Shown here piece by piece: positions 1-53,746 of a DNA stretch of 53,746 nucleotides. The notes beneath the pieces were generated by a model. The model made no database searches and had not been told where the DNA came from. It was given only the letters and a program-made list of their open reading frames with translations. Origin of the DNA: a bacterium (lineage in GTDB: Bacteria; Hydrothermota; Tepidihabitantia; B3-TA06); the NCBI GenBank assembly GCA_012517375.1, contig JAAYVC010000047.1, forward strand, positions 1-53,746, in the 5' to 3' direction. A program made the translations under genes and the position numbers. Positions within the stretch are counted from its first letter, which is position 1. The number at the start of each line of letters is the position of its first letter.

Positions 1-3000
1 GTTCGGATGGGAAGTTGAATGAGATATTGATAGATAAAGCGCAAGTAACCACCACGATAGGTAGATGAGATGCTCTTGTAGAACTGGGTAATGAGGCTTG
101 AATTGAGGATACCTAAAAGGTATTTATCATCAGTGGGTATGATATAGGTTGTATTTACTGAATAGTATTTCCCTTCACAATCAAAAGTAAAATTCCCTCG
201 TGGTGAGATGTCAGGGAGAATAATCTTCGGCTTATCGAATTCTTCGAAGTAATCAATGGAATCCTGGATTTCAAACCATTGGTATGAACCCGGTTTTCGA
301 CCTTTCCACTTCCCGTCCTTCTTTTCGTTCCATTCTTTAGGCTTCGGCTTGAGTTGGGTTTTGAAGGTTTCTAGATATCTCTCAATGGCTGGGTATTGTT
401 TGATATTGATTCCTCTTCTAGTGAAAATCAAGTATCGCTCGGTTGATAATGTTCCATATCTTTTAATATCTGAACCCGCTAAGAATGGTTTGATTAACAC
501 TTTGTTCTTAGGGTCTTCTTTGATTAATCGCTTGCGAGTTTCGGCATCAATGACAAATGCCTCGTTGAGGCCAGTCAGAACGCCTCTGTATATTTTACCA
601 TTGACATATTCGCCAAGTGGTACTCCTGTGGTTTTGAGTTTTGAAAGCACCATCTCATCTTTTGAATCGGATAGTGACCAGCCTTCATCACTCAAATTAG
701 ATTGATTAACCTTGTATTTTAACTTCTTTACATAACTGGACAAATCATGAAAATCAAGTCTTTCAATTTTGGCTGCATCAAATTCTTTGTTTGGTTTTGC
801 CTTTGTGACTTTTAATATGCACGGATATGTTGTCGCGCCTTCAAAGACTGGAAGATCGCCAAAATCGAGCAACTCCTCAATCCGCAATTTCTTCAACCAG
901 CGCCTGAGAGGCTTTCCATAGTTAGCACGTAGCCATTTGTTAGCAACAATAAAACTGAACACCCCTTCCCCCCTAAGTATGCTTATTCCCTTCTCGATGA
1001 AATAAGCATAAAGATCAGCAGTCCCTGCATACACTTGGTATTTCTTTGCAAAGTACTCCTTTTGTTCTCCAAGCCCTTCCTGCCGCACATACGGCGGATT
1101 GCCAATCACCGCGTCAAAGCCGCCCTGCGGGCTCGAGGCATCCTCGACAGAGATGCAGATGGAGTTGAGCACCGGCTCAAGCTTCTCGCGGGAGACAAGG
1201 GGTTTAACTCCGGGAGGGACAAGGGGTTTAAACCCCTTGTCTAATAAACGCCCCTTGTCTAATGAGTGCTTAAGGTGATTGTTCTGCACGTAGTTCATCA
1301 TATCAGTAAGCGCCTTATCGTCCTTTACAGGTTTGCGGTTGAATTTCTGCGCCCATACGTGCTGACCCTTTTCCCAGCCCTGCGCTTCCTGATAAGCCCT
1401 GGAACTATACCCCTTAATCTTGTGAACGAGTTCGTTAAGCTCCTCTTCAGATTCGGCGGCAATAATCATGTGAACGTGATCGGAAAGAACGTTCCAGGCC
1501 ACCACCGGCACGTCGTGGCGACGGCAGGCTTCAGCAATCTTGGCGGCTATCAATAACTGCTCCTCCGGCGTGAATATAAAAGGCTCTTTCAGAGAGACAA
1601 GGGGTTTAAACCCCGGAGGGACAAGGGGTTTAAACCCCTTGTCTAATAAACGCCCCTTGTCCAATAGGCGCTGCGATATGCGCGAGTTGTGGGTCACGAA
1701 AGTCACAAGCCAGAGCTGGCGGCTTTTTCCCCGCATAATCTCGCCGAAGCCGTGCTCCTTGCTGTACCAGTCGAAAGCGTTTATGCGGCGCGATTCTTTG
1801 GTATCGAACAAATTGCCTTGCTCGTTATAAAAGTCGGGACCTATAAGCGAGTTGCCGCAGCGGATATTGCGGCTCAGGTCGGGCAGCAGCTTCTTTAGCC
1901 TTGCATCTCGGGCAAAGTCCAAAAGGTACTGGTGCGCGCTGGCCTCGGTCTCGTCCTGCAGGAGCTTGAGGTAGAGCGAAAGCTGGCAGACCTCCACCGC
2001 CTGCGGGTCAATATCCACGCCGTAGATATTGTTCAATAGTATCTCGCGCTTTTTTGCGAGCGTAAGGTAAAGCTTGCCGCCGCGCTCCACGCAGTCGGCC
2101 TTCTGCGCCTTATCGGGATGGTCGTTGTAGTAGTGGCCGTGGTAGTCCAGCAACAAATCGTACACGGCCAAAAGAAACGAACCCGACCCGCAGGCAATGT
2201 CGGCAAACCGCATTTTTGCAATCTCGGCGGGGGTCTTCCCCTCTATGAGTTTTCCGACCGTGTTGGCAACAATGTAGCGGACGATGTAGGAGGGCGTGTA
2301 GTAGACGCCGCCCGCCTTGCGAACCTCGGGCTTTTCTTCAACCCTGGCGCGCTTATCGGTGGCAACGATGACCTTGCCAAGAAAGCGCTCGTATATTGAA
2401 CCGAGGATATGAATGGGGATTGAGTTGAAGTCGTAAGGCGAGTTGGCGTGCGCCAGGCTGTCGCGTATCTGCGAGAACGCCTTGTCGTCAACTTGAAAAT
2501 CCTTGCTGTCCAGGATGTCGTGATGTTTGTAGACGATGCCGTTGTAGATGCCGTCGAGCCTGCGGCTGGCCGCGATGAAGTCGTGCCACGCCGAACCTTT
2601 CGCGCCGAAGTTTTCAACGAGACGCGCAGGCTCAATGCCCTTGTCCTCGAGGAACCGCAGGAACACGAGCCGGTCAAGCGTGCGCTGTGCTAGCTCTGTC
2701 AGCGTCTCGCTTTCAAGTTCGGGATTATTATTCTTGAAGTTCTTTGCGAGCGACATGCGGTGTTCGTCGAGTTCGGCGAGGAACGAGGAGTCAATGCTCT
2801 GGTAGCCGCCTGAGAATAACCCGCGCTGGACTGCTTTCCCGCGAGGCTTGGGTAGTTCGGCCGCCCGCTTCTCGATGGAGCCTTGCTCGACCGCCTCGTG
2901 CGAGAAGAGCCAGTATATCTTTGCGAACTTTTCCTTGTCCGTGTATTCTGTATAGTAATACTTCTGCAATACCTGATTCGTAGCGGAGCCGATGTCGGGC

Positions 3001-3425
3001 TTGTAGCGGCAGTCGAGGACAAGGAACTGCTCGAAGTCGGTGAGAACGGCAAGCGGCGTGTCGGAGTTCCATGCGTAGCGGATGAGCTGGAAACAGCTCT
3101 CCGGCGTCGCGATGTCAACAGAAGGCTTCTTTGCCTCGACAAGGAACTTGACGTCGTGGTAGTTTGGCGCAAGGTAGAAGGCGTAATCGGCCCGGCGCTG
3201 CTTGCCTTCTGTCGTGACGCTGCGCTCGACCTTCACCTCCTGCTCGTAAGGGTTGGTCTGCACGTCATGATTAACGTCCCAGCCGAGCGCCATCCAGAAC
3301 TTATCTATGAAATCCTTGCGCGCCTGCGCCTCGGTGTACTTTGGGGATTTGTAGTGGTTCAGATTGCTTTCAAAAGCTTCAACAAGGGAAGCGACTTTCT
3401 GAAATGCAGCGTCAAACCCGCCCAT
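1..3425 (-). CDS. Type IIG restriction-methyltransferase with embedded Y1 (RAYT-like) transposase domain, 3' end outside window
   Basis: The reading frame is open from ATG at 3425 to the left edge (1141 codons, no stop in the window). Order of parts: N-terminal PD-(D/E)xK-like nuclease (D80, E97, K99 in VEAKKPS); adenine-methyltransferase motif I DIACGSGSF at about 409-417; motif IV NPPY at 776-779; then a TaqI/Eco57I-type specificity region running to the edge (YRGGYLRFIYQYL). The enzyme should methylate and cut DNA as one polypeptide. Between motifs I and IV, about residues 568-722, lies a foreign HUH/Y1 domain: VTFVTHNSR, DHVHMII (H650, H652), KIKGYSS, and Tyr712 in NYVQNN. It is interrupted and followed by two palindrome-encoded stretches containing DKGFKPLV. 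No ribosome binding site precedes the ATG; a promoter sits 5-7 nt upstream. Family calls are by motif recognition. Whether the restriction activity survives is unknown. Confidence 0.88.
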   Translation of the reverse strand, partial: MGGFDAAFQKVASLVEAFESNLNHYKSPKYTEAQARKDFIDKFWMALGWDVNHDVQTNPYEQEVKVERSVTTEGKQRRADYAFYLAPNYHDVKFLVEAKKPSVDIATPESCFQLIRYAWNSDTPLAVLTDFEQFLVLDCRYKPDIGSATNQVLQKYYYTEYTDKEKFAKIYWLFSHEAVEQGSIEKRAAELPKPRGKAVQRGLFSGGYQSIDSSFLAELDEHRMSLAKNFKNNNPELESETLTELAQRTLDRLVFLRFLEDKGIEPARLVENFGAKGSAWHDFIAASRRLDGIYNGIVYKHHDILDSKDFQVDDKAFSQIRDSLAHANSPYDFNSIPIHILGSIYERFLGKVIVATDKRARVEEKPEVRKAGGVYYTPSYIVRYIVANTVGKLIEGKTPAEIAKMRFADIACGSGSFLLAVYDLLLDYHGHYYNDHPDKAQKADCVERGGKLYLTLAKKREILLNNIYGVDIDPQAVEVCQLSLYLKLLQDETEASAHQYLLDFARDARLKKLLPDLSRNIRCGNSLIGPDFYNEQGNLFDTKESRRINAFDWYSKEHGFGEIMRGKSRQLWLVTFVTHNSRISQRLLDKGRLLDKGFKPLVPPGFKPLVSLKEPFIFTPEEQLLIAAKIAEACRRHDVPVVAWNVLSDHVHMIIAAESEEELNELVHKIKGYSSRAYQEAQGWEKGQHVWAQKFNRKPVKDDKALTDMMNYVQNNHLKHSLDKGRLLDKGFKPLVPPGVKPLVSREKLEPVLNSICISVEDASSPQGGFDAVIGNPPYVRQEGLGEQKEYFAKKYQVYAGTADLYAYFIEKGISILRGEGVFSFIVANKWLRANYGKPLRRWLKKLRIEELLDFGDLPVFEGATTYPCILKVTKAKPNKEFDAAKIERLDFHDLSSYVKKLKYKVNQSNLSDEGWSLSDSKDEMVLSKLKTTGVPLGEYVNGKIYRGVLTGLNEAFVIDAETRKRLIKEDPKNKVLIKPFLAGSDIKRYGTLSTERYLIFTRRGINIKQYPAIERYLETFKTQLKPKPKEWNEKKDGKWKGRKPGSYQWFEIQDSIDYFEEFDKPKIILPDISPRGNFTFDCEGKYYSVNTTYIIPTDDKYLLGILNSSLITQFYKSISSTYRGGYLRFIYQYLIQLPIR
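1192..1264. repeat. REP-like palindromic repeat, copy A
   Basis: Copy A holds a perfect 24-nt palindrome at 1218-1241 (half-site GACAAGGGGTTT) plus partial copies on both sides, followed by CTAATAAACG. It is a direct repeat of copy B, offset by exactly 402 nt (134 codons), so both copies are read in the same frame of the host gene and encode DKGRLLDKGFKPLV-type peptide. Copy A diverges from B at its left end (TTTAACTCC against TTTAAACCCC). Confidence 0.9.
1275..1740 (-). mobile_element. RAYT / IS200-like Y1 transposase domain fused in frame inside the methyltransferase
   Basis: This segment of the host frame encodes a Y1_Tnp-type domain: start LWLVTFVTHNSR, HUH motif DHVHM, then KGYSSRAY, WAQKFNRK, and the predicted nucleophile in MNYVQNNHLKH. 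It has no start or stop of its own and is translated as part of the restriction enzyme. Known RAYTs are stand-alone proteins associated with REP palindromes. Here the cognate-looking palindromes lie inside and immediately after the domain, also in frame. All three diagnostic features (two His, one Tyr, REP-like partner repeats) are intact, so this does not look like decayed sequence. Confidence 0.8.
1594..1666. repeat. REP-like palindromic repeat, copy B
   Basis: Copy B has the perfect 24-nt palindrome at 1620-1643, preceded by a further partial copy (ACAAGGGGTTTAAACCCC) and followed by CTAATAAACGCCCCTTGT. It lies inside the transposase domain, between VTHNSRISQRL and PFIFTPEEQ. Only one of the three frames through the palindrome contains a stop, so it is tolerated in frame. 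Confidence 0.9.
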
Positions 3426-3430
3426 AAAAG

Positions 3431-3458
3431 ATATTATACTAAGCTCTTACGATGTCAA
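3431..3458 (-). promoter_or_regulatory. Promoter of the restriction-modification gene, probably leaderless
   Basis: On the minus strand TTGACA (3453-3458) precedes either TATAAT (3433-3438, 14-nt spacer) or the overlapping TAATAT (3431-3436, 16-nt spacer). The -10 ends 5-7 nt before the ATG at 3425 and there is no Shine-Dalgarno sequence, so transcription should start at or next to the start codon. Confidence 0.7.
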
Positions 3459-3492
3459 GCTGTGGCGCCAATATTATCACGAACAGGCTGGG

Positions 3493-3524
3493 TAAAAAAA
3501 GAGCCGGCCCTTGCGGCCGGCTCT
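3493..3524 (-). terminator. Rho-independent terminator of the M16 operon
   Basis: A GAGCCGGCC/GGCCGGCTC stem with a short loop is followed on the minus strand by a run of seven T. It lies just after the stop of the M16 gene at 3540 and upstream of the restriction gene promoter. Confidence 0.9.
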
Positions 3525-3539
3525 GTGAATGAAGATATC

Positions 3540-4952
3540 TTAGTAGACCTCGGGGTCGATAACCACTACCTTGCCGAACTCACTGACGTTGCCGTCGAGG
3601 CCGGTCGAGTCTCCAAGAATCAGTATTATGAGGCTGTCGGGTTCAAGAAACCGCTCCGCGAATGCGGAGACGCTCTCGCGGCTCAAGGGTTCAATCTTTG
3701 CAGGCATCTTGTCCCAGAAATCTACGGGAAATCCGAACGCGGCGTAGTTCATCCGGCTTGAAAGAATCTGGCGCGGGTCCTCGTAGTATGCGGGAAATGT
3801 AGCAAGCCAGCTCTCCTTGGCCTGAACGAGCTCCGCTTCCTTTATTCCTTCTTTTTTGAGGTCCCTTATTATGCCGAGTATGAGCCTGGTCGCCTTTATT
3901 GTCGATGTAGACTTCGTAAGGCATAAGGCGGCGAAAGATCCGGGTGCGGTGTATCCCGACGATATCCAGCCGTAAGGCGAATACGACAGGCCGTACTGCT
4001 CCCTTATCGTCATGTTTATCCGCGACGTTCTGCTCGTGCCGTAAACCTCTGAAAGCATAAGAGCCTCAGGGTACTGCGGGTCGCTCGCAAGTATCCCGAG
4101 ATGCCCAAGCCAGATGGCGCTCTGCACTGCACCGGGCCACTGAATGAAGTAGACCCCTGGTCCGGATGAATTGGATATGAGAGGATACGGCAGAGACGGT
4201 TCTTTTTCAGGTTCCTTCCAGTCGCCGAAGCATTGTTCGAGAAGCTCTAGCATAACCTTGGGGTCAAAGTCGCCCGAAACGCCAATCATGAAAAGGGAGG
4301 GTCGGTAGTTTGCCGCATGATACTCCTGCATGGCTTTCCGTGTAATGAGTTCAAGGCTCGAAGGCGTAATCTCGCGAGACCTCGGACTCTCCTTTCCGTA
4401 AAGAAGCTTGTAGAATGCGCGGCTGGCTATCTCTTCAGGTTCCGAGTTGCGCGACATGTATGCAGTAAGGTACTGGCGCTTGTTGAGCTCTATCTGAGAC
4501 TTGGGAAGCGCAGGCTCACGTATTGCGCCCGCGACAAGTGGCAGGAGAGCGGGTACGCTTGAAGCAAGCAGATGAAGGTTGTATCTTGAGCTTTCATTTC
4601 CGGCTTCGCTTCTGAATGTCGCTCCTACTTTTTGAAGGCTGTCCTCGAACGCTCTCTTGGGAACCTTTTTGCTTCCGCCTTCTACTACTAGGTCGCAAAG
4701 CAGATCGGATAATCCCGACTCTTTGGGCGCAACACGGTTCTCCCCCGTCTTGACAAGGAAATCAATATCTACTAGCGGTAGCTCGTGGTCTTCCGAGAAG
4801 AAGACCTGTATGCCGTTGGAGAGCGTGAAGCGCTCAACGTTCTGGGGCGTGAACTCCAATGTAAGAGGAAACCGCATGGTGCGTGGATCTTTTTTTGCGC
4901 CTGCAGCGCATAACGTGGCTAGGAGAATTGATGCGACAATCTTTCTAGTCAT
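3540..4952 (-). CDS. M16 family peptidase-like protein, zinc site lost (inactive partner)
   Basis: A 470-residue protein with an N-terminal signal peptide (MTRKIVASILLATLCAAG) and the M16 double-domain fold (FTLSNGIQVFF, later RTSRINMTIREQYGLSYSPYG). At the place where active M16 enzymes carry HxxEH it reads SGLSDLLCDLVVEGG, so the zinc ligands are absent. The C-half keeps the R/Y pair typical of non-catalytic subunits. It overlaps the upstream active M16 gene by 8 nt, which suggests translational coupling and a heterodimer comparable to the alpha/beta mitochondrial processing peptidase or other bacterial M16B pairs. Expected location is the periplasm. A strong terminator follows. Confidence 0.88.
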   Translation of the reverse strand: MTRKIVASILLATLCAAGAKKDPRTMRFPLTLEFTPQNVERFTLSNGIQVFFSEDHELPLVDIDFLVKTGENRVAPKESGLSDLLCDLVVEGGSKKVPKRAFEDSLQKVGATFRSEAGNESSRYNLHLLASSVPALLPLVAGAIREPALPKSQIELNKRQYLTAYMSRNSEPEEIASRAFYKLLYGKESPRSREITPSSLELITRKAMQEYHAANYRPSLFMIGVSGDFDPKVMLELLEQCFGDWKEPEKEPSLPYPLISNSSGPGVYFIQWPGAVQSAIWLGHLGILASDPQYPEALMLSEVYGTSRTSRINMTIREQYGLSYSPYGWISSGYTAPGSFAALCLTKSTSTIKATRLILGIIRDLKKEGIKEAELVQAKESWLATFPAYYEDPRQILSSRMNYAAFGFPVDFWDKMPAKIEPLSRESVSAFAERFLEPDSLIILILGDSTGLDGNVSEFGKVVVIDPEVY

Positions 4953-6420
4953 TCTCCACCTCCAGGAGTCCGACGGTTCGATGGTCGGGGTTCAGGTACT
5001 TTTCAGCGGCCCGCATCAGGTCTTCGGAAACAAGCTCCTTCATCGCCTTGGGCCGCTCGAAGTTCCGGCGCCAGCCTCCCTCATACTGGTTCCCGACGGA
5101 TAGAGTAGCGGCCATGCCCATGTTCGAAGAAAATCTGTCGTAAAGGCTCACCTCCCAGCGTGCGCGGGCGGCATCGAGCTCGTCCTGAGTAACAGGATTG
5201 GTTTTGAGCCCGGCAAGCTCCTCCAGAACCGCTTTCTCCAGATCGGCAGAGGTGTAGCCCTTCATGGGCGCTCCGTAGATTGTGAACGACCCGTCAAAGC
5301 GCAGCACCATGTGATAGGCACTGATGTAGCGGGCAATCTTGCGTTCCTCGACGAGTTTCCGGCAGAGACGAGATGTTCTTCCCGAACCCAGTACGCTTGC
5401 AAGCATCGAGAGAGCGTTCTCATCCTGATCCCATTTGGGAACCGTGCGGAACTCCATGCTCATCAGGGGCTGGCTTTTGGATTTCATCTCAATGCGCCTC
5501 GTGTTTTTCTGTTCAGGCTCTCTCGTTATCACTTCGGGAGGATCAGGTTTTTTGGGGATAGCAGCGAAGTATTCATCAATTACGGGAATAATCTTTTCTG
5601 CATCAACGTCGCCTACGATGGCTACGGTTATTTTCTGGGGCGCGTAGTACGTCGAGCAGAAATTCTCTACATCCCTGCGGCTCAGATGCTCAATATCGCT
5701 CATGTGGCCGATTATGGGCTGGCCGTACGGATGAGCCTTGTAACTTATGCTGTTGCACTCCTCCCAGAAGAGTCCGGATGGGCTGTTGTCCGTGCCCATG
5801 CGGCGCTCCTCCATTACGACGTCGCGCTCCTCGTAGAACTGCCTGAATACCGGATTCATGAGCCTTTCCGACTCCATGGCGGCCCAAAGCTCGAACCGGT
5901 TGGAAGGAAGCGTTACGATGAAGGAGGTGTTGTCGTAGCTCGTACCTGCGTTGAGCCCGCTTCCGCCGTTCAACTCATATATCTTGAAGAATTCTCCCTC
6001 GACGATGTAGGAGGCCGCTTTCGCCTTCTTCGCCTCGAAGTCGTCATGGAGTTTCTCGATATAGGCGGAGTCTGCATCAGAATCCTTCAGCCTCATGTAT
6101 CTTTCGTATGCGGAATCCAGTTCCACCGTGGCTCTGTATTCCGCCTTGTAATCCCTTGTTCCTACACTTTTTGTTCCTCTGAAGGCAAGATGTTCTAAAA
6201 GATGAGCCACGCCCGTTTTGTTGGTGACTTCGTTTACCGAGCCTGCCTCCACGCTCATGACGCAGGAGAAAAGGGGCGACTCATGTCGCTCGAATATCAG
6301 GAACTGCATGCCGTTTGCAAGCGTGTGTTCTACAACCCTTGCCTCAAGGTCGCTCCACGTATCGGCTGTCAGGGGAAGAAAAATGAAGATAAGAAGCAGG
6401 CTTCCTGAAATAGTTTTCAT
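4945..6420 (-). CDS. M16 family zinc metalloprotease (active subunit)
   Basis: A 491-residue exported protein (signal peptide MKTISGSLLLIFIFLPLTA). It has the inverted zinc motif HLLEH at residues 73-77 and a third ligand candidate Glu183 in ELWAAMESERL. Compared with minimal M16B enzymes it has an insertion of about 40 charged residues (around 95-140) between the zinc motif and the third ligand. The start has a good ribosome site (AAGGAGTAACGT before ATG) and a TTTACA-16-TAATAT promoter upstream. It is the first gene of a two-gene unit with the inactive partner and probably degrades or processes peptides in the periplasm. Confidence 0.9.
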   Translation of the reverse strand: MKTISGSLLLIFIFLPLTADTWSDLEARVVEHTLANGMQFLIFERHESPLFSCVMSVEAGSVNEVTNKTGVAHLLEHLAFRGTKSVGTRDYKAEYRATVELDSAYERYMRLKDSDADSAYIEKLHDDFEAKKAKAASYIVEGEFFKIYELNGGSGLNAGTSYDNTSFIVTLPSNRFELWAAMESERLMNPVFRQFYEERDVVMEERRMGTDNSPSGLFWEECNSISYKAHPYGQPIIGHMSDIEHLSRRDVENFCSTYYAPQKITVAIVGDVDAEKIIPVIDEYFAAIPKKPDPPEVITREPEQKNTRRIEMKSKSQPLMSMEFRTVPKWDQDENALSMLASVLGSGRTSRLCRKLVEERKIARYISAYHMVLRFDGSFTIYGAPMKGYTSADLEKAVLEELAGLKTNPVTQDELDAARARWEVSLYDRFSSNMGMAATLSVGNQYEGGWRRNFERPKAMKELVSEDLMRAAEKYLNPDHRTVGLLEVEND

Positions 6421-6443
6421 ACGTTACTCCTTTTGTTTCCGCT

Positions 6444-6471
6444 ATATTATTCCGAAATCATGGAATGTAAA
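6444..6471 (-). promoter_or_regulatory. Promoter of the M16 operon
   Basis: TTTACA at 6466-6471, 16-nt spacer, TAATAT at 6444-6449 (minus strand). A leader of roughly 20 nt with AAGGAG precedes the ATG at 6420. Confidence 0.7.
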
Positions 6472-6538
6472 CCTAAAAAAGGGAATATAATCTCTTGAGA
6501 TGATTCGGATAGTTGAAAGGATGTATGTTTTTCCTTCC

Positions 6539-6563
6539 AAAAAAGACCCCCCGAAAGGGGGGC
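6539..6563 (-). terminator. Terminator after the initiator tRNA
   Basis: Six G-C pairs closed by a four-base loop, followed on the minus strand by TCTTTTTT. It lies about 15 nt past the tRNA 3' end. Confidence 0.88.
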
Positions 6564-6577
6564 CTTAGGACACTAAG

Positions 6578-6651
6578 TAGCGGGGGCTGGATTTGAACCA
6601 GCGACCTTGAGGTTATGAGCCTCACGAGCTGCCAGACTGCTCCACCCCGCA
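6578..6651 (-). tRNA. tRNA-fMet (anticodon CAT), initiator type
   Basis: A full cloverleaf folds from 6651 to 6578 with anticodon CAT at 6615-6617. Initiator marks: positions 1 and 72 are T and T and cannot pair, and the 11:24 pair is A:T. The anticodon stem has AGG/CCT at 29-31/39-41 instead of the usual GGG/CCC. No CCA is encoded (A73 then CTT), so it must be added enzymatically. The gene has its own promoter and terminator. Confidence 0.93.
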
Positions 6652-6660
6652 GTGTGGGTT

Positions 6661-6688
6661 ATTGTAGCTGGAAAAGTTGAAATGTCAA
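6661..6688 (-). promoter_or_regulatory. Promoter of tRNA-fMet
   Basis: TTGACA (6683-6688), 16-nt spacer, TACAAT (6661-6666), ending 9 nt before the tRNA 5' end. Confidence 0.8.
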
Positions 6689-6986
6689 GAAAAAAGTCCA
6701 TTCCGCACTGAAGAAAGAGCGTCAATAATGACGTTAACCTTTTAAGAACTGCCTGCAGTTCATCTTGTCAGGCAACCCTGTCTTTATGTCCTTATTCAAA
6801 TATATTTCCGAAGAGGAACAATACATCTACGTACTTTACCTGACTTACTGAACTCCAACATATGAATGGCATCATACAATGGGGGACGTGAACAGGTCAG
6901 GACGTGTATTCTATAGTTACGTAGAGCGATTCGAAGCACGTTTCCAAAATCATCCCCGTAAGATGAAGGGGTGAATGTTCTTCACC
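6689..6986. other. Intergenic gap without a recognisable gene
   Basis: About 300 bases between the divergent tRNA-fMet and M6 protease promoters. Only short imperfect inverted repeats are visible (for example AACTGCCTGCAGTT near 6735). No coding pattern, known RNA or repeat family was recognised. Confidence 0.6.
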
Positions 6987-7014
6987 TTGACACGCCTGAG
7001 CTTTCAATTAAACT
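6987..7014 (+). promoter_or_regulatory. Promoter of the M6 protease gene, leaderless arrangement
   Basis: TTGACA (6987-6992), 16-nt spacer, TAAACT (7009-7014), then exactly 7 nt to ATG 7022. This places the transcription start at the start codon and argues against the in-frame GTG at 6971, which lies upstream of the promoter. Confidence 0.75.
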
Positions 7015-7021
7015 TGAGGTT

Positions 7022-9718
7022 ATGAAAAATATCTTGTCTGGAATACTTATTATGGTATCGGGGATGATAGCATCGAGCGCATACCCTGTCTCCCCCATGC
7101 CTTTAAGCGAGGAGTTAATTGAGGAGCTAAGGGCAACCGGCGAACTTGAATCGGTTGTCAATGCCCTAAAAACCTTCAACCAGCAGAGCTTGTTGACCAT
7201 GATGCCGGCACCTGCGGCCCCCGTAACGTCGGGCTCAGGGGTCGCCATACTCGTGGATTTTGTCGATAACAAAGCGGATACGCTAAACCATCCGCCTGCA
7301 AAGTACGACACCCTTCTCTTCAGCGTAGGCAAATGGCCCACAGGAAGCATGAAGGATTTTTATATCGAGAACTCGTACGGTTTGTTCAAATTCACGGGCA
7401 AGGTCGCCCCGCCGCCTGCGAAGGGAAGAAAGTGGTACAGGCTTCCCGAAAGCTATACCTACTGGTCAGAAAACTACGGCTTTTCGCACTCGGGCGAGCT
7501 TGCAATAGCCGCAGCTCAGGCTGCTGATGCCGACATCGACTTCAGCCAGTTCGATAACGACGGACCCGACGCAAAGCCCAACTCGGGCGACGACGACGGG
7601 TACGTGGACGCCCTGTATGTCGTTCACGCAGGTCCTGGCTACGAGGAGAATCACTGCGGAAAGATATGGTCGCACATGTCCGGCACCGACTTTGAGACAA
7701 ACGACAACGCCAAAAACGGCGGCAAGATACGAATCGGAAGGTACTCGCACCAGCCCGAGGAGCGCTGCGACGGCGCGCTAATCAACATGGGCGTCTACGC
7801 CCACGAGTACGGACACATACTGGGGCTGCCCGATTTGTACGACTACGGCTACGACGCGGAGGGCGCCGGACGCTGGACGATAATGGCTTCCGGTTCCTGG
7901 AACGGCGGCGGCGCCACGCCCGCCCATTTCGACGCATGGAGCAAGTCCCAGCTGGGCTGGATCGAGCCGGAGTTGATCAAGGACTATAAGGTAAACGCAC
8001 CCATTCCTGCGGCAGAGTACACTCCCAAGGCCTACCGGCTCTGGACGGACGGCGATACGGTGCCCAGGCAATATTTTCTGGTGGAGAACAGGCAGAAGAT
8101 AGGCCGTTTTGATAAAAACCTTCCCGGCGAAGGCTTATTGATATACCACGTTGATGATTACAAATGGAGCAACGACGATCAGTACATTCCGGGTGAAGGC
8201 TCCGCAGCCCTGCACTACCATGTAGCAGTCGAACAGGCGGACGGCAGGTTCGATCTTGAGCGCAACTCCAACCAGGGCGATCCAGGCGATGCGTTCCCGG
8301 GCACGAGTCTTCGCAAGGAGTTTGCGGGCTTCCTGCCTTATCCGACCAGCCGCGACTACCACGAGGAAGAAACCAAGGTTGCAGTGCTTTCGATAAGCAA
8401 CTCTGACAGCGTCATGACCGCGAACCTGGATGTCGGACGGCATCTGCCTTATTTCAAGTTGGAGTCTTTAAGCCAGCAAAGCCCTGGAGCAGCGAGGATC
8501 GAAAAAGGCGAAACCGGTTCAATCTATATCACGCTGACCAACTCCTGGGGAAGAGGCGAAAACGTAGAGGCCGAACTTTTTATAGACAATCCCTACATCA
8601 CAATTGGAAAAGCTACAAGCGTTATAGGTGCTGTAGAATCGGGAGAAACTGTTTCCAATAATTCGGATCCCTTCTCGGTTACGATCTCAGCGTCCTCACC
8701 GGGCTGCATAAAGACCGACGCAGAGATTGTATTGAGGGAATTGAATACCGGCGCGGAACAGAGCTTTACGGCCGAGATAGTCTTCGGCTGGCCCGGCGTC
8801 ATTATCGTAAACGATGCCGACAACGACGATATTCTGTCGATGTACGAGGACGTACTCGACAAAATAGGCGTGCCTTACGAAATCGCTAATTCGGATGACC
8901 TCGATGGAATTGAGGAAATAGTCCTGAATCAGGGAATTCGTGATTCCGTTGTCGTATGGTTCACGGGCAAGAAATCGGAAACACTCGATGACGATGAGGA
9001 AGGGCTTCTTTCCGCACTCCTCGATAGCGGTGGAAAACTCATAATATCGAGCGAGAACCTTGGCGAGGAAAGGAGCGGATCCGCCTTCTACGACAACTAC
9101 CTTCATGCGGAGTTCAGACACGCTAAAGAGGATGAGGTGCTCCTTGCAGGGACGCCCGGAAATCCTATTGTAGGTGAAGATGAAAAGATAGCCGTTCTGC
9201 CTTCATACTCGGATTCAAAAGACGCGGTATTCGGCCTCGAGGGTGCCGATGCCATACTCCAGTATTCCGACGGCGACGCCGGAGCGCTGATTGTCAAGAA
9301 TGACACGTTCCAGGTCATTTATCTTGCCTTCCCGTTCGAGGGTGTCGGTGGGAATCCTTCCGTTGTCTTGTCGCAGGACGTATTGATGAAACGCTTCTTC
9401 GAGTGGTTCGGCTACCATATCGGCGTATCGGAACCGGCTGGACCAGGGAGCATGAAGAATGAAGCAACACTCCTTTCCTCTATCGTCTCGGGCTCAGATA
9501 AGGTTCTTATGAACATCGCAGTATCATCGGACATAAATCTGCGCTTTGCCCTGTACGACGCTTCAGGAAAGAGAATATCCAGTAAAAATCTCGGCATGCT
9601 ACAAAGAGGCGTCCACAGACTGGAAATAACTACGGCTCCGCTACCTTCAGGCGTTTATTTCGCGACGCTTGATACAGGTAACTCCGTCTGCAAAGAACGC
9701 TTCGTTTTAATTAAATAG
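7022..9718 (+). CDS. Secreted M6 family metalloprotease with C-terminal sorting domain
   Basis: An 898-residue exported protease. The signal peptide starts MKNILSGILIMVSGM. The zinc motif HEYGHILGLPDLYD has H261, E262 and H265, followed by the Met-turn region WTIMASGSW, as in immune-inhibitor-A-type M6 enzymes. After the catalytic part come Ig-like segments (TNSWGRGENVEAELFIDNPY) and a region NDADNDDILSMYEDVLDKIG resembling the extra domain of large secreted M6 proteins. The end (LRFALYDASGKRISS to GVYFATLD and KERFVLIK) is a type-A sorting domain as used by type IX secretion. The ATG at 7022 is preferred because of the signal peptide and promoter. It converges with holB, 1 nt apart. Confidence 0.92.
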   Translation: MKNILSGILIMVSGMIASSAYPVSPMPLSEELIEELRATGELESVVNALKTFNQQSLLTMMPAPAAPVTSGSGVAILVDFVDNKADTLNHPPAKYDTLLFSVGKWPTGSMKDFYIENSYGLFKFTGKVAPPPAKGRKWYRLPESYTYWSENYGFSHSGELAIAAAQAADADIDFSQFDNDGPDAKPNSGDDDGYVDALYVVHAGPGYEENHCGKIWSHMSGTDFETNDNAKNGGKIRIGRYSHQPEERCDGALINMGVYAHEYGHILGLPDLYDYGYDAEGAGRWTIMASGSWNGGGATPAHFDAWSKSQLGWIEPELIKDYKVNAPIPAAEYTPKAYRLWTDGDTVPRQYFLVENRQKIGRFDKNLPGEGLLIYHVDDYKWSNDDQYIPGEGSAALHYHVAVEQADGRFDLERNSNQGDPGDAFPGTSLRKEFAGFLPYPTSRDYHEEETKVAVLSISNSDSVMTANLDVGRHLPYFKLESLSQQSPGAARIEKGETGSIYITLTNSWGRGENVEAELFIDNPYITIGKATSVIGAVESGETVSNNSDPFSVTISASSPGCIKTDAEIVLRELNTGAEQSFTAEIVFGWPGVIIVNDADNDDILSMYEDVLDKIGVPYEIANSDDLDGIEEIVLNQGIRDSVVVWFTGKKSETLDDDEEGLLSALLDSGGKLIISSENLGEERSGSAFYDNYLHAEFRHAKEDEVLLAGTPGNPIVGEDEKIAVLPSYSDSKDAVFGLEGADAILQYSDGDAGALIVKNDTFQVIYLAFPFEGVGGNPSVVLSQDVLMKRFFEWFGYHIGVSEPAGPGSMKNEATLLSSIVSGSDKVLMNIAVSSDINLRFALYDASGKRISSKNLGMLQRGVHRLEITTAPLPSGVYFATLDTGNSVCKERFVLIK

Positions 9719-9719
9719 G

Positions 9720-10760
9720 CTAGCCGCCCAGCTTAAGGGACGTGAGGTATTCGTAAAGAAAGAGCGAAGGTGTAGGGTTCAGTATTACGCGACCGGACAT
9801 CCTCTGGGTCAGGAGAATGTTTTCGAGCAGCGAGGGATGCGGAATACGCTGTGAGAGATTTGAAACAATCGAATCGAGCCTCTTCCAGCGCGGCCTGCGG
9901 CCGGTCTGCGACCTCAATACCCACTTGAATACAAGCATGAATGAGCCGATGATGACATCCAGTCCGGCCCTGTAGCCGAGCTTCTCCATGAGTCTGATTC
10001 TGTCTATTTCGGAAAGCGAGCCCTCAAGAAAAGCCATAACGTCTTCCGAGATAACGCTTGACTTGTCCGAGAGGAAAAGCAACGCGCGCTTGAGGTTGCC
10101 CGACGAGAAATCGGCTGCAGTGACAGCTTCGTCCTCACCGAAGCCCCTGTCAATTAAAACGTTCTTGACTTCCTCGTCCTCAAGCATATTGAACCTGACC
10201 ATCTTGCATCGTGACCGGATGGTTGCAGGAAGGGAAAAAGGCCTCGAAGTGGTCAAGATGATTACGCTGTCGGCCTGGGGCTCCTCCAGAGTCTTGAGAA
10301 ATGCGTTCGCGCCCTCGTCACGGACGCGGTCGAAATCGAATATCATCACTACCCTGCGGTTAAGCACGCGCGGAGGATAAAGCATCTCCTTGCGGAGCTC
10401 GCGGATTCGCTCGATTGAAACCACCCATGAAGGGTTCGGATCAGGCGAGATACTGCCCAGAGTGTAGCTTGACCTTTCTCCAACGAGGTCGGCAAGCCAG
10501 GATTCCTTTCCTGACTGGGGCTCAGCCTTGAACGGGAAAAGAACTGCCACATCGGGATGGGAAAGCGAAAAAATCTCTTGCGCCGCGCTCGGCGAATTGA
10601 TTGAAGCCGCGAAGAGAAGGGCTGCCGTTCTCTTCCCCACTCCGTCCGGACCGTGAAATATGTATCCCCCCCTTGGAGAGAGCGCCGCTTTTTCGAGGAA
10701 TGAAAGAGCCTGCCTTTGACCCGAAAGCATCCTGAGTACGGATGAGTTGGCTGCCTGCAT
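9720..10760 (-). CDS. holB: DNA polymerase III delta-prime-like clamp loader subunit
   Basis: A 346-residue AAA+ protein. It has Walker A GPDGVGKRT at 37-45, sensor-like EEPQADSVIILTTSRP and SRCKMVRFNML, the typical order of gamma/delta-prime subunits. The usual four-Cys zinc site between Walker A and B is absent, which occurs in divergent delta-prime proteins. It is the last gene of the pdxA-tkt-ftsEX-envC operon; its ATG overlaps the envC-like stop (TAATG). Role: loading the sliding clamp at the replication fork. Confidence 0.85.
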   Translation of the reverse strand: MQAANSSVLRMLSGQRQALSFLEKAALSPRGGYIFHGPDGVGKRTAALLFAASINSPSAAQEIFSLSHPDVAVLFPFKAEPQSGKESWLADLVGERSSYTLGSISPDPNPSWVVSIERIRELRKEMLYPPRVLNRRVVMIFDFDRVRDEGANAFLKTLEEPQADSVIILTTSRPFSLPATIRSRCKMVRFNMLEDEEVKNVLIDRGFGEDEAVTAADFSSGNLKRALLFLSDKSSVISEDVMAFLEGSLSEIDRIRLMEKLGYRAGLDVIIGSFMLVFKWVLRSQTGRRPRWKRLDSIVSNLSQRIPHPSLLENILLTQRMSGRVILNPTPSLFLYEYLTSLKLGG

Positions 10761-11884
10761 TACTTCAGATAGTCAATCGGGTTGCGAGAAGACGTTCCCT
10801 GCCTGATCTCGAAGTGGAGATAGTCGGATGACGAACCGAGAGTCTGCCCCTGCGATACCGACTGGCCGTTCTTTACGCTGATGTTATCCAGGTTGCCGTA
10901 GATGGTGTAATAGCCGTCCTGGTGGTCAACGAGTACGAGGAGTCCGTAACCGCTCAAGTTCTCGGCGTACACGACCTTGCCCTTGTTTATGGCTTTCACG
11001 GTCTGGCCACCCGAACAGTCTATATCTATACCGTCGTTCCTCGTCTTCGTGTTGTATCTCGGGTGAACGTTTATGCCGTAGTTTGAGACTATTTTATGGC
11101 TCGTTACCGGCCACGGCATGCTGCCTCTCCCCTTTTCAATAACGGTGCCTGCAGGCTGCCGCGTGGGAGATGATGAGCTCTTCTGATCCATTGTGGCCAG
11201 AAGCCTTTCCAGCTGCCTTCTTTTTTCCTCGAGTTCATTGACTAGCTTCTCTTTAGATGCCGCCGAGCCTTTGATTTCGTTGAGCCTGCCCTCCTTGGAC
11301 CGTCTTGCTGCAACAAGAGAGTCCTCCGCATCCTTCTTTTCGGAAAGAAGCGCCACCAGCTCGTTGTTGTATATCTTAAGGCTCGTCTTGCGGGAATCTA
11401 TCGCGTCCTTTGCAGCCAGAAGCTTCTCGAACAACCTCTCCTCCGCTCGGGCGGCGTATCTCGTGAAGTAGATGCGGTCGTACACCTCGGCTGCGGATTT
11501 CGCCCCGAATATCAGCTCCAGGTCGTAGTACTGGCCCCGCTTGTATATGGAAAGAAGCCTTTGTCTCAGATTATCCTTGCTTCCGGATATCTCGACCTCG
11601 AGCCGCGAGACCTCCCTCTCCAGCGAATCTATCTCATGTCCGGTTGCCCTTGACGAAGCCTCGAGTTCTGCTATCAATTGTCTTGAAAGCTTCACCTGTT
11701 CACTCAAAAGGTCAATCTCCTGAACTACTCCCTTCTCCTGCGTTTTGAGAGAAGCTATCTCTTTTCTTACCGCACTGAGCCGGGAGCGGATGTTGTCCAG
11801 TTCCTTCTCCCTCTGCGCCCTTGACTGGGGCATCACGAGAAACGGAAAGAGTAAAACTGTGAGCCAGACTGCGAGGCGCTTCAC
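10760..11884 (-). CDS. EnvC-like murein hydrolase activator (coiled coil plus degenerate LytM)
   Basis: A 374-residue exported protein: signal peptide (MKRLAVWLTVLLFPFLVMP), a long coiled coil (about 25-245), a proline/serine linker, and a C-terminal M23/LytM domain. Catalytic positions are altered: the usual H-x-GxD reads RNDGIDI and the HxH loop reads YTIYGNL, while LHFEIR is kept. This matches EnvC, which activates amidases rather than cutting peptidoglycan. It overlaps ftsX by 4 nt, as expected for a partner recruited by FtsEX during septal splitting. Confidence 0.9.
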   Translation of the reverse strand: MKRLAVWLTVLLFPFLVMPQSRAQREKELDNIRSRLSAVRKEIASLKTQEKGVVQEIDLLSEQVKLSRQLIAELEASSRATGHEIDSLEREVSRLEVEISGSKDNLRQRLLSIYKRGQYYDLELIFGAKSAAEVYDRIYFTRYAARAEERLFEKLLAAKDAIDSRKTSLKIYNNELVALLSEKKDAEDSLVAARRSKEGRLNEIKGSAASKEKLVNELEEKRRQLERLLATMDQKSSSSPTRQPAGTVIEKGRGSMPWPVTSHKIVSNYGINVHPRYNTKTRNDGIDIDCSGGQTVKAINKGKVVYAENLSGYGLLVLVDHQDGYYTIYGNLDNISVKNGQSVSQGQTLGSSSDYLHFEIRQGTSSRNPIDYLK

Positions 11885-12738
11885 GTCCGCTTCAGTTTGA
11901 AGGCGTCAATTGCAAGACCTGAGCCAAGCCATCCGAAGAGGACGCCGAGTCCCGCAAGAATTATGGCAATTTGAAGAGCCGGAAACCCGACGCCTAGATG
12001 GAGTCTTGCCAGGAGCGTATGCAGAACGAACACGATAACGTAGGAGATGATGCTTGCGAAGAAGCCTGCGTATATTCCCTCTATGACGTAAGGCGCCCGC
12101 AGAGTCCGCGGCGTAACGCCCATAAGCCAGTATATATCGATGATTCTGCGCCTGTCCAGTATAGCGAACCGCGTGGCCAGCATGGTCACGAGAACGGCTG
12201 AAAATCCAACAAGAAGAAGAATGAAAAAGTCGGCTCCCAGGATAACATATAGGAAGGTGTTGAGCCTTGATAAGAGGTTGCGGTCTATCCATACCTCCTC
12301 CACGCCCTTGAACAGCTTGAGCTTCTGTTCTAGCGCATCTAGCTTGGCTCGAGTGCGGTACTCGGGTGTTAGCCTCAAGCGTATGGATGGCGGAAGAGGG
12401 TTGGAGTCGAGTATATCAAGGAGCCTTGCGTCCCTTCCCAGCTCCAGTTTGAACTCGCTGAGCGCCTGCTCGCTCGTTACGGCTGAGCCCGAGGAAACAC
12501 CCTCGAGGTTCGATATCTCTGAAAGAAGCAGGCCGGAATCCGCGTCATTAGAGAGGAAAATGACCGCCTCAAGCCTCTCCTCTACGGATTTCTTGAAATC
12601 CAGAAGGTAGAAGGTTCCGAGTGCGAATACGCCAACGATGGAAAGAACGACGGCGAAGATGGCGCAGGCGGCAAACGAAACCCTGCGTCCCTTGAAAAAG
12701 AGATTGGTCGCCTCCTTGAGAACGAAACCGGGGTTCAT
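11881..12738 (-). CDS. ftsX: Cell division protein FtsX
   Basis: A 285-residue membrane protein with the FtsX layout: short cytoplasmic N-terminus, TM1 (FAACAIFAVVLSIVGVFALG), a periplasmic domain of about 120 residues (VIFLSNDADSG to VEEVWIDR), then three TM segments. It forms the ABC transporter-like FtsEX complex with the neighbouring ftsE, which it overlaps by 4 nt. The complex transmits ATP hydrolysis to the EnvC-like activator encoded next. Confidence 0.92.
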   Translation of the reverse strand: MNPGFVLKEATNLFFKGRRVSFAACAIFAVVLSIVGVFALGTFYLLDFKKSVEERLEAVIFLSNDADSGLLLSEISNLEGVSSGSAVTSEQALSEFKLELGRDARLLDILDSNPLPPSIRLRLTPEYRTRAKLDALEQKLKLFKGVEEVWIDRNLLSRLNTFLYVILGADFFILLLVGFSAVLVTMLATRFAILDRRRIIDIYWLMGVTPRTLRAPYVIEGIYAGFFASIISYVIVFVLHTLLARLHLGVGFPALQIAIILAGLGVLFGWLGSGLAIDAFKLKRT

Positions 12739-13385
12739 GAGAGTCCTTCCTTGCTCAAGGCAAGAACCCTGCCCGGCAGAAAATGCAGTACTTCGTGAAC
12801 GTGGCTCGCGGCAAGAATCGTCATCCCTTTGTGATTGACCTCTCCAAGAAGCTTGAGCATCTCCCGCTCCTCCTTCTCGTCAAGCGCCGAAAAAGGCTCA
12901 TCCATTAGCAGGATATCAGGCTCCTTTGCAAGGGCGCGGGCAAGCGCAATCTTCTGCCGCTGTCCTACGGACAACTCGTAGGGGCAGCGCTCCTGATAAT
13001 CGGACATGCCCACCCGTGCCAGCCAGTCTCCGGCTCTGAGAAGGGAATCTTTTTTTGAAAAACCAAGCGCCCTCAGGATGAAGCTTATGTTGTCAATGGC
13101 AGACCTGTCATCGAAAAGACGGATATCTTGAAAAACCAAACCCAGCCTTTGTCTCAGCTTCGATAGAGGCTTTTCCTTGAGCGCATGTATATCTTCATCG
13201 AAGATGAAGACTTTTCCTTCGGTCGGTTTTTCGGCACCCCATATTGTCCTCAGGAGTACGCTCTTCCCTACCCCTGTCGCGCCTATAATCCATATCCATT
13301 CGCCTTTTTCAACACGAAGGGTTAATCCTTCAAAAACGCGCTGCTCCGGCGGGAAAACCTTGCTTAATGCTTCAATCCGTATCAT
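12735..13385 (-). CDS. ftsE: Cell division ATP-binding protein FtsE
   Basis: A 216-residue ABC ATPase. Walker A GATGVGKS at 35-42, signature YELSVGQRQKIALARAL (one Gly of the usual LSGGQ is Val), Walker B DILLMDEPFSALDE, and a switch His in AASHVHEV. The start is the ATG at 13385: it gives the family N-terminus (MIRIEALSKVF) and overlaps the transketolase stop in an ATGA; the longer frame upstream is transketolase shadow. It powers FtsX. Confidence 0.93.
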   Translation of the reverse strand: MIRIEALSKVFPPEQRVFEGLTLRVEKGEWIWIIGATGVGKSVLLRTIWGAEKPTEGKVFIFDEDIHALKEKPLSKLRQRLGLVFQDIRLFDDRSAIDNISFILRALGFSKKDSLLRAGDWLARVGMSDYQERCPYELSVGQRQKIALARALAKEPDILLMDEPFSALDEKEEREMLKLLGEVNHKGMTILAASHVHEVLHFLPGRVLALSKEGLS

Positions 13386-14344
13386 GTACGGCGTCCAAGT
13401 ATTTCCTTCACGTTTGAAGCCAGCTCCTCGGGCGTGAACCCGAAGTATTCCATAAGCTCGTCGCATGAACCCGATTCTCCGAACCTGTCCTTTACGCCTA
13501 TCTTTGCGAGTCTGGTGGGTCTTTTTTCCGCAAGAAGGGATGCGACCGCATCGCCCAGACCGCCCACAACGGAATGCTCCTCAGCCGTGATAACAAGGCC
13601 GGTTTTTGACGCGGCGGCAAGCACGGCGTCCTCGTCCAGAGGCTTCACCGTATGCATGTCGATGACCCCTGCAGATATGCCCTCGGAAGAAAGGAGTTCG
13701 GAAGCCACGAGTGAGGGCCAGACGAGCGAGCCTGTGGCGATAAGGACGGCATCGGTTCCTTCGCTCAGCACCTTGGCCTTACCAATCTTGAATGTTTCGT
13801 TCTCGTTGTAAATCCTCGGAAGATTCGGCCTTGTAAGTCTCATGTAGGAGAGACCCTCGTGCCCTGCAAGCTCCATGACAAGTGCATAGGTAGCTATATC
13901 GTCCGCAGGCGCGATGACGGTCGTTCTCGGAATGATTCTCATCAGGGCCATATCCTCTATAGCCTGATGGGAGGCGCCGTCTTCGCCTACCGTTATTCCG
14001 GAGTGCGTGGCTACGATGTTGAGGGTGACGCCTGAATAGGCAGCCGAGTTGCGGACCTGCTCCCATGGCTTGCCCACCGCGAACATGGCGAAGGTCGAAA
14101 CGAACACGAGCTTGCCGGTGGTTGCAAGGCCCACGGCGGTGTCTATCATATCGGCCTCGGCTATGCCCATATTGAAGAAACGGTCGGGAAACGCCTTGCG
14201 GAATCTTGCCGTCTGAGTCGACGACGAAAGGTCGGCGTCAAGAACGACTACATCCCTGCGCTTGCGTCCGAGCTCGAGCAATGCCTCAGAATAAGCCTTG
14301 CGCAGGGAAAACTTTTCTACTCCTGAAGTTCCGCCAGAGCCCAT
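13382..14344 (-). CDS. Transketolase, C-terminal subunit
   Basis: A 320-residue protein with the pyrimidine-binding and C-terminal domains of transketolase (NMGIAEADMIDTAVGLA, HSGITVGEDGASHQ, then the Rossmann-like C-domain ending in FGESGSCDELMEYFG). It is the second half of a split transketolase; its start lies 28 nt inside the first half. The two chains together move two-carbon units between sugar phosphates, making ribose-5-phosphate and erythrose-4-phosphate. Neighbour pdxA uses an erythrose-4-phosphate-derived substrate, so the grouping makes metabolic sense. Confidence 0.93.
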   Translation of the reverse strand: MGSGGTSGVEKFSLRKAYSEALLELGRKRRDVVVLDADLSSSTQTARFRKAFPDRFFNMGIAEADMIDTAVGLATTGKLVFVSTFAMFAVGKPWEQVRNSAAYSGVTLNIVATHSGITVGEDGASHQAIEDMALMRIIPRTTVIAPADDIATYALVMELAGHEGLSYMRLTRPNLPRIYNENETFKIGKAKVLSEGTDAVLIATGSLVWPSLVASELLSSEGISAGVIDMHTVKPLDEDAVLAAASKTGLVITAEEHSVVGGLGDAVASLLAEKRPTRLAKIGVKDRFGESGSCDELMEYFGFTPEELASNVKEILGRRT

Positions 14345-15171
14345 TTTAACTCCTCATCGGTAGGCGCCCTACCGTGAAATTCGAGATTGTTTTCCATGAA
14401 GGACACGCCCTTACCCTTAACCGTTCTTGCTATTATCGCTGTCGGGCAACCTCTCTGTTCCGATGCGAATCTGAACGCTGAAAGCAACTGGCTGAAATCG
14501 TGACCGTCTATAACGAGAACGTGCCACCCGAATGCCCGGAACTTTTCGTCAATCGGATCTATGTTCATCACTTCCGCTGTAGAACCGTCTATCTGCAAGC
14601 CGTTCTTATCGACGATTGCAGTGAGATTCGAGAGCTTGTAGTGGGAAGCGCTCATCGCAGCCTCCCACACCTCTCCCTCCTGGCACTCTCCATCACCCAG
14701 GAGAGCGTATATGCGGGACGTAAGGCCGTCAATCCTTACGCCGAGCGCCATTCCGTTGGCTAGCGAGAGTCCGTGACCTAAGGAGCCGGTGCATATCTCG
14801 ATGCCTGGAGTGCTCACGCAGGGATGGCCCTGAAGGGGCGAACCAAGCCTGCGCAGCTTTTCAAGATAATCCCTTGGGAAGTATCCGCAGTCCGCGAGCA
14901 CTGCATAAAGCGCAGGCGCTCCATGCCCTTTGGAAAGGACGAAACGGTCCCTTTCGGGCCAGGAAGGGTTTTCCGGCTTGTGTTTCATGACGTGATAGTA
15001 AAGAACTGTAAGGATATCGATAGCTGAAAGGGAACCGCCTGTATGCCCTGACTGCGCCTTTGAAAGCATAACGAGTATATCGCGCCTGAGCTGGCGGGCT
15101 TTCGCCTTGAGATTCTCGATGAGTTCTAAAGGCGGCTTGTCGTGAGGGAAATCGAAATTCTTTTCGTTCAT
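14317..15171 (-). CDS. Transketolase, N-terminal (TPP-binding) subunit
   Basis: A 284-residue protein carrying the thiamine-diphosphate domain: GHTGGSLSAIDILTVLYY, KGHGAPALYAVLADCG, GSLGHGLSLANGMALG, and the TPP motif GDGECQEGEVWEAAMSA with NG about 30 residues later (DKNGLQIDG). The split form is common in archaea and many anaerobic bacteria. It starts directly after the pdxA stop and overlaps the C-terminal subunit gene. Confidence 0.93.
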   Translation of the reverse strand: MNEKNFDFPHDKPPLELIENLKAKARQLRRDILVMLSKAQSGHTGGSLSAIDILTVLYYHVMKHKPENPSWPERDRFVLSKGHGAPALYAVLADCGYFPRDYLEKLRRLGSPLQGHPCVSTPGIEICTGSLGHGLSLANGMALGVRIDGLTSRIYALLGDGECQEGEVWEAAMSASHYKLSNLTAIVDKNGLQIDGSTAEVMNIDPIDEKFRAFGWHVLVIDGHDFSQLLSAFRFASEQRGCPTAIIARTVKGKGVSFMENNLEFHGRAPTDEELKWALAELQE

Positions 15172-16083
15172 CTAGTTCCTCACAAGCTTTTCCGCCATGC
15201 GGATAGCCGCCAGCATACTCGAGGGGTCGGCTTTATCCTTGCCTGCTATGTCGAATGCGGTCCCGTGAAGAGGAGACGTGCGCACGAAAGGCAGACCCCA
15301 GGTTATATTCACGCCTTCACCTGAAGCAAGGAACTTTGCAGGTATCATTCCCTGATCGTGATACTGGACAAGAAAGCCGTCGAAGTTTTGTATATTAAGA
15401 TGAATCGTATCCGCCGGGAAAGGACCGCAAGCATCAATGCCTTCATTTCTTGCCCCGGCAATCGCTTGAGCTATAAATTTCTCCTCGCCTTCTGAGAACT
15501 CTTCAGCATGCGGATTAAGAGCGGTTACGCCTATCTTTACCGGTCTTGAATGATAGAAGGCCAGGAAATCGTTATAAAGTCTGAGCTTTTTGTAAACCTG
15601 CTCGGCGGTAATAGATTCGGAGACCGAGGAAAGACTCAGATGGGTTGTTACGAATGCAAACGACGCGTAGGGTGAATGGGCAATCATAAGGACGTCCGTA
15701 ACCCCCAGAGCCTGGGCAAGATACTCCGTATGCCCCCTGAAGGAAGGAAAAGACATTTGTACTGCCTGCTTGCTGACAGGGCATGTAACCAGGGCATCGA
15801 TTGCGCCGTTTTTTATGAATTCAATTCCTTTAACCAGAGCCGCCAATGCAGCTTCCCCCGCATGCTGCTGTACCTTACCGTACTCGAACTCGAAGTTTCC
15901 GGTGTCTACAACTCGCGGAAGTGTGAAGGTTCGGGATAGCATCATCTGCGTTGCCCTAAGAATACTCAAAGGGCCGATGATTGTCAAATTATTGAGCTCT
16001 CGCGGTATCCTGTCCAGAGCCTTGATGACAATCTCAGGGCCAATTCCAGCCACATCGCCAAGGGTTATCCCTATACGAGCCAC
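15172..16083 (-). CDS. pdxA: 4-hydroxythreonine-4-phosphate dehydrogenase
   Basis: A 303-residue PdxA: ITLGDVAGIGPEI at the N-terminus, CPVSKQAVQ, GHTEYLA (zinc-ligand His), LNPHAEEFSEG, and YHDQGMIPAK with the second His; the end has GTAFDIAGKDKADPSSM. It oxidises 4-phosphohydroxy-threonine in pyridoxal-phosphate synthesis. The start is GTG at 16083, 6 nt after a TAGAAT box, so the message is probably leaderless. It heads the pdxA-tkt-ftsEX-envC-holB unit and is divergent from the alkyltransferase gene. Confidence 0.94.
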   Translation of the reverse strand: MARIGITLGDVAGIGPEIVIKALDRIPRELNNLTIIGPLSILRATQMMLSRTFTLPRVVDTGNFEFEYGKVQQHAGEAALAALVKGIEFIKNGAIDALVTCPVSKQAVQMSFPSFRGHTEYLAQALGVTDVLMIAHSPYASFAFVTTHLSLSSVSESITAEQVYKKLRLYNDFLAFYHSRPVKIGVTALNPHAEEFSEGEEKFIAQAIAGARNEGIDACGPFPADTIHLNIQNFDGFLVQYHDQGMIPAKFLASGEGVNITWGLPFVRTSPLHGTAFDIAGKDKADPSSMLAAIRMAEKLVRN

Positions 16084-16089
16084 GTATAT

Positions 16090-16117
16090 ATTCTATCCAA
16101 TTTAGGAAAAAGGGCAA
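16090..16117 (-). promoter_or_regulatory. Promoter of the pdxA operon, leaderless arrangement
   Basis: TTGCCC (16112-16117), 16-nt spacer, TAGAAT (16090-16095), 6 nt to GTG 16083. No Shine-Dalgarno sequence. Confidence 0.65.
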
Positions 16118-16123
16118 GCCTAA

Positions 16124-16151
16124 TTGACGGGAATAAAAAGCGGATTATACT
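16124..16151 (+). promoter_or_regulatory. Promoter of the alkyltransferase gene, leaderless arrangement
   Basis: TTGACG (16124-16129), 16-nt spacer, TATACT (16146-16151), exactly 7 nt to GTG 16159. Back to back with the pdxA promoter; the two -35 boxes are 6 nt apart. Confidence 0.72.
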
Positions 16152-16158
16152 TAACTTC

Positions 16159-16629
16159 GTGGAAAGATACCTGTTTTCATCGAAATGGCTTAGCCTCGAG
16201 GTTGTGTGGAGCGGGGGCAGGGCGGTTCGGATTAATCTTAATCCCAAAAAAGGAAATCATGCCTCCAATCCTCCCGAAGAAGTATCCTCATTCTTCAAAC
16301 AGCTCGAGTCTTATCTTGAGGGCAATAGGGTTAACTTCAAACTGCCGCTCGATTTTTCAAAGGCTTCCGGGTTTGGAATCAAGGTGCTCGAGGTGCTCGG
16401 CCGAACGGATTGCGGCGAAACGCTTAGCTACGCAGAACTTGCCGAGCGCGCTGGCTATCCGAAAGCGGCGCGCGCCGTTGGAAGAATAATGGCCAAAAAT
16501 CCGTTCCCGATAGTGATACCGTGCCACAGGGTCATTGGGAAAAAAGGCGGTCTTGCGGGCTTTGCCGGAGGGATTGAACTCAAAAAAAGATTACTAGAAC
16601 ACGAAAGCGGGATGACTAAAAGGCTATGA
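16159..16629 (+). CDS. Methylated-DNA--protein-cysteine methyltransferase (Ogt/MGMT family)
   Basis: A 156-residue protein with the DNA alkyltransferase core: acceptor cysteine C122 in IPCHRVIG, preceded by RAVGRIMAKNPFPIV, which fits the RAVGxAxxxNP DNA-binding helix. It transfers O6-alkyl groups from guanine to itself. The GTG start at 16159 follows the promoter by 7 nt without a ribosome site. A small membrane peptide gene overlaps its stop. Confidence 0.92.
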   Translation: MERYLFSSKWLSLEVVWSGGRAVRINLNPKKGNHASNPPEEVSSFFKQLESYLEGNRVNFKLPLDFSKASGFGIKVLEVLGRTDCGETLSYAELAERAGYPKAARAVGRIMAKNPFPIVIPCHRVIGKKGGLAGFAGGIELKKRLLEHESGMTKRL

Positions 16630-16781
16630 CCGAAGCGAGGGAGAGAGGTTTCTTCATAAACCTGGCAATTACTGTATGCGCGGCATCCGTTTTTCTTATC
16701 GCGCTCTTTGTTTTGAGATCCATCGAGGGCTTACGCTACATTCACATCGATTTAATAATAAAAGCCTTTCTTAGACTCTGA
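16626..16781 (+). CDS. Small single-span membrane protein (51 aa)
   Basis: ATG at 16626 overlaps the alkyltransferase stop in an ATGA, suggesting translational coupling. The 51 codons encode a charged N-terminus (MTEARERGFF), one clear transmembrane helix (NLAITVCAASVFLIALFVL), and a short basic tail. It is not similar to a family I can name. Its tight coupling and a complete TM segment make it more likely real than chance. Confidence 0.55.
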   Translation: MTEARERGFFINLAITVCAASVFLIALFVLRSIEGLRYIHIDLIIKAFLRL

Positions 16782-16853
16782 ATAAAGGTTGACGTTTAAC
16801 TCTCCCTGACCGTCAAATTACCATAGACAACTCATGATCCAAGGAGGCTAATT

Positions 16854-17510
16854 ATGAGAAGAATCTTTCTGGGGTTCCTTTTGCTTTTGGGAATAACCCT
16901 CTACGGGTGCTCTTCCAGGAAAAACATCAAGGAGAAATCCTGTTCGGAAACGGCAAGTATCATGATCATCAAGCAGGACGGTGACAGTCTCTCTCTCAGG
17001 AAACATATTATCCTTAACGGCCCTGAGCTGACCCTTATGATGGATACACTTGTTGGTGATTCGGCTATTCTGTACGGCTTTGATGGGCTGACGTTCCTTG
17101 AAGGCGAATACGATTCGATGACCAAAAAGTATAAAATAATAATCAAGAGCGATACAGCGGATACTATCATTATTCCCATGATTGAAGGGCTCACAGGTTA
17201 CCGCATTGAAAATGATAAGTGCATACTGGGCAAAGACACGATACTCATAGACAAAGAGCTGCTCAACGGAAAGAATTTTCCGACATTCGTAATCGAGGGA
17301 AATAAGTACATCGTCGGCAAGGATACGTTCCTGATGCCCAGATTCGAGGGCGATATCGTTATCATGAACGGCGACACAATAAAACTCGACAAATTAGAAC
17401 TCGAAAAAGGAAAGTGCAAAAGCATCAAGATAATAAAGAAGATAGATGGCGACTCTACTGAGGTTGAAGTCGAAATCGAAGGCAAGGAATTAAAACCGGA
17501 CGAAAAATAG
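16854..17510 (+). CDS. Putative lipoprotein of unknown function
   Basis: A 218-residue protein with a lipoprotein signal (LLLGITLYGC at the lipobox) and ribosome site AAGGAGG. The mature part is rich in Ile, Lys and Asp and has repeated short beta-like units with GKDT or NGDT turns (CILGKDTILI, YIVGKDTFLM, IVMNGDTIKL), so a repetitive beta structure is likely. I do not recognise the family. A terminator follows at 17537. Confidence 0.75.
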   Translation: MRRIFLGFLLLLGITLYGCSSRKNIKEKSCSETASIMIIKQDGDSLSLRKHIILNGPELTLMMDTLVGDSAILYGFDGLTFLEGEYDSMTKKYKIIIKSDTADTIIIPMIEGLTGYRIENDKCILGKDTILIDKELLNGKNFPTFVIEGNKYIVGKDTFLMPRFEGDIVIMNGDTIKLDKLELEKGKCKSIKIIKKIDGDSTEVEVEIEGKELKPDEK

Positions 17511-17536
17511 TGATAGCCCGATAAACCTTATACCTC

Positions 17537-17560
17537 AGCCGGTCGCACGACCGGCTTTTC
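17537..17560 (+). terminator. Terminator after the 16854 lipoprotein gene
   Basis: AGCCGGTC / GACCGGCT hairpin with a GCAC loop followed by TTTTCT. Confidence 0.85.
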
Positions 17561-17572
17561 TATTGACAGAGG

Positions 17573-17601
17573 TTGATTTGTGGAGTAAACTTTGCAAGGA
17601 A
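17573..17601 (+). promoter_or_regulatory. Promoter of the 17624 lipoprotein gene
   Basis: TTGACA (17573-17578), 17-nt spacer, TAAACT (17596-17601), with a leader of about 20 nt and AGGAG before ATG. Confidence 0.78.
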
Positions 17602-17623
17602 TCAAAAACCATAGGAGAAAAAG

Positions 17624-17974
17624 ATGAAGAACATATTCTTAATTGCTCTTGCAGTAGTGTCATTTGGTTTCATGGCCTGTTCCGGACCAAATTTTGCCAC
17701 AATCAAGATATACAACGATAACGATCTGCCTGTACCTTTCAATCTCTCGTATAAAAGCAATGTAGTCGACACATCCGGAATTGAAAGTTACGCCCCCAAG
17801 GAATATCAAATCGATGTCTATCCGAAAGGGGACAAGGTTTCGGCAACCGTATGGAAAACGTCACTCGACCAGAATGAACTGAAGATCGAATTGTACTACA
17901 ACGGCAAACTGCAGGATATGGAAAAAACGTCCAGTATTCTGCTTCCGGCATACGTCGAATTCACAATAGAATAA
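17624..17974 (+). CDS. Small putative lipoprotein
   Basis: A 116-residue protein with a lipoprotein signal (AVVSFGFMAC at the lipobox). The mature domain (about 95 residues, ATIKIYNDNDLPVPFNLSY onward) looks all-beta. The family is not recognised. It has its own promoter, and the preceding gene is closed by a terminator, so it is expressed separately. Confidence 0.75.
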   Translation: MKNIFLIALAVVSFGFMACSGPNFATIKIYNDNDLPVPFNLSYKSNVVDTSGIESYAPKEYQIDVYPKGDKVSATVWKTSLDQNELKIELYYNGKLQDMEKTSSILLPAYVEFTIE

Positions 17975-18062
17975 ACCTGCGATAGCTCGAATACGGGGAA
18001 TAATAAGGGATTTTTAGGGTATAGTTTTGTATAGCAAAAGCAATTCCTAAAAGGAGGCTTGA

Positions 18063-18983
18063 ATGAAAAGATTTTTTCCGCTCTTTTTGATTCTCGTTGC
18101 GCTCGTAGGCACGTTAGCATGCAAAGGTAAAACTCAAAACCAAGTCAACGAAACATCGAAGCTTCAACAGATGAAAGACCGCTATTATTCCTATAGCGGA
18201 TCAGCGGATGAGTCCAAGCCCGCGCCCGCCGCATCCGGTGGTAAATCTGAAGTGCAGATGCTGCGTTCAACAGGCGGAACGAGCGAGGCTTCCGACCTCG
18301 ACCTTCCTGCGAGCAGGATGGTCATCAAGACAGGATCTTTGGGTATCAGGGTTAAGGATGTTGATAAGGCATACTCTCAAACGCTGATGCTTGTCGAAGC
18401 CAAAGGCGGCTACGTGCAGAGCGGCACGGTCTCGGAATCCGGAGGCGCAAGGGCAGACCTGACAATAAAGGTTAATCCCGAAGGGTTTCTCGCTCTCGTC
18501 AGCGCTCTTGAGGAGCTGGGGAATGTTGAAACCAAGACCATATCGGGCCAGGACGTGACCGAGGAGTACTACGATCTTTCTGCGGAACTCGAGACGCAGC
18601 TCGAGATGAAGGCGCGCTTCTTTGAATTACTCAAGCAGGCGAAGAATGTAGATGAGGCAATCACGGTCGAGCAGCAGCTTGAACGCATCGGCTACAACGT
18701 AAACCGCATCAAGGGCCGCATGAAGTATCTTGAGACGATGGTCGGCGAATCCACCATTACCCTTTCCCTTTACAGCGAGTCAAGACCCGTATCCGAACCC
18801 TTCATAAACTGGTCAGAAGTCGGACACGGCTTCGTGGTTGCTGCAAGGGTACTCGTCAACATCTTCATCGCCATACTTTACGCACTAGTTGTTCTCATAC
18901 CGCTCGCCGGAATCGGATTCCTTATCTTCCTTCTCGTTAGAAGCATCATCCGCTCAAGAAAAGCCAAAAAAACAAAGTCGTAA
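18063..18983 (+). CDS. DUF4349 family lipoprotein with C-terminal membrane segment
   Basis: A 306-residue protein: lipobox LVGTLAC, low-complexity linker (residues 40-75), then the DUF4349 core SRMVIKTGSLGIRVKDVDKA, GGYVQSGTVS, a coiled-coil stretch (YYDLSAELETQLEMKARFFE) with RIKGRMKYLE, and a C-terminal TM helix (LYALVVLIPLAGIGFLIFLL) with a basic tail. Members are envelope proteins of unknown role. The start follows AAGGAGG by five bases. A strong terminator follows. Confidence 0.88.
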   Translation: MKRFFPLFLILVALVGTLACKGKTQNQVNETSKLQQMKDRYYSYSGSADESKPAPAASGGKSEVQMLRSTGGTSEASDLDLPASRMVIKTGSLGIRVKDVDKAYSQTLMLVEAKGGYVQSGTVSESGGARADLTIKVNPEGFLALVSALEELGNVETKTISGQDVTEEYYDLSAELETQLEMKARFFELLKQAKNVDEAITVEQQLERIGYNVNRIKGRMKYLETMVGESTITLSLYSESRPVSEPFINWSEVGHGFVVAARVLVNIFIAILYALVVLIPLAGIGFLIFLLVRSIIRSRKAKKTKS

Positions 18984-19002
18984 GTTTAACTAAAAGCGAA
19001 CC

Positions 19003-19039
19003 ACTTAAGGCCCCGGGTATCCGGGGCCTTAAGTCTTTT
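19003..19039 (+). terminator. Terminator of the DUF4349 gene
   Basis: A long perfect stem CTTAAGGCCCCGG / CCGGGGCCTTAAG with loop GTAT, then TCTTTT. It sits back to back with the terminator of the convergent DUF4389 gene. Confidence 0.93.
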
Positions 19040-19042
19040 GCC

Positions 19043-19068
19043 AAAAAAAGAGGCCGGTAACCGGCCTC
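19043..19068 (-). terminator. Terminator of the DUF4389 gene
   Basis: GAGGCCGGT / ACCGGCCTC stem followed on the minus strand by seven T. Confidence 0.93.
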
Positions 19069-19087
19069 AAAATATTTGCTAAACGTA

Positions 19088-19693
19088 TTATTCTTTGCCG
19101 TTGAAGGGCGGGTACTTGTCGGTCATATAGTTCATATAAGCGCCAACCCTGAGCATCCAGCGATTGTAGTTCACCACGAAGTTGAACATACCCTGGGGAT
19201 ACTTGCCCGTGAAAAGGATTGCCCACCATGCGATGAAGCTAATAAATCCTACGGCGATGGCAAGGAACATGAGAATAAAGTAATGGGGCAACGCACAATA
19301 GAGAGCGCCGAAGAAGAGACGAAGTATAAGAATACCGCGCGACAGCTTCTCCGGGTAGTCTATGTTATAATGAACCGGGTTTCCTTCAACCTCTTTGGTG
19401 GAGAAGGGAGGATACTTGTCGGTCATATAACCCATGTAAGCCATAACGCGCTGCATCCAGCGCTGGTAGCCCACCACGAAATTGAACATACCCTGGGGAT
19501 ACTTGCCCGTGAAAAGGATTGCCCACCATGCGATAAAGCTCACGAATCCTACGGCTATTCCGAGAAAGCCCAGGATAAAGAAGTGAGGGATACCGACATA
19601 GAGCCAGCCAAAGAAAAGACGCAGAATCAGTATGCCGCGCGATAGCTTCTCTGGGTAGTCTATGTTAAAGTGAAGAGGATGATCTGTACTCAA
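19088..19693 (-). CDS. Tandem-duplicated DUF4389 membrane protein
   Basis: A 201-residue protein made of two DUF4389 units of 100 residues. Each has RGILILRLFFG, two TM helices, then FIAWWAILFTGKYPQGMFNF and a YMTDKYPPF end. The DNA of the two units repeats with an offset of exactly 300 nt and long identical stretches (for example 19189-19240 and 19489-19540), so the duplication is recent or homogenised. The start is TTG at 19693, 5 nt after GGAGGT; the ATG further upstream lies in the promoter region. Function of DUF4389 is unknown. Confidence 0.85.
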   Translation of the reverse strand: MSTDHPLHFNIDYPEKLSRGILILRLFFGWLYVGIPHFFILGFLGIAVGFVSFIAWWAILFTGKYPQGMFNFVVGYQRWMQRVMAYMGYMTDKYPPFSTKEVEGNPVHYNIDYPEKLSRGILILRLFFGALYCALPHYFILMFLAIAVGFISFIAWWAILFTGKYPQGMFNFVVNYNRWMLRVGAYMNYMTDKYPPFNGKE

Positions 19694-19733
19694 TGCAACC
19701 TCCGTTGAAATTGAAGTGTTAACACGATGCGGC

Positions 19734-19762
19734 ATTTTATACAAAAACTCACACTCTGTCAA
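19734..19762 (-). promoter_or_regulatory. Promoter of the DUF4389 gene
   Basis: TTGACA (19757-19762), 17-nt spacer, TAAAAT (19734-19739), then a leader with CGGAGGT before the TTG start. Confidence 0.78.
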
Positions 19763-19853
19763 GGACTTATTTATCAGATAAGGTGTGTTTTACCTGATTA
19801 TAAAATCTGACTCATTACCCCAAAATCTCGGATATTTGTAAAGTATATGGATA

Positions 19854-20096
19854 CTAAACTATGCCTCCGCCCAGAATGAGCCTTATAATTGCAATTACTA
19901 AGACCAATATAGATATGACGAATCCCGCTATTGCCACGCCTGATCTTTTCTTTTTCGCAATAGGAATTATTCCGAAGATAAATCCCAATAAGCCGAAGAT
20001 TAAGGCAATCCAGTTAAGGACTCCGAGCAGTGGAATGAGCCCTACGACTCCTATTACGAGACCGATGATTGAGAGTATCAAACTTGCTACACCCAT
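19854..20096 (-). CDS. Small DUF4190-like membrane protein
   Basis: An 80-residue hydrophobic protein (MGVASLILSIIGLVIG onward) with two to three TM helices around GIIPIAKKKRSGVAIAGF, the pattern of DUF4190-type proteins. The start is ATG 20096, four bases after AGGAGG; the upstream in-frame start lacks a ribosome site. It is similar to the next gene (IIPI-KKK-S-VAVAGFVISILVL), so the two are paralogues. Confidence 0.78.
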   Translation of the reverse strand: MGVASLILSIIGLVIGVVGLIPLLGVLNWIALIFGLLGFIFGIIPIAKKKRSGVAIAGFVISILVLVIAIIRLILGGGIV

Positions 20097-20162
20097 TAAA
20101 CCTCCTAAATTTAATCTTTTGAAGTTCAAAAACCCAATCCGATAAGACTTGTGCGTCGGATT

Positions 20163-20190
20163 ATTATAGGGACACCCCTTTTTTTGTCAA
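20163..20190 (-). promoter_or_regulatory. Promoter of the 19854 membrane protein gene
   Basis: TTGACA (20185-20190), 16-nt spacer, perfect TATAAT (20163-20168), leader of about 60 nt with AGGAGG. Confidence 0.82.
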
Positions 20191-20327
20191 CTACTTGTGA
20201 CTCTAAGATTCTCGAATTCTTTAAAATTACCTGACACAAACTTCCAAGACGTGTCCTATATCTCAATCCGTTAGGGTTTCCCTTAAATTTCGAACGAAGA
20301 TCTATCTAAAAAAATCACTCAGCTTTT

Positions 20328-20609
20328 TCAATATGTGAATCTTACCAACTGCATGGGTATCAGCCAAAGGATTAGTAAAACCGTCGCAAGCAAAACAAGT
20401 ATGGAGATTACAAAACCTGCAACCGCCACTGAAGACTTTTTCTTTCGTACGATAGGGATGATCCCAAGAATGAAGGCTAATACACTGAGTGCTGGTGCCG
20501 CCCAGAAAAGGATCCTGCAAAAAACGTACGGTGCAAAACCGCTGAATCCTATGCTTACAACCAAGCAAACCAACGATGCAATAGCGGTCACAAAACACGT
20601 AATGCCCAT
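20328..20609 (-). CDS. Small DUF4190-like membrane protein, paralogue of 19854
   Basis: A 93-residue protein (MGITCFVTAIASLVCLVVS) with three predicted TM helices and the shared signature GIIPIVRKKKSSVAVAGF. The start is ATG 20609, preceded by AAGGAGGATTC. It probably arose by tandem duplication with the 19854 gene. No function is known. Confidence 0.72.
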   Translation of the reverse strand: MGITCFVTAIASLVCLVVSIGFSGFAPYVFCRILFWAAPALSVLAFILGIIPIVRKKKSSVAVAGFVISILVLLATVLLILWLIPMQLVRFTY

Positions 20610-20756
20610 GAATCCTCCTTTACTGTCGATGCTTACGTTAAGCCGTGGGAATAGATTAATTAAATCATAAAAAATATTATTTAAAGCATTTGAAGTTACG
20701 AGATATCTCACCCCTCTTTAATCGTTAATCTATGAGACTTAAAAGCCAATCGCCAA

Positions 20757-22448
20757 TCAGACGAAGGTTCCGAAGAAAGGGTCGTAATCCTTGCGGTGCT
20801 TCTTAAGAAGGTCCGGATTGCGGTATTCGGGAATAAGTATCGGAGCATGCGATGATTCCGGGATACCTGCCTTTTCAAGCTCCTTGCGGAACGCACGCAC
20901 GTGATCGAGGTGGAGCTTTGCAGGAGGCTTGACCATGAGGGATTTTGCCCTTTCGGCAGCCGCTATGCCTGAGCGCCTGCCGAACACGTTGTAGTCAAGT
21001 ACGGAGTTGCCCATGAGACGGTTGCGGCCGTGCACCCCGCCCGTAACCTCGCCAGCGGCAAAAAGACCAGGAATGGTTGATTCGGTCTTGGCATTAATCT
21101 CTATGCCGCCGTTCTGGTAATGAAGGGTGGGATATACTAGCATAGGTTCGGAGTTTATGTCGATACCGAAGCGCTTGTACTGCCGCATCATGGCTGGAAG
21201 CAAAGCCTCTATGGCTCCAGGTCCGTTGAGCAGGTTAACTATAGGCGAATCGAGCCATACCCCTACCTTTCCCGTAGGAGTCTCTATTCCCAGGCATCGC
21301 TCGGTAGCCTCACGAATGAATGCGGAAGCTTCTACGTCGCGGGGTTCAAGCGGAAAAACGAACAACTCGCCTTCGCTGTTTACGGGCTGGCCTCCCAGAC
21401 CGCGAACCTTCTCAGTGATGAGGAAACCGAGTATCTGCTCGGGGAAAACGGCGCCCGTTGGGTGATACTGGACAGAATCCATGTAAAGGAGCTTGGCTCC
21501 GGCGTGGTAGGCCATCACAAGACCGTCTGCAGTAGCGCCGTAATGGTTTGTAGTTGCAAAACCCTTGATGTGCAGACGTCCGTAGCCGCCAGTCGACATG
21601 ATGACCGAACGTGCACGCACGACCTGGTACTCCTCGGTCTCCATGTTGTAAAGAAGGGCTCCGGCGGCTTCGCCTTTCTCGTCCAGAAGGAGCTCGACTG
21701 CGGGCGAATATTCGACTATCGTTATCTTGTCCGGGTGGTTCTTTACCTCGTCACGAAGAACGCGCTGAATCTCGGCGCCTGTATAGTCTCTGCAGGACAT
21801 CATTCTGCAGCGTGAAGTTCCTCCGCCCGATTCCGTCTTGATTCTTCCATCCTTCTCCTTGTCCCACATGACGCCTAATTCTTCGAGGTAGGCGGCAATC
21901 ATAGGACCGTCCATGGTCAGGATCTCGACGAGCTCGGGCCTGTTGTCGAAATGCCCACCGCCTATCGCGTCGAGATAGTGAATGGCTGGGTTATCGTGAG
22001 GATTCACGGCGGCCTGCATGCCGCCCTGCGACATCATGGAGTTGGAATCTCCAACGCGAAGCTTGGTAACAAGAACTGACCGCAGACCGGCGTTTGCAAC
22101 CTGTATCGCGGCCATGCACCCTCCTCCTCCTGCTCCTATGATTAAAACGTCCGTATCGTAATCCGGCTTGGAGAGGTCGAATGCATCGGGGTTTATACGC
22201 GGGTAGGATTCCAAGAGGTCTACGACCCTGGAGGTCATCTGCTCGTTTTTATTAGGGCCGATACGTATTGGCTTGCGTGCGTCTAGAGCATAGTCGGGGT
22301 GGAATTTATTGAGAACCTCTTCGCGCTCGGCAAGCGTCATAGCTTTGACTACTTCACGTCCAGCCTTGGCCTTCTCAAGCCTAGCCTGTCTTGTAGCCCT
22401 TACCTTTTCCAGCGAAGGCTGCATGTATTCAGGATATCCGCTCATCAT
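20757..22448 (-). CDS. Fumarate reductase / succinate dehydrogenase-like flavoprotein subunit
   Basis: A 563-residue flavoprotein: FAD motif DVLIIGAGGGGCMAAI at about 99-114, MSQGGMQAAVN, catalytic-region QYHPTGAV, GLFAAGEVTGGVHGRNRLMGNS, and a C-terminal Arg-rich helical part. It has an unusual N-terminal extension of about 95 residues before the FAD motif. It lies 5 nt after the iron-sulfur subunit gene. The pair would interconvert fumarate and succinate. No membrane-anchor or CCG-domain subunit is nearby, so the electron partner is unclear (soluble, or encoded elsewhere). Confidence 0.88.
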   Translation of the reverse strand: MMSGYPEYMQPSLEKVRATRQARLEKAKAGREVVKAMTLAEREEVLNKFHPDYALDARKPIRIGPNKNEQMTSRVVDLLESYPRINPDAFDLSKPDYDTDVLIIGAGGGGCMAAIQVANAGLRSVLVTKLRVGDSNSMMSQGGMQAAVNPHDNPAIHYLDAIGGGHFDNRPELVEILTMDGPMIAAYLEELGVMWDKEKDGRIKTESGGGTSRCRMMSCRDYTGAEIQRVLRDEVKNHPDKITIVEYSPAVELLLDEKGEAAGALLYNMETEEYQVVRARSVIMSTGGYGRLHIKGFATTNHYGATADGLVMAYHAGAKLLYMDSVQYHPTGAVFPEQILGFLITEKVRGLGGQPVNSEGELFVFPLEPRDVEASAFIREATERCLGIETPTGKVGVWLDSPIVNLLNGPGAIEALLPAMMRQYKRFGIDINSEPMLVYPTLHYQNGGIEINAKTESTIPGLFAAGEVTGGVHGRNRLMGNSVLDYNVFGRRSGIAAAERAKSLMVKPPAKLHLDHVRAFRKELEKAGIPESSHAPILIPEYRNPDLLKKHRKDYDPFFGTFV

Positions 22449-22453
22449 GCCTC

Positions 22454-23215
22454 CTAGAAGACCTTGAAGTCGAGTTTGCGTTCTGAGTAGCGCTTCTTAA
22501 GCTCATCCTTAGTAATCTTCTTCATCTCGCCGATCTCTTTCTCAAAATTACCGTCCTTGAGTTCTGCAATGCGTTCTTCAAGATGTCTGGAGCGCGGGAG
22601 AAGGTATCGTCCGGTAAGACGTCTTGCAAGAAGCGCAATGTTGTACTGCACCATCTCAGCCGGACAGCGAACGGCGCAAAGGCCGCACATAATGCAGTCG
22701 AACGAAAGATCGGCGGCTCTGGCAATATCTCCCCTCTTTACCGCCTGGATATATTCCATTACCTCTATCTCCTGCGGGCATGCCTTGGTGCAGGTATTGC
22801 AGGCCACGCAGCGGAAAACCTCCGGGTAGTAGCGCTGGATGGAGGTGATATCGGGCTTGAGCCTGGCGATGTCGTAGAGAGCCTTTACGGCCGGCGAGAA
22901 CGGTATCTGAACGAGATACATATTCGGCTGAACGACCGTCTGGCAGCCAAGACCTGTCTTAAGCTTGTAGTCGCCTTCGAGCCGGTAGATGGTGGCGCAT
23001 GCGCCGCAAAAGCCTTCGCGGCAGCCTATTGCCTTCTTGAACTGAAAGCCGACATATTCCATCGCTGTTACAATAGTCATAGAAGAGGGCACAAAGAACC
23101 TCTTGCCGTATATGTATACCGGGATTAAATCTTCGCTGGGCTTGTCATCCGGACACGCTGGACCAGCCTCAACTTTCGGTTTAACTTCCATAACATCTTT
23201 AGTTTTCTTAGCCAT
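22454..23215 (-). CDS. Fumarate reductase-like iron-sulfur subunit
   Basis: A 253-residue protein with a plant-type [2Fe-2S] site (C65, C70, C73, C91) and two CxxCxxCxxxCP clusters (C136-C146 and C174-C184). In canonical SdhB/FrdB the second of these is a [3Fe-4S] site with different spacing; here it is a full [4Fe-4S] motif, closer to TfrB-like or heterodisulfide-linked relatives. The ATG at 23215 lies 7 nt after a TATCAT box with no ribosome site, so the message is probably leaderless. Confidence 0.88.
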   Translation of the reverse strand: MAKKTKDVMEVKPKVEAGPACPDDKPSEDLIPVYIYGKRFFVPSSMTIVTAMEYVGFQFKKAIGCREGFCGACATIYRLEGDYKLKTGLGCQTVVQPNMYLVQIPFSPAVKALYDIARLKPDITSIQRYYPEVFRCVACNTCTKACPQEIEVMEYIQAVKRGDIARAADLSFDCIMCGLCAVRCPAEMVQYNIALLARRLTGRYLLPRSRHLEERIAELKDGNFEKEIGEMKKITKDELKKRYSERKLDFKVF

Positions 23216-23222
23216 AGCTGTA

Positions 23223-23250
23223 ATGATAGGCGATGGCTAAAAAAAGTCAA
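23223..23250 (-). promoter_or_regulatory. Promoter of the fumarate reductase-like operon, leaderless arrangement
   Basis: TTGACT (23245-23250), 16-nt spacer, TATCAT (23223-23228), exactly 7 nt to ATG 23215. Confidence 0.72.
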
Positions 23251-23253
23251 GGA

Positions 23254-23595
23254 TTAAAAGATAACTCGTAAGGAATCGACTTTTTGTTTTATCTCGGTAA
23301 TAGCATCGTCAATATTACTCATTATTTCGTTATCCCAGAACCTCAAGACCATGAATCCTTGCGAGATAAACCATTCGTCCCTTTTTTTGTCTTTGTCTGA
23401 TCCAAGATGCTCAGCACCATCAACCTCGATTATCAGCTTTACATCAAAATCTACAATGTATTTCTCAAAGGGATACTGCCGCCTGAACATAACACCTGGT
23501 TGTTTATGGTTAAAACGTTTCCAGAGCTTATTCTCCGCATCCGCCATGTTTTTACGCAATGCTTTTGATAGAGGAGTACGTTTCCTTCTCATCAT
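23254..23595 (-). CDS. DUF559 / Vsr-like endonuclease domain protein
   Basis: A 113-residue stand-alone DUF559 protein: RKNMADAENKLWKRF, FRRQYPFEKYIVDFDVKLIIEVDG (Asp and Glu of the nuclease core), EHLGSDKDKKRDEWF, GFMVLRFWDNEIM. These small proteins have a Vsr/PD-(D/E)xK-like fold and are often mobile or repair-associated; the function is unproven. Start could be either of two adjacent ATG codons. Confidence 0.85.
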   Translation of the reverse strand: MMRRKRTPLSKALRKNMADAENKLWKRFNHKQPGVMFRRQYPFEKYIVDFDVKLIIEVDGAEHLGSDKDKKRDEWFISQGFMVLRFWDNEIMSNIDDAITEIKQKVDSLRVIF

Positions 23596-23599
23596 TTAA

Positions 23600-23866
23600 A
23601 TGCAAGTGATTTAAGCATTATTGGGACCTCGAATAGGTATTTCACCTTGCCCCTAACCCCTCACCCTTGGCGGGGGAGGATGGGTGGGAATGTATGAGAT
23701 TATCATCCGCTGTATGTTCATCTGAAAGGGATTAAACAAAAGAAATACTCCTGCTACAACCGACCCCAGTAAGCAAATCAATCAATGATTTAATCCTGGA
23801 AACACATGCTAAAACTATACCGTCCTGTCAGAATGTGTCAATATATGCAAGTTACAACGGAAAGAT
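23600..23866. other. Gene-free gap with a C-rich/G-rich motif
   Basis: Nothing coding is seen. A C-rich then G-rich stretch at about 23648-23688 (CCCTAACCCCTCACCC and GGGGGAGGATGGGTGGG) can fold on itself and resembles dispersed intergenic repeats; related C/G-rich sequence occurs near 35107-35165. No terminator for tyrS was recognised. Confidence 0.5.
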
Positions 23867-23867
23867 T

Positions 23868-25067
23868 CTAAGGTAAAAGTCTTGCGAAGCGCAGCTTGCC
23901 GACCTTGAGCACGGACGGTTCTGTGAGATTGAGAACGTGGTCGGGGTTCGTGATTTTAACACCGTCAATGCTGACCGCGCCCTGCTGAATTAGGCGGCGA
24001 GCCTCGGTTTTGGATGACGCGAGCCCGTTCAAGGAGATAATATCGGTAAGTTTTACGCCGGAGACGATCTTGATTTCAACCATCTCTTCCGGTATCCCCT
24101 TTTCCGAAAATACTTTCTTGAACCCCTCATCAGCCTCTCGTGCCGCATCCTCGGAATGGTAGAGCGCAACAACCGTCCGCGCCATCTCGGCTTTTATATT
24201 TCGAGGATTTTCTCCTGATGAAAGACGGCTACGGATTTCAGAAAGCTTTGCCTCGTCAGCAAGCGCGGCAAGCCAGAAATACTGTTCGATAAGACTATCG
24301 GGAATTGACATGAGCTTGCCGAACATATCGGATGGAGAGTCCTCTATTCCTACGTAGTTGTTGTAGGATTTTGACATCTTTGCTCCGCCCGCAAGACCTT
24401 CAAGAAGAGGCATCATCATGATTATCTGGGAAGGCTGCCCGAACTCTCGCTGCAGCTCCCTTCCTACGAGAAGATTGAGCCTCTGGTCGTAGCCGCCCAG
24501 TTCAACATCGGCCTTTACCGCTACGGAGTCGTATCCCTGGAACAAGGGATAGAGAAGCTCGTGCATGAACACGGGATTACCCTCGGACAGACGCTTGGAG
24601 AAGTCCTCACGCTGCAGAATCTGGGACACTGTATACTTGCCTGTAAGCTTGATAACGCCCGACGCTCCCAGAGGTTCGCTCCACTCGGAGTTGTACCGAA
24701 TCTCGGTGCGCGAAGGATCGAGGATTCTGTAAAGCTGTTTTTCGAAACGTTTTACGTTATTCTGAATCTCCTCGTGCGTAAGCTGCGGCCTTGTCTTGGA
24801 GCGACCGGATGGATCGCCTATCATGGCCGTGAAGTCGCCGACGATAAGAACGGCAGTGTGGCCTTCATCCTGGAAATCGCGCAGCTTGCGCAAGGGTACG
24901 GCGAACCCCAGGTGGATATCAGGTCCTGTAGGGTCGATGCCGAGCTTGACCCTTAAAGGCCTTGCTTCTTTCTCTGCCGTCTGGAGCCGCAGCTTGAGCT
25001 CGTCCTCAGACAGACACTCCTGGACCCCTCGCATTAGCCTGGAGATAATGTTCGCAAGATCCTGCAT
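23868..25067 (-). CDS. tyrS: Tyrosyl-tRNA synthetase
   Basis: A 399-residue class I synthetase. HIGH-type motif HLGF at 52-55 in GIDPTGPDIHLGF, KMSKS loop in GGAKMSKSYNN, and a C-terminal S4 RNA-binding domain (ASSKTEARRLIQQGAVSIDG). It charges tRNA-Tyr. It is the last gene of the long ribosomal-protein operon and begins 1 nt after the BFN gene. Confidence 0.95.
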   Translation of the reverse strand: MQDLANIISRLMRGVQECLSEDELKLRLQTAEKEARPLRVKLGIDPTGPDIHLGFAVPLRKLRDFQDEGHTAVLIVGDFTAMIGDPSGRSKTRPQLTHEEIQNNVKRFEKQLYRILDPSRTEIRYNSEWSEPLGASGVIKLTGKYTVSQILQREDFSKRLSEGNPVFMHELLYPLFQGYDSVAVKADVELGGYDQRLNLLVGRELQREFGQPSQIIMMMPLLEGLAGGAKMSKSYNNYVGIEDSPSDMFGKLMSIPDSLIEQYFWLAALADEAKLSEIRSRLSSGENPRNIKAEMARTVVALYHSEDAAREADEGFKKVFSEKGIPEEMVEIKIVSGVKLTDIISLNGLASSKTEARRLIQQGAVSIDGVKITNPDHVLNLTEPSVLKVGKLRFARLLP

Positions 25068-25068
25068 G

Positions 25069-25548
25069 TTAAAGCTTAAAATCTCCGAAGTCTTCCGGCT
25101 CAGTGTTCCTCAGTTTTTCCTTGAGTTCCTCAAGCTTGAGGTGCTCGTCCTCGCTGATTACCTTGCCCTGAGAAGCCATCAGTTCATCGTCTATGAAGAT
25201 AGGCGCTCTCAAATGAACGGCTATAGCCACGGAGTCGGATGGCCTGGCGTCTATCGCTATCATCTCGCCGTTTCTTGAAAGATGCAGACTGGCGTAGTAT
25301 GTGTTGTCCTTGAGCTGAGTAATAAGAACACGCTCCACGCTTGCGCCGAGGGCTTCTATAATTCGTTTTATGACGTCGAGAGTCAGCGGTCTCTCGAAGG
25401 GTTCCCTTCGCACCGCATACGTGATAGAGGAAGCTTCGATTGGGCCCACCCAAATGGGCAGCACGCGATTGCCTTCCCTTTCCTTAAGAAGGAGTACTGG
25501 TGTGTTGTTCATGTCGAGCGAGATCCCCTGCACCTCCACCTCTACCAT
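25069..25548 (-). CDS. Bifunctional nuclease family protein (DUF151)
   Basis: A 159-residue protein with the BFN core: LDMNNTPVLLLKE, LPIWVGPIEASSI, and IDARPSDSVAIAVHLRAPIF. The domain has RNase/DNase activity in the few members tested. It starts directly at the rplI stop, so it is co-translated with L9. A C-terminal acidic tail (LRNTEPEDFGDFKL) is present. Confidence 0.9.
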   Translation of the reverse strand: MVEVEVQGISLDMNNTPVLLLKEREGNRVLPIWVGPIEASSITYAVRREPFERPLTLDVIKRIIEALGASVERVLITQLKDNTYYASLHLSRNGEMIAIDARPSDSVAIAVHLRAPIFIDDELMASQGKVISEDEHLKLEELKEKLRNTEPEDFGDFKL

Positions 25549-26085
25549 CTATACCTCCCCGGTCGGCTCCTGTTCTGCTGTAGCTTGATCTGCGGATTCG
25601 ACTTCCTGAGTTTCAACGGGCCGTTGTTCCTGCGAATCGCTTCCTTCCGGTACAATCCAGACCTTTACGGTAGCTATCACATCGGCAAAGATGCGGATCT
25701 GAACGTCGTGTGCTCCGGCTTCTCTCAAGGAATGATCAAGCATCACCTGATGATGATCGAAGTACAAACCCTTTTCCCTGAAAGCAGCCGATATCTCCTT
25801 GGCGGTTACCGAACCGTATGCCTTGCCTGTTTCTCCGAAAGCGAGCGTCAATTTTACGTGTTCGCCGTCAAGCCTTGCACGCATCTCTTCCGCCGATATC
25901 TTCTGCTTTTCCATTCTTGCGCGCGTCTGCTTCATGATTTCGGTAAAGTGCCTTTTATTGGAATCATTGGCCAGGAGCGCAAGCTTTTTAGGAAAAAGAA
26001 AATTCCTAGCGTAACCTTCCTTAACCTTGACTAAGTCACCGCGTTTTCCTAGCTTTGTAATATCCTGGGTAAGAATCACTTCCAT
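25549..26085 (-). CDS. rplI: 50S ribosomal protein L9
   Basis: A 178-residue L9: N-terminal rRNA-binding domain MEVILTQDITKLGKRGDLV and VKEGYARNFLFPK, long connecting helix, C-terminal domain ending in VIATVKVWIVPEGS. It has an extra Glu/Gln-rich tail of about 30 residues compared with the usual ~150. Standard S6-SSB-S18-L9 order. Confidence 0.96.
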   Translation of the reverse strand: MEVILTQDITKLGKRGDLVKVKEGYARNFLFPKKLALLANDSNKRHFTEIMKQTRARMEKQKISAEEMRARLDGEHVKLTLAFGETGKAYGSVTAKEISAAFREKGLYFDHHQVMLDHSLREAGAHDVQIRIFADVIATVKVWIVPEGSDSQEQRPVETQEVESADQATAEQEPTGEV

Positions 26086-26094
26086 TTTTTATCC

Positions 26095-26304
26095 CTAACG
26101 CTCAATGTAAGGCAGAATCCCAAGGTTTCGAGCCTGCTTAATTGCCGATGTCAGCTTGCGCTGATGCCTTGCGCATATACCGGTTGTGCGGCGGCTTACT
26201 ATCTTGCCCTTCTCGGTAAGAAATCCGGAGAGATAACCCGCGAAAGGCGTTATCTCTTCGCCGTGTTCTACACAAAACCGGCATTCTTTTCGTCTTCTCA
26301 TCAT
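26095..26304 (-). CDS. rpsR: 30S ribosomal protein S18
   Basis: A 69-residue S18 with TEKGKIVSRRTTGICARHQRKL. The N-terminus has Cys ligands (CRFC and later C-x2-H), the zinc-binding variant of S18. Follows ssb as in most bacteria. Confidence 0.96.
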   Translation of the reverse strand: MMRRRKECRFCVEHGEEITPFAGYLSGFLTEKGKIVSRRTTGICARHQRKLTSAIKQARNLGILPYIER

Positions 26305-26361
26305 ATTCTTGTTAACTCCTTTTTTCAGAAGATGTTTAGTCTACACTTATTTGTTATAATG

Positions 26362-26790
26362 TCAACTCTCAAACGGGTCTTCATAGTCAGGAGCAGCCTG
26401 GCCCATGCCTTCATCGGCACCAGAACCTTGACTAGTTCCCGGCGCACTTTCAAGAAATTGAAGTCTCTTTGAAAGAATCTCGACTACGTAGCGCCGGCCA
26501 CCGTCCTGCGCCTCATACGAACGCGAGCGCAAAGAACCTTCTATAAGAACGGCAGAACCTTTCCTGAGTCTTTCGCCTGCCAACTCAGCCATTCTGTCCC
26601 ATACAACTACATTAAAGAAATCCGATTCCTTCTTGAATTCGCCTGAATCACGATCTCTGTAGAAGCGCGAACATGCAACACGAAAGGAACAAACGGCGGT
26701 ACCTTTAGGTGTATAGCGCAACTCAGGGTCTGCGACAAGACGGCCCGAAAGAAGCACCATATTAAGATTCGGCAACCGCAGGTCTGACAT
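26362..26790 (-). CDS. ssb: Single-stranded DNA-binding protein
   Basis: A 142-residue SSB with the OB fold (MVLLSGRLVADPELRYTP, FFNVVVWDRMAELAGERLRKG, VLIEGSLRSRSYEAQDG) and a short linker. The acidic tip is DYEDPFES, slightly longer than the canonical DDDIPF tip. It binds ssDNA in replication and repair and lies between rpsF and rpsR. Confidence 0.95.
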   Translation of the reverse strand: MSDLRLPNLNMVLLSGRLVADPELRYTPKGTAVCSFRVACSRFYRDRDSGEFKKESDFFNVVVWDRMAELAGERLRKGSAVLIEGSLRSRSYEAQDGGRRYVVEILSKRLQFLESAPGTSQGSGADEGMGQAAPDYEDPFES

Positions 26791-26792
26791 CT

Positions 26793-27104
26793 CTAACCTT
26801 CCTGTGCTATTTCTGTTCCGGACTCCTGAGAAAAGTACATTTGTCTTAGCATTCTTTCATCGTGACGTATTTCGCTTTTTATTGAAGCAACCGAGCCGGG
26901 GTTCGCGTCAAATGCGACTCTCCAGAAGCGCGCACGCGGACGCTTTTTTATCGGGTGAGCAAGATCGCGAACATCGTTTTCGAGTTCCGAAACATTCTCG
27001 GCCTTTGCTCCCTTAAGAAGTTTGTTGAATACTTCACGGAAATCGCTAAGAGCCTTCTCTTCGATATCCGGATCGAGTATTAATACTGCCTGGTAACGTC
27101 TCAA
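26793..27104 (-). CDS. rpsF: 30S ribosomal protein S6
   Basis: A 103-residue S6: MRRYQAVLILDPDIEEKAL, DLAHPIKKRPRARFW, IRHDERMLRQMYF. S6 binds S18 on the small subunit. It precedes ssb by 2 nt and follows ychF. Confidence 0.95.
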   Translation of the reverse strand: MRRYQAVLILDPDIEEKALSDFREVFNKLLKGAKAENVSELENDVRDLAHPIKKRPRARFWRVAFDANPGSVASIKSEIRHDERMLRQMYFSQESGTEIAQEG

Positions 27105-27112
27105 CGTTCCTC

Positions 27113-28141
27113 CTATCTGAATTTAATGAGCAGGACGTCTCCGTTCTGCACAATGTAATCTTTACCTTTTACTTTAAGGCGACCCGCAGCAGATGCTTCG
27201 TGCCACGAGCCAATCTCAAGCAATTCATTCACATTCAAAACCTCAGTCTTGATGAACCCATCGGCGATGTCGGAGTGTATCTTCTCGGCGGCGTTCAGAG
27301 CATTTAAACCGTCCGGCAGAATCCACGACCTGACCTCCGAGCCTTTTATCGTATAGAATCTTATAAGACCCAATTCCTCGAGACCTCTTTCAAGCAAACC
27401 TCTAGAACCCGAAGGATCAAGCATCGCCTCGCGCCTGAGTTCCTCCTTCTCTTGCTCGGGGAAATCGGCGAGTTCCTCCTCCAATCTTACGGATAGCCTG
27501 TAGGCTTTATCGAGAAGGATTTCCTGCTTTTTATCCGAGAGATTGAGGACATCCACTCTCGGCCTGGGTATGAGAAGCCCGAGGCTTTTAAGCCTAAGTC
27601 TTTCCTCAACGCTGTATGAACCGTTCAGGGAGAAGGAGCCTTGCGATATAAATGTCCTGAAGCGCTCAAGAAGAGTCAGTTCATCTTTAGCATCTGCCCT
27701 CTTGCGGTCGTAATCGAGCTTACGCTCGACAATCTCAAGGTCTGCAAGCGCGAGTTCCGCGAGCACAACTTCTCTGTCCTTGGCGGGATCTATCGCTATG
27801 CTGACATGGGCAACATCTGAATTCTCGAAACCTCTGATGACGTGAAATATCAAGTCGACGTCGCGTATGTGCCCTAGAAACTTGTTTCCCAGACCTTCGC
27901 CTTTATGCGCATCCTTTATGAGCCCTGCGATATCGATTATCTCTATCATTGCCGGTGTCAGTTTTTCGGGAGAGAGGAGATTTCCAAGACTAGCGAGAGA
28001 CGGATCGGGTAAGGCTGCCATTCCGTGGTTTGCGTCTATGGTTGTAAAAGGATACGTTTCTACAGGAACACTGCCGCTCGTCAGGAGATTGAACAAGGAC
28101 GACTTGCCCGCATTGGGAAGCCCGACGATACCGATTCTCAT
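27113..28141 (-). CDS. ychF: Ribosome-associated ATPase YchF
   Basis: A 342-residue Obg-family P-loop protein: GLPNAGKSSLFN (G1), IIDIAGLIKDAHKGEGLGNKF (G3), and a C-terminal TGS/ubiquitin-like domain. YchF prefers ATP and associates with ribosomes. Its ATG overlaps the pth stop by 4 nt. Confidence 0.94.
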   Translation of the reverse strand: MRIGIVGLPNAGKSSLFNLLTSGSVPVETYPFTTIDANHGMAALPDPSLASLGNLLSPEKLTPAMIEIIDIAGLIKDAHKGEGLGNKFLGHIRDVDLIFHVIRGFENSDVAHVSIAIDPAKDREVVLAELALADLEIVERKLDYDRKRADAKDELTLLERFRTFISQGSFSLNGSYSVEERLRLKSLGLLIPRPRVDVLNLSDKKQEILLDKAYRLSVRLEEELADFPEQEKEELRREAMLDPSGSRGLLERGLEELGLIRFYTIKGSEVRSWILPDGLNALNAAEKIHSDIADGFIKTEVLNVNELLEIGSWHEASAAGRLKVKGKDYIVQNGDVLLIKFR

Positions 28142-28701
28142 TGCTCCTGGTTCTTCGAGCGGTTTACTTCATTCATGGCGATATCGATACCTTCCTTGAT
28201 TACCAGAAGAACCGCATCCCTTGAAATATCAACAAGCCAGGGCAGTTGTTTAAGCTCATCCCTTGAAAAGGATGAGAGCACATAATCAGAGAGATCGCAG
28301 CCTTCAGGTCTTGGACCTACCCCTACCCGCATGCGCGCGAAGTCCTCGGTCCCCATATATTCGATAACGGATGCAAGGCCGTTATGACCGCCGTCGCCTC
28401 CCTGTTTTCGAATCCTGAGTGTTCCGAAAGGAAGATCGACATCGTCAACTACGACCAGGTAGCCATCATTATTCCTCTTCAGATAATCCCTGACAACCCG
28501 GCCAGAAAGATTCATGTAGGATAGGGGTTTTACAAGGCTGAAGTTGCACCCTTTGTAGGAACCCTTGGAGACTAAGGCCTCGCCTTCAATCTTGAATCTT
28601 GAACGCATTCCGATAGCGACAGCATCGACGGTCATGAATCCGATGTTGTGGCGGCTGAGAAGGTATTCTTCGCCGGGGTTTCCAAGACCAAAGATTATCA
28701 C
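28138..28701 (-). CDS. pth: Peptidyl-tRNA hydrolase
   Basis: A 187-residue Pth: GLGNPGEEYLLSRHNIGFM with the catalytic His in RHNIG, KPLSYMNLSG, VVDDVDLPFGTLRIRKQGG and GHNGLASVIE. It recycles stalled peptidyl-tRNA. The start is GTG at 28701, read from the GTGA overlap with the rplY stop; the ribosome site GGAGG lies inside the rplY end. Confidence 0.95.
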   Translation of the reverse strand: MIIFGLGNPGEEYLLSRHNIGFMTVDAVAIGMRSRFKIEGEALVSKGSYKGCNFSLVKPLSYMNLSGRVVRDYLKRNNDGYLVVVDDVDLPFGTLRIRKQGGDGGHNGLASVIEYMGTEDFARMRVGVGPRPEGCDLSDYVLSSFSRDELKQLPWLVDISRDAVLLVIKEGIDIAMNEVNRSKNQEQ

Positions 28702-29348
28702 TCCTCCTTTTTACCCTCCTCTGCAGCGGCCTCAGCACCCTCTTCTTTCTCGCCTTCCTCAGGAGCGGCTGCAACTTCCACGACTTTTTCCTTCCTCGGG
28801 GTAATAACGGCGACTATAATGCTTTCCGGAGAGGTCAGCACATCCACTCCTTCTTCGAACTTGATGTCCTTGACGCGTATCGAATCGCCTACATTAAGCC
28901 CGGAAATATCGAGTTCGATGTGCAGGGGAAGCTTAGCTACGGGTCCTTTTACAGCTACCTCGTATCTTACGTGTTCAAGAAGACCGCCCGTCTTAAGACC
29001 GGCGGGAGTCCCGTGCGTAAGCACAGGTATGCTTACATGAAGCACCTCTCCTGGATGAATCTTCTGGAAATCTACGTTGAGGAATTTCTCATTTACCGGA
29101 TGTCTCTGAATCTCCTTGATGGCTGCGCTGAACTTTGTCCCGTCCTGGGATTCGAGTTCAGTTATCAGAAGCTTGCCGCGTAAACCTGAAATTACACCGC
29201 GGAACTCGTCCTCCGCTATCGTTACAGGTATGGATTCTTCGCCATGGCCGTAAACAACAGCCGGAATCTTGCCCTGCATACGCAACTTCCTGGTAAAGGA
29301 CTTACCCGTTCCTTCCCTAGAAGTGAAATGAATTACGTTCTTTGACAT
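28698..29348 (-). CDS. rplY: 50S ribosomal protein L25 (CTC type)
   Basis: A 216-residue L25/CTC: TRKLRMQGKIPAVVYGHGEE, FSAAIKEIQRHPVNEKFLNVDF, then the C-terminal CTC domain (LHVSIPVLTHGTPAGLKTGG, VDVLTSPESIIVAVITPRKE) and an acidic Glu/Ala-rich tail. Binds 5S rRNA. The usual partner pth overlaps by 4 nt. Confidence 0.95.
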   Translation of the reverse strand: MSKNVIHFTSREGTGKSFTRKLRMQGKIPAVVYGHGEESIPVTIAEDEFRGVISGLRGKLLITELESQDGTKFSAAIKEIQRHPVNEKFLNVDFQKIHPGEVLHVSIPVLTHGTPAGLKTGGLLEHVRYEVAVKGPVAKLPLHIELDISGLNVGDSIRVKDIKFEEGVDVLTSPESIIVAVITPRKEKVVEVAAAPEEGEKEEGAEAAAEEGKKEE

Positions 29349-29375
29349 TTTTCTCCTTCTATTTCACTGATAAAC

Positions 29376-30317
29376 TTAAACAAATAATGCACTAACCGAT
29401 TCTCCGTTGTGTATGCGACGTATTGTCTCTGCAAGAAGACCAGCCACTGAAAGAAGCTGGAACTTATCTCCCCGAAGGCGTTCACGAAGCGGCAGTGAAT
29501 CGGTAACGACAACTTCTTTTATAGGAGAGGACGAAAGTTTCTCAATAGCCTCTCCTGCAAACACACCATGCGTAGCTGCGACCCTGACCTCTTTAGCTCC
29601 GCGTTTCATGAGAAGGCCTGCCGATTCAAGGAGAGTGTTACCCGTGCTGACAATATCATCAAAAAGAAGACACGTCTTTCCATCTACATCGCCGACGAGA
29701 TTAAGGGCTTCAGGCCTGTCCTTTTCTTCCCTGCGTTTATCCACTATGGCCATCGGCAGACCGCCCAATCTGCGTGCGTATCCCCTTGCTCGCTTTGCGC
29801 CTCCCGCATCCGGAGCAACCACGACATAGGAAGAAAGGTTGCGTTTCTTGAAGAACTCGGCAAATACGGGCGTGGCGTAAAGATGGTCAACCGGGATGGA
29901 GAAAAACCCCTGTATCTGTTCGGCATGAAGTTCAAGCGCAAGCACCCTGCTGGCGCCCGCTTTCATTATGAGATCGGCCACAAGCTTGGCAGTAATCGGG
30001 ACTCGCGGTTCATCCTTCTTATCCTGCCTTGCGTAACCATAGTAAGGTATGACTGCGGTGATTCTCGAGGCGGACGCTCTCATGCACGCGTCAAGCATCA
30101 AAAGAAGCTCCATAAGATTTTCGGAAGGCGGTTGTGTGGATTGAATGATAAATACATCCACTCCGCGAATATTCTCCTCGATTTTAACGCGAATCTCGCC
30201 ATCCTTGAAATGATCTACTGTCGCCTGACCAAGGTCTATCTCAAGTTCATCGCAAATAGCTCTGGCAAGATGCGGAACAGAGTTACCGCAAAAAACCTTC
30301 ATCTCGTCTCTTATCAA
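29376..30317 (-). CDS. prs: Ribose-phosphate pyrophosphokinase
   Basis: A 313-residue PRPP synthase: FCGNSVPHLARAI, IQSTQPPSENLMELLLM, IPYYGYARQDKK, and the PRPP-binding loop CLLFDDIVSTGNTL. It makes PRPP for nucleotide synthesis. The start is taken as TTG 30317, which has AAGGAG four bases upstream; an ATG five codons later (30302) is the alternative. The gene begins 18 nt after tRNA-Gln. Confidence 0.94.
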   Translation of the reverse strand: MIRDEMKVFCGNSVPHLARAICDELEIDLGQATVDHFKDGEIRVKIEENIRGVDVFIIQSTQPPSENLMELLLMLDACMRASASRITAVIPYYGYARQDKKDEPRVPITAKLVADLIMKAGASRVLALELHAEQIQGFFSIPVDHLYATPVFAEFFKKRNLSSYVVVAPDAGGAKRARGYARRLGGLPMAIVDKRREEKDRPEALNLVGDVDGKTCLLFDDIVSTGNTLLESAGLLMKRGAKEVRVAATHGVFAGEAIEKLSSSPIKEVVVTDSLPLRERLRGDKFQLLSVAGLLAETIRRIHNGESVSALFV

Positions 30318-30335
30318 GATTCTCCTTTATTCAAA

Positions 30336-30406
30336 CTGGGGCGCAGGGATTCGAACCCCGATAATGGGAACCAAAATCCCATGTCCTGCCATTAGACGAC
30401 GCCCCA
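30336..30406 (-). tRNA. tRNA-Gln (anticodon TTG)
   Basis: Cloverleaf from 30406 to 30336 with anticodon TTG at 30372-30374, TGGGGCG/CGCCCCA acceptor and G73. No CCA is encoded. It is embedded in the operon: its first 15 nt are also the last codons and stop of ispE, and prs starts 18 nt downstream. Confidence 0.94.
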
Positions 30407-31237
30407 TTTCTCTAACGTCTTTACACGCAATAAACATCCCGCTGTGCCTTCCGGCAATACAATCTCAACATCGGGCGGAAAGGCTGCATAGAGCGCCGAA
30501 CCGCTCCCGGATAAACCTGCAAACCACGCACCTTCTTTGTAAAACCAGTCTATGATGTTAGAAAGTTCGGGGTGTCTTCTGTAAACTACTTCCTCGAAAG
30601 TATTGTAAAGCCACTTTCTGAGTTCTTTGTATCGCCGTTCCAGAAGAGCCTTAAGCAGAAGTTTACACGCATCTTCGCCGTTTGTCAACCGTTCAAGGTT
30701 CTTGTACGCCCACGGTGTAGATACACCAAACCCTGGAAGATAGAGCTGGAGATCGAAGGATTCGATTTCCAGATCAAAAAGGTCCTCCCCTCTTCCTAGA
30801 GCGAGCGACGGTTTCGGCGAAAGAAAAAAAGGACAATCCATTCCGACTTCTAGAGCCAGCGAGAACAATTCATCAATAGTAAGTTTTGCCGAAAACAATC
30901 GATTCAAACCCACAAGGGTAGCTGCGGCATCAGATGAACCGCCTCCAAGTCCATGGCCAACAGGAATTTCCTTTTGGAGTCTAATTATCACGCCTGATCT
31001 GACGCCGGTATATGTAAAAAAAAGGTCGGCTGCCTTCCACACAAGATTTGTAGAATCGCACGGTACGTGAGGTTCATCGCATAAAAGCTCAATTCCCTTT
31101 GTCTGGATAGTAAAACTCAACTTATCGAAGAGTTCTATAGGGATAAAAAGAGAACGAAGATCGTGGTATCCGTCCGGTCTCTTTTTTTCGACCCAGAGAC
31201 CAATATTAACCTTTGCCGGTGTTCTTAACGTAAGCAT
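30392..31237 (-). CDS. ispE: 4-diphosphocytidyl-2-C-methyl-D-erythritol kinase
   Basis: A 281-residue GHMP kinase: AKVNIGLWVEKKRPDGYHDL, the ATP loop PVGHGLGGGSSDAAATL, and C-terminal SGSGSALYAAF. It is the fourth step of the non-mevalonate isoprenoid pathway; ispH lies elsewhere in the window. The start is 32 nt inside the reductase gene. Its final codons TGG GGC GTC GTC TAA are the 5' end of tRNA-Gln, so processing of that tRNA would cut the ispE message near its end. Confidence 0.95.
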   Translation of the reverse strand: MLTLRTPAKVNIGLWVEKKRPDGYHDLRSLFIPIELFDKLSFTIQTKGIELLCDEPHVPCDSTNLVWKAADLFFTYTGVRSGVIIRLQKEIPVGHGLGGGSSDAAATLVGLNRLFSAKLTIDELFSLALEVGMDCPFFLSPKPSLALGRGEDLFDLEIESFDLQLYLPGFGVSTPWAYKNLERLTNGEDACKLLLKALLERRYKELRKWLYNTFEEVVYRRHPELSNIIDWFYKEGAWFAGLSGSGSALYAAFPPDVEIVLPEGTAGCLLRVKTLEKWGVV

Positions 31238-32054
31238 ACAAGGCTTCCTGCCAGGTTCGGATAGGTTCGGCGCTCATTTTTTCATATTTGACGCACGAAA
31301 GAACCGATTGTTTAGGCCTTTTTGCCACAAAACCCACTTCTTCGGAAGTAGCCTCCCAGGGGATAGCATCCGAACCAATCAATCTGAGAATCTCCTGACC
31401 CATCTGGTACCTGGTACAATATCCTGAATTCGTCAGATGATAAACGCCTATCGCGCCCGAAGTTAATAGCAACTCCAGGGCCGGAAGCAAATCGCTTATG
31501 TAAGAAGGACAACCTCTGTGGTCGCTTACCAACTTCAAAACCTTGCCTTCCGACACCGTATTTTTGACGAACGAAACAAAATCGCCCTTTCCTCCAAAAA
31601 GCCACGAAACCCTGATAATAAGATAATCGGTAAGCACCGATTTGACTGCCTCCTCCGCATCCAGCTTAGTTCTGCCGTAGACGTTTACTGGATTTGGTAG
31701 GTCGTCCTCGACGTAAGGCGAAGGTTTTACACCGTCAAAAACGTAATCGGTGCTTAATGCAACAAGTCGCGCTTTCATTTCATGTGAGATATCGGCTAAG
31801 TTAAGGGTTGCCAGATAATTATCCCTGTAAGCTTGTTCCGGATTTAGTTCGCACTTATCCACGTCCGTCATTGCTGCGGCATGTAATATCGCTCTTGGTT
31901 TAACCCTTTTCATGAGTTTTACCAAGCTATCCTTTTGGGCCAGGTCTGCTTCCTCACGCGAGATGCCGACCACATCTTCACCCTTCGATGAGAAGTACTG
32001 GTAAAGAGCTGAACCCAGTCTTCCTTTTGCACCGGTTACAAGAAGAGGCGACAT
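31206..32054 (-). CDS. SDR family sugar-nucleotide reductase (dTDP-4-dehydrorhamnose reductase-like)
   Basis: A 282-residue extended SDR: NAD(P) motif LVTGAKGRLGSAL, LHAAAMTDVDKCE, STDYVFDGVKPSPYVEDD with YGRTK as catalytic Tyr/Lys, and VSWLFGGKGDFV. The pattern is RfbD-like. With no other rhamnose genes nearby, the exact substrate is uncertain. The start is ATG 32054, supported by the fold start and by a promoter ending 5 nt before it. It heads the long operon to tyrS. Confidence 0.85.
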   Translation of the reverse strand: MSPLLVTGAKGRLGSALYQYFSSKGEDVVGISREEADLAQKDSLVKLMKRVKPRAILHAAAMTDVDKCELNPEQAYRDNYLATLNLADISHEMKARLVALSTDYVFDGVKPSPYVEDDLPNPVNVYGRTKLDAEEAVKSVLTDYLIIRVSWLFGGKGDFVSFVKNTVSEGKVLKLVSDHRGCPSYISDLLPALELLLTSGAIGVYHLTNSGYCTRYQMGQEILRLIGSDAIPWEATSEEVGFVAKRPKQSVLSCVKYEKMSAEPIRTWQEALYAYVKNTGKG

Positions 32055-32059
32055 ATCGA

Positions 32060-32087
32060 AGTGTAACTCCAAATCAAGATGTGTCAA
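32060..32087 (-). promoter_or_regulatory. Promoter of the reductase-ispE-tyrS operon, leaderless arrangement
   Basis: TTGACA (32082-32087), 16-nt spacer, TACACT (32060-32065), 5 nt to ATG 32054. Divergent from the Rrf2 promoter, with 18 nt between the -35 boxes. Confidence 0.65.
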
Positions 32088-32105
32088 GAACAACAACAAG
32101 GGGAC

Positions 32106-32133
32106 TTGACAAAACAATCCATACCTTTATAAT
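32106..32133 (+). promoter_or_regulatory. Promoter of the Rrf2 operon, leaderless arrangement
   Basis: Consensus TTGACA (32106-32111), 16-nt spacer, TATAAT (32128-32133), exactly 7 nt to GTG 32141. Such an Rrf2 gene could regulate itself here. Confidence 0.82.
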
Positions 32134-32140
32134 AAGAATT

Positions 32141-32542
32141 GTGAACAAGTTAAATACTACAGTACGATATGCTGTAAGGGCTACGCTTGCTCTTGCGGAC
32201 AGTAACGAAAAACCACTCTCAATAAAAAACATATCCGAGATTGAAGGTTTATCTGTTAAATATCTTGAACAGCTTTTCCTGAAGCTTCGTAAAGCAGGTT
32301 TAGTCAAAAGCTTAAGGGGAATGCACGGCGGATACTTTCTTGCCCGTTCAGCAGAAAAAATAAGCCTGGGCGATATCATCAGGGCTGTGCAGAACGATGG
32401 TATCTCAGTATCTCCATGTTCAAGAAGAAAGGGTAGTTGCGAACGTCAAAAGGAGTGCAGAGCCAGAAACTACTGGTGCAAACTCCAGGATCTGCTTGAT
32501 GAATTCTTCAACAATACTACACTTGCCACGCTGATCCAATGA
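32141..32542 (+). CDS. Rrf2 family transcriptional regulator, cysteine-containing
   Basis: A 133-residue winged-helix regulator starting at GTG 32141 (VNKLNTTVRYAVRATLALAD), with LSVKYLEQLFLKLRKAGLVKS and RGMHGGYFLAR as in IscR/Rrf2. Three cysteines C93, C100 and C106 match the iron-sulfur-binding region of IscR (spacing 6 and 5), plus C113. It probably senses iron-sulfur status and controls the following cutA and SufT-like genes. The stop overlaps cutA by 4 nt. Confidence 0.9.
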   Translation: MNKLNTTVRYAVRATLALADSNEKPLSIKNISEIEGLSVKYLEQLFLKLRKAGLVKSLRGMHGGYFLARSAEKISLGDIIRAVQNDGISVSPCSRRKGSCERQKECRARNYWCKLQDLLDEFFNNTTLATLIQ

Positions 32543-32859
32543 ATTTTCTAGAAGTTCAGACAACCTTCTCAAGCAGGGAGGAGGCGGAGAAAGTGTGTAA
32601 GGCGCTTATTGAAGAGCGCTTGGCAGCATGCGTCAATCTCTACGATACGCGTTCGATGTACTGGTGGAAGGGAATGATTGAGGAAGAGGGAGAGGTAATA
32701 GCTGTCTTTAAGACAAGCGAAGACAAGTACGACGCCCTCTCCATAAAATTAAAAGAATTGCATAGTTATGAGATTCCGATGATAGTCGCTGTACCCATCG
32801 TAAAGGGGTCTCGAGAATACCTTTCCTGGCTCGAAGAAAGCCTTGAACAAGGAGTATAA
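32539..32859 (+). CDS. cutA: CutA-like divalent-cation tolerance protein
   Basis: A 106-residue CutA1: VQTTFSSREEAEKVCKALIEERLAACVN, YWWKGMIEEEGEVIAVFKT, LHSYEIPMIVAVP. The family forms trimers and is linked to copper tolerance, though the biochemical role is unclear. It sits between the Rrf2 regulator and the SufT-like gene, with coupling overlaps. Confidence 0.94.
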   Translation: MNFLEVQTTFSSREEAEKVCKALIEERLAACVNLYDTRSMYWWKGMIEEEGEVIAVFKTSEDKYDALSIKLKELHSYEIPMIVAVPIVKGSREYLSWLEESLEQGV

Positions 32860-33165
32860 GTGGTAACTAAATTGCAAGTTAGAGAAGCTCTCAAGAAAGT
32901 TATTGATCCGGAAATAGGGTTAAACATAGTAGATCTTGGACTTATCTATGACGTCCAGATAGAAAACGATGTAGCTCGCGTACGCATGACGCTTACAGTG
33001 CCGGGCTGCCCTCTGAGTGGAATGCTTACGAATCAGGCTGAGAAGGTCGTTCGGGAGCTTGACGGTATAAAGGACGTAAAAATTGAACTTACATGGGATC
33101 CGCCGTGGAACCCCCGCATGATGTCCGATGAAGCCAAGCGCAAGCTGGGCTGGGGCGGACAATAA
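32860..33165 (+). CDS. MIP18 / SufT-like iron-sulfur assembly protein (DUF59)
   Basis: A 101-residue DUF59 protein: VREALKKVIDPEIGLNIVDLGLIYDV, RMTLTVPGCPLSG with the conserved Cys, and a C-terminal TWDPPWNPRMMSDEAKRKLGW. Members deliver iron-sulfur clusters. The start is GTG 32860, immediately after the cutA stop. Together with the cysteine-bearing Rrf2 this looks like a small iron-sulfur homeostasis operon. Confidence 0.93.
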   Translation: MVTKLQVREALKKVIDPEIGLNIVDLGLIYDVQIENDVARVRMTLTVPGCPLSGMLTNQAEKVVRELDGIKDVKIELTWDPPWNPRMMSDEAKRKLGWGGQ

Positions 33166-33219
33166 TCGTATAAGCTCCAATCTGACAATTACTTGAAAGC
33201 GAAGAACTTTTCGTAGTGC

Positions 33220-33255
33220 GGGGTCACCATAAAATTACTCCGTAATTTTATGGGG
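33220..33255. repeat. Hairpin element 1 (GGGGTCACC type)
   Basis: GGGGTCA followed by a perfect 12-bp stem (CCATAAAATTAC / GTAATTTTATGG) with a 3-nt loop, ending GGGG. It has the same frame as elements at 33419, 35358 and 35399 but a different stem sequence. No T-run follows, so it is not a standard terminator. Confidence 0.75.
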
Positions 33256-33260
33256 TAAAA

Positions 33261-33328
33261 AAGCTGGACAAAAGATGGTCAAAAGCCCCCCAAAAGATGG
33301 TCAAAAGTTGGTCAGAAGCTGGACAAAG
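33261..33328 (+). repeat. Short degenerate tandem repeats
   Basis: AAAAGATGGTCAAAAG occurs twice and related units (AAGCTGGACAAA, TTGGTCAGAAGCTGGACAAAG) surround it. The units are about 20-30 nt and inexact, without spacers, so this is not a CRISPR array. Confidence 0.65.
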
Positions 33329-33418
33329 AGCCACCGGGGGTGGCATTGGCCGAACGAGCGCTGGAAGCGCATGCCTTCAGCTAGAAGCCTACAGCTTCGG
33401 CAGACAGATTTCAGACCC

Positions 33419-33455
33419 GGGGTCCCCGCAAAGCTGCGCAGCAGATTTGCGGGGC
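33419..33455. repeat. Hairpin element 2 (GGGGTCCCC type)
   Basis: GGGGT then stem CCCCGCAAA (33424-33432) / TTTGCGGGG (33446-33454); the loop holds a second small palindrome GCTGCGCAGC. It shares the GGGGT lead and GGGG end with the other copies. Confidence 0.78.
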
Positions 33456-33491
33456 AAAGGATTGATGGTTTTCAAGAAGCTCTCAAACAAC

Positions 33492-33531
33492 GTCATTGCG
33501 AGACGGCTCCGAGCGGGCGAAGCAATCGCCT
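33492..33531 (+). repeat. GTCATTGCGAG...GAAGCAATCGCC repeat, left copy
   Basis: CGTCATTGCGAG at the left and GAAGCAATCGCC at the right of this element. An inverted copy with the same ends stands right of the KAP gene (35023-35105). Confidence 0.75.
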
Positions 33532-33585
33532 TAGCCACCACGAAACCTGACACGAAGAAAACCCCAAAAATAATCCTTTTTCATG

Positions 33586-33614
33586 TTGACTTTTTGCCAA
33601 CGCCCGCTTAACAT
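33586..33614 (+). promoter_or_regulatory. Promoter of the KAP NTPase gene
   Basis: TTGACT (33586-33591), 17-nt spacer, TAACAT (33609-33614), leader of about 40 nt. An AGGAGG lies at about 33627-33632, more than 20 nt from the ATG; a weak GAAGA is closer. Confidence 0.6.
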
Positions 33615-33654
33615 CCTCCACCACCAGGAGGATGGAATAAAAAAAGAAGATTTA

Positions 33655-35019
33655 ATGCGTATTCAGCCTGATGACCCGAATCCCCAAAAACTTGATGAAC
33701 AAGATTTGCTAGGGTTCATTGAAATAGCAGAGGAAGAAATTATACCCGAGATTGAAAGCTTTGAACCGCCTTTGATATACGGCATCTATGGCCGATGGGG
33801 AAGCGGAAAAACTTTTATGATGCGGGCGTTGGAGAAGTGTTTTAAAAATGGAAGTCGCAAAAACAAGTATGCCACAGTTTGGTTTGACCCATGGTGGTAT
33901 GACCATGCGGATAAGGAGCAATTGTTTGTCGGTCTGCTCAATAAGATTCAGAAAACTCTCCAACCTAGAGGAAGCAAAATAAAAAAGGTTGGTTTGAACG
34001 TTGCTGCGGCGGGGCTATCTGCTGTCCGTCTTGCAACGGATATAGCCCTTTCTTGGGCGAGTGGGAAAATCGGTGCATCAGGTCCAAATACAAAAGATGC
34101 CGAAGAATACTTCAAGCAGTTCCAAAAACTATTGCTGAAGAATCAATTAGATGCGGTTGATGCAGTGGAAAAAACGCGGGATGCATTATGTAGTGCAATT
34201 AATGATGCCTTAAGCCCAAATAATGAAGTGCTAGTTCTTTTCATTGACGACCTTGATAGGTGTTTACCAGATAGAGCAATTTTGTTACTTGATCAACTTA
34301 AGAACTTCCTGAATTTATCGCGAGTAATAACTATTCTCGGCATTGATGACAAAGCATTTAGCGAAATGCTCCAATCACACTACAAATATTTTGAAAAGGG
34401 GTCCAAAGAGAATACAACAGAATCGTCAATACCAGAACCTACTAGGGATACTGCCCAACAATATCTAGAAAAAATTATTAGAAGACACTACCGGCTTGGT
34501 CCAGGAATTATTGGTAAACTTCTGGAAGGTTGCGAACAACTATCCGAGCTCAAAAATCATTACCAGACTATTGAAAGGATGCTTGCCTTTAGTGCTAACA
34601 TACCTCTTTCTTTAAGGCAGATTAAAAGATCGTTGGAAAAGTTAGCATACATTTTTAATAATTGTTACTCTGAGAAAGAAGCAACCGAAGTTATATCCAG
34701 GTGCGGCATTGACCTCACAAGCAGATCGGTAATATATGGAATGTATCAAAGAATCATAGCGGAAAAAACATCTGAAGAAGGTTTACCTTCAATTCCCCAA
34801 CCTCTACCTTTTAATATGGAGAATCTCTCCAGAGATCATATGACGGCTGTCTATGAAGGCATACTAGTTCATTTTTGGGGAGTTATAACTTTGTCAAACA
34901 TCTATGACTTTCCACTCAACCCTAATACCTTCTCTAAAGGACCAATGAAAACTTTACGGCCACCTGCACATCAACTTAACAAGGTGTATGATTATTTTCG
35001 GGAAAAAGGGTGGCTCTAG
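33655..35019 (+). CDS. KAP family P-loop NTPase
   Basis: A 454-residue protein. Walker A GRWGSGKT at 46-53 in YGIYGRWGSGKTFMM, TVWFDPWWYDHAD, and Walker B LFIDDLDRC at about 195-203, which is the KAP signature; QIKRSLEKLAYIF resembles the sensor/arginine region. No TM helix is evident, unlike many KAP proteins. Codon use is visibly A+T-richer than neighbours. It lies alone between repeat clusters and an inverted repeat pair, beside tRNA-Val, all signs of acquisition. KAP relatives such as PifA exclude phage, so defence is a reasonable but unproven role. ATG 33655 is chosen as first start after the promoter giving the family N-terminus. Confidence 0.88.
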   Translation: MRIQPDDPNPQKLDEQDLLGFIEIAEEEIIPEIESFEPPLIYGIYGRWGSGKTFMMRALEKCFKNGSRKNKYATVWFDPWWYDHADKEQLFVGLLNKIQKTLQPRGSKIKKVGLNVAAAGLSAVRLATDIALSWASGKIGASGPNTKDAEEYFKQFQKLLLKNQLDAVDAVEKTRDALCSAINDALSPNNEVLVLFIDDLDRCLPDRAILLLDQLKNFLNLSRVITILGIDDKAFSEMLQSHYKYFEKGSKENTTESSIPEPTRDTAQQYLEKIIRRHYRLGPGIIGKLLEGCEQLSELKNHYQTIERMLAFSANIPLSLRQIKRSLEKLAYIFNNCYSEKEATEVISRCGIDLTSRSVIYGMYQRIIAEKTSEEGLPSIPQPLPFNMENLSRDHMTAVYEGILVHFWGVITLSNIYDFPLNPNTFSKGPMKTLRPPAHQLNKVYDYFREKGWL

Positions 35020-35022
35020 TTT

Positions 35023-35105
35023 CGGCGATTGCTTCGTACCGCCGGAGGCGGTTCGCGGACTCCGTTCCGCCCATGCGCCCTCTGGCGGCTAGCTCGCAAT
35101 GACAG
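35023..35105 (-). repeat. GTCATTGCGAG...GAAGCAATCGCC repeat, right copy (inverted)
   Basis: On the plus strand it begins GGCGATTGCTTCGTACC and ends CTCGCAATGACAG, the reverse complement of the ends of the left copy at 33492. The interior is longer and itself contains CCGCCGGAGGCGG and further inverted segments. Confidence 0.75.
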
Positions 35106-35440
35106 TAAATTTCCCCCTCCCTGGTGTGAGGGGTATGATCCAGGGGAGCATTAGAAGGGGGCGGGGTAGCGTCAGGGGTGGCATTTGCCGAACGTGAGCG
35201 TTCGGCATACGCTTGTCTAGAGCGTACACCCCCTGCCAGCCTCCCCCATCGAGAGGGGAAAGAACTATTTTCATCTCCTCCCTATTCCGATTGTGGCGTA
35301 TGCGGAGTCCCCGGACGTACACGGGCGATGTTATGTGGACGCCTGGGGTGTTACGCAGGGTCCCCGCTAAAGTACGAAGTAGTTTCGCGGGGCTTGAAGG
35401 GGTCCCCAAGCGAGTGCTCTGCAATCGCTTGGGGTATTAC
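35106..35440. repeat. Repeat-rich intergenic region with hairpin elements 3 and 4
   Basis: No gene is seen. Hairpin 3: GGGT then CCCCGCTAAA (35362-35371) / TTTCGCGGGG (35383-35392), one mismatch. Hairpin 4: GGGGT then CCCCAAGCGA (35404-35413) / TCGCTTGGGG (35425-35434), perfect. A GGGGTGGCATTTGCCGAACG segment near 35173-35193 matches GGGGGTGGCATTGGCCGAACG near 33335-33355 left of the KAP gene. Confidence 0.7.
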
Positions 35441-35445
35441 TTATA

Positions 35446-35473
35446 TTGACATTTAGCGCGACATGGATATAGT
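35446..35473 (+). promoter_or_regulatory. Promoter of tRNA-Val and the downstream operon
   Basis: TTGACA (35446-35451), 16-nt spacer, TATAGT (35468-35473), 14 nt before the tRNA 5' end. No separate promoter is visible before the zinc-ribbon gene. Confidence 0.75.
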
Positions 35474-35487
35474 TAGGTATGTCAATC

Positions 35488-35563
35488 GGGCGATTAGCTC
35501 AGTTTTGGTTAGAGTACTTGCTTGACATGCAAGGGGTCACAGGTTCAAGTCCTGTATCGCCCA
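35488..35563 (+). tRNA. tRNA-Val (anticodon GAC)
   Basis: GGGCGAT/ATCGCCC acceptor stem, anticodon GAC at 35524-35526, T-loop TTCAAGT, A73, no encoded CCA. The zinc-ribbon gene starts 24 nt downstream without an intervening terminator, so the tRNA is likely the 5' part of a polycistronic transcript. Confidence 0.95.
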
Positions 35564-35587
35564 TTACTAAAAGCGGGGCAAGGCCCG

Positions 35588-36289
35588 GTGTCTGAAGCCA
35601 AGGAGCTTCTTAAACAACTTCAGTCCACTGACAAGAATATTCACGAGCTACAGACCCAGCTTGAAGCGATTCCCAAAAAAGTCGAAACCCTCGAAAAAGA
35701 GATAGAGAGACTGTACAAGATGCTCGAGGACTCCAAACAGTCGCTCGTCAACGCGCAGAAGGAGCTCAAGCTCTCGGAACTCAACTTGAAGAGCCAGGAA
35801 GAGGCAGTGGCAAAGTACAATTCCCAGCTCTTCAGCGCCCGCACGAACGAGGAGTACAAGGCGTTCCTGAAGGAGATTGAGACTGCAGAGACGCGCAAGA
35901 AGGAGACCGAGGATCAGATTATTGAGTGGATGGAGAAAATAGAGGAGATAGATGCAGATATTGCGAGGCGGCAATCGGAGATAAAAACGGAGGAAGGAAC
36001 AAAGCGCGCCGAGATTGAACAGGAGAAAGCGCGCCAGGCCGATTTAGAGAAGCAAATCAAGGAGGAGCAGGAGAAGAGGGAGTCCCTTCGAGGAAAAACT
36101 CCTGCGGGTATGCTCTCGATCTACGACCGGATTGGAAAAAGCAAAGGCATTATTGCGGCCGCTCTGGTGCTTGACGACAACCGGTGTTCGGGATGCCTTA
36201 ACCCCATACCGGCTCAGAAAGCGATTGAGGCTGAGCATTCCGAAGAAATATCGTTCTGCGAATACTGCGGCAGGATACTTCTTAAGTAA
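35588..36289 (+). CDS. C4-type zinc-ribbon coiled-coil protein
   Basis: A 233-residue protein: a long antiparallel coiled coil (about residues 5-170) and a C-terminal zinc ribbon with CSGC and CEYC. It belongs to the zf-RING_7/HP0958-like family whose members act in RNA or flagellar regulation in some species; role here unknown. The start is GTG 35588; the longer frame upstream is translated tRNA-Val sequence. It heads an operon with the RNase H gene. Confidence 0.88.
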   Translation: MSEAKELLKQLQSTDKNIHELQTQLEAIPKKVETLEKEIERLYKMLEDSKQSLVNAQKELKLSELNLKSQEEAVAKYNSQLFSARTNEEYKAFLKEIETAETRKKETEDQIIEWMEKIEEIDADIARRQSEIKTEEGTKRAEIEQEKARQADLEKQIKEEQEKRESLRGKTPAGMLSIYDRIGKSKGIIAAALVLDDNRCSGCLNPIPAQKAIEAEHSEEISFCEYCGRILLK

Positions 36290-36322
36290 ACACATGCTGG
36301 ATGAGTGAGGAGGTGCAGTTTA

Positions 36323-36760
36323 ATGAAGGAATTCATGATGAGCAAGCACACACTCCCTGAAAACGACAACTCGGCCGAAGCCTGGATAGACGGAGCGTCA
36401 AGCGGCAACCCCGGTCCTGCAGGCGCAGGCGCCGTGATTAAGGTAAGCGGCAGAAAAGCGGGTGAATGGCAGCTTGCGCTCGGCGAGACCACCAACAATA
36501 TAGCCGAATACCAGGGCCTTCTGCTCGCTTTGAGAAAGGCTTTAGAGATGGGAATACATTCACTCGTCGTATACACCGATAGCGAGCTCCTGTTCAGACA
36601 GATGAAGGGAATATACAAGGTAAGAAACCCGGGAATTGCAAAGCTTTATCTTGAAGTAAAGGATCTTGAAAGAAGCTTCAAAATATTGAGGATAGAGCAT
36701 GTCCCGAGGGAGCTTAACAAGGAAGCAGACAGGCTTGCCCGGAAAGCGAGGGGCGGATAG
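36323..36760 (+). CDS. RNase HI family protein
   Basis: A 145-residue single-domain RNase H: AWIDGASSGNPGPAGAGAVI (first Asp), NIAEYQGLLLAL (Glu), VVYTDSELLFRQMKG (Asp) and VPRELNKEADRLARKA (last Asp). This is the short RnhA-like type that cuts RNA in RNA-DNA hybrids. Start ATG 36323 with GAGGAGG about 9 nt upstream. It lies 5 nt before the acyltransferase gene. Confidence 0.9.
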   Translation: MKEFMMSKHTLPENDNSAEAWIDGASSGNPGPAGAGAVIKVSGRKAGEWQLALGETTNNIAEYQGLLLALRKALEMGIHSLVVYTDSELLFRQMKGIYKVRNPGIAKLYLEVKDLERSFKILRIEHVPRELNKEADRLARKARGG

Positions 36761-36765
36761 GGCAG

Positions 36766-37629
36766 ATGAGCCGGGCCGCCAACCTTATCCCCTACCTTTC
36801 ACTTATCGAACGCACCCTCCCCCGCTCTGCGCTTGAAGCTCTGACTGATTGTGCCGGAGGTCTTTTGTACGGACTGCAGAAGCATCGAAGATGTATAGTG
36901 GAGCGCAATCTGCATCTGCTGGGGCTGGGTATGGAATCAGAAAGGCTGGCAAGGGAGACTATCCGGAACTGGGCTGTATGCATATCCGACCAGTTGAGGA
37001 GTCTGTGGATGACGAAAGTCGAGCTTCTGGGAATGGTTGATGATGAAGCTTCACGAAATCTGGATGCAGCTCTAAGGAATCAAAAAGGCGTCGTGTTGAT
37101 TACCTCCCATCTCGGCAACTACGAACTTGCCGGCTCCTGGCTTGCGGCACTCGGCTTTCCCGTGCATGCGGTCGTTGAGGAGATACCGGGAGGACATACG
37201 GATGCTATGTCCAGGATAAGGAAAAGATTCGGCATGAAGGTGATTGCGGAGTCGGATACCCGCGCCATGATGGACGTGCTCCGCAAGGGAAGGATACTGG
37301 TTCTGCTTGCTGACAGATGCTTCAGGGACGGAATGACTGCGGATTTCGGTCTTTCAAGGAGGAGGGTCCCTCTGGGACCTGCGCTTCTTTCCGCAAGAAC
37401 AGGCGCTATCATTCAGACCGGCTATTTTGTTCTGTGCGGCGGGAAGAAACGCTACAGATGCCGCATTAATCCTGCGATGGATGTTCCGGCCGGAGGGGAA
37501 TTGAGATTGAGGCTTCGTGAAACCACGACGAGGATTGTTTGCGAATTGCTTTCGGCGATAGTTCAATATCCCTCTCAGTGGTTCGTATTTCAGGACGAGT
37601 GGGAGAAAAACTTGACGAGCGGCGCTTGA
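36766..37629 (+). CDS. Lysophospholipid / lipid A-type acyltransferase (LpxL/HtrB family)
   Basis: A 287-residue membrane-associated acyltransferase: VERNLHLLG, catalytic HxxxxE box in ITSHLGNYELAG, LLADRCFRDGMTADFG and RTGAIIQTGYFV. The pattern is that of the Bact_lip_acyltran family that adds secondary acyl chains to lipid A or related lipids. The stop overlaps the purN start (TGATG). Confidence 0.87.
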   Translation: MSRAANLIPYLSLIERTLPRSALEALTDCAGGLLYGLQKHRRCIVERNLHLLGLGMESERLARETIRNWAVCISDQLRSLWMTKVELLGMVDDEASRNLDAALRNQKGVVLITSHLGNYELAGSWLAALGFPVHAVVEEIPGGHTDAMSRIRKRFGMKVIAESDTRAMMDVLRKGRILVLLADRCFRDGMTADFGLSRRRVPLGPALLSARTGAIIQTGYFVLCGGKKRYRCRINPAMDVPAGGELRLRLRETTTRIVCELLSAIVQYPSQWFVFQDEWEKNLTSGA

Positions 37630-38279
37630 TGAGTATGCTTGAGAGAATGAACAAGGCACGTCTGGCAATACTCGCATCAGGCAGAGGAACGAACGCTGTC
37701 AGATTAATAGAAGCTTCAAAGGAAGGTTTCTTTCCTGCGGAAGTGGCAGCAGTAATCTCGGACGTCAAGGATGCACCCGTTCTCGCAAAGGCCAAAGAAC
37801 TTGGCGTTGAAGCGCTTCATCTGGAACCGGGGCCCAAAAAGACCTACCTAGTTCCTGAAGTTGAGAAGGAGTGGGTAAGGGTGTTGAAGGAGTACCGCGT
37901 TGATTACATACTGCTTGCGGGTTTCATGAGGGTCTTAAAGCGGGCTTTTTTTGAAAGCTTCGCAAACCGGATAATCAACATTCATCCTTCTCTTCTTCCC
38001 TCTTTCAGGGGTCTTGACGCCCAGAGCCAGGCCTTGGATTTCGGAGTCAAGGTCTCGGGCGCAACCGTTCATTTCGTGGATGATTCGCTGGACTCCGGAC
38101 CAATAATAATGCAGGAACCGGTTGAGGTGCGCGAAGACGATACCGTCCACACTCTTTCGAAAAGGATTCTGGAAGCCGAGCACAGAATCTATCCGGAGGC
38201 GGTAAAATTGCTTGTGGAAGGCAGACTCGAAATAAAAGGACGCAAAGTGAAGATACTTAAGGAGGAGCATGGCCGATAA
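37629..38279 (+). CDS. purN: Phosphoribosylglycinamide formyltransferase
   Basis: A 216-residue PurN: LAILASGRGTNAVRLIEA, DYILLAGFMRVLK, catalytic NIHPSLLPSFRGLDAQSQAL (Asn, His) and VHFVDDSLDSGPIIMQ (Asp). It transfers a formyl group in purine synthesis; purF is also in the window. ATG 37629 is chosen because it overlaps the acyltransferase stop and gives the usual N-terminus; the longer frame is shadow. It overlaps the next gene by 11 nt. Confidence 0.95.
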   Translation: MSMLERMNKARLAILASGRGTNAVRLIEASKEGFFPAEVAAVISDVKDAPVLAKAKELGVEALHLEPGPKKTYLVPEVEKEWVRVLKEYRVDYILLAGFMRVLKRAFFESFANRIINIHPSLLPSFRGLDAQSQALDFGVKVSGATVHFVDDSLDSGPIIMQEPVEVREDDTVHTLSKRILEAEHRIYPEAVKLLVEGRLEIKGRKVKILKEEHGR

Positions 38280-39291
38280 ACTAAGAATTGCGGTTGTCGG
38301 ATGCGGCTCAAGGGCTCAAACCGTACACCTGCCGTATCTCAAGAAAAACCCCAGAGTCATCATCAGGGCTATATGCGATTCGGACGAGGCAAAACTTTCC
38401 TGGCTTGCCGACCGCTACCATCCTGAAGTTGCTACCACCGATTACAACGAAATCTTAAGGGACAAGGAGACGGATGCGGTGGTCATCAGTTCGCCGAACT
38501 ACCTGCATCACCCAATGGCTGTAGCGGCGCTCGACTACTCAAAGCACGTGCTTGTCGAGATGCCTATGGCGCTCGATGAAGCGCATGCGCGCGAACTGAT
38601 TTCTCATTCCAGGAACCGCAAAAGGGTTCTTGCAGTCGCCCATACCGAACATTTCAGACCCGACGCGATACTGATGCGACAGCTTGTTGAACGCAACGAA
38701 ATAGGACAGGTGACGTACGCAAAGACAGGATGGCTGCGTTCTGCCCAGAAATGGAGTCTCGTGGGCTGGCGCAGGGAAAAGCTTTATTCAGGCGGCGGCG
38801 CATTCCTGACTCTTGGAGTACCGCTCCTTGATCTTTCGCTCTTTATACTCGGAGACAGGGAACCCTGCTCAATATCGGGCATGGCGTTCAAGCGCGATCC
38901 CGAGATGGAGGTCGAGGATTCAGCGGTCGCCCAGTTGAGGTTCGCGGATAACACCGTGCTTACCATTGAGGTAAGCTGGATAATACACGAACTGCGCGAC
39001 ATACTCTACTTCAATATCTACGGAACAAAGGGAGCCGCTCTGCTCGCACCATTCGAGATACACAAGGAGATGTTCTCAAGGCTCGTCAACGTAGCACCCG
39101 CTTTGAACAAGAAAAACGTGTATCCCTCATCATATCAGACACAGGCAAACGCCTTCGTCTCGGCTGCGCTCAAGAACACAAAATACCCGGTTCCTCTGGA
39201 GGACGCCCTGCTCCTCAACAGGATTACGGACGCTTTCTACAAATCGGTCAAGGAAAGAAAGGAAGTCTCATTAAGCTCCAGGAAACGCTGA
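38269..39291 (+). CDS. Gfo/Idh/MocA family oxidoreductase
   Basis: A 340-residue NAD(P)-dependent dehydrogenase: N-terminal Rossmann VVGCGSRAQTVHLPYLKK, VVISSPNYLHHPMAVAAL, HVLVEMPMALDEAHA (in place of the usual EKP) and the C-terminal alpha/beta domain starting at HTEHFRPDAIL. The substrate cannot be told. Its stop TGA overlaps a CTG that is the likely start of lnt. Confidence 0.9.
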   Translation: MADKLRIAVVGCGSRAQTVHLPYLKKNPRVIIRAICDSDEAKLSWLADRYHPEVATTDYNEILRDKETDAVVISSPNYLHHPMAVAALDYSKHVLVEMPMALDEAHARELISHSRNRKRVLAVAHTEHFRPDAILMRQLVERNEIGQVTYAKTGWLRSAQKWSLVGWRREKLYSGGGAFLTLGVPLLDLSLFILGDREPCSISGMAFKRDPEMEVEDSAVAQLRFADNTVLTIEVSWIIHELRDILYFNIYGTKGAALLAPFEIHKEMFSRLVNVAPALNKKNVYPSSYQTQANAFVSAALKNTKYPVPLEDALLLNRITDAFYKSVKERKEVSLSSRKR

Positions 39292-40844
39292 ACCGTTTCA
39301 AATGGGCTCTGGCCCTCGCCTCGGGGTTCATCCTGTCTTTTTCATTCGCTCCTTTTCCTACACGATTCATAGCCTTCGTTGCTTTTGTGCCCCTCTTCTG
39401 GATTCTCGACAACTCCAAGAAGGCTTTTCTATACGGCTGGCTCTTCGGAATGGGTCTTGCCGCAGGTCAAATGTGGTGGATTGTAACCCAGAATTATCCC
39501 TTAAGACCCTTCATACGCTTCCTCTTGATTGCAGGCGTGGTGCTGCTCGTCGCCTTCCTTGGACTCTTCCAGGGACTTTTCGCGTCCGTGACGAAAAGAC
39601 TCGGGCTGTGGTCAGCCCCTTTAGCGCTGCCAGCCGTAGAGATGCTGAGGGAGCTTACCGATATCGCCTTTCCCTGGGAACTGCTGGGATACAGCGTTAC
39701 GCCTTGGCCTTTGTTTACTCAGACCGCCTCTCTGTGGGGGGTATACGGTCTGGGTTCAGTAATAATGCTCGTGAACGTTTCCTTGTACAAGCTAATCAAG
39801 GAATGGGCAGACCGCAAACTCAGACTGAGATGGTCGTTAGCGCTTGCCGGAACCGTCCTGTTCGTTACAGGGTTCGGAGCCGCACGGCTTCTTAGCGTGC
39901 AGAGGAATTCAAGGGAGCTTAAGGTCGCCCTGCTCCAGCCGAACATACCCACAGTCATGAAAGGGTCGCTTGCAGAGCGGGACTCTCTGGTAAACGCAAT
40001 GCTAGATCAAACAAGGGACGCGGAGAAAGGCAAACCCGATCTTATCTTGTATCCGGAAACCGCAACGCTCGCGGATTTAACAAGACCGTCCAGATACACC
40101 GACGGCTATCTCAGGCTGGCTGACAGCATCGATATACCAGTGGCTACCGGAATAATATACTGGGTCCAGGAAGCGACCCGCTGGAGATTTGCAAACTCGG
40201 CAACCGTTATCGACAAGGATGGAAGGATAGGAAAAATCTACATAAAGATCAGACTCGCCCCTTTCGGCGAAACGATTCCCTTCGAGAACGTCCTTCCGTT
40301 TCTCGCTAAGATTGACGTTCAAGGCGGACATCATTACAGAGGAAAGGAGTATGTGGTGTACGAGGATGCGCCCGTTCCTTTGTCCTTTCTCATCTGCTAC
40401 GAATCCATATTTCCACTTCTAACGAGAAACTTCGTTCACAAGGGCGCAAGACTCCTCTGCAACGTCACGAACGATGTATGGTTCGGCCAGGCGGAAGGAC
40501 CACGACAGCACGCGGAGATGGCAGTTCTGCGCTCGGTCGAGAACGGGGTGCCCTTGATAAGAGCGGCAAACAACGGCATTTCTATGATTGTAGACCCTTA
40601 TGGAAGAGTGCTTAAGCAGAGCCCGTTGATGGTAAAAACAATAGTCGAGGGAAAGGTCCCCCTTGCAGTAGGTCCCACAATATACACCGTTTTCGGATTC
40701 CTTTTCCCCTACATTGCGGCGGCTGCCGTGATTTCTCTATTAGTCGTCAAGCGAGTCCGGAAAGGTGGACGAACCAGGCAGCAAGCTGCGAGAGAACAAG
40801 ATTCCCCTCGACAATGGTCTCAAAGAAAACGTCGGAGTAGTTAG
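39288..40844 (+). CDS. lnt: Apolipoprotein N-acyltransferase
   Basis: About 518 residues with multiple N-terminal TM helices, then the nitrilase domain (ALLQPNIPTVMKG, LILYPETATLAD with Glu, YIKIRLAPFGETIPF with Lys, FLICYESIFPLLTRNF with Cys, NDVWFGQAEGPRQHAEMAVLRSV). It adds the third acyl chain to lipoproteins. No ATG or GTG precedes the first TM helix; the frame extends upstream to CTG 39288, which overlaps the previous stop as CTGA and gives the conserved N-terminal region LASGFILSFSFAPFP. The GTG at 39387 would delete that helix. The 3' end overlaps the convergent ispH-ubiA gene by 98 nt. Confidence 0.9.
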   Translation: MNRFKWALALASGFILSFSFAPFPTRFIAFVAFVPLFWILDNSKKAFLYGWLFGMGLAAGQMWWIVTQNYPLRPFIRFLLIAGVVLLVAFLGLFQGLFASVTKRLGLWSAPLALPAVEMLRELTDIAFPWELLGYSVTPWPLFTQTASLWGVYGLGSVIMLVNVSLYKLIKEWADRKLRLRWSLALAGTVLFVTGFGAARLLSVQRNSRELKVALLQPNIPTVMKGSLAERDSLVNAMLDQTRDAEKGKPDLILYPETATLADLTRPSRYTDGYLRLADSIDIPVATGIIYWVQEATRWRFANSATVIDKDGRIGKIYIKIRLAPFGETIPFENVLPFLAKIDVQGGHHYRGKEYVVYEDAPVPLSFLICYESIFPLLTRNFVHKGARLLCNVTNDVWFGQAEGPRQHAEMAVLRSVENGVPLIRAANNGISMIVDPYGRVLKQSPLMVKTIVEGKVPLAVGPTIYTVFGFLFPYIAAAAVISLLVVKRVRKGGRTRQQAAREQDSPRQWSQRKRRSS

Positions 40845-42486
40845 ATTCGCTTCTGGTCAGCCATAATGCAATAAAGGCGTAAACCAGGTTGACTATGAGG
40901 AAAAGGGATACCGCAGAAGTCCAGCCAAGGATGAAGGAGAAGACCATAGAGCATGCGGACAGCGCGAGAACAAAAGCGCCGAGCCTTCTTGTCCTGCTTT
41001 CTCCGACGAGAACTGCCACAGTTTCCCTGCCGACCATCCTGTCGCCCTGGACGTCCCTGATGCTGTAGACAAGCGAGCGCGTGAATGCGAGGCTGAATAC
41101 GAAGAACGCTGCGATTCCTGTGGCCGGAGTAAAGCGGGATCCGCTGGCTGGAACCACCAGCAGCGCGATTATTACGGTCCAAGCCATGCCGAGGAACAAG
41201 TCTTTTGAGCCCGGGATATCCATGAGCCTTCGCGGTCCGACTCTTCCTATCTTGAAAAGCTCCATGCGGTATACAAGACCGAGGAGGGACATGGCGAATA
41301 TAATGATGAACGCCAGCGGGCCAAGGAAGTACGCGAAAACGAGTGACGATGCCGTCGCAACAATCCCGAGGGTCAAAAGAAGTCTTCTGAATCGCTCGTA
41401 GAATCCCACCCTTGCAGGATAGTTAATCTCCGTAGTGAAACGGTCTGTGAAATGGTTTAAAAGATGCATGGCAAAGATGTATGCGGCCACTATTATCTGA
41501 TAGGGCAGTTCAGGTTCAATACCCTGAAGACGCGACGCGGCATACAACAGCTGCGCCGCTCCAAACGCAACCAGGATATTGCTGCGAACAATAAACCTCC
41601 AGAATTCAAGCAAGAACAATAGAAAAGAAGGTTTTACCGCGACCGTGACGTCGAGGGAATGAAGAATCCTTCTTATCATCCAAGATGGAGTCGAGGCTCC
41701 CGCGGCAACGCCAACGGTTTCGAAGCGAGCCAATTCCTTACGAGGCAGATCGGCTTCCGTTTCAACCTGGAAAGCAGGTATCCCTTCATTCTTCGATATC
41801 TCAACCAGTCTTTGAGTGTTGGCGCTCTGGAAACCGCCTACTATGACCAGAGCATCGACCTCCCTTGCGAGTCTGCGGACCTCATTCTGCCGCTCGTCCG
41901 TCGCACCGCATATTGTTTCATATATCTCGGCGTCAGGTCTTAGAGCCAGAAGATGGGTCACAAGCTCCTTCCAGAGCGCTATGTTCTGAGTAGTCTGGGC
42001 CATGAAGGAAATCTTATCTGAAGTCGGGATTGTTGAGATAACGGCATCTAGTTCTTTTCTGTCTTTTACAATGCTCGTTCTTCCCTCGGCATGCGCGGCA
42101 ATCGCCTTCACTTCTGAATGCTCGCTGTCGCCGAAGAGTATGACGTGCATGCCCAATCTCACGGCTCTTTCGGCCAGTTGTTGAACCCTTGCGACCTTCG
42201 GGCATGTCGCGTCGATTATCTTTAAGCTTCTATTTCTGAGAGCCGCTTTAGCCTGCGGGGTCACGCCGTGAGACCTTATTATTACGGTTGCCGATTCTGG
42301 AATATCCTCTATCTTTTTTGCTATTCTGACCCCCCTCTGTTTAAGAATCTCAAGCACCTGCGGATTGTGAATCAGCTCACCAAGAGTATAGAGGTTGTCG
42401 CCGTGTATGGCCTCTTCGAATGCTAGGTTTACAGCGCGCCGAACCCCGTAGCAAAAACCTGAGGTTCTTGCTACTTTAATCTTCAC
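40747..42486 (-). CDS. ispH: IspH-UbiA fusion: HMBPP reductase plus UbiA-type prenyltransferase
   Basis: A 579-residue protein. Residues 1-283 are IspH with the three iron-sulfur cysteines C12, C95 and C193 (SGFCYGVRRA, IDATCPKVARV, ICGATDERQ) and PSWMIRRI. Residues from about 284 form a membrane domain of some eight helices with UbiA motifs NHFTDRFTTE (344-353) and RDVQGDR (about 477-483). IspH makes IPP and DMAPP; UbiA enzymes attach prenyl chains to acceptors. A continuous frame joins them. The start overlaps purF by 4 nt. The acceptor is unknown. Confidence 0.9.
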   Translation of the reverse strand: MKIKVARTSGFCYGVRRAVNLAFEEAIHGDNLYTLGELIHNPQVLEILKQRGVRIAKKIEDIPESATVIIRSHGVTPQAKAALRNRSLKIIDATCPKVARVQQLAERAVRLGMHVILFGDSEHSEVKAIAAHAEGRTSIVKDRKELDAVISTIPTSDKISFMAQTTQNIALWKELVTHLLALRPDAEIYETICGATDERQNEVRRLAREVDALVIVGGFQSANTQRLVEISKNEGIPAFQVETEADLPRKELARFETVGVAAGASTPSWMIRRILHSLDVTVAVKPSFLLFLLEFWRFIVRSNILVAFGAAQLLYAASRLQGIEPELPYQIIVAAYIFAMHLLNHFTDRFTTEINYPARVGFYERFRRLLLTLGIVATASSLVFAYFLGPLAFIIIFAMSLLGLVYRMELFKIGRVGPRRLMDIPGSKDLFLGMAWTVIIALLVVPASGSRFTPATGIAAFFVFSLAFTRSLVYSIRDVQGDRMVGRETVAVLVGESRTRRLGAFVLALSACSMVFSFILGWTSAVSLFLIVNLVYAFIALWLTRSESNYSDVFFETIVEGNLVLSQLAAWFVHLSGLA

Positions 42487-43924
42487 GTTTTTTTTGAAGG
42501 TCTTGCAGAATTGCGTTCCGCAGCTATCGTGTCGAGGTCTTCGTCCGAAACTGGAGTGGGATAATCTCCGGAAAAGCAGGCTGTGCAGAAGTTCATCTTC
42601 CTGTCCCCGGCTACCGCTTTTACCATATCTTCGTAGTCCTGATATATCAATCGGTCGGCACCGATAAGACGCTCTATCTCCTTAACGGAATGGTCCTTTG
42701 CTATGAACTCTTCCCTTGTTGCCATGTCTATTCCGTACACGCACGGGAATCGAAGTGGTGAACCGTAGGTCGCATAATAGACCTCCCGAGGTCCTGCCTG
42801 ACGGACGAGCTTAATGAGTTCGAGAGCGGTGTTGCCTCGAACTATAGTATCGTCCACTAAGAGAACGCGTCTTCCTTCCAGTTCGCTCCTGACAGGGTTG
42901 AACTTCTGCCTGACGGACGAACGCCTCTCGGTCTGAGTAGGCATTATGAAAGTCCTCTGTATATATCTGTTGCGGATAAGACCCTCGGAAAGACGCCATC
43001 CTGTTTCCTCGGATACTGCAATGGCTGCCGGTCTTGCCGTATCCGGAACCGCGGATACGACATCCGGCTTAATGCCTGCCTCCAGGCATTTTTTTGCAAG
43101 AAACGCGCCCAGTCTTCTTCTTGCTTCGAGAACGCCTATACCGTCCAGCACCGAGTCCGGCCTGGCGAAATAAACCCATTCGAAAATACAGGGTCTGTGT
43201 TCGCTTTCGGCGATTTTCTTCCGCGTCACCTTGCCGTCAGCTCTCACGTGTACGGCCTCGCCCGGTTCAACGTCTCCCTCGCTGTGAAATCCGAGGAAAT
43301 CAAAAGTTACGGTTTCTGATGAAAAGATGACGGATTTATCCTTTCGGCCCATGACAAGCGGTCTTATGCCGTAAGGGTCTCTGAACGCAAGCAGGCTGCC
43401 GTCGCCCATCATTGTTATGACGGAATATGCTCCGCGAACGCGGTCGAACACTCCCTTGACCGCATCAAACAGGTTCTCCGAAGTAAACGTGTCGATGTCC
43501 TGATGAACCAATTCGTCCGCAAAAACATTCAGTATCGATTCCACGTCGCTAGTCGAATTGAGCTTCCTGCGGTGAACCTTTTCGAGTTCCTGCTTGAGCG
43601 AGAAGAAATTGCTGACATTGCCGTTATGAACCATCGCTATCCCGAACGGATAGTTTACATAGAAGGGCTGGGCATCCTCTGGCGAGCCGCGGCCGATTGT
43701 GGGATAACGGGTCTGGCCTATACCCGATCTGCCGCGCAGCCTTTCAAGGTTCCTGCGCTGAAATATAGATTGAACAAGACCAATACCTTTCTTCAAGTGG
43801 AGTATTCCGTCGAAAGTCGCTATGCCTGCGGCGTCCTGGCCGCGGTGCTGAAGGGTCAAAAGACCCTCGTAAAGATCGTATCCCGCCTCCTTTTCCGTGT
43901 TAAGGATTCCTACAACCCCGCACA

Positions 43925-43925
<1 letters not shown>
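42483..43925 (-). CDS. purF: Amidophosphoribosyltransferase
   Basis: A 480-residue PurF: nucleophile C2 directly after Met (MCGVVGI), LLTLQHRGQDAAGIA, PRPP loop RVLLVDDTIVRGNTALELI, and cysteines in FPCVYGID and NFCTACFSGDYP that fit the iron-sulfur class (Bacillus type) though without a propeptide. It commits PRPP to purine synthesis. It starts by a TGATG overlap with the divIC-like gene. Confidence 0.95.
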
Positions 43926-45525
<1,600 letters not shown>

Positions 45526-46848
45526 TTATGACTCGCCTGACAAGCTGTTATATTCAGCTCTGCGTTCAGGGTAAAGAGGAAAACTCTCGCAGAGCGCCTT
45601 GACCTGCGCCTTTACTCTGGGATATACGCTTTCATCATCGATGTCAGAAATAAGTTCATTTATTAATGCGGCGACCTGAGCCATCTCAGCCTCTTTCATG
45701 CCTCTGCTCGTCAGCGCAGGCGTTCCAAGACGTATTCCGGATGCGACGAACGGTTTTTCCGGATCGTACGGGATGGTGTTGCGGTTGCAGGTTATCCCGA
45801 CTCTTTCGAGACGGTTCTCGGCTTTTCTGCCCGTAACGCCTTTGGGCCGCAGGTCGACCAGCATAAGGTGGGTGTCAGTGCCTCCGGCAACCATGCGGAA
45901 GCCGTGTTTAGTAAGTTCCTCTGCCAGTTTCTTTGCATTCAAAATGACCTGCTTCTGGTAGGCGGTGAAATCGGGTGACATGGCTTCCTTGAAAGCGACC
46001 GCCTTCGCAGCGATAACGTGCTCAAGGGGGCCGCCCTGCATTCCGGGGAAGCTGACCTTGTCTACGGTCTGGGCGTACTGTTTTTTACAGAGGATGATGG
46101 CTCCGCGAGGTCCGCGAAGGGTTTTATGCGTTGTAGTAGTGACAATGTCCGCATAAGGAACAGGAGATATGTGGAGCTTTGCCGCTACAAGACCGGCAAT
46201 GTGAGCCATGTCAGCGACAAGGCTTGCACCTACATCGTCTGCAACTTCGCGGAAACGGTCGAAATGCATTGTGCGCGGATAAGCGGATGCGCCGGCGACG
46301 ATTATCTTCGGCTTGACCTCGCGCGCCTGCTTTGCAAGCGCATCGAAGTTTATCTGTTCGGTCTCAGGGTCTACCTGATACTGGACTACGTTGAAGAATC
46401 TGCCTGAAAAGTTTATCGGATGACCGTGGGAAAGGTGTCCGCCGTGCGAAAGATTAAGGCCCAGAAGGGTATCCCCGGGATTACCCAGAGCGAAGTAGGC
46501 TGTCATGTTTGCCGTGGTTCCGGAATGAGCCTGAACGTTTGCGTGCTCGGCTCCGAAAAGCTCTTTTGCACGTTCTATGGCAAGGCGCTCGGATTCGTCC
46601 ACGAATTCGCAGCCGCCGTAGTAGCGTCCGTACTTGGAGTAGTCCATCTCGCCCGATTCCTTATCCCATTGATAAGGGTAGCCCTCGGCGTACTTGTTCG
46701 TAAGAACCGAACCGAGTGCGGCAATAACGGCTTCGGATACGAAATTCTCGGATGCAATCAATTCAAGCCCTGAATGCTCGCGGTCGGTCTCCTTCTTTAT
46801 TGCCGCAAACACTTCAGGGTCTGTTTCATACAATTTCTTAGCGTTCAT
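45526..46848 (-). CDS. glyA: Serine hydroxymethyltransferase
   Basis: A 440-residue [41 protein letters not shown] region, [15 protein letters not shown], and the PLP lysine in [17 protein letters not shown]. It makes glycine and methylene-THF. ATG 46848 is chosen: AAGGAGG ends 4 nt upstream; the TTG one codon earlier is less likely. First gene of the glyA-eno-divIC-purF-ispH unit. Confidence 0.96.
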
Positions 46849-46945
46849 CAAACCTCCTTATAGAAATCAACTCTTTTCTCAGAGAACTCATGCCGCGTGA
46901 ACATCAAACACTATCACTCTATTTTTAACAAAATCTTGAACTCAC

Positions 46946-46973
46946 ATTTTATTCCCCTTACGCTTTAAGTCAA
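46946..46973 (-). promoter_or_regulatory. Promoter of the glyA operon
   Basis: TTGACT (46968-46973), 16-nt spacer, TAAAAT (46946-46951), leader of about 90 nt with AAGGAGG. Divergent from the GH18 promoter. Confidence 0.72.
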
Positions 46974-46992
46974 GTTCAATGTTTTATTAAAG

Positions 46993-47021
46993 TTGACAAA
47001 ACTCCGGCCTTGGTTTAGAAT
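46993..47021 (+). promoter_or_regulatory. Promoter of the GH18 gene, leaderless arrangement
   Basis: TTGACA (46993-46998), 17-nt spacer, TAGAAT (47016-47021), exactly 7 nt to ATG 47029. The TTG of the -35 box happens to open the same frame but cannot be a start. Confidence 0.8.
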
Positions 47022-47028
47022 TTATTCT

Positions 47029-48330
47029 ATGTTTAATTGCGTATTGGTTCTTCTCTTCAATGCAGGCGGCTGGACGTCCGTACATGAATTCGAATCAAAA
47101 CTGCATCCTTACAAAAGAACAGAGACAAGACTGATAACGGAAACCCGGCCGGGCGAGTTAACCCACGTAGTTTATGGTTTTCTGCCTCACTGGCGCGGTT
47201 CCGGAACATGGGATTTGAAGCTCAATCTTTTGACTCACCTTGCCTGGTTCGGCATAGAACTCGACTCTACAGGGCTCATCAAGGAATACAACGGCTGGCC
47301 AGAGGACTGGCAGTGGCTCAAAGAACACACTCAAGCCTCAGGTGTGAGATTCGATCTGGCGGTCACATGCTTCGACTGGAGCGGCAAGAAGGTCCATACG
47401 CTGCTTGCAGACAGCGCTGCAAGGGCAACCGCTATCCAGACAATACTTGCCGATGCTGAGGGATGCAACGGTGTAAACATAGACTTCGAGCGGCCTTCCA
47501 TGGATGACCGCGACGGATTCGCGCAGTTTCTTGAAGACCTCAGGGATTCGCTTCATCAGAGGGGAATGACTCTTTCCGTAGACCTGACGGCGGTCAACTG
47601 GGGCGAGCGGTTCGACGTCGCGAGGATATCAAAAGCAGTGGACTATATCTTCATAATGGGCTACGACTTCCATTATCCGGGCAGCCCTAATGCTGGACCC
47701 GTGGCGCCTCTAGATGCGGAGACCTACAACATTAAAAAGACCGTCGACTACTATATCGAGCAGTCCGGAGGGCTTTCCGAGCGCTTCATCCTCGGGGTCC
47801 CTTATTACGGCTACGACTGGTCCGTTGCGGACACGGAACCCTATGCAGCAACCAAGGCTCAGGGCACGGCTTATATCTACAGCACTTGCGAGTCCCGCGC
47901 CGAGCAGTACGGCCGCAAATGGCACGAAGCGACCTCCTCGCCCTGGTTTTACTACAAATCGGCAGAAACACTTCGTCAATGCTGGTTCGAGGATACTTTA
48001 AGCCTTTCCCTGAAATTCGATTTATTGAAGGGAAAAAACCTCAGAGGCGCAGGCATATGGGCTCTCACTTACGATAATGGAAGAGACGAACTCTGGAATC
48101 TCCTGGCAAGATTTTTTACCACAGGAATAGCCGAAAAACCAGCGACGGATGCAGAGAAGATTCTCCTTCTGCCGGGCATGGTTTCGAGATCGGACGTAAG
48201 AAACTTTCTAACTGTTAATCCAGAGTATAAGGCCTACGACGTTTCGGGCCGGATGCTTGAAAATCCTCAAAGGGGCGTGATATTCCTGAGGAGTGACACA
48301 AGATCGATAAAGGTTGTGGTTACCAAATAA
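47029..48330 (+). CDS. Exported GH18-like glycoside hydrolase
   Basis: A 433-residue protein with a short hydrophobic N-terminus (MFNCVLVLLFNAGG, probable signal) and a GH18 TIM barrel: LTHVVYGFLPHW, catalytic strand GVNIDFE with D152 and E154 (the first two Asp of DxxDxDxE are Asn), FIMGYDFHYPGSP, FILGVPYYGYDWSV, GAGIWALTYDNGRDELW. This resembles spore-cortex/chitinase-like GH18 proteins acting on GlcNAc polymers. The C-terminus (KAYDVSGRMLE ... GVIFLRSDTRSIKVVV) looks like a shortened sorting domain. Start ATG 47029 from the promoter. Confidence 0.87.
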   Translation: MFNCVLVLLFNAGGWTSVHEFESKLHPYKRTETRLITETRPGELTHVVYGFLPHWRGSGTWDLKLNLLTHLAWFGIELDSTGLIKEYNGWPEDWQWLKEHTQASGVRFDLAVTCFDWSGKKVHTLLADSAARATAIQTILADAEGCNGVNIDFERPSMDDRDGFAQFLEDLRDSLHQRGMTLSVDLTAVNWGERFDVARISKAVDYIFIMGYDFHYPGSPNAGPVAPLDAETYNIKKTVDYYIEQSGGLSERFILGVPYYGYDWSVADTEPYAATKAQGTAYIYSTCESRAEQYGRKWHEATSSPWFYYKSAETLRQCWFEDTLSLSLKFDLLKGKNLRGAGIWALTYDNGRDELWNLLARFFTTGIAEKPATDAEKILLLPGMVSRSDVRNFLTVNPEYKAYDVSGRMLENPQRGVIFLRSDTRSIKVVVTK

Positions 48331-48334
48331 AAGC

Positions 48335-49009
48335 TCAGTCGAACTTACGAAGAGCCTGCAGGAATTCCATTGCTGCCTGCCGGGGATCTAAGGCTCCAAA
48401 TATGGCGGAGATGACGGCTACGCCGTAACAGCCAGCATCCATTAGCTCCGCAACCTTGTCTGGCGTGATTCCTCCGATTCCGTAAACAGGGACCCTGCTT
48501 TCTCTGACCAGTTCCTTGAATATGGGTAAGTCGATGGATGCCTTTTCCTTGGTCGTCGAGGGATAAGGGCTGAGAAGACCTGTATATGAAACGTCTCCCT
48601 TCCCCAATCTTCTCATCTCCTCGATTGCGCCGTAGACGGATACGCCGATGATTGCAGAATGCCCCAGGACCCTTTTTGCCTCGTCTATGCAAGCGTCATC
48701 CGCACCGAGATGGACGCCATCTGCCGATATCTCGCGGCAAAGCTCAGGCGAATCATTAACCACTAGGAGTGCACCGTATCTCCGGGTAAGCTTCCGGATC
48801 TTGAAACCCAGGTCGAGCCGCTCCATAAATGGCGTCTGTTTGAACCTGAGCTGCAGGAACCGTACGCCTGCGTCAAGCACTGATTCAATGACTGGGGCAA
48901 GGCGCGTATTGGGCAGAACCTTTTCGTCCGTTACGGCGTAGAGACGAGGAAGATCCCCTGGAGGAGAAGGTTGAGAGCAAGAGCCCGAATTGGATTCTTT
49001 CGCAGACAT
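48335..49009 (-). CDS. thiE: Thiamine phosphate synthase
   Basis: A 224-residue ThiE: RLYAVTDEKV, FLQLRFKQ, VNDSPELCREISADGVHLG, GVSVYGAIEEMRRLG, GIGGITPDKVAELMDAGCYG. The product loop reads LLSPYPSTTKEKA. It joins the thiazole and pyrimidine halves of thiamine. The first 20 residues are a nonconserved extension. It follows the AIR-synthase-like gene by 20 nt. No TPP riboswitch motif is seen upstream of the pair. Confidence 0.9.
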   Translation of the reverse strand: MSAKESNSGSCSQPSPPGDLPRLYAVTDEKVLPNTRLAPVIESVLDAGVRFLQLRFKQTPFMERLDLGFKIRKLTRRYGALLVVNDSPELCREISADGVHLGADDACIDEAKRVLGHSAIIGVSVYGAIEEMRRLGKGDVSYTGLLSPYPSTTKEKASIDLPIFKELVRESRVPVYGIGGITPDKVAELMDAGCYGVAVISAIFGALDPRQAAMEFLQALRKFD

Positions 49010-49029
49010 TATTTCTGCTTCGGCAGACT

Positions 49030-50091
49030 TTATCCCCGCATTGCCCTGTCGAAGGCGGACCAGAACGGGTCAACCCTTGGATGTTCAAGCGCCTGCCGCC
49101 TGCCCTCGCGGATAGAGGTTATTCCGTCGGAAGAGGAAAGGAACCTTCCTATCTGGGTTATCGGAGTGTTGCGGCTCTCCATATGCCTGGAGAAAGCCTC
49201 CCAGTGTTCGGGTACTACTGCCAGAATGAGCGTTCCTTCGCTTATCGATATTTCAGGCTGCATTCCGAACATCTCGCATATTGAGCGCACCTCAGGATAG
49301 ACGACTACCTTTTCGAATTCCAGTTCCAGCCCGACGCCTGAAGCCTCAGCCATTTCTATCGCCGCACCGATAACCCCGCATTCAGTTGCATCATGCATAG
49401 CTCGAACGCCTTTATCGCGCACGCCGAAGCGCGCAGCAGCCAGCGCATCGTCCACTGTGCTCATGAGATTGAATATCTCCCAGCCTTTTTTTGCCGTAGC
49501 CTCGCCGAGACGGTCCTTTATCTTATCCTGAAAGAGACGGCTGAATATCCCTACTGCCTCGACCGCCGCGCTCTTGGTCATGGCGAGTACGTCTCCCGGC
49601 TTGGCCATCTGAGGTGTTATGTAGGAATCCTCGCCGCCTACCGCGATGAAGGTGGCTCCGCCGACCATAGGATAATCCGTACCCGTGTACCGCGCAGTGT
49701 GTCCGCCTATTACTGCAGCACCGTATTTTTTTGACTCACGGTCAAACACCTTCCACACCTTTGCGAACTCCTCCTCCGTAATGCTCATAGGCAGATTGAA
49801 ATCAACGACAACGTACGAAGGCGCTAATCCTGAGGTTGTAACGTCGGACGCCAGGATGTGCCATGCGAACCATGCCGCTTCCTCCCATCCGTATGGCGGT
49901 ACGATGTATATCGGGTCTGTGGTGACAGCCATAACCTTTCCGGGAGAAGTGCGAACGATGGAAATATCCACCCCGTGGTGAGGTCCAACTAGAACCTCAG
50001 GACGGCTTGCTCCCAGTGAAGGATATATTACCGATTTGAAGAATTCAGGCGATATCTTGCCTATATCTGGAAATTTGGCTCCACGATTCAA
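49030..50091 (-). CDS. AIR synthase-related protein (PurM/HypE/ThiL superfamily)
   Basis: A 353-residue protein with the two-domain PurM fold: HHGVDISIVRTSPGKVMAVTTDPI, HILASDVTTSGLAP, GGHTARYTGTDYP, KPGDVLAMTKSAAVEAVGI, MHDATECGVIGAAIEMAEASGVG. Known members use ATP to activate or phosphorylate substrates. It is not clearly PurM, HypE, SelD or ThiL. The tie to thiE hints at a thiamine-monophosphate kinase-like role (inference). Start TTG 50091 with GGAGC upstream. Confidence 0.82.
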   Translation of the reverse strand: MNRGAKFPDIGKISPEFFKSVIYPSLGASRPEVLVGPHHGVDISIVRTSPGKVMAVTTDPIYIVPPYGWEEAAWFAWHILASDVTTSGLAPSYVVVDFNLPMSITEEEFAKVWKVFDRESKKYGAAVIGGHTARYTGTDYPMVGGATFIAVGGEDSYITPQMAKPGDVLAMTKSAAVEAVGIFSRLFQDKIKDRLGEATAKKGWEIFNLMSTVDDALAAARFGVRDKGVRAMHDATECGVIGAAIEMAEASGVGLELEFEKVVVYPEVRSICEMFGMQPEISISEGTLILAVVPEHWEAFSRHMESRNTPITQIGRFLSSSDGITSIREGRRQALEHPRVDPFWSAFDRAMRG

Positions 50092-50132
50092 ATCTGCTCC
50101 TAGGTTAGTTGAGTTACAATGATGTAAGGCAG

Positions 50133-50161
50133 ATTATATGGTCTTTTACGCTTTTTGTCAA
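50133..50161 (-). promoter_or_regulatory. Promoter of the AIR-like / thiE operon
   Basis: TTGACA (50156-50161), 17-nt spacer, perfect TATAAT (50133-50138), leader of about 35 nt. Confidence 0.82.
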
Positions 50162-50162
50162 A

Positions 50163-50189
50163 GAAAAAAGGGTGCGCGAAGCACCCTTT
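50163..50189 (-). terminator. Terminator of propeller gene 1
   Basis: AAAGGGTGC / GCACCCTTT hairpin with T-run on the minus strand, overlapping closely the promoter region of the thiE unit. Confidence 0.9.
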
Positions 50190-50212
50190 AGAAAATCCAA
50201 TGGCCGATAGAC

Positions 50213-51607
50213 TTACTTTACTATAGTCTTGGCTGATACAGCGCCTTGAGCGGTTTCCAGTCGGCAGAAGTAAACTCCGCTTGTCGCTTTTGAACCCGCG
50301 TCGGTGATGCCGTTCCAGCTGACGTTGTATTGACCGGCACTGTACATTCCATTGACGAGATTCTTTACGAGTGCTCCTGATGCGTCATAGACCTTCAGCG
50401 AGACAATGCCTGCAGTGGGAACTGAGTACGTGATTGTAGAACTGGCGGAGAGTATAGATGACACTGTGATTAATAAGGGAGAGGAGGAGGAGTTCTCCTC
50501 GATGCCGGCATAGAGAGGCTCGTTGCTTTGAGCGTGATATACCTCGGAGTCGCCGTCTGAGTTGTTAATGAAAACCATGTGGCCAATGCCCTGGGCATCG
50601 CATGTAAAGTAACGGCCAAAAATAACCGCATCGTTAAAGCTATTGTCGGTCACGCGGCCTATGCTCCATATCCCTGAGGCATTTGTCGCGTAGAACATCT
50701 CTGCATCCCCGGGCTCCGCTGCCATGTATGCAATGTGGGCTTTCGAGGACGGATCTATGAAGATGGTCGGATATAGATTGTTATAGCTTGTGCTGGTTAC
50801 CTTGCTCTCCTGCCAGGTCCCTGTCACGTCGTTGGCATAGTATATCTGATTGAAGCTTCCATCGCTCTTCGCAAAGGCTACATGAGCCTTATCGTTTTTA
50901 TCAAGAACGACGAATGGGTACGAGTTGGCGCCCATAGAACCTGCAACCATCACAGGCGCAGTCCAGATGCCTGCAGTTTTGTAAGTGTAATGAAGCTGGG
51001 AACCGTTTCTGTAGACTATGCGGGGATTGCCGCTTTTATCCAGGGCCATCCAGGGAAATTCATCATCCGAACCATTATCCGTTACCTGCTCGGATATCCA
51101 CGAACCAGATACATTGTTGGCGTAGAATATCTCCTGGTCGCCGCCGATATTTTTCGAGTATACGACATGAACGAACCCCGAATTATCGAGAGCAATAACG
51201 GGTCTCTCATCATCATTGGCATCGTCTGTAATCCTTTCGGTACTCCAGCTCGCAGGACTACCCTTAGTGTATGATATCTCATTATCAGGAACGTCCTGCC
51301 ACATATGAGCAATATGGGCGGTCTGTTCACCATATTTTGCAGCTATATCGTATCCGATATCGTTATGGCTGTTGTCGGTAACCCTCGAAGTTGTCCATGA
51401 ACCAGAAAAGTTGTTGGCAACAAAAATCTCATAATCAGGGTCATGATTAACATACACAACCAACAAACCAGATTGGATTGCTGAAATAAAAGGATAGTCG
51501 TCATGAGATGTGTTATCGGTCACTTTATCTATTGTCCACGTAGCGGCAAAAGAGAAATGAACGAGCCCGGACATCAATAAACCTATTATTAAAAGACACT
51601 TACGCAT
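50213..51607 (-). CDS. Secreted seven-repeat beta-propeller protein with sorting domain (paralogue 1)
   Basis: A 464-residue exported protein (signal MRKCLLIIGLLMSGLVHFSF). Seven repeats of about 50 residues follow the pattern W-x4-VTDN-x3-D-x4-P with YANNVSGSW-like ends, enough for a seven-bladed propeller. Then a Pro/Ser linker and a C-terminal domain VSLKVYDASGALVKN ... GVYFCRLETAQG ... KTIVK, which is a type-A sorting / FlgD-Ig-like domain. Likely a cell-surface or extracellular binding protein; ligand unknown. Ribosome site AAGGAG. Very similar to the next two genes. Confidence 0.87.
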   Translation of the reverse strand: MRKCLLIIGLLMSGLVHFSFAATWTIDKVTDNTSHDDYPFISAIQSGLLVVYVNHDPDYEIFVANNFSGSWTTSRVTDNSHNDIGYDIAAKYGEQTAHIAHMWQDVPDNEISYTKGSPASWSTERITDDANDDERPVIALDNSGFVHVVYSKNIGGDQEIFYANNVSGSWISEQVTDNGSDDEFPWMALDKSGNPRIVYRNGSQLHYTYKTAGIWTAPVMVAGSMGANSYPFVVLDKNDKAHVAFAKSDGSFNQIYYANDVTGTWQESKVTSTSYNNLYPTIFIDPSSKAHIAYMAAEPGDAEMFYATNASGIWSIGRVTDNSFNDAVIFGRYFTCDAQGIGHMVFINNSDGDSEVYHAQSNEPLYAGIEENSSSSPLLITVSSILSASSTITYSVPTAGIVSLKVYDASGALVKNLVNGMYSAGQYNVSWNGITDAGSKATSGVYFCRLETAQGAVSAKTIVK

Positions 51608-51632
51608 TATATTCTCCTTTTTTATTGTTTAT

Positions 51633-51651
51633 CCATACTTTCGCTTTCGCT
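51633..51651 (-). repeat. Conserved leader element of propeller gene 1
   Basis: AGCGAAAGCGAAAGTATGG on the minus strand, 25 nt before the ATG; the identical 19 nt lie 27 nt before the ATG of paralogue 2. Confidence 0.7.
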
Positions 51652-51717
51652 GCGTCCTCCTTTTTGTGAATAATTATAAGGGAGGAATCTTTCAATGCCT
51701 CCTTCTTTTATATATGT

Positions 51718-53121
51718 TTATTTTAAAATAGCTTTGGCTGATGCTATCTTGCCTGACGTTTCAAGGCGGAAAAAGTACACACCGCTCGTGGCTCTGAGAC
51801 CGGAATCGGTCGTGCCGTTCCAGCATATGTTGTATTGACCAGCGTTGTGCAGTCCATTGGCAAGAGTTTTCACAAGCGAGCCTGATGCATCGTAAACCTT
51901 TAAGGAAACACTACCTAATACGGGGACAGAGTATTGAATGGGCGAGTTGATTGATGAGAAAGGTCCAACCGTAATGGATGGAGAGTAGGGTGAGATAGGC
52001 TTTTCTTCTACTGCCACATAAAGAGCTTCGTTACTCTTAGCGTGGTAGATCTCCTGGTCGCCGTCAGAACTGTTATAAAAGAAGATATGACCGACGCCGG
52101 AGGCATCGCACGTGAAGAAGCGTCCGAACTGGGCCATATCATTTGCAGAATTATCCGTGACGCGGCCCGAGTTCCATACCCCGGCAGCATTCGTCGCATA
52201 GAATATCTCCGCATCCCCTGCTTCACCTGCGACATAGGCAATATGCATCTTGTCGTGCGGGTCGACGAAAAGAGTCGGATATATGTTGTTGTAGCTCGTG
52301 CTCGTTACCTTGCTCTCCTGCCAGGTTCCCGTCACATTGTTGGCATAGTATATCTGATTGAAGCTGCCGTCGCTCTTGGCGAAAACAACGTGGGCGAAAT
52401 TGTTCCGATCAAGAAGTATGAAAGGGTATGAATCGACGCCCGCCGAGCCTGCGACAGATACAGGAGAGGTCCAGATGCCTGCTGTTTTGTGCGTATAATG
52501 AAGATGTGAGCCGTTTTTATAGACTATACTGGGATTGCCGCTATTATCGAGGGCCATCCATGGGTCATTATCGTCCGAAGCGTTATCCGTTACCTGCTCC
52601 GATATCCACGAACCTGAGACGTTGTTGGCGTAGAATATCTCCTGGTCGCCGCCTATCTGCTTTTTAAAGACAATGTGGACAAACCCTGATTTATCCAGGG
52701 CAATTGAAGCCCAGACGTCATCGTTTGCGTCATCAGTAATACGAGTAATATCCCAGCTTGTCGAAGAGCTACCTCTGCAATAGGATATCTCCCGGTCCGG
52801 AACATCATTCCACTGAAAAGCGATATGGGCTACCTGTTCGTCATACCTGGCTGCGATGTCGGTCACGCCATCCAGTCTATTGTTATCGGTAACCCTCGCT
52901 GACGTCCAGGAACCCGAAAAGTTGTTGGCAAAAAAGACTTCGTAATCCGGGTCCTGGTGTGCATAAGCAACCATAAGACCTGACGATACAGAAACAACCA
53001 ACGGGTACACATCCGGTTCGGTGTTGTCAGTGACCTTTTCGACTGTCCAAGAAGCCCCGAAAGACGGTGTGGAAAACCCGACAATCAGGAATAAGGCTGT
53101 CATTACTAGATATTTACGCAT
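51718..53121 (-). CDS. Secreted seven-repeat beta-propeller protein with sorting domain (paralogue 2)
   Basis: A 467-residue paralogue of the previous gene, with the same signal type (MRKYLVMTALFLIVGFSTPS), seven WxxxxVTDN repeats and the same C-terminal domain (LKVYDASGSLVKTLANG ... GVYFFRLETSG ... KAILK). Some repeats are nearly identical to paralogue 1 (FYANNVSGSWISEQVTDN, YANNVTGTWQESKVTST). Has its own promoter and leader. Function unknown. Confidence 0.87.
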   Translation of the reverse strand: MRKYLVMTALFLIVGFSTPSFGASWTVEKVTDNTEPDVYPLVVSVSSGLMVAYAHQDPDYEVFFANNFSGSWTSARVTDNNRLDGVTDIAARYDEQVAHIAFQWNDVPDREISYCRGSSSTSWDITRITDDANDDVWASIALDKSGFVHIVFKKQIGGDQEIFYANNVSGSWISEQVTDNASDDNDPWMALDNSGNPSIVYKNGSHLHYTHKTAGIWTSPVSVAGSAGVDSYPFILLDRNNFAHVVFAKSDGSFNQIYYANNVTGTWQESKVTSTSYNNIYPTLFVDPHDKMHIAYVAGEAGDAEIFYATNAAGVWNSGRVTDNSANDMAQFGRFFTCDASGVGHIFFYNSSDGDQEIYHAKSNEALYVAVEEKPISPYSPSITVGPFSSINSPIQYSVPVLGSVSLKVYDASGSLVKTLANGLHNAGQYNICWNGTTDSGLRATSGVYFFRLETSGKIASAKAILK

Positions 53122-53148
53122 GCTGTTGCTCCTTTTATGTTTTTTTTC

Positions 53149-53167
53149 CCATACTTTCGCTTTCGCT
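53149..53167 (-). repeat. Conserved leader element of propeller gene 2
   Basis: The same 19 nt as at 51633-51651, inside the untranslated leader between promoter and ribosome site. Confidence 0.7.
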
Positions 53168-53193
53168 TTGCACTCCGTTCAGATACCACTTAT

Positions 53194-53222
53194 AGAATAC
53201 ATTGGTTTTGGTCATTTGTCAA
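53194..53222 (-). promoter_or_regulatory. Promoter of propeller gene 2
   Basis: TTGACA (53217-53222), 17-nt spacer, TATTCT (53194-53199), leader of about 65 nt with AAGGAG. Confidence 0.75.
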
Positions 53223-53254
53223 GGATTTCAAGGAGTTACAACTCTTCTTAGGAT

Positions 53255-53286
53255 AAAAAAGGGGCATCCAATGGATGCCCTTTTTT
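53255..53286 (-). terminator. Terminator of propeller gene 3
   Basis: GGGCATCC / GGATGCCC stem flanked by A-run and T-run, so it can work both ways; it follows the third propeller gene. Confidence 0.9.
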
Positions 53287-53301
53287 ATTAACTTGTAAAT
53301 T

Positions 53302-53746
53302 TTACTTGAGGATTGTCTTTGCGGACACGCTGGTATTGCCTGTCTGTATACGGAAGAAGTATACTCCGCTTGTTGCTTTTGAACCTGCGTCGGTGATGCC
53401 GTTCCAGCTGACGTTGTATTGACCGGCGTTGTGCAGTCCATTGACGAGTGTCTTTACGAGAGAACCCGATGCATCGTAAACCTTGAGTGCAATACTGCCC
53501 GATTCAGGTAAAGAGTAACTTATACCGGAGTTCGATGAAAGGATGGAAGGAACCGAAAGAGTAACAGGTGAAACGGGAGCGACCTCTTCCAAGCCTTCAG
53601 ACAAGGGTTCGTTGCTTTGAGCGTGGTATATCTCGTCGTCACCGTCGGAGTTGTTCCAGAAGAAGATATGACCGATTCTGTTTGCGCCAATGGTAAAGAA
53701 GCGACCTAAAAAAGCAAAATCATTAACGCTGTTATCGGTCACGCGA
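53302..53746 (-). CDS. Secreted beta-propeller protein, paralogue 3 (5' part outside window)
   Basis: Only the last ~148 codons are present; the frame runs off the right edge with RVTDNSVNDFAFLG, the last propeller repeat. The linker and the sorting domain (LKVYDASGSLVKTLVNGLHN ... GVYFFRIQTG ... KTILK) are nearly the same as in paralogues 1 and 2. Any apparent internal start (GTG 53742) is mid-repeat. Confidence 0.88.
   Translation of the reverse strand, partial: RVTDNSVNDFAFLGRFFTIGANRIGHIFFWNNSDGDDEIYHAQSNEPLSEGLEEVAPVSPVTLSVPSILSSNSGISYSLPESGSIALKVYDASGSLVKTLVNGLHNAGQYNVSWNGITDAGSKATSGVYFFRIQTGNTSVSAKTILK

What the first reader, a model, noticed from the sequence alone, without database searches (positions are those of the whole stretch)
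1192..1740. Y1/HUH transposase domain with its palindromes inserted in frame inside a type IIG restriction enzyme
The sequence shows one uninterrupted frame running from methyltransferase motif I, through a RAYT-like domain (H650/H652, Tyr712 all intact), to NPPY and the specificity region. Two direct repeat copies carrying the same perfect palindrome lie 402 nt apart (134 codons), so insertion preserved the frame twice. RAYTs are known as stand-alone proteins that act on REP palindromes; here enzyme and palindromes are both coding parts of another protein. Either this is an intein-like harmless landing, or the HUH domain was recruited, for example for single-strand DNA handling or recognition.
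Basis: partly seen in the sequence, partly recalled or inferred. Interest (0 to 1): 0.88.

Follow-up and report, generated by a model that had tools for sequence, protein, structure and literature searches.

The report
Jumping-gene enzyme inside restriction enzyme
A DNA-cutting enzyme of the transposase type, together with the DNA hairpins it probably acts on, sits uninterrupted inside a bacterial DNA-defence enzyme; the same rare arrangement recurs in several bacterial phyla, always in defence enzymes of this sort in the cases found here, which suggests an unrecognised kind of mobile passenger that is translated rather than spliced out.

Summary
Window 1125-1733 (-) is an in-frame 203-codon insert between methyltransferase motifs III and IV of a type IIG restriction-modification (R-M) enzyme. 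It encodes a complete Y1/HUH domain (DHVH 649-652, Tyr712) plus two palindrome arrays, one of them inside the domain. Independent genomes exclude an assembly error. The same Y1 lineage occurs in WOR-3, Chloroflexi, Acidobacteria, Aminicenantes, Myxococcales, Bacteroidota and Cyanobacteria. All ten other copies with an open frame are embedded: seven at this loop of Eco57I-type enzymes, three in a linker of type ISP enzymes; no stand-alone copy was found. The palindrome CAAGGGGYTTAARCCCCTTG is dispersed in most carrier genomes (up to 117 copies) and absent from 32 sampled controls. An empty gene 95% identical to an inserted one, and conflicting host and Y1 trees (AU p=3e-7), indicate that the insert moves between R-M genes at one site. 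Catalytic residues are conserved (dN/dS 0.16). Best reading: a translated, splicing-free mobile REPtron living in permissive loops of R-M enzymes. Recruitment of the HUH nuclease for R-M function is the main rival. I found no earlier description in the papers I could search.

The parts
3..3425 (-). Type IIG R-M enzyme gene, 1141 aa, C-terminal end cut off by the contig start
   Evidence: PADLOC REase_MTase_IIG 3.5e-166
2991..3338 (-). N-terminal HSDR_N (PD-D/ExK nuclease type) domain, residues 30-145
   Evidence: Pfam; the ADY...VEAKK motif was read by eye
1734..2411 (-). Methyltransferase part before the insert: motif I (DIACGSGSF) to motif III (CGNSLIG) and FDW...GEIM
1125..1733 (-). The insert, residues 565-767 (203 codons), in place of two codons of empty relatives
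   Evidence: empty-site comparison with L124, L125, L131
1266..1724 (-). Y1/HUH domain, residues 568-720, interrupted by the upstream palindrome array
   Evidence: AF2 model and Foldseek match to ISDra2 TnpA and TnpAREP
1470..1478 (-). HUH motif His650-Val-His652
   Evidence: invariant in 11 of 11
1290..1292 (-). Catalytic Tyr712 (motif YVQNN)
   Evidence: conserved in all 10 rows that reach it
1594..1672 (.). Palindrome array inside the Y1 domain (after beta-1); perfect palindrome 1620-1643
   Evidence: predicted disordered
1192..1270 (.). Palindrome array at the C-terminal end of the Y1 domain; perfect palindrome 1218-1241
843..1124 (-). Methyltransferase part after the insert, with motif IV NPPY at 1089-1100
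6..491 (-). TaqI_C target-recognition domain (residues 979-1140)

Best explanation
The insert is a translated mobile 'REPtron': a RAYT-like Y1/HUH single-strand DNA nuclease plus its own palindromes, which lives in frame in a permissive loop of single-chain R-M enzymes and is carried as part of their polypeptide, without protein or RNA splicing. Shown from sequence: in-frame insertion; intact catalytic residues under purifying selection; a palindrome conserved across phyla beside the domain and dispersed in most carrier genomes; presence of closely related Y1 modules in different R-M lineages at the same site, one with a 95%-identical empty relative; only R-M carriers. Inferred: the Y1 domain binds the palindrome as a single-stranded hairpin, cuts beside it with Tyr712 and transfers ends, so spreading solo palindromes; the whole module enters empty R-M genes by such strand transfer or by recombination through the conserved FDW and GGFDxVIGNPPY flanks. 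R-M genes would be good carriers because they transfer between species, have permissive linkers and are hard to lose.
For: Embedded Y1 clade distinct from stand-alone RAYTs (100/99) and window/G063 Y1 sisters (100/98); hosts of window and G063 are not sisters, AU p 3e-7; G063 host 95% identical to an empty gene of its genus and 87% to another, 58% to the window host; junctions. Palindromes beside the domain in eight of ten other carriers with an open frame (a diverged form in Chloroflexi and G1550, none recognised in the truncated L033) and genome-wide counts 3-117 in 8 of 10 carriers outside WOR-3 versus 0 of 32 controls (Fisher 4e-7, or 4e-5 without copies in the R-M gene itself). Solo in-frame palindromes in other R-M or defence methyltransferases, one in the same loop. 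dN/dS 0.16. The type ISP site is an Asn-rich linker in an empty relative. No stand-alone homologue in about 1,560 profile-searched genomes or among the nine loci from the species-wide pattern scan.
Against: Cutting of these palindromes is not shown. They lack the GT[AG]G foot of classical REPs (3 of 82 within 3 nt). Five genomes of the window's family have the palindrome but no detected Y1, and G154 and G1550 have Y1 without this exact palindrome. Restriction to R-M enzymes in two classes is more than a blind insertion would predict. Movement by recombination alone would explain the trees as well.
Confidence: 0.6

Rival explanations
1. The Y1/HUH domain was recruited as a working part of the R-M enzyme, for example to nick or covalently capture single-stranded or hairpin DNA of invaders; the palindromes are its substrates, leftovers or regulatory sites.
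For: Only R-M carriers, in two R-M classes; conserved catalytic residues and purifying selection; no free-standing relatives.
Against: Close empty relatives in the same genus show that the enzymes do without it; rare within every phylum searched; palindromes dispersed in the genome are typical of a mobile partner; the host loop tolerates unrelated inserts (L126).
Confidence: 0.25
2. Passive module: the Y1 segment and its palindromes no longer act; they move only by homologous recombination between R-M genes, as target-recognition domains do.
For: Conserved DNA flanks (FDW and GGFDAVIGNPPY) and known mosaicism of R-M genes; no target duplication seen at the junctions.
Against: Purifying selection on the domain; palindrome copies far from R-M genes; presence at an unrelated site of type ISP enzymes, which such flanks cannot explain.
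Confidence: 0.12
3. Assembly chimera, pseudogene, intein or intron.
For: The contig begins inside the gene; one related copy is frameshifted (L034).
Against: Independent genomes agree; frames open through domain and host; no Hint domain, no intron family in Rfam.
Confidence: 0.03

Closest known systems
TnpAREP/RAYT with REPs, 'REPtrons' (PMC6006769, PMC8266576, PMC2817692)
   Same: Y1/HUH core with RAYT best match in NCBIfam for all 11 members; palindromes flanking the gene and dispersed in the genome; one copy per genome; in-frame palindromes inside the transposase are described for subclass 2.4 (PMC6006769)
   Different: Embedded in frame in an R-M enzyme instead of a free gene; no GT[AG]G foot; array between beta-1 and the first helix, not between HuH and Y; apparent movement between host genes at one site, whereas RAYTs are described as vertically inherited (PMC8049555)
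IS200/IS605 transposases (ISDra2, IS608 TnpA)
   Same: Fold (Foldseek E 3e-7 to ISDra2 TnpA), HUH and Tyr
   Different: Single copy, embedded, no TnpB, no IS ends recognised
Inteins and homing elements
   Same: In-frame insertion at one conserved site near an active centre of a DNA enzyme, lateral movement, nuclease on board
   Different: No Hint domain or splicing signature; remains in the protein
Rickettsia palindromic elements (from general knowledge)
   Same: Palindromic repeats translated in frame inside genes
   Different: No nuclease on board; here most palindromes are intergenic and travel with a Y1 nuclease
Type IIG and type ISP R-M enzymes (Eco57I, LlaGI/LlaBIII type)
   Same: Host enzyme families and motifs
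   Different: Methyltransferase or recognition domain is split by a Y1 module

Membership tests
RAYT / TnpAREP (REPtron) | Y1/HUH core with His-u-His and catalytic Tyr | tested here: met
RAYT / TnpAREP (REPtron) | Gene flanked by palindromes that are also dispersed in the genome | tested here: met
   (not for G154; variant palindromes in G1550)
RAYT / TnpAREP (REPtron) | Palindrome carries a GT[AG]G foot | tested here: not met
   3 of 82 copies have it within 3 nt
RAYT / TnpAREP (REPtron) | Stand-alone protein | tested here: not met
   embedded in all 11 copies with an open frame
RAYT / TnpAREP (REPtron) | Cleaves single-stranded palindrome hairpins | not testable with these tools
   needs biochemistry
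IS200/IS605 insertion sequence | Several near-identical copies per genome | tested here: not met
   one copy in the own genome and one strong embedded copy per carrier
Intein | Hint splicing domain | tested here: not met
   no Hint match in Pfam
Type IIG R-M enzyme | Nuclease, N6-adenine methyltransferase (motif I and NPPY) and recognition domain in one chain | tested here: met
   the C-terminal end is missing at the contig edge
Type IIG R-M enzyme | Restriction and modification activity | not testable with these tools
   needs an assay

The most novel reading that the evidence does not exclude
A dedicated partnership between R-M enzymes and an HUH nuclease: the embedded Y1 domain acts at palindromes in and around R-M genes to mobilise them or to exchange their specificity domains (the insert lies just before NPPY, after which recognition domains differ), or adds an attack on single-stranded DNA to restriction.
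Probability: 0.2. Interest if true: 0.92.

Novelty: new variant of a known kind. Interest (0 to 1): 0.78.

Why it matters
RAYTs and their palindromes are known as free genes with extragenic repeats whose benefit and mode of spread are unclear. Here an entire RAYT-plus-palindrome unit is translated as part of a defence enzyme, appears to move between such enzymes at one site, and tracks a palindrome conserved across phyla. It is a natural fusion in which RAYT function can be assayed through restriction, and it suggests that a transposase-type element can persist in a coding frame without any splicing.

Tried and rejected
Viral contigs, plasmids and phage records gave no relatives of the domain, nor did a DNA query against plasmids. 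Assembly error, intein and intron were rejected. The palindrome as a generic terminator is unlikely: absent from 32 control genomes of the same phyla. A GTAG-foot REP was rejected. dS is saturated for window/G063 and Pseudanabaena/Spirulinaceae, so only two pairs gave dN/dS. The full-length AF2 model has pTM 0.50, so the placement of Y1 relative to the methyltransferase is not interpreted. Whether the closest host relative, L123, is empty cannot be told: its contig ends before the site. Literature searches for Y1/HUH domains in R-M enzymes found no description; Bertels 2017 is not held.

Full report
OBSERVATION. The minus-strand frame at window 3-3425 encodes 1141 aa and runs off the contig start. 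It is a type IIG R-M enzyme with an N-terminal HSDR_N nuclease, an Eco57I methyltransferase and a TaqI_C recognition domain. The Eco57I match is split: profile positions 1-63 lie at 1761-2033 and 69-171 at 843-1145. Between them is a Y1_Tnp match (residues 620-716, 1.3e-14). The two 79-nt repeats with perfect 24-nt palindromes are as described and not expected by chance. As single-stranded DNA each array folds far better than shuffles (z -8.1 and -5.6).

BOUNDARIES. Uninserted relatives in the same phylum read ...FGEIM-AL-GGFDAVIGNPPY where the window reads ...FGEIM-[203 codons]-GGFDAVIGNPPY. The insert is therefore 1125-1733. Alignment with other embedded domains shows that the upstream array sits inside the domain, after VTFVTHNSRxSxR, where most relatives have a short loop; the WOR-3 relative G063 has palindrome-derived peptides at the same two places.

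WHO ELSE HAS IT. In 147 genomes of the phylum only G063 (candidate division WOR-3, same family as the window's genome) has it. A scan of 84,980 species genomes by two peptide patterns gave nine loci: WOR-3, Chloroflexi, Pseudanabaena, Acidobacteria, Spirulinaceae, Aminicenantes, Myxococcales, Crocinitomicaceae and Anaerolineae; one is frameshifted (L034), some are cut by contig ends, and the G063 gene lacks the nuclease part. Profile scans of 386, 400, 284 and 347 genomes of four phyla added only G274 and G1550. Every copy with an open frame is inside an R-M enzyme: Eco57I-type at the III-IV loop (window, G063, L027, L029, L031, L032, L033, L049), or, in three cyanobacteria (L028, L030, L048), inside the type ISP C-terminal domain. 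A plasmid-borne type ISP relative from Geminocystis has only an Asn-rich linker at that point. The pattern scan selects on Y1 peptides, not on the host, so the R-M restriction is not built in; but the number of founding events may be as low as two.

PALINDROMES. CAAGGGGYTTAARCCCCTTG or a close variant lies beside the domain in most copies. Genome counts are 117, 74, 21, 17, 11, 6, 5, 4, 4 and 3 in carriers, 0 in G154 and G1550 (the latter has diverged palindromes), and 0 in 32 non-carriers of the same phyla. Part of this association is trivial because the R-M gene itself holds copies; leaving these out, 6/10 versus 0/32 (p 4e-5; the split was made by reading positions). In WOR-3 only the window's own family has the palindrome, including five genomes where the Y1 search was negative. 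Sampled copies are mostly intergenic, often within larger genome-specific repeats. Those inside conserved genes include two other Eco57I genes of G063, a DISARM-type methyltransferase of Pseudanabaena with a solo palindrome in the same III-IV loop, and, in the window's genome, frames of secreted-looking proteins. In the embedded hosts the exact palindrome is read only in its two stop-free frames (KGxKPL or RGLSPL), as the open frames require.

MOBILITY. The G063 host methyltransferase is 95% identical to an empty gene of its genus and 87% to another empty gene, but 58% to the window's host. The host tree rejects window plus G063 as a clade (AU p 3e-7), while their Y1 domains are sisters with full support inside a clade distinct from stand-alone RAYTs. 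The simplest reading is at least two acquisitions at the same site within this bacterial family; repeated precise losses are less likely but not excluded. Several host-tree branches are poorly resolved and two rows (Crocinitomicaceae, G1550) are very long.

SELECTION AND STRUCTURE. dN/dS of the Y1 domain is 0.16 (Acidobacteria/Aminicenantes) and 0.19 (two cyanobacteria, dS high), against 0.06-0.08 for host parts of the first pair. HUH and Tyr are invariant where covered. The AF2 model of the window's Y1 domain (pLDDT 80) matches ISDra2 TnpA, TnpAREP (4er8) and IS608. In the full-length model the palindrome-encoded segments 580-614 and 717-739 are among the least confident, as expected for flexible linkers.

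MECHANISM. Established for relatives (PMC8266576): TnpAREP recognises single-stranded REP hairpins and cuts nearby with the active Tyr. By inference the embedded Y1 does the same on its palindromes, spreading solo copies, and the module enters empty R-M loops by Y1 strand transfer, by recombination, or both. The fused chain probably keeps R-M activity because the loop is permissive: another relative (L126) carries an unrelated insert of about 26 residues at the same point. None of these steps has been tested biochemically.

NOVELTY. In-frame palindromes within tnpAREP are described (PMC6006769). I found no description of a RAYT embedded in R-M enzymes, of this palindrome, or of such movement between genes, in a library that lacks most subscription papers. 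I call it a new variant of the REPtron kind.

Noticed in passing
L079 (G149:C12), frame 2-3019 -, palindrome 1501-1520: A DISARM-type methyltransferase (PADLOC DrmMI) of Pseudanabaena carries a solo in-frame palindrome in the same loop before GGFDAICGNPPF: a footprint of an excised module or an independent palindrome insertion.
   Followed up: partly
L103 and L111 (G063): Two other Eco57I R-M genes of G063 carry solo palindromes in frame near their C-terminal ends.
   Followed up: partly
L126 (G116:C468): A related Eco57I gene has an unrelated short insert (NPSSSPSKGEDRGEGDNRQSEIGNREWV) at the same loop, suggesting a general hotspot for in-frame repeats.
   Followed up: no
L050 2004-2657 -; L026 6450-6477; L027 2752-2779: A stand-alone RAYT lies directly downstream of the G063 R-M gene, and GTAG...CTAC double-foot palindromes, a different REP class, lie near the G063 and Chloroflexi genes.
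   Followed up: no
L027 (after the Y1 domain) and L048 (both sides): Short tandem peptide repeats (GKGQSE..., ESPLPKSE...) have expanded next to the palindromes.
   Followed up: no
L020, L022, L024 (G000 contigs C84, C13, C85): Palindromes in frame in related secreted-looking proteins, two of them at contig ends with near-identical sequence: possible recent duplication or assembly break.
   Followed up: no
L082-L101 (G274), L112-L121 (G148): The palindrome sits inside longer, genome-specific intergenic repeats with conserved flanks; some G274 copies have an extra 24-nt unit ending in a half palindrome.
   Followed up: partly
G057-G061 (same family as the window genome): Two to seven palindrome copies but no detectable Y1 domain: relics of a lost module, or a module missing from fragmented assemblies.
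   Followed up: no
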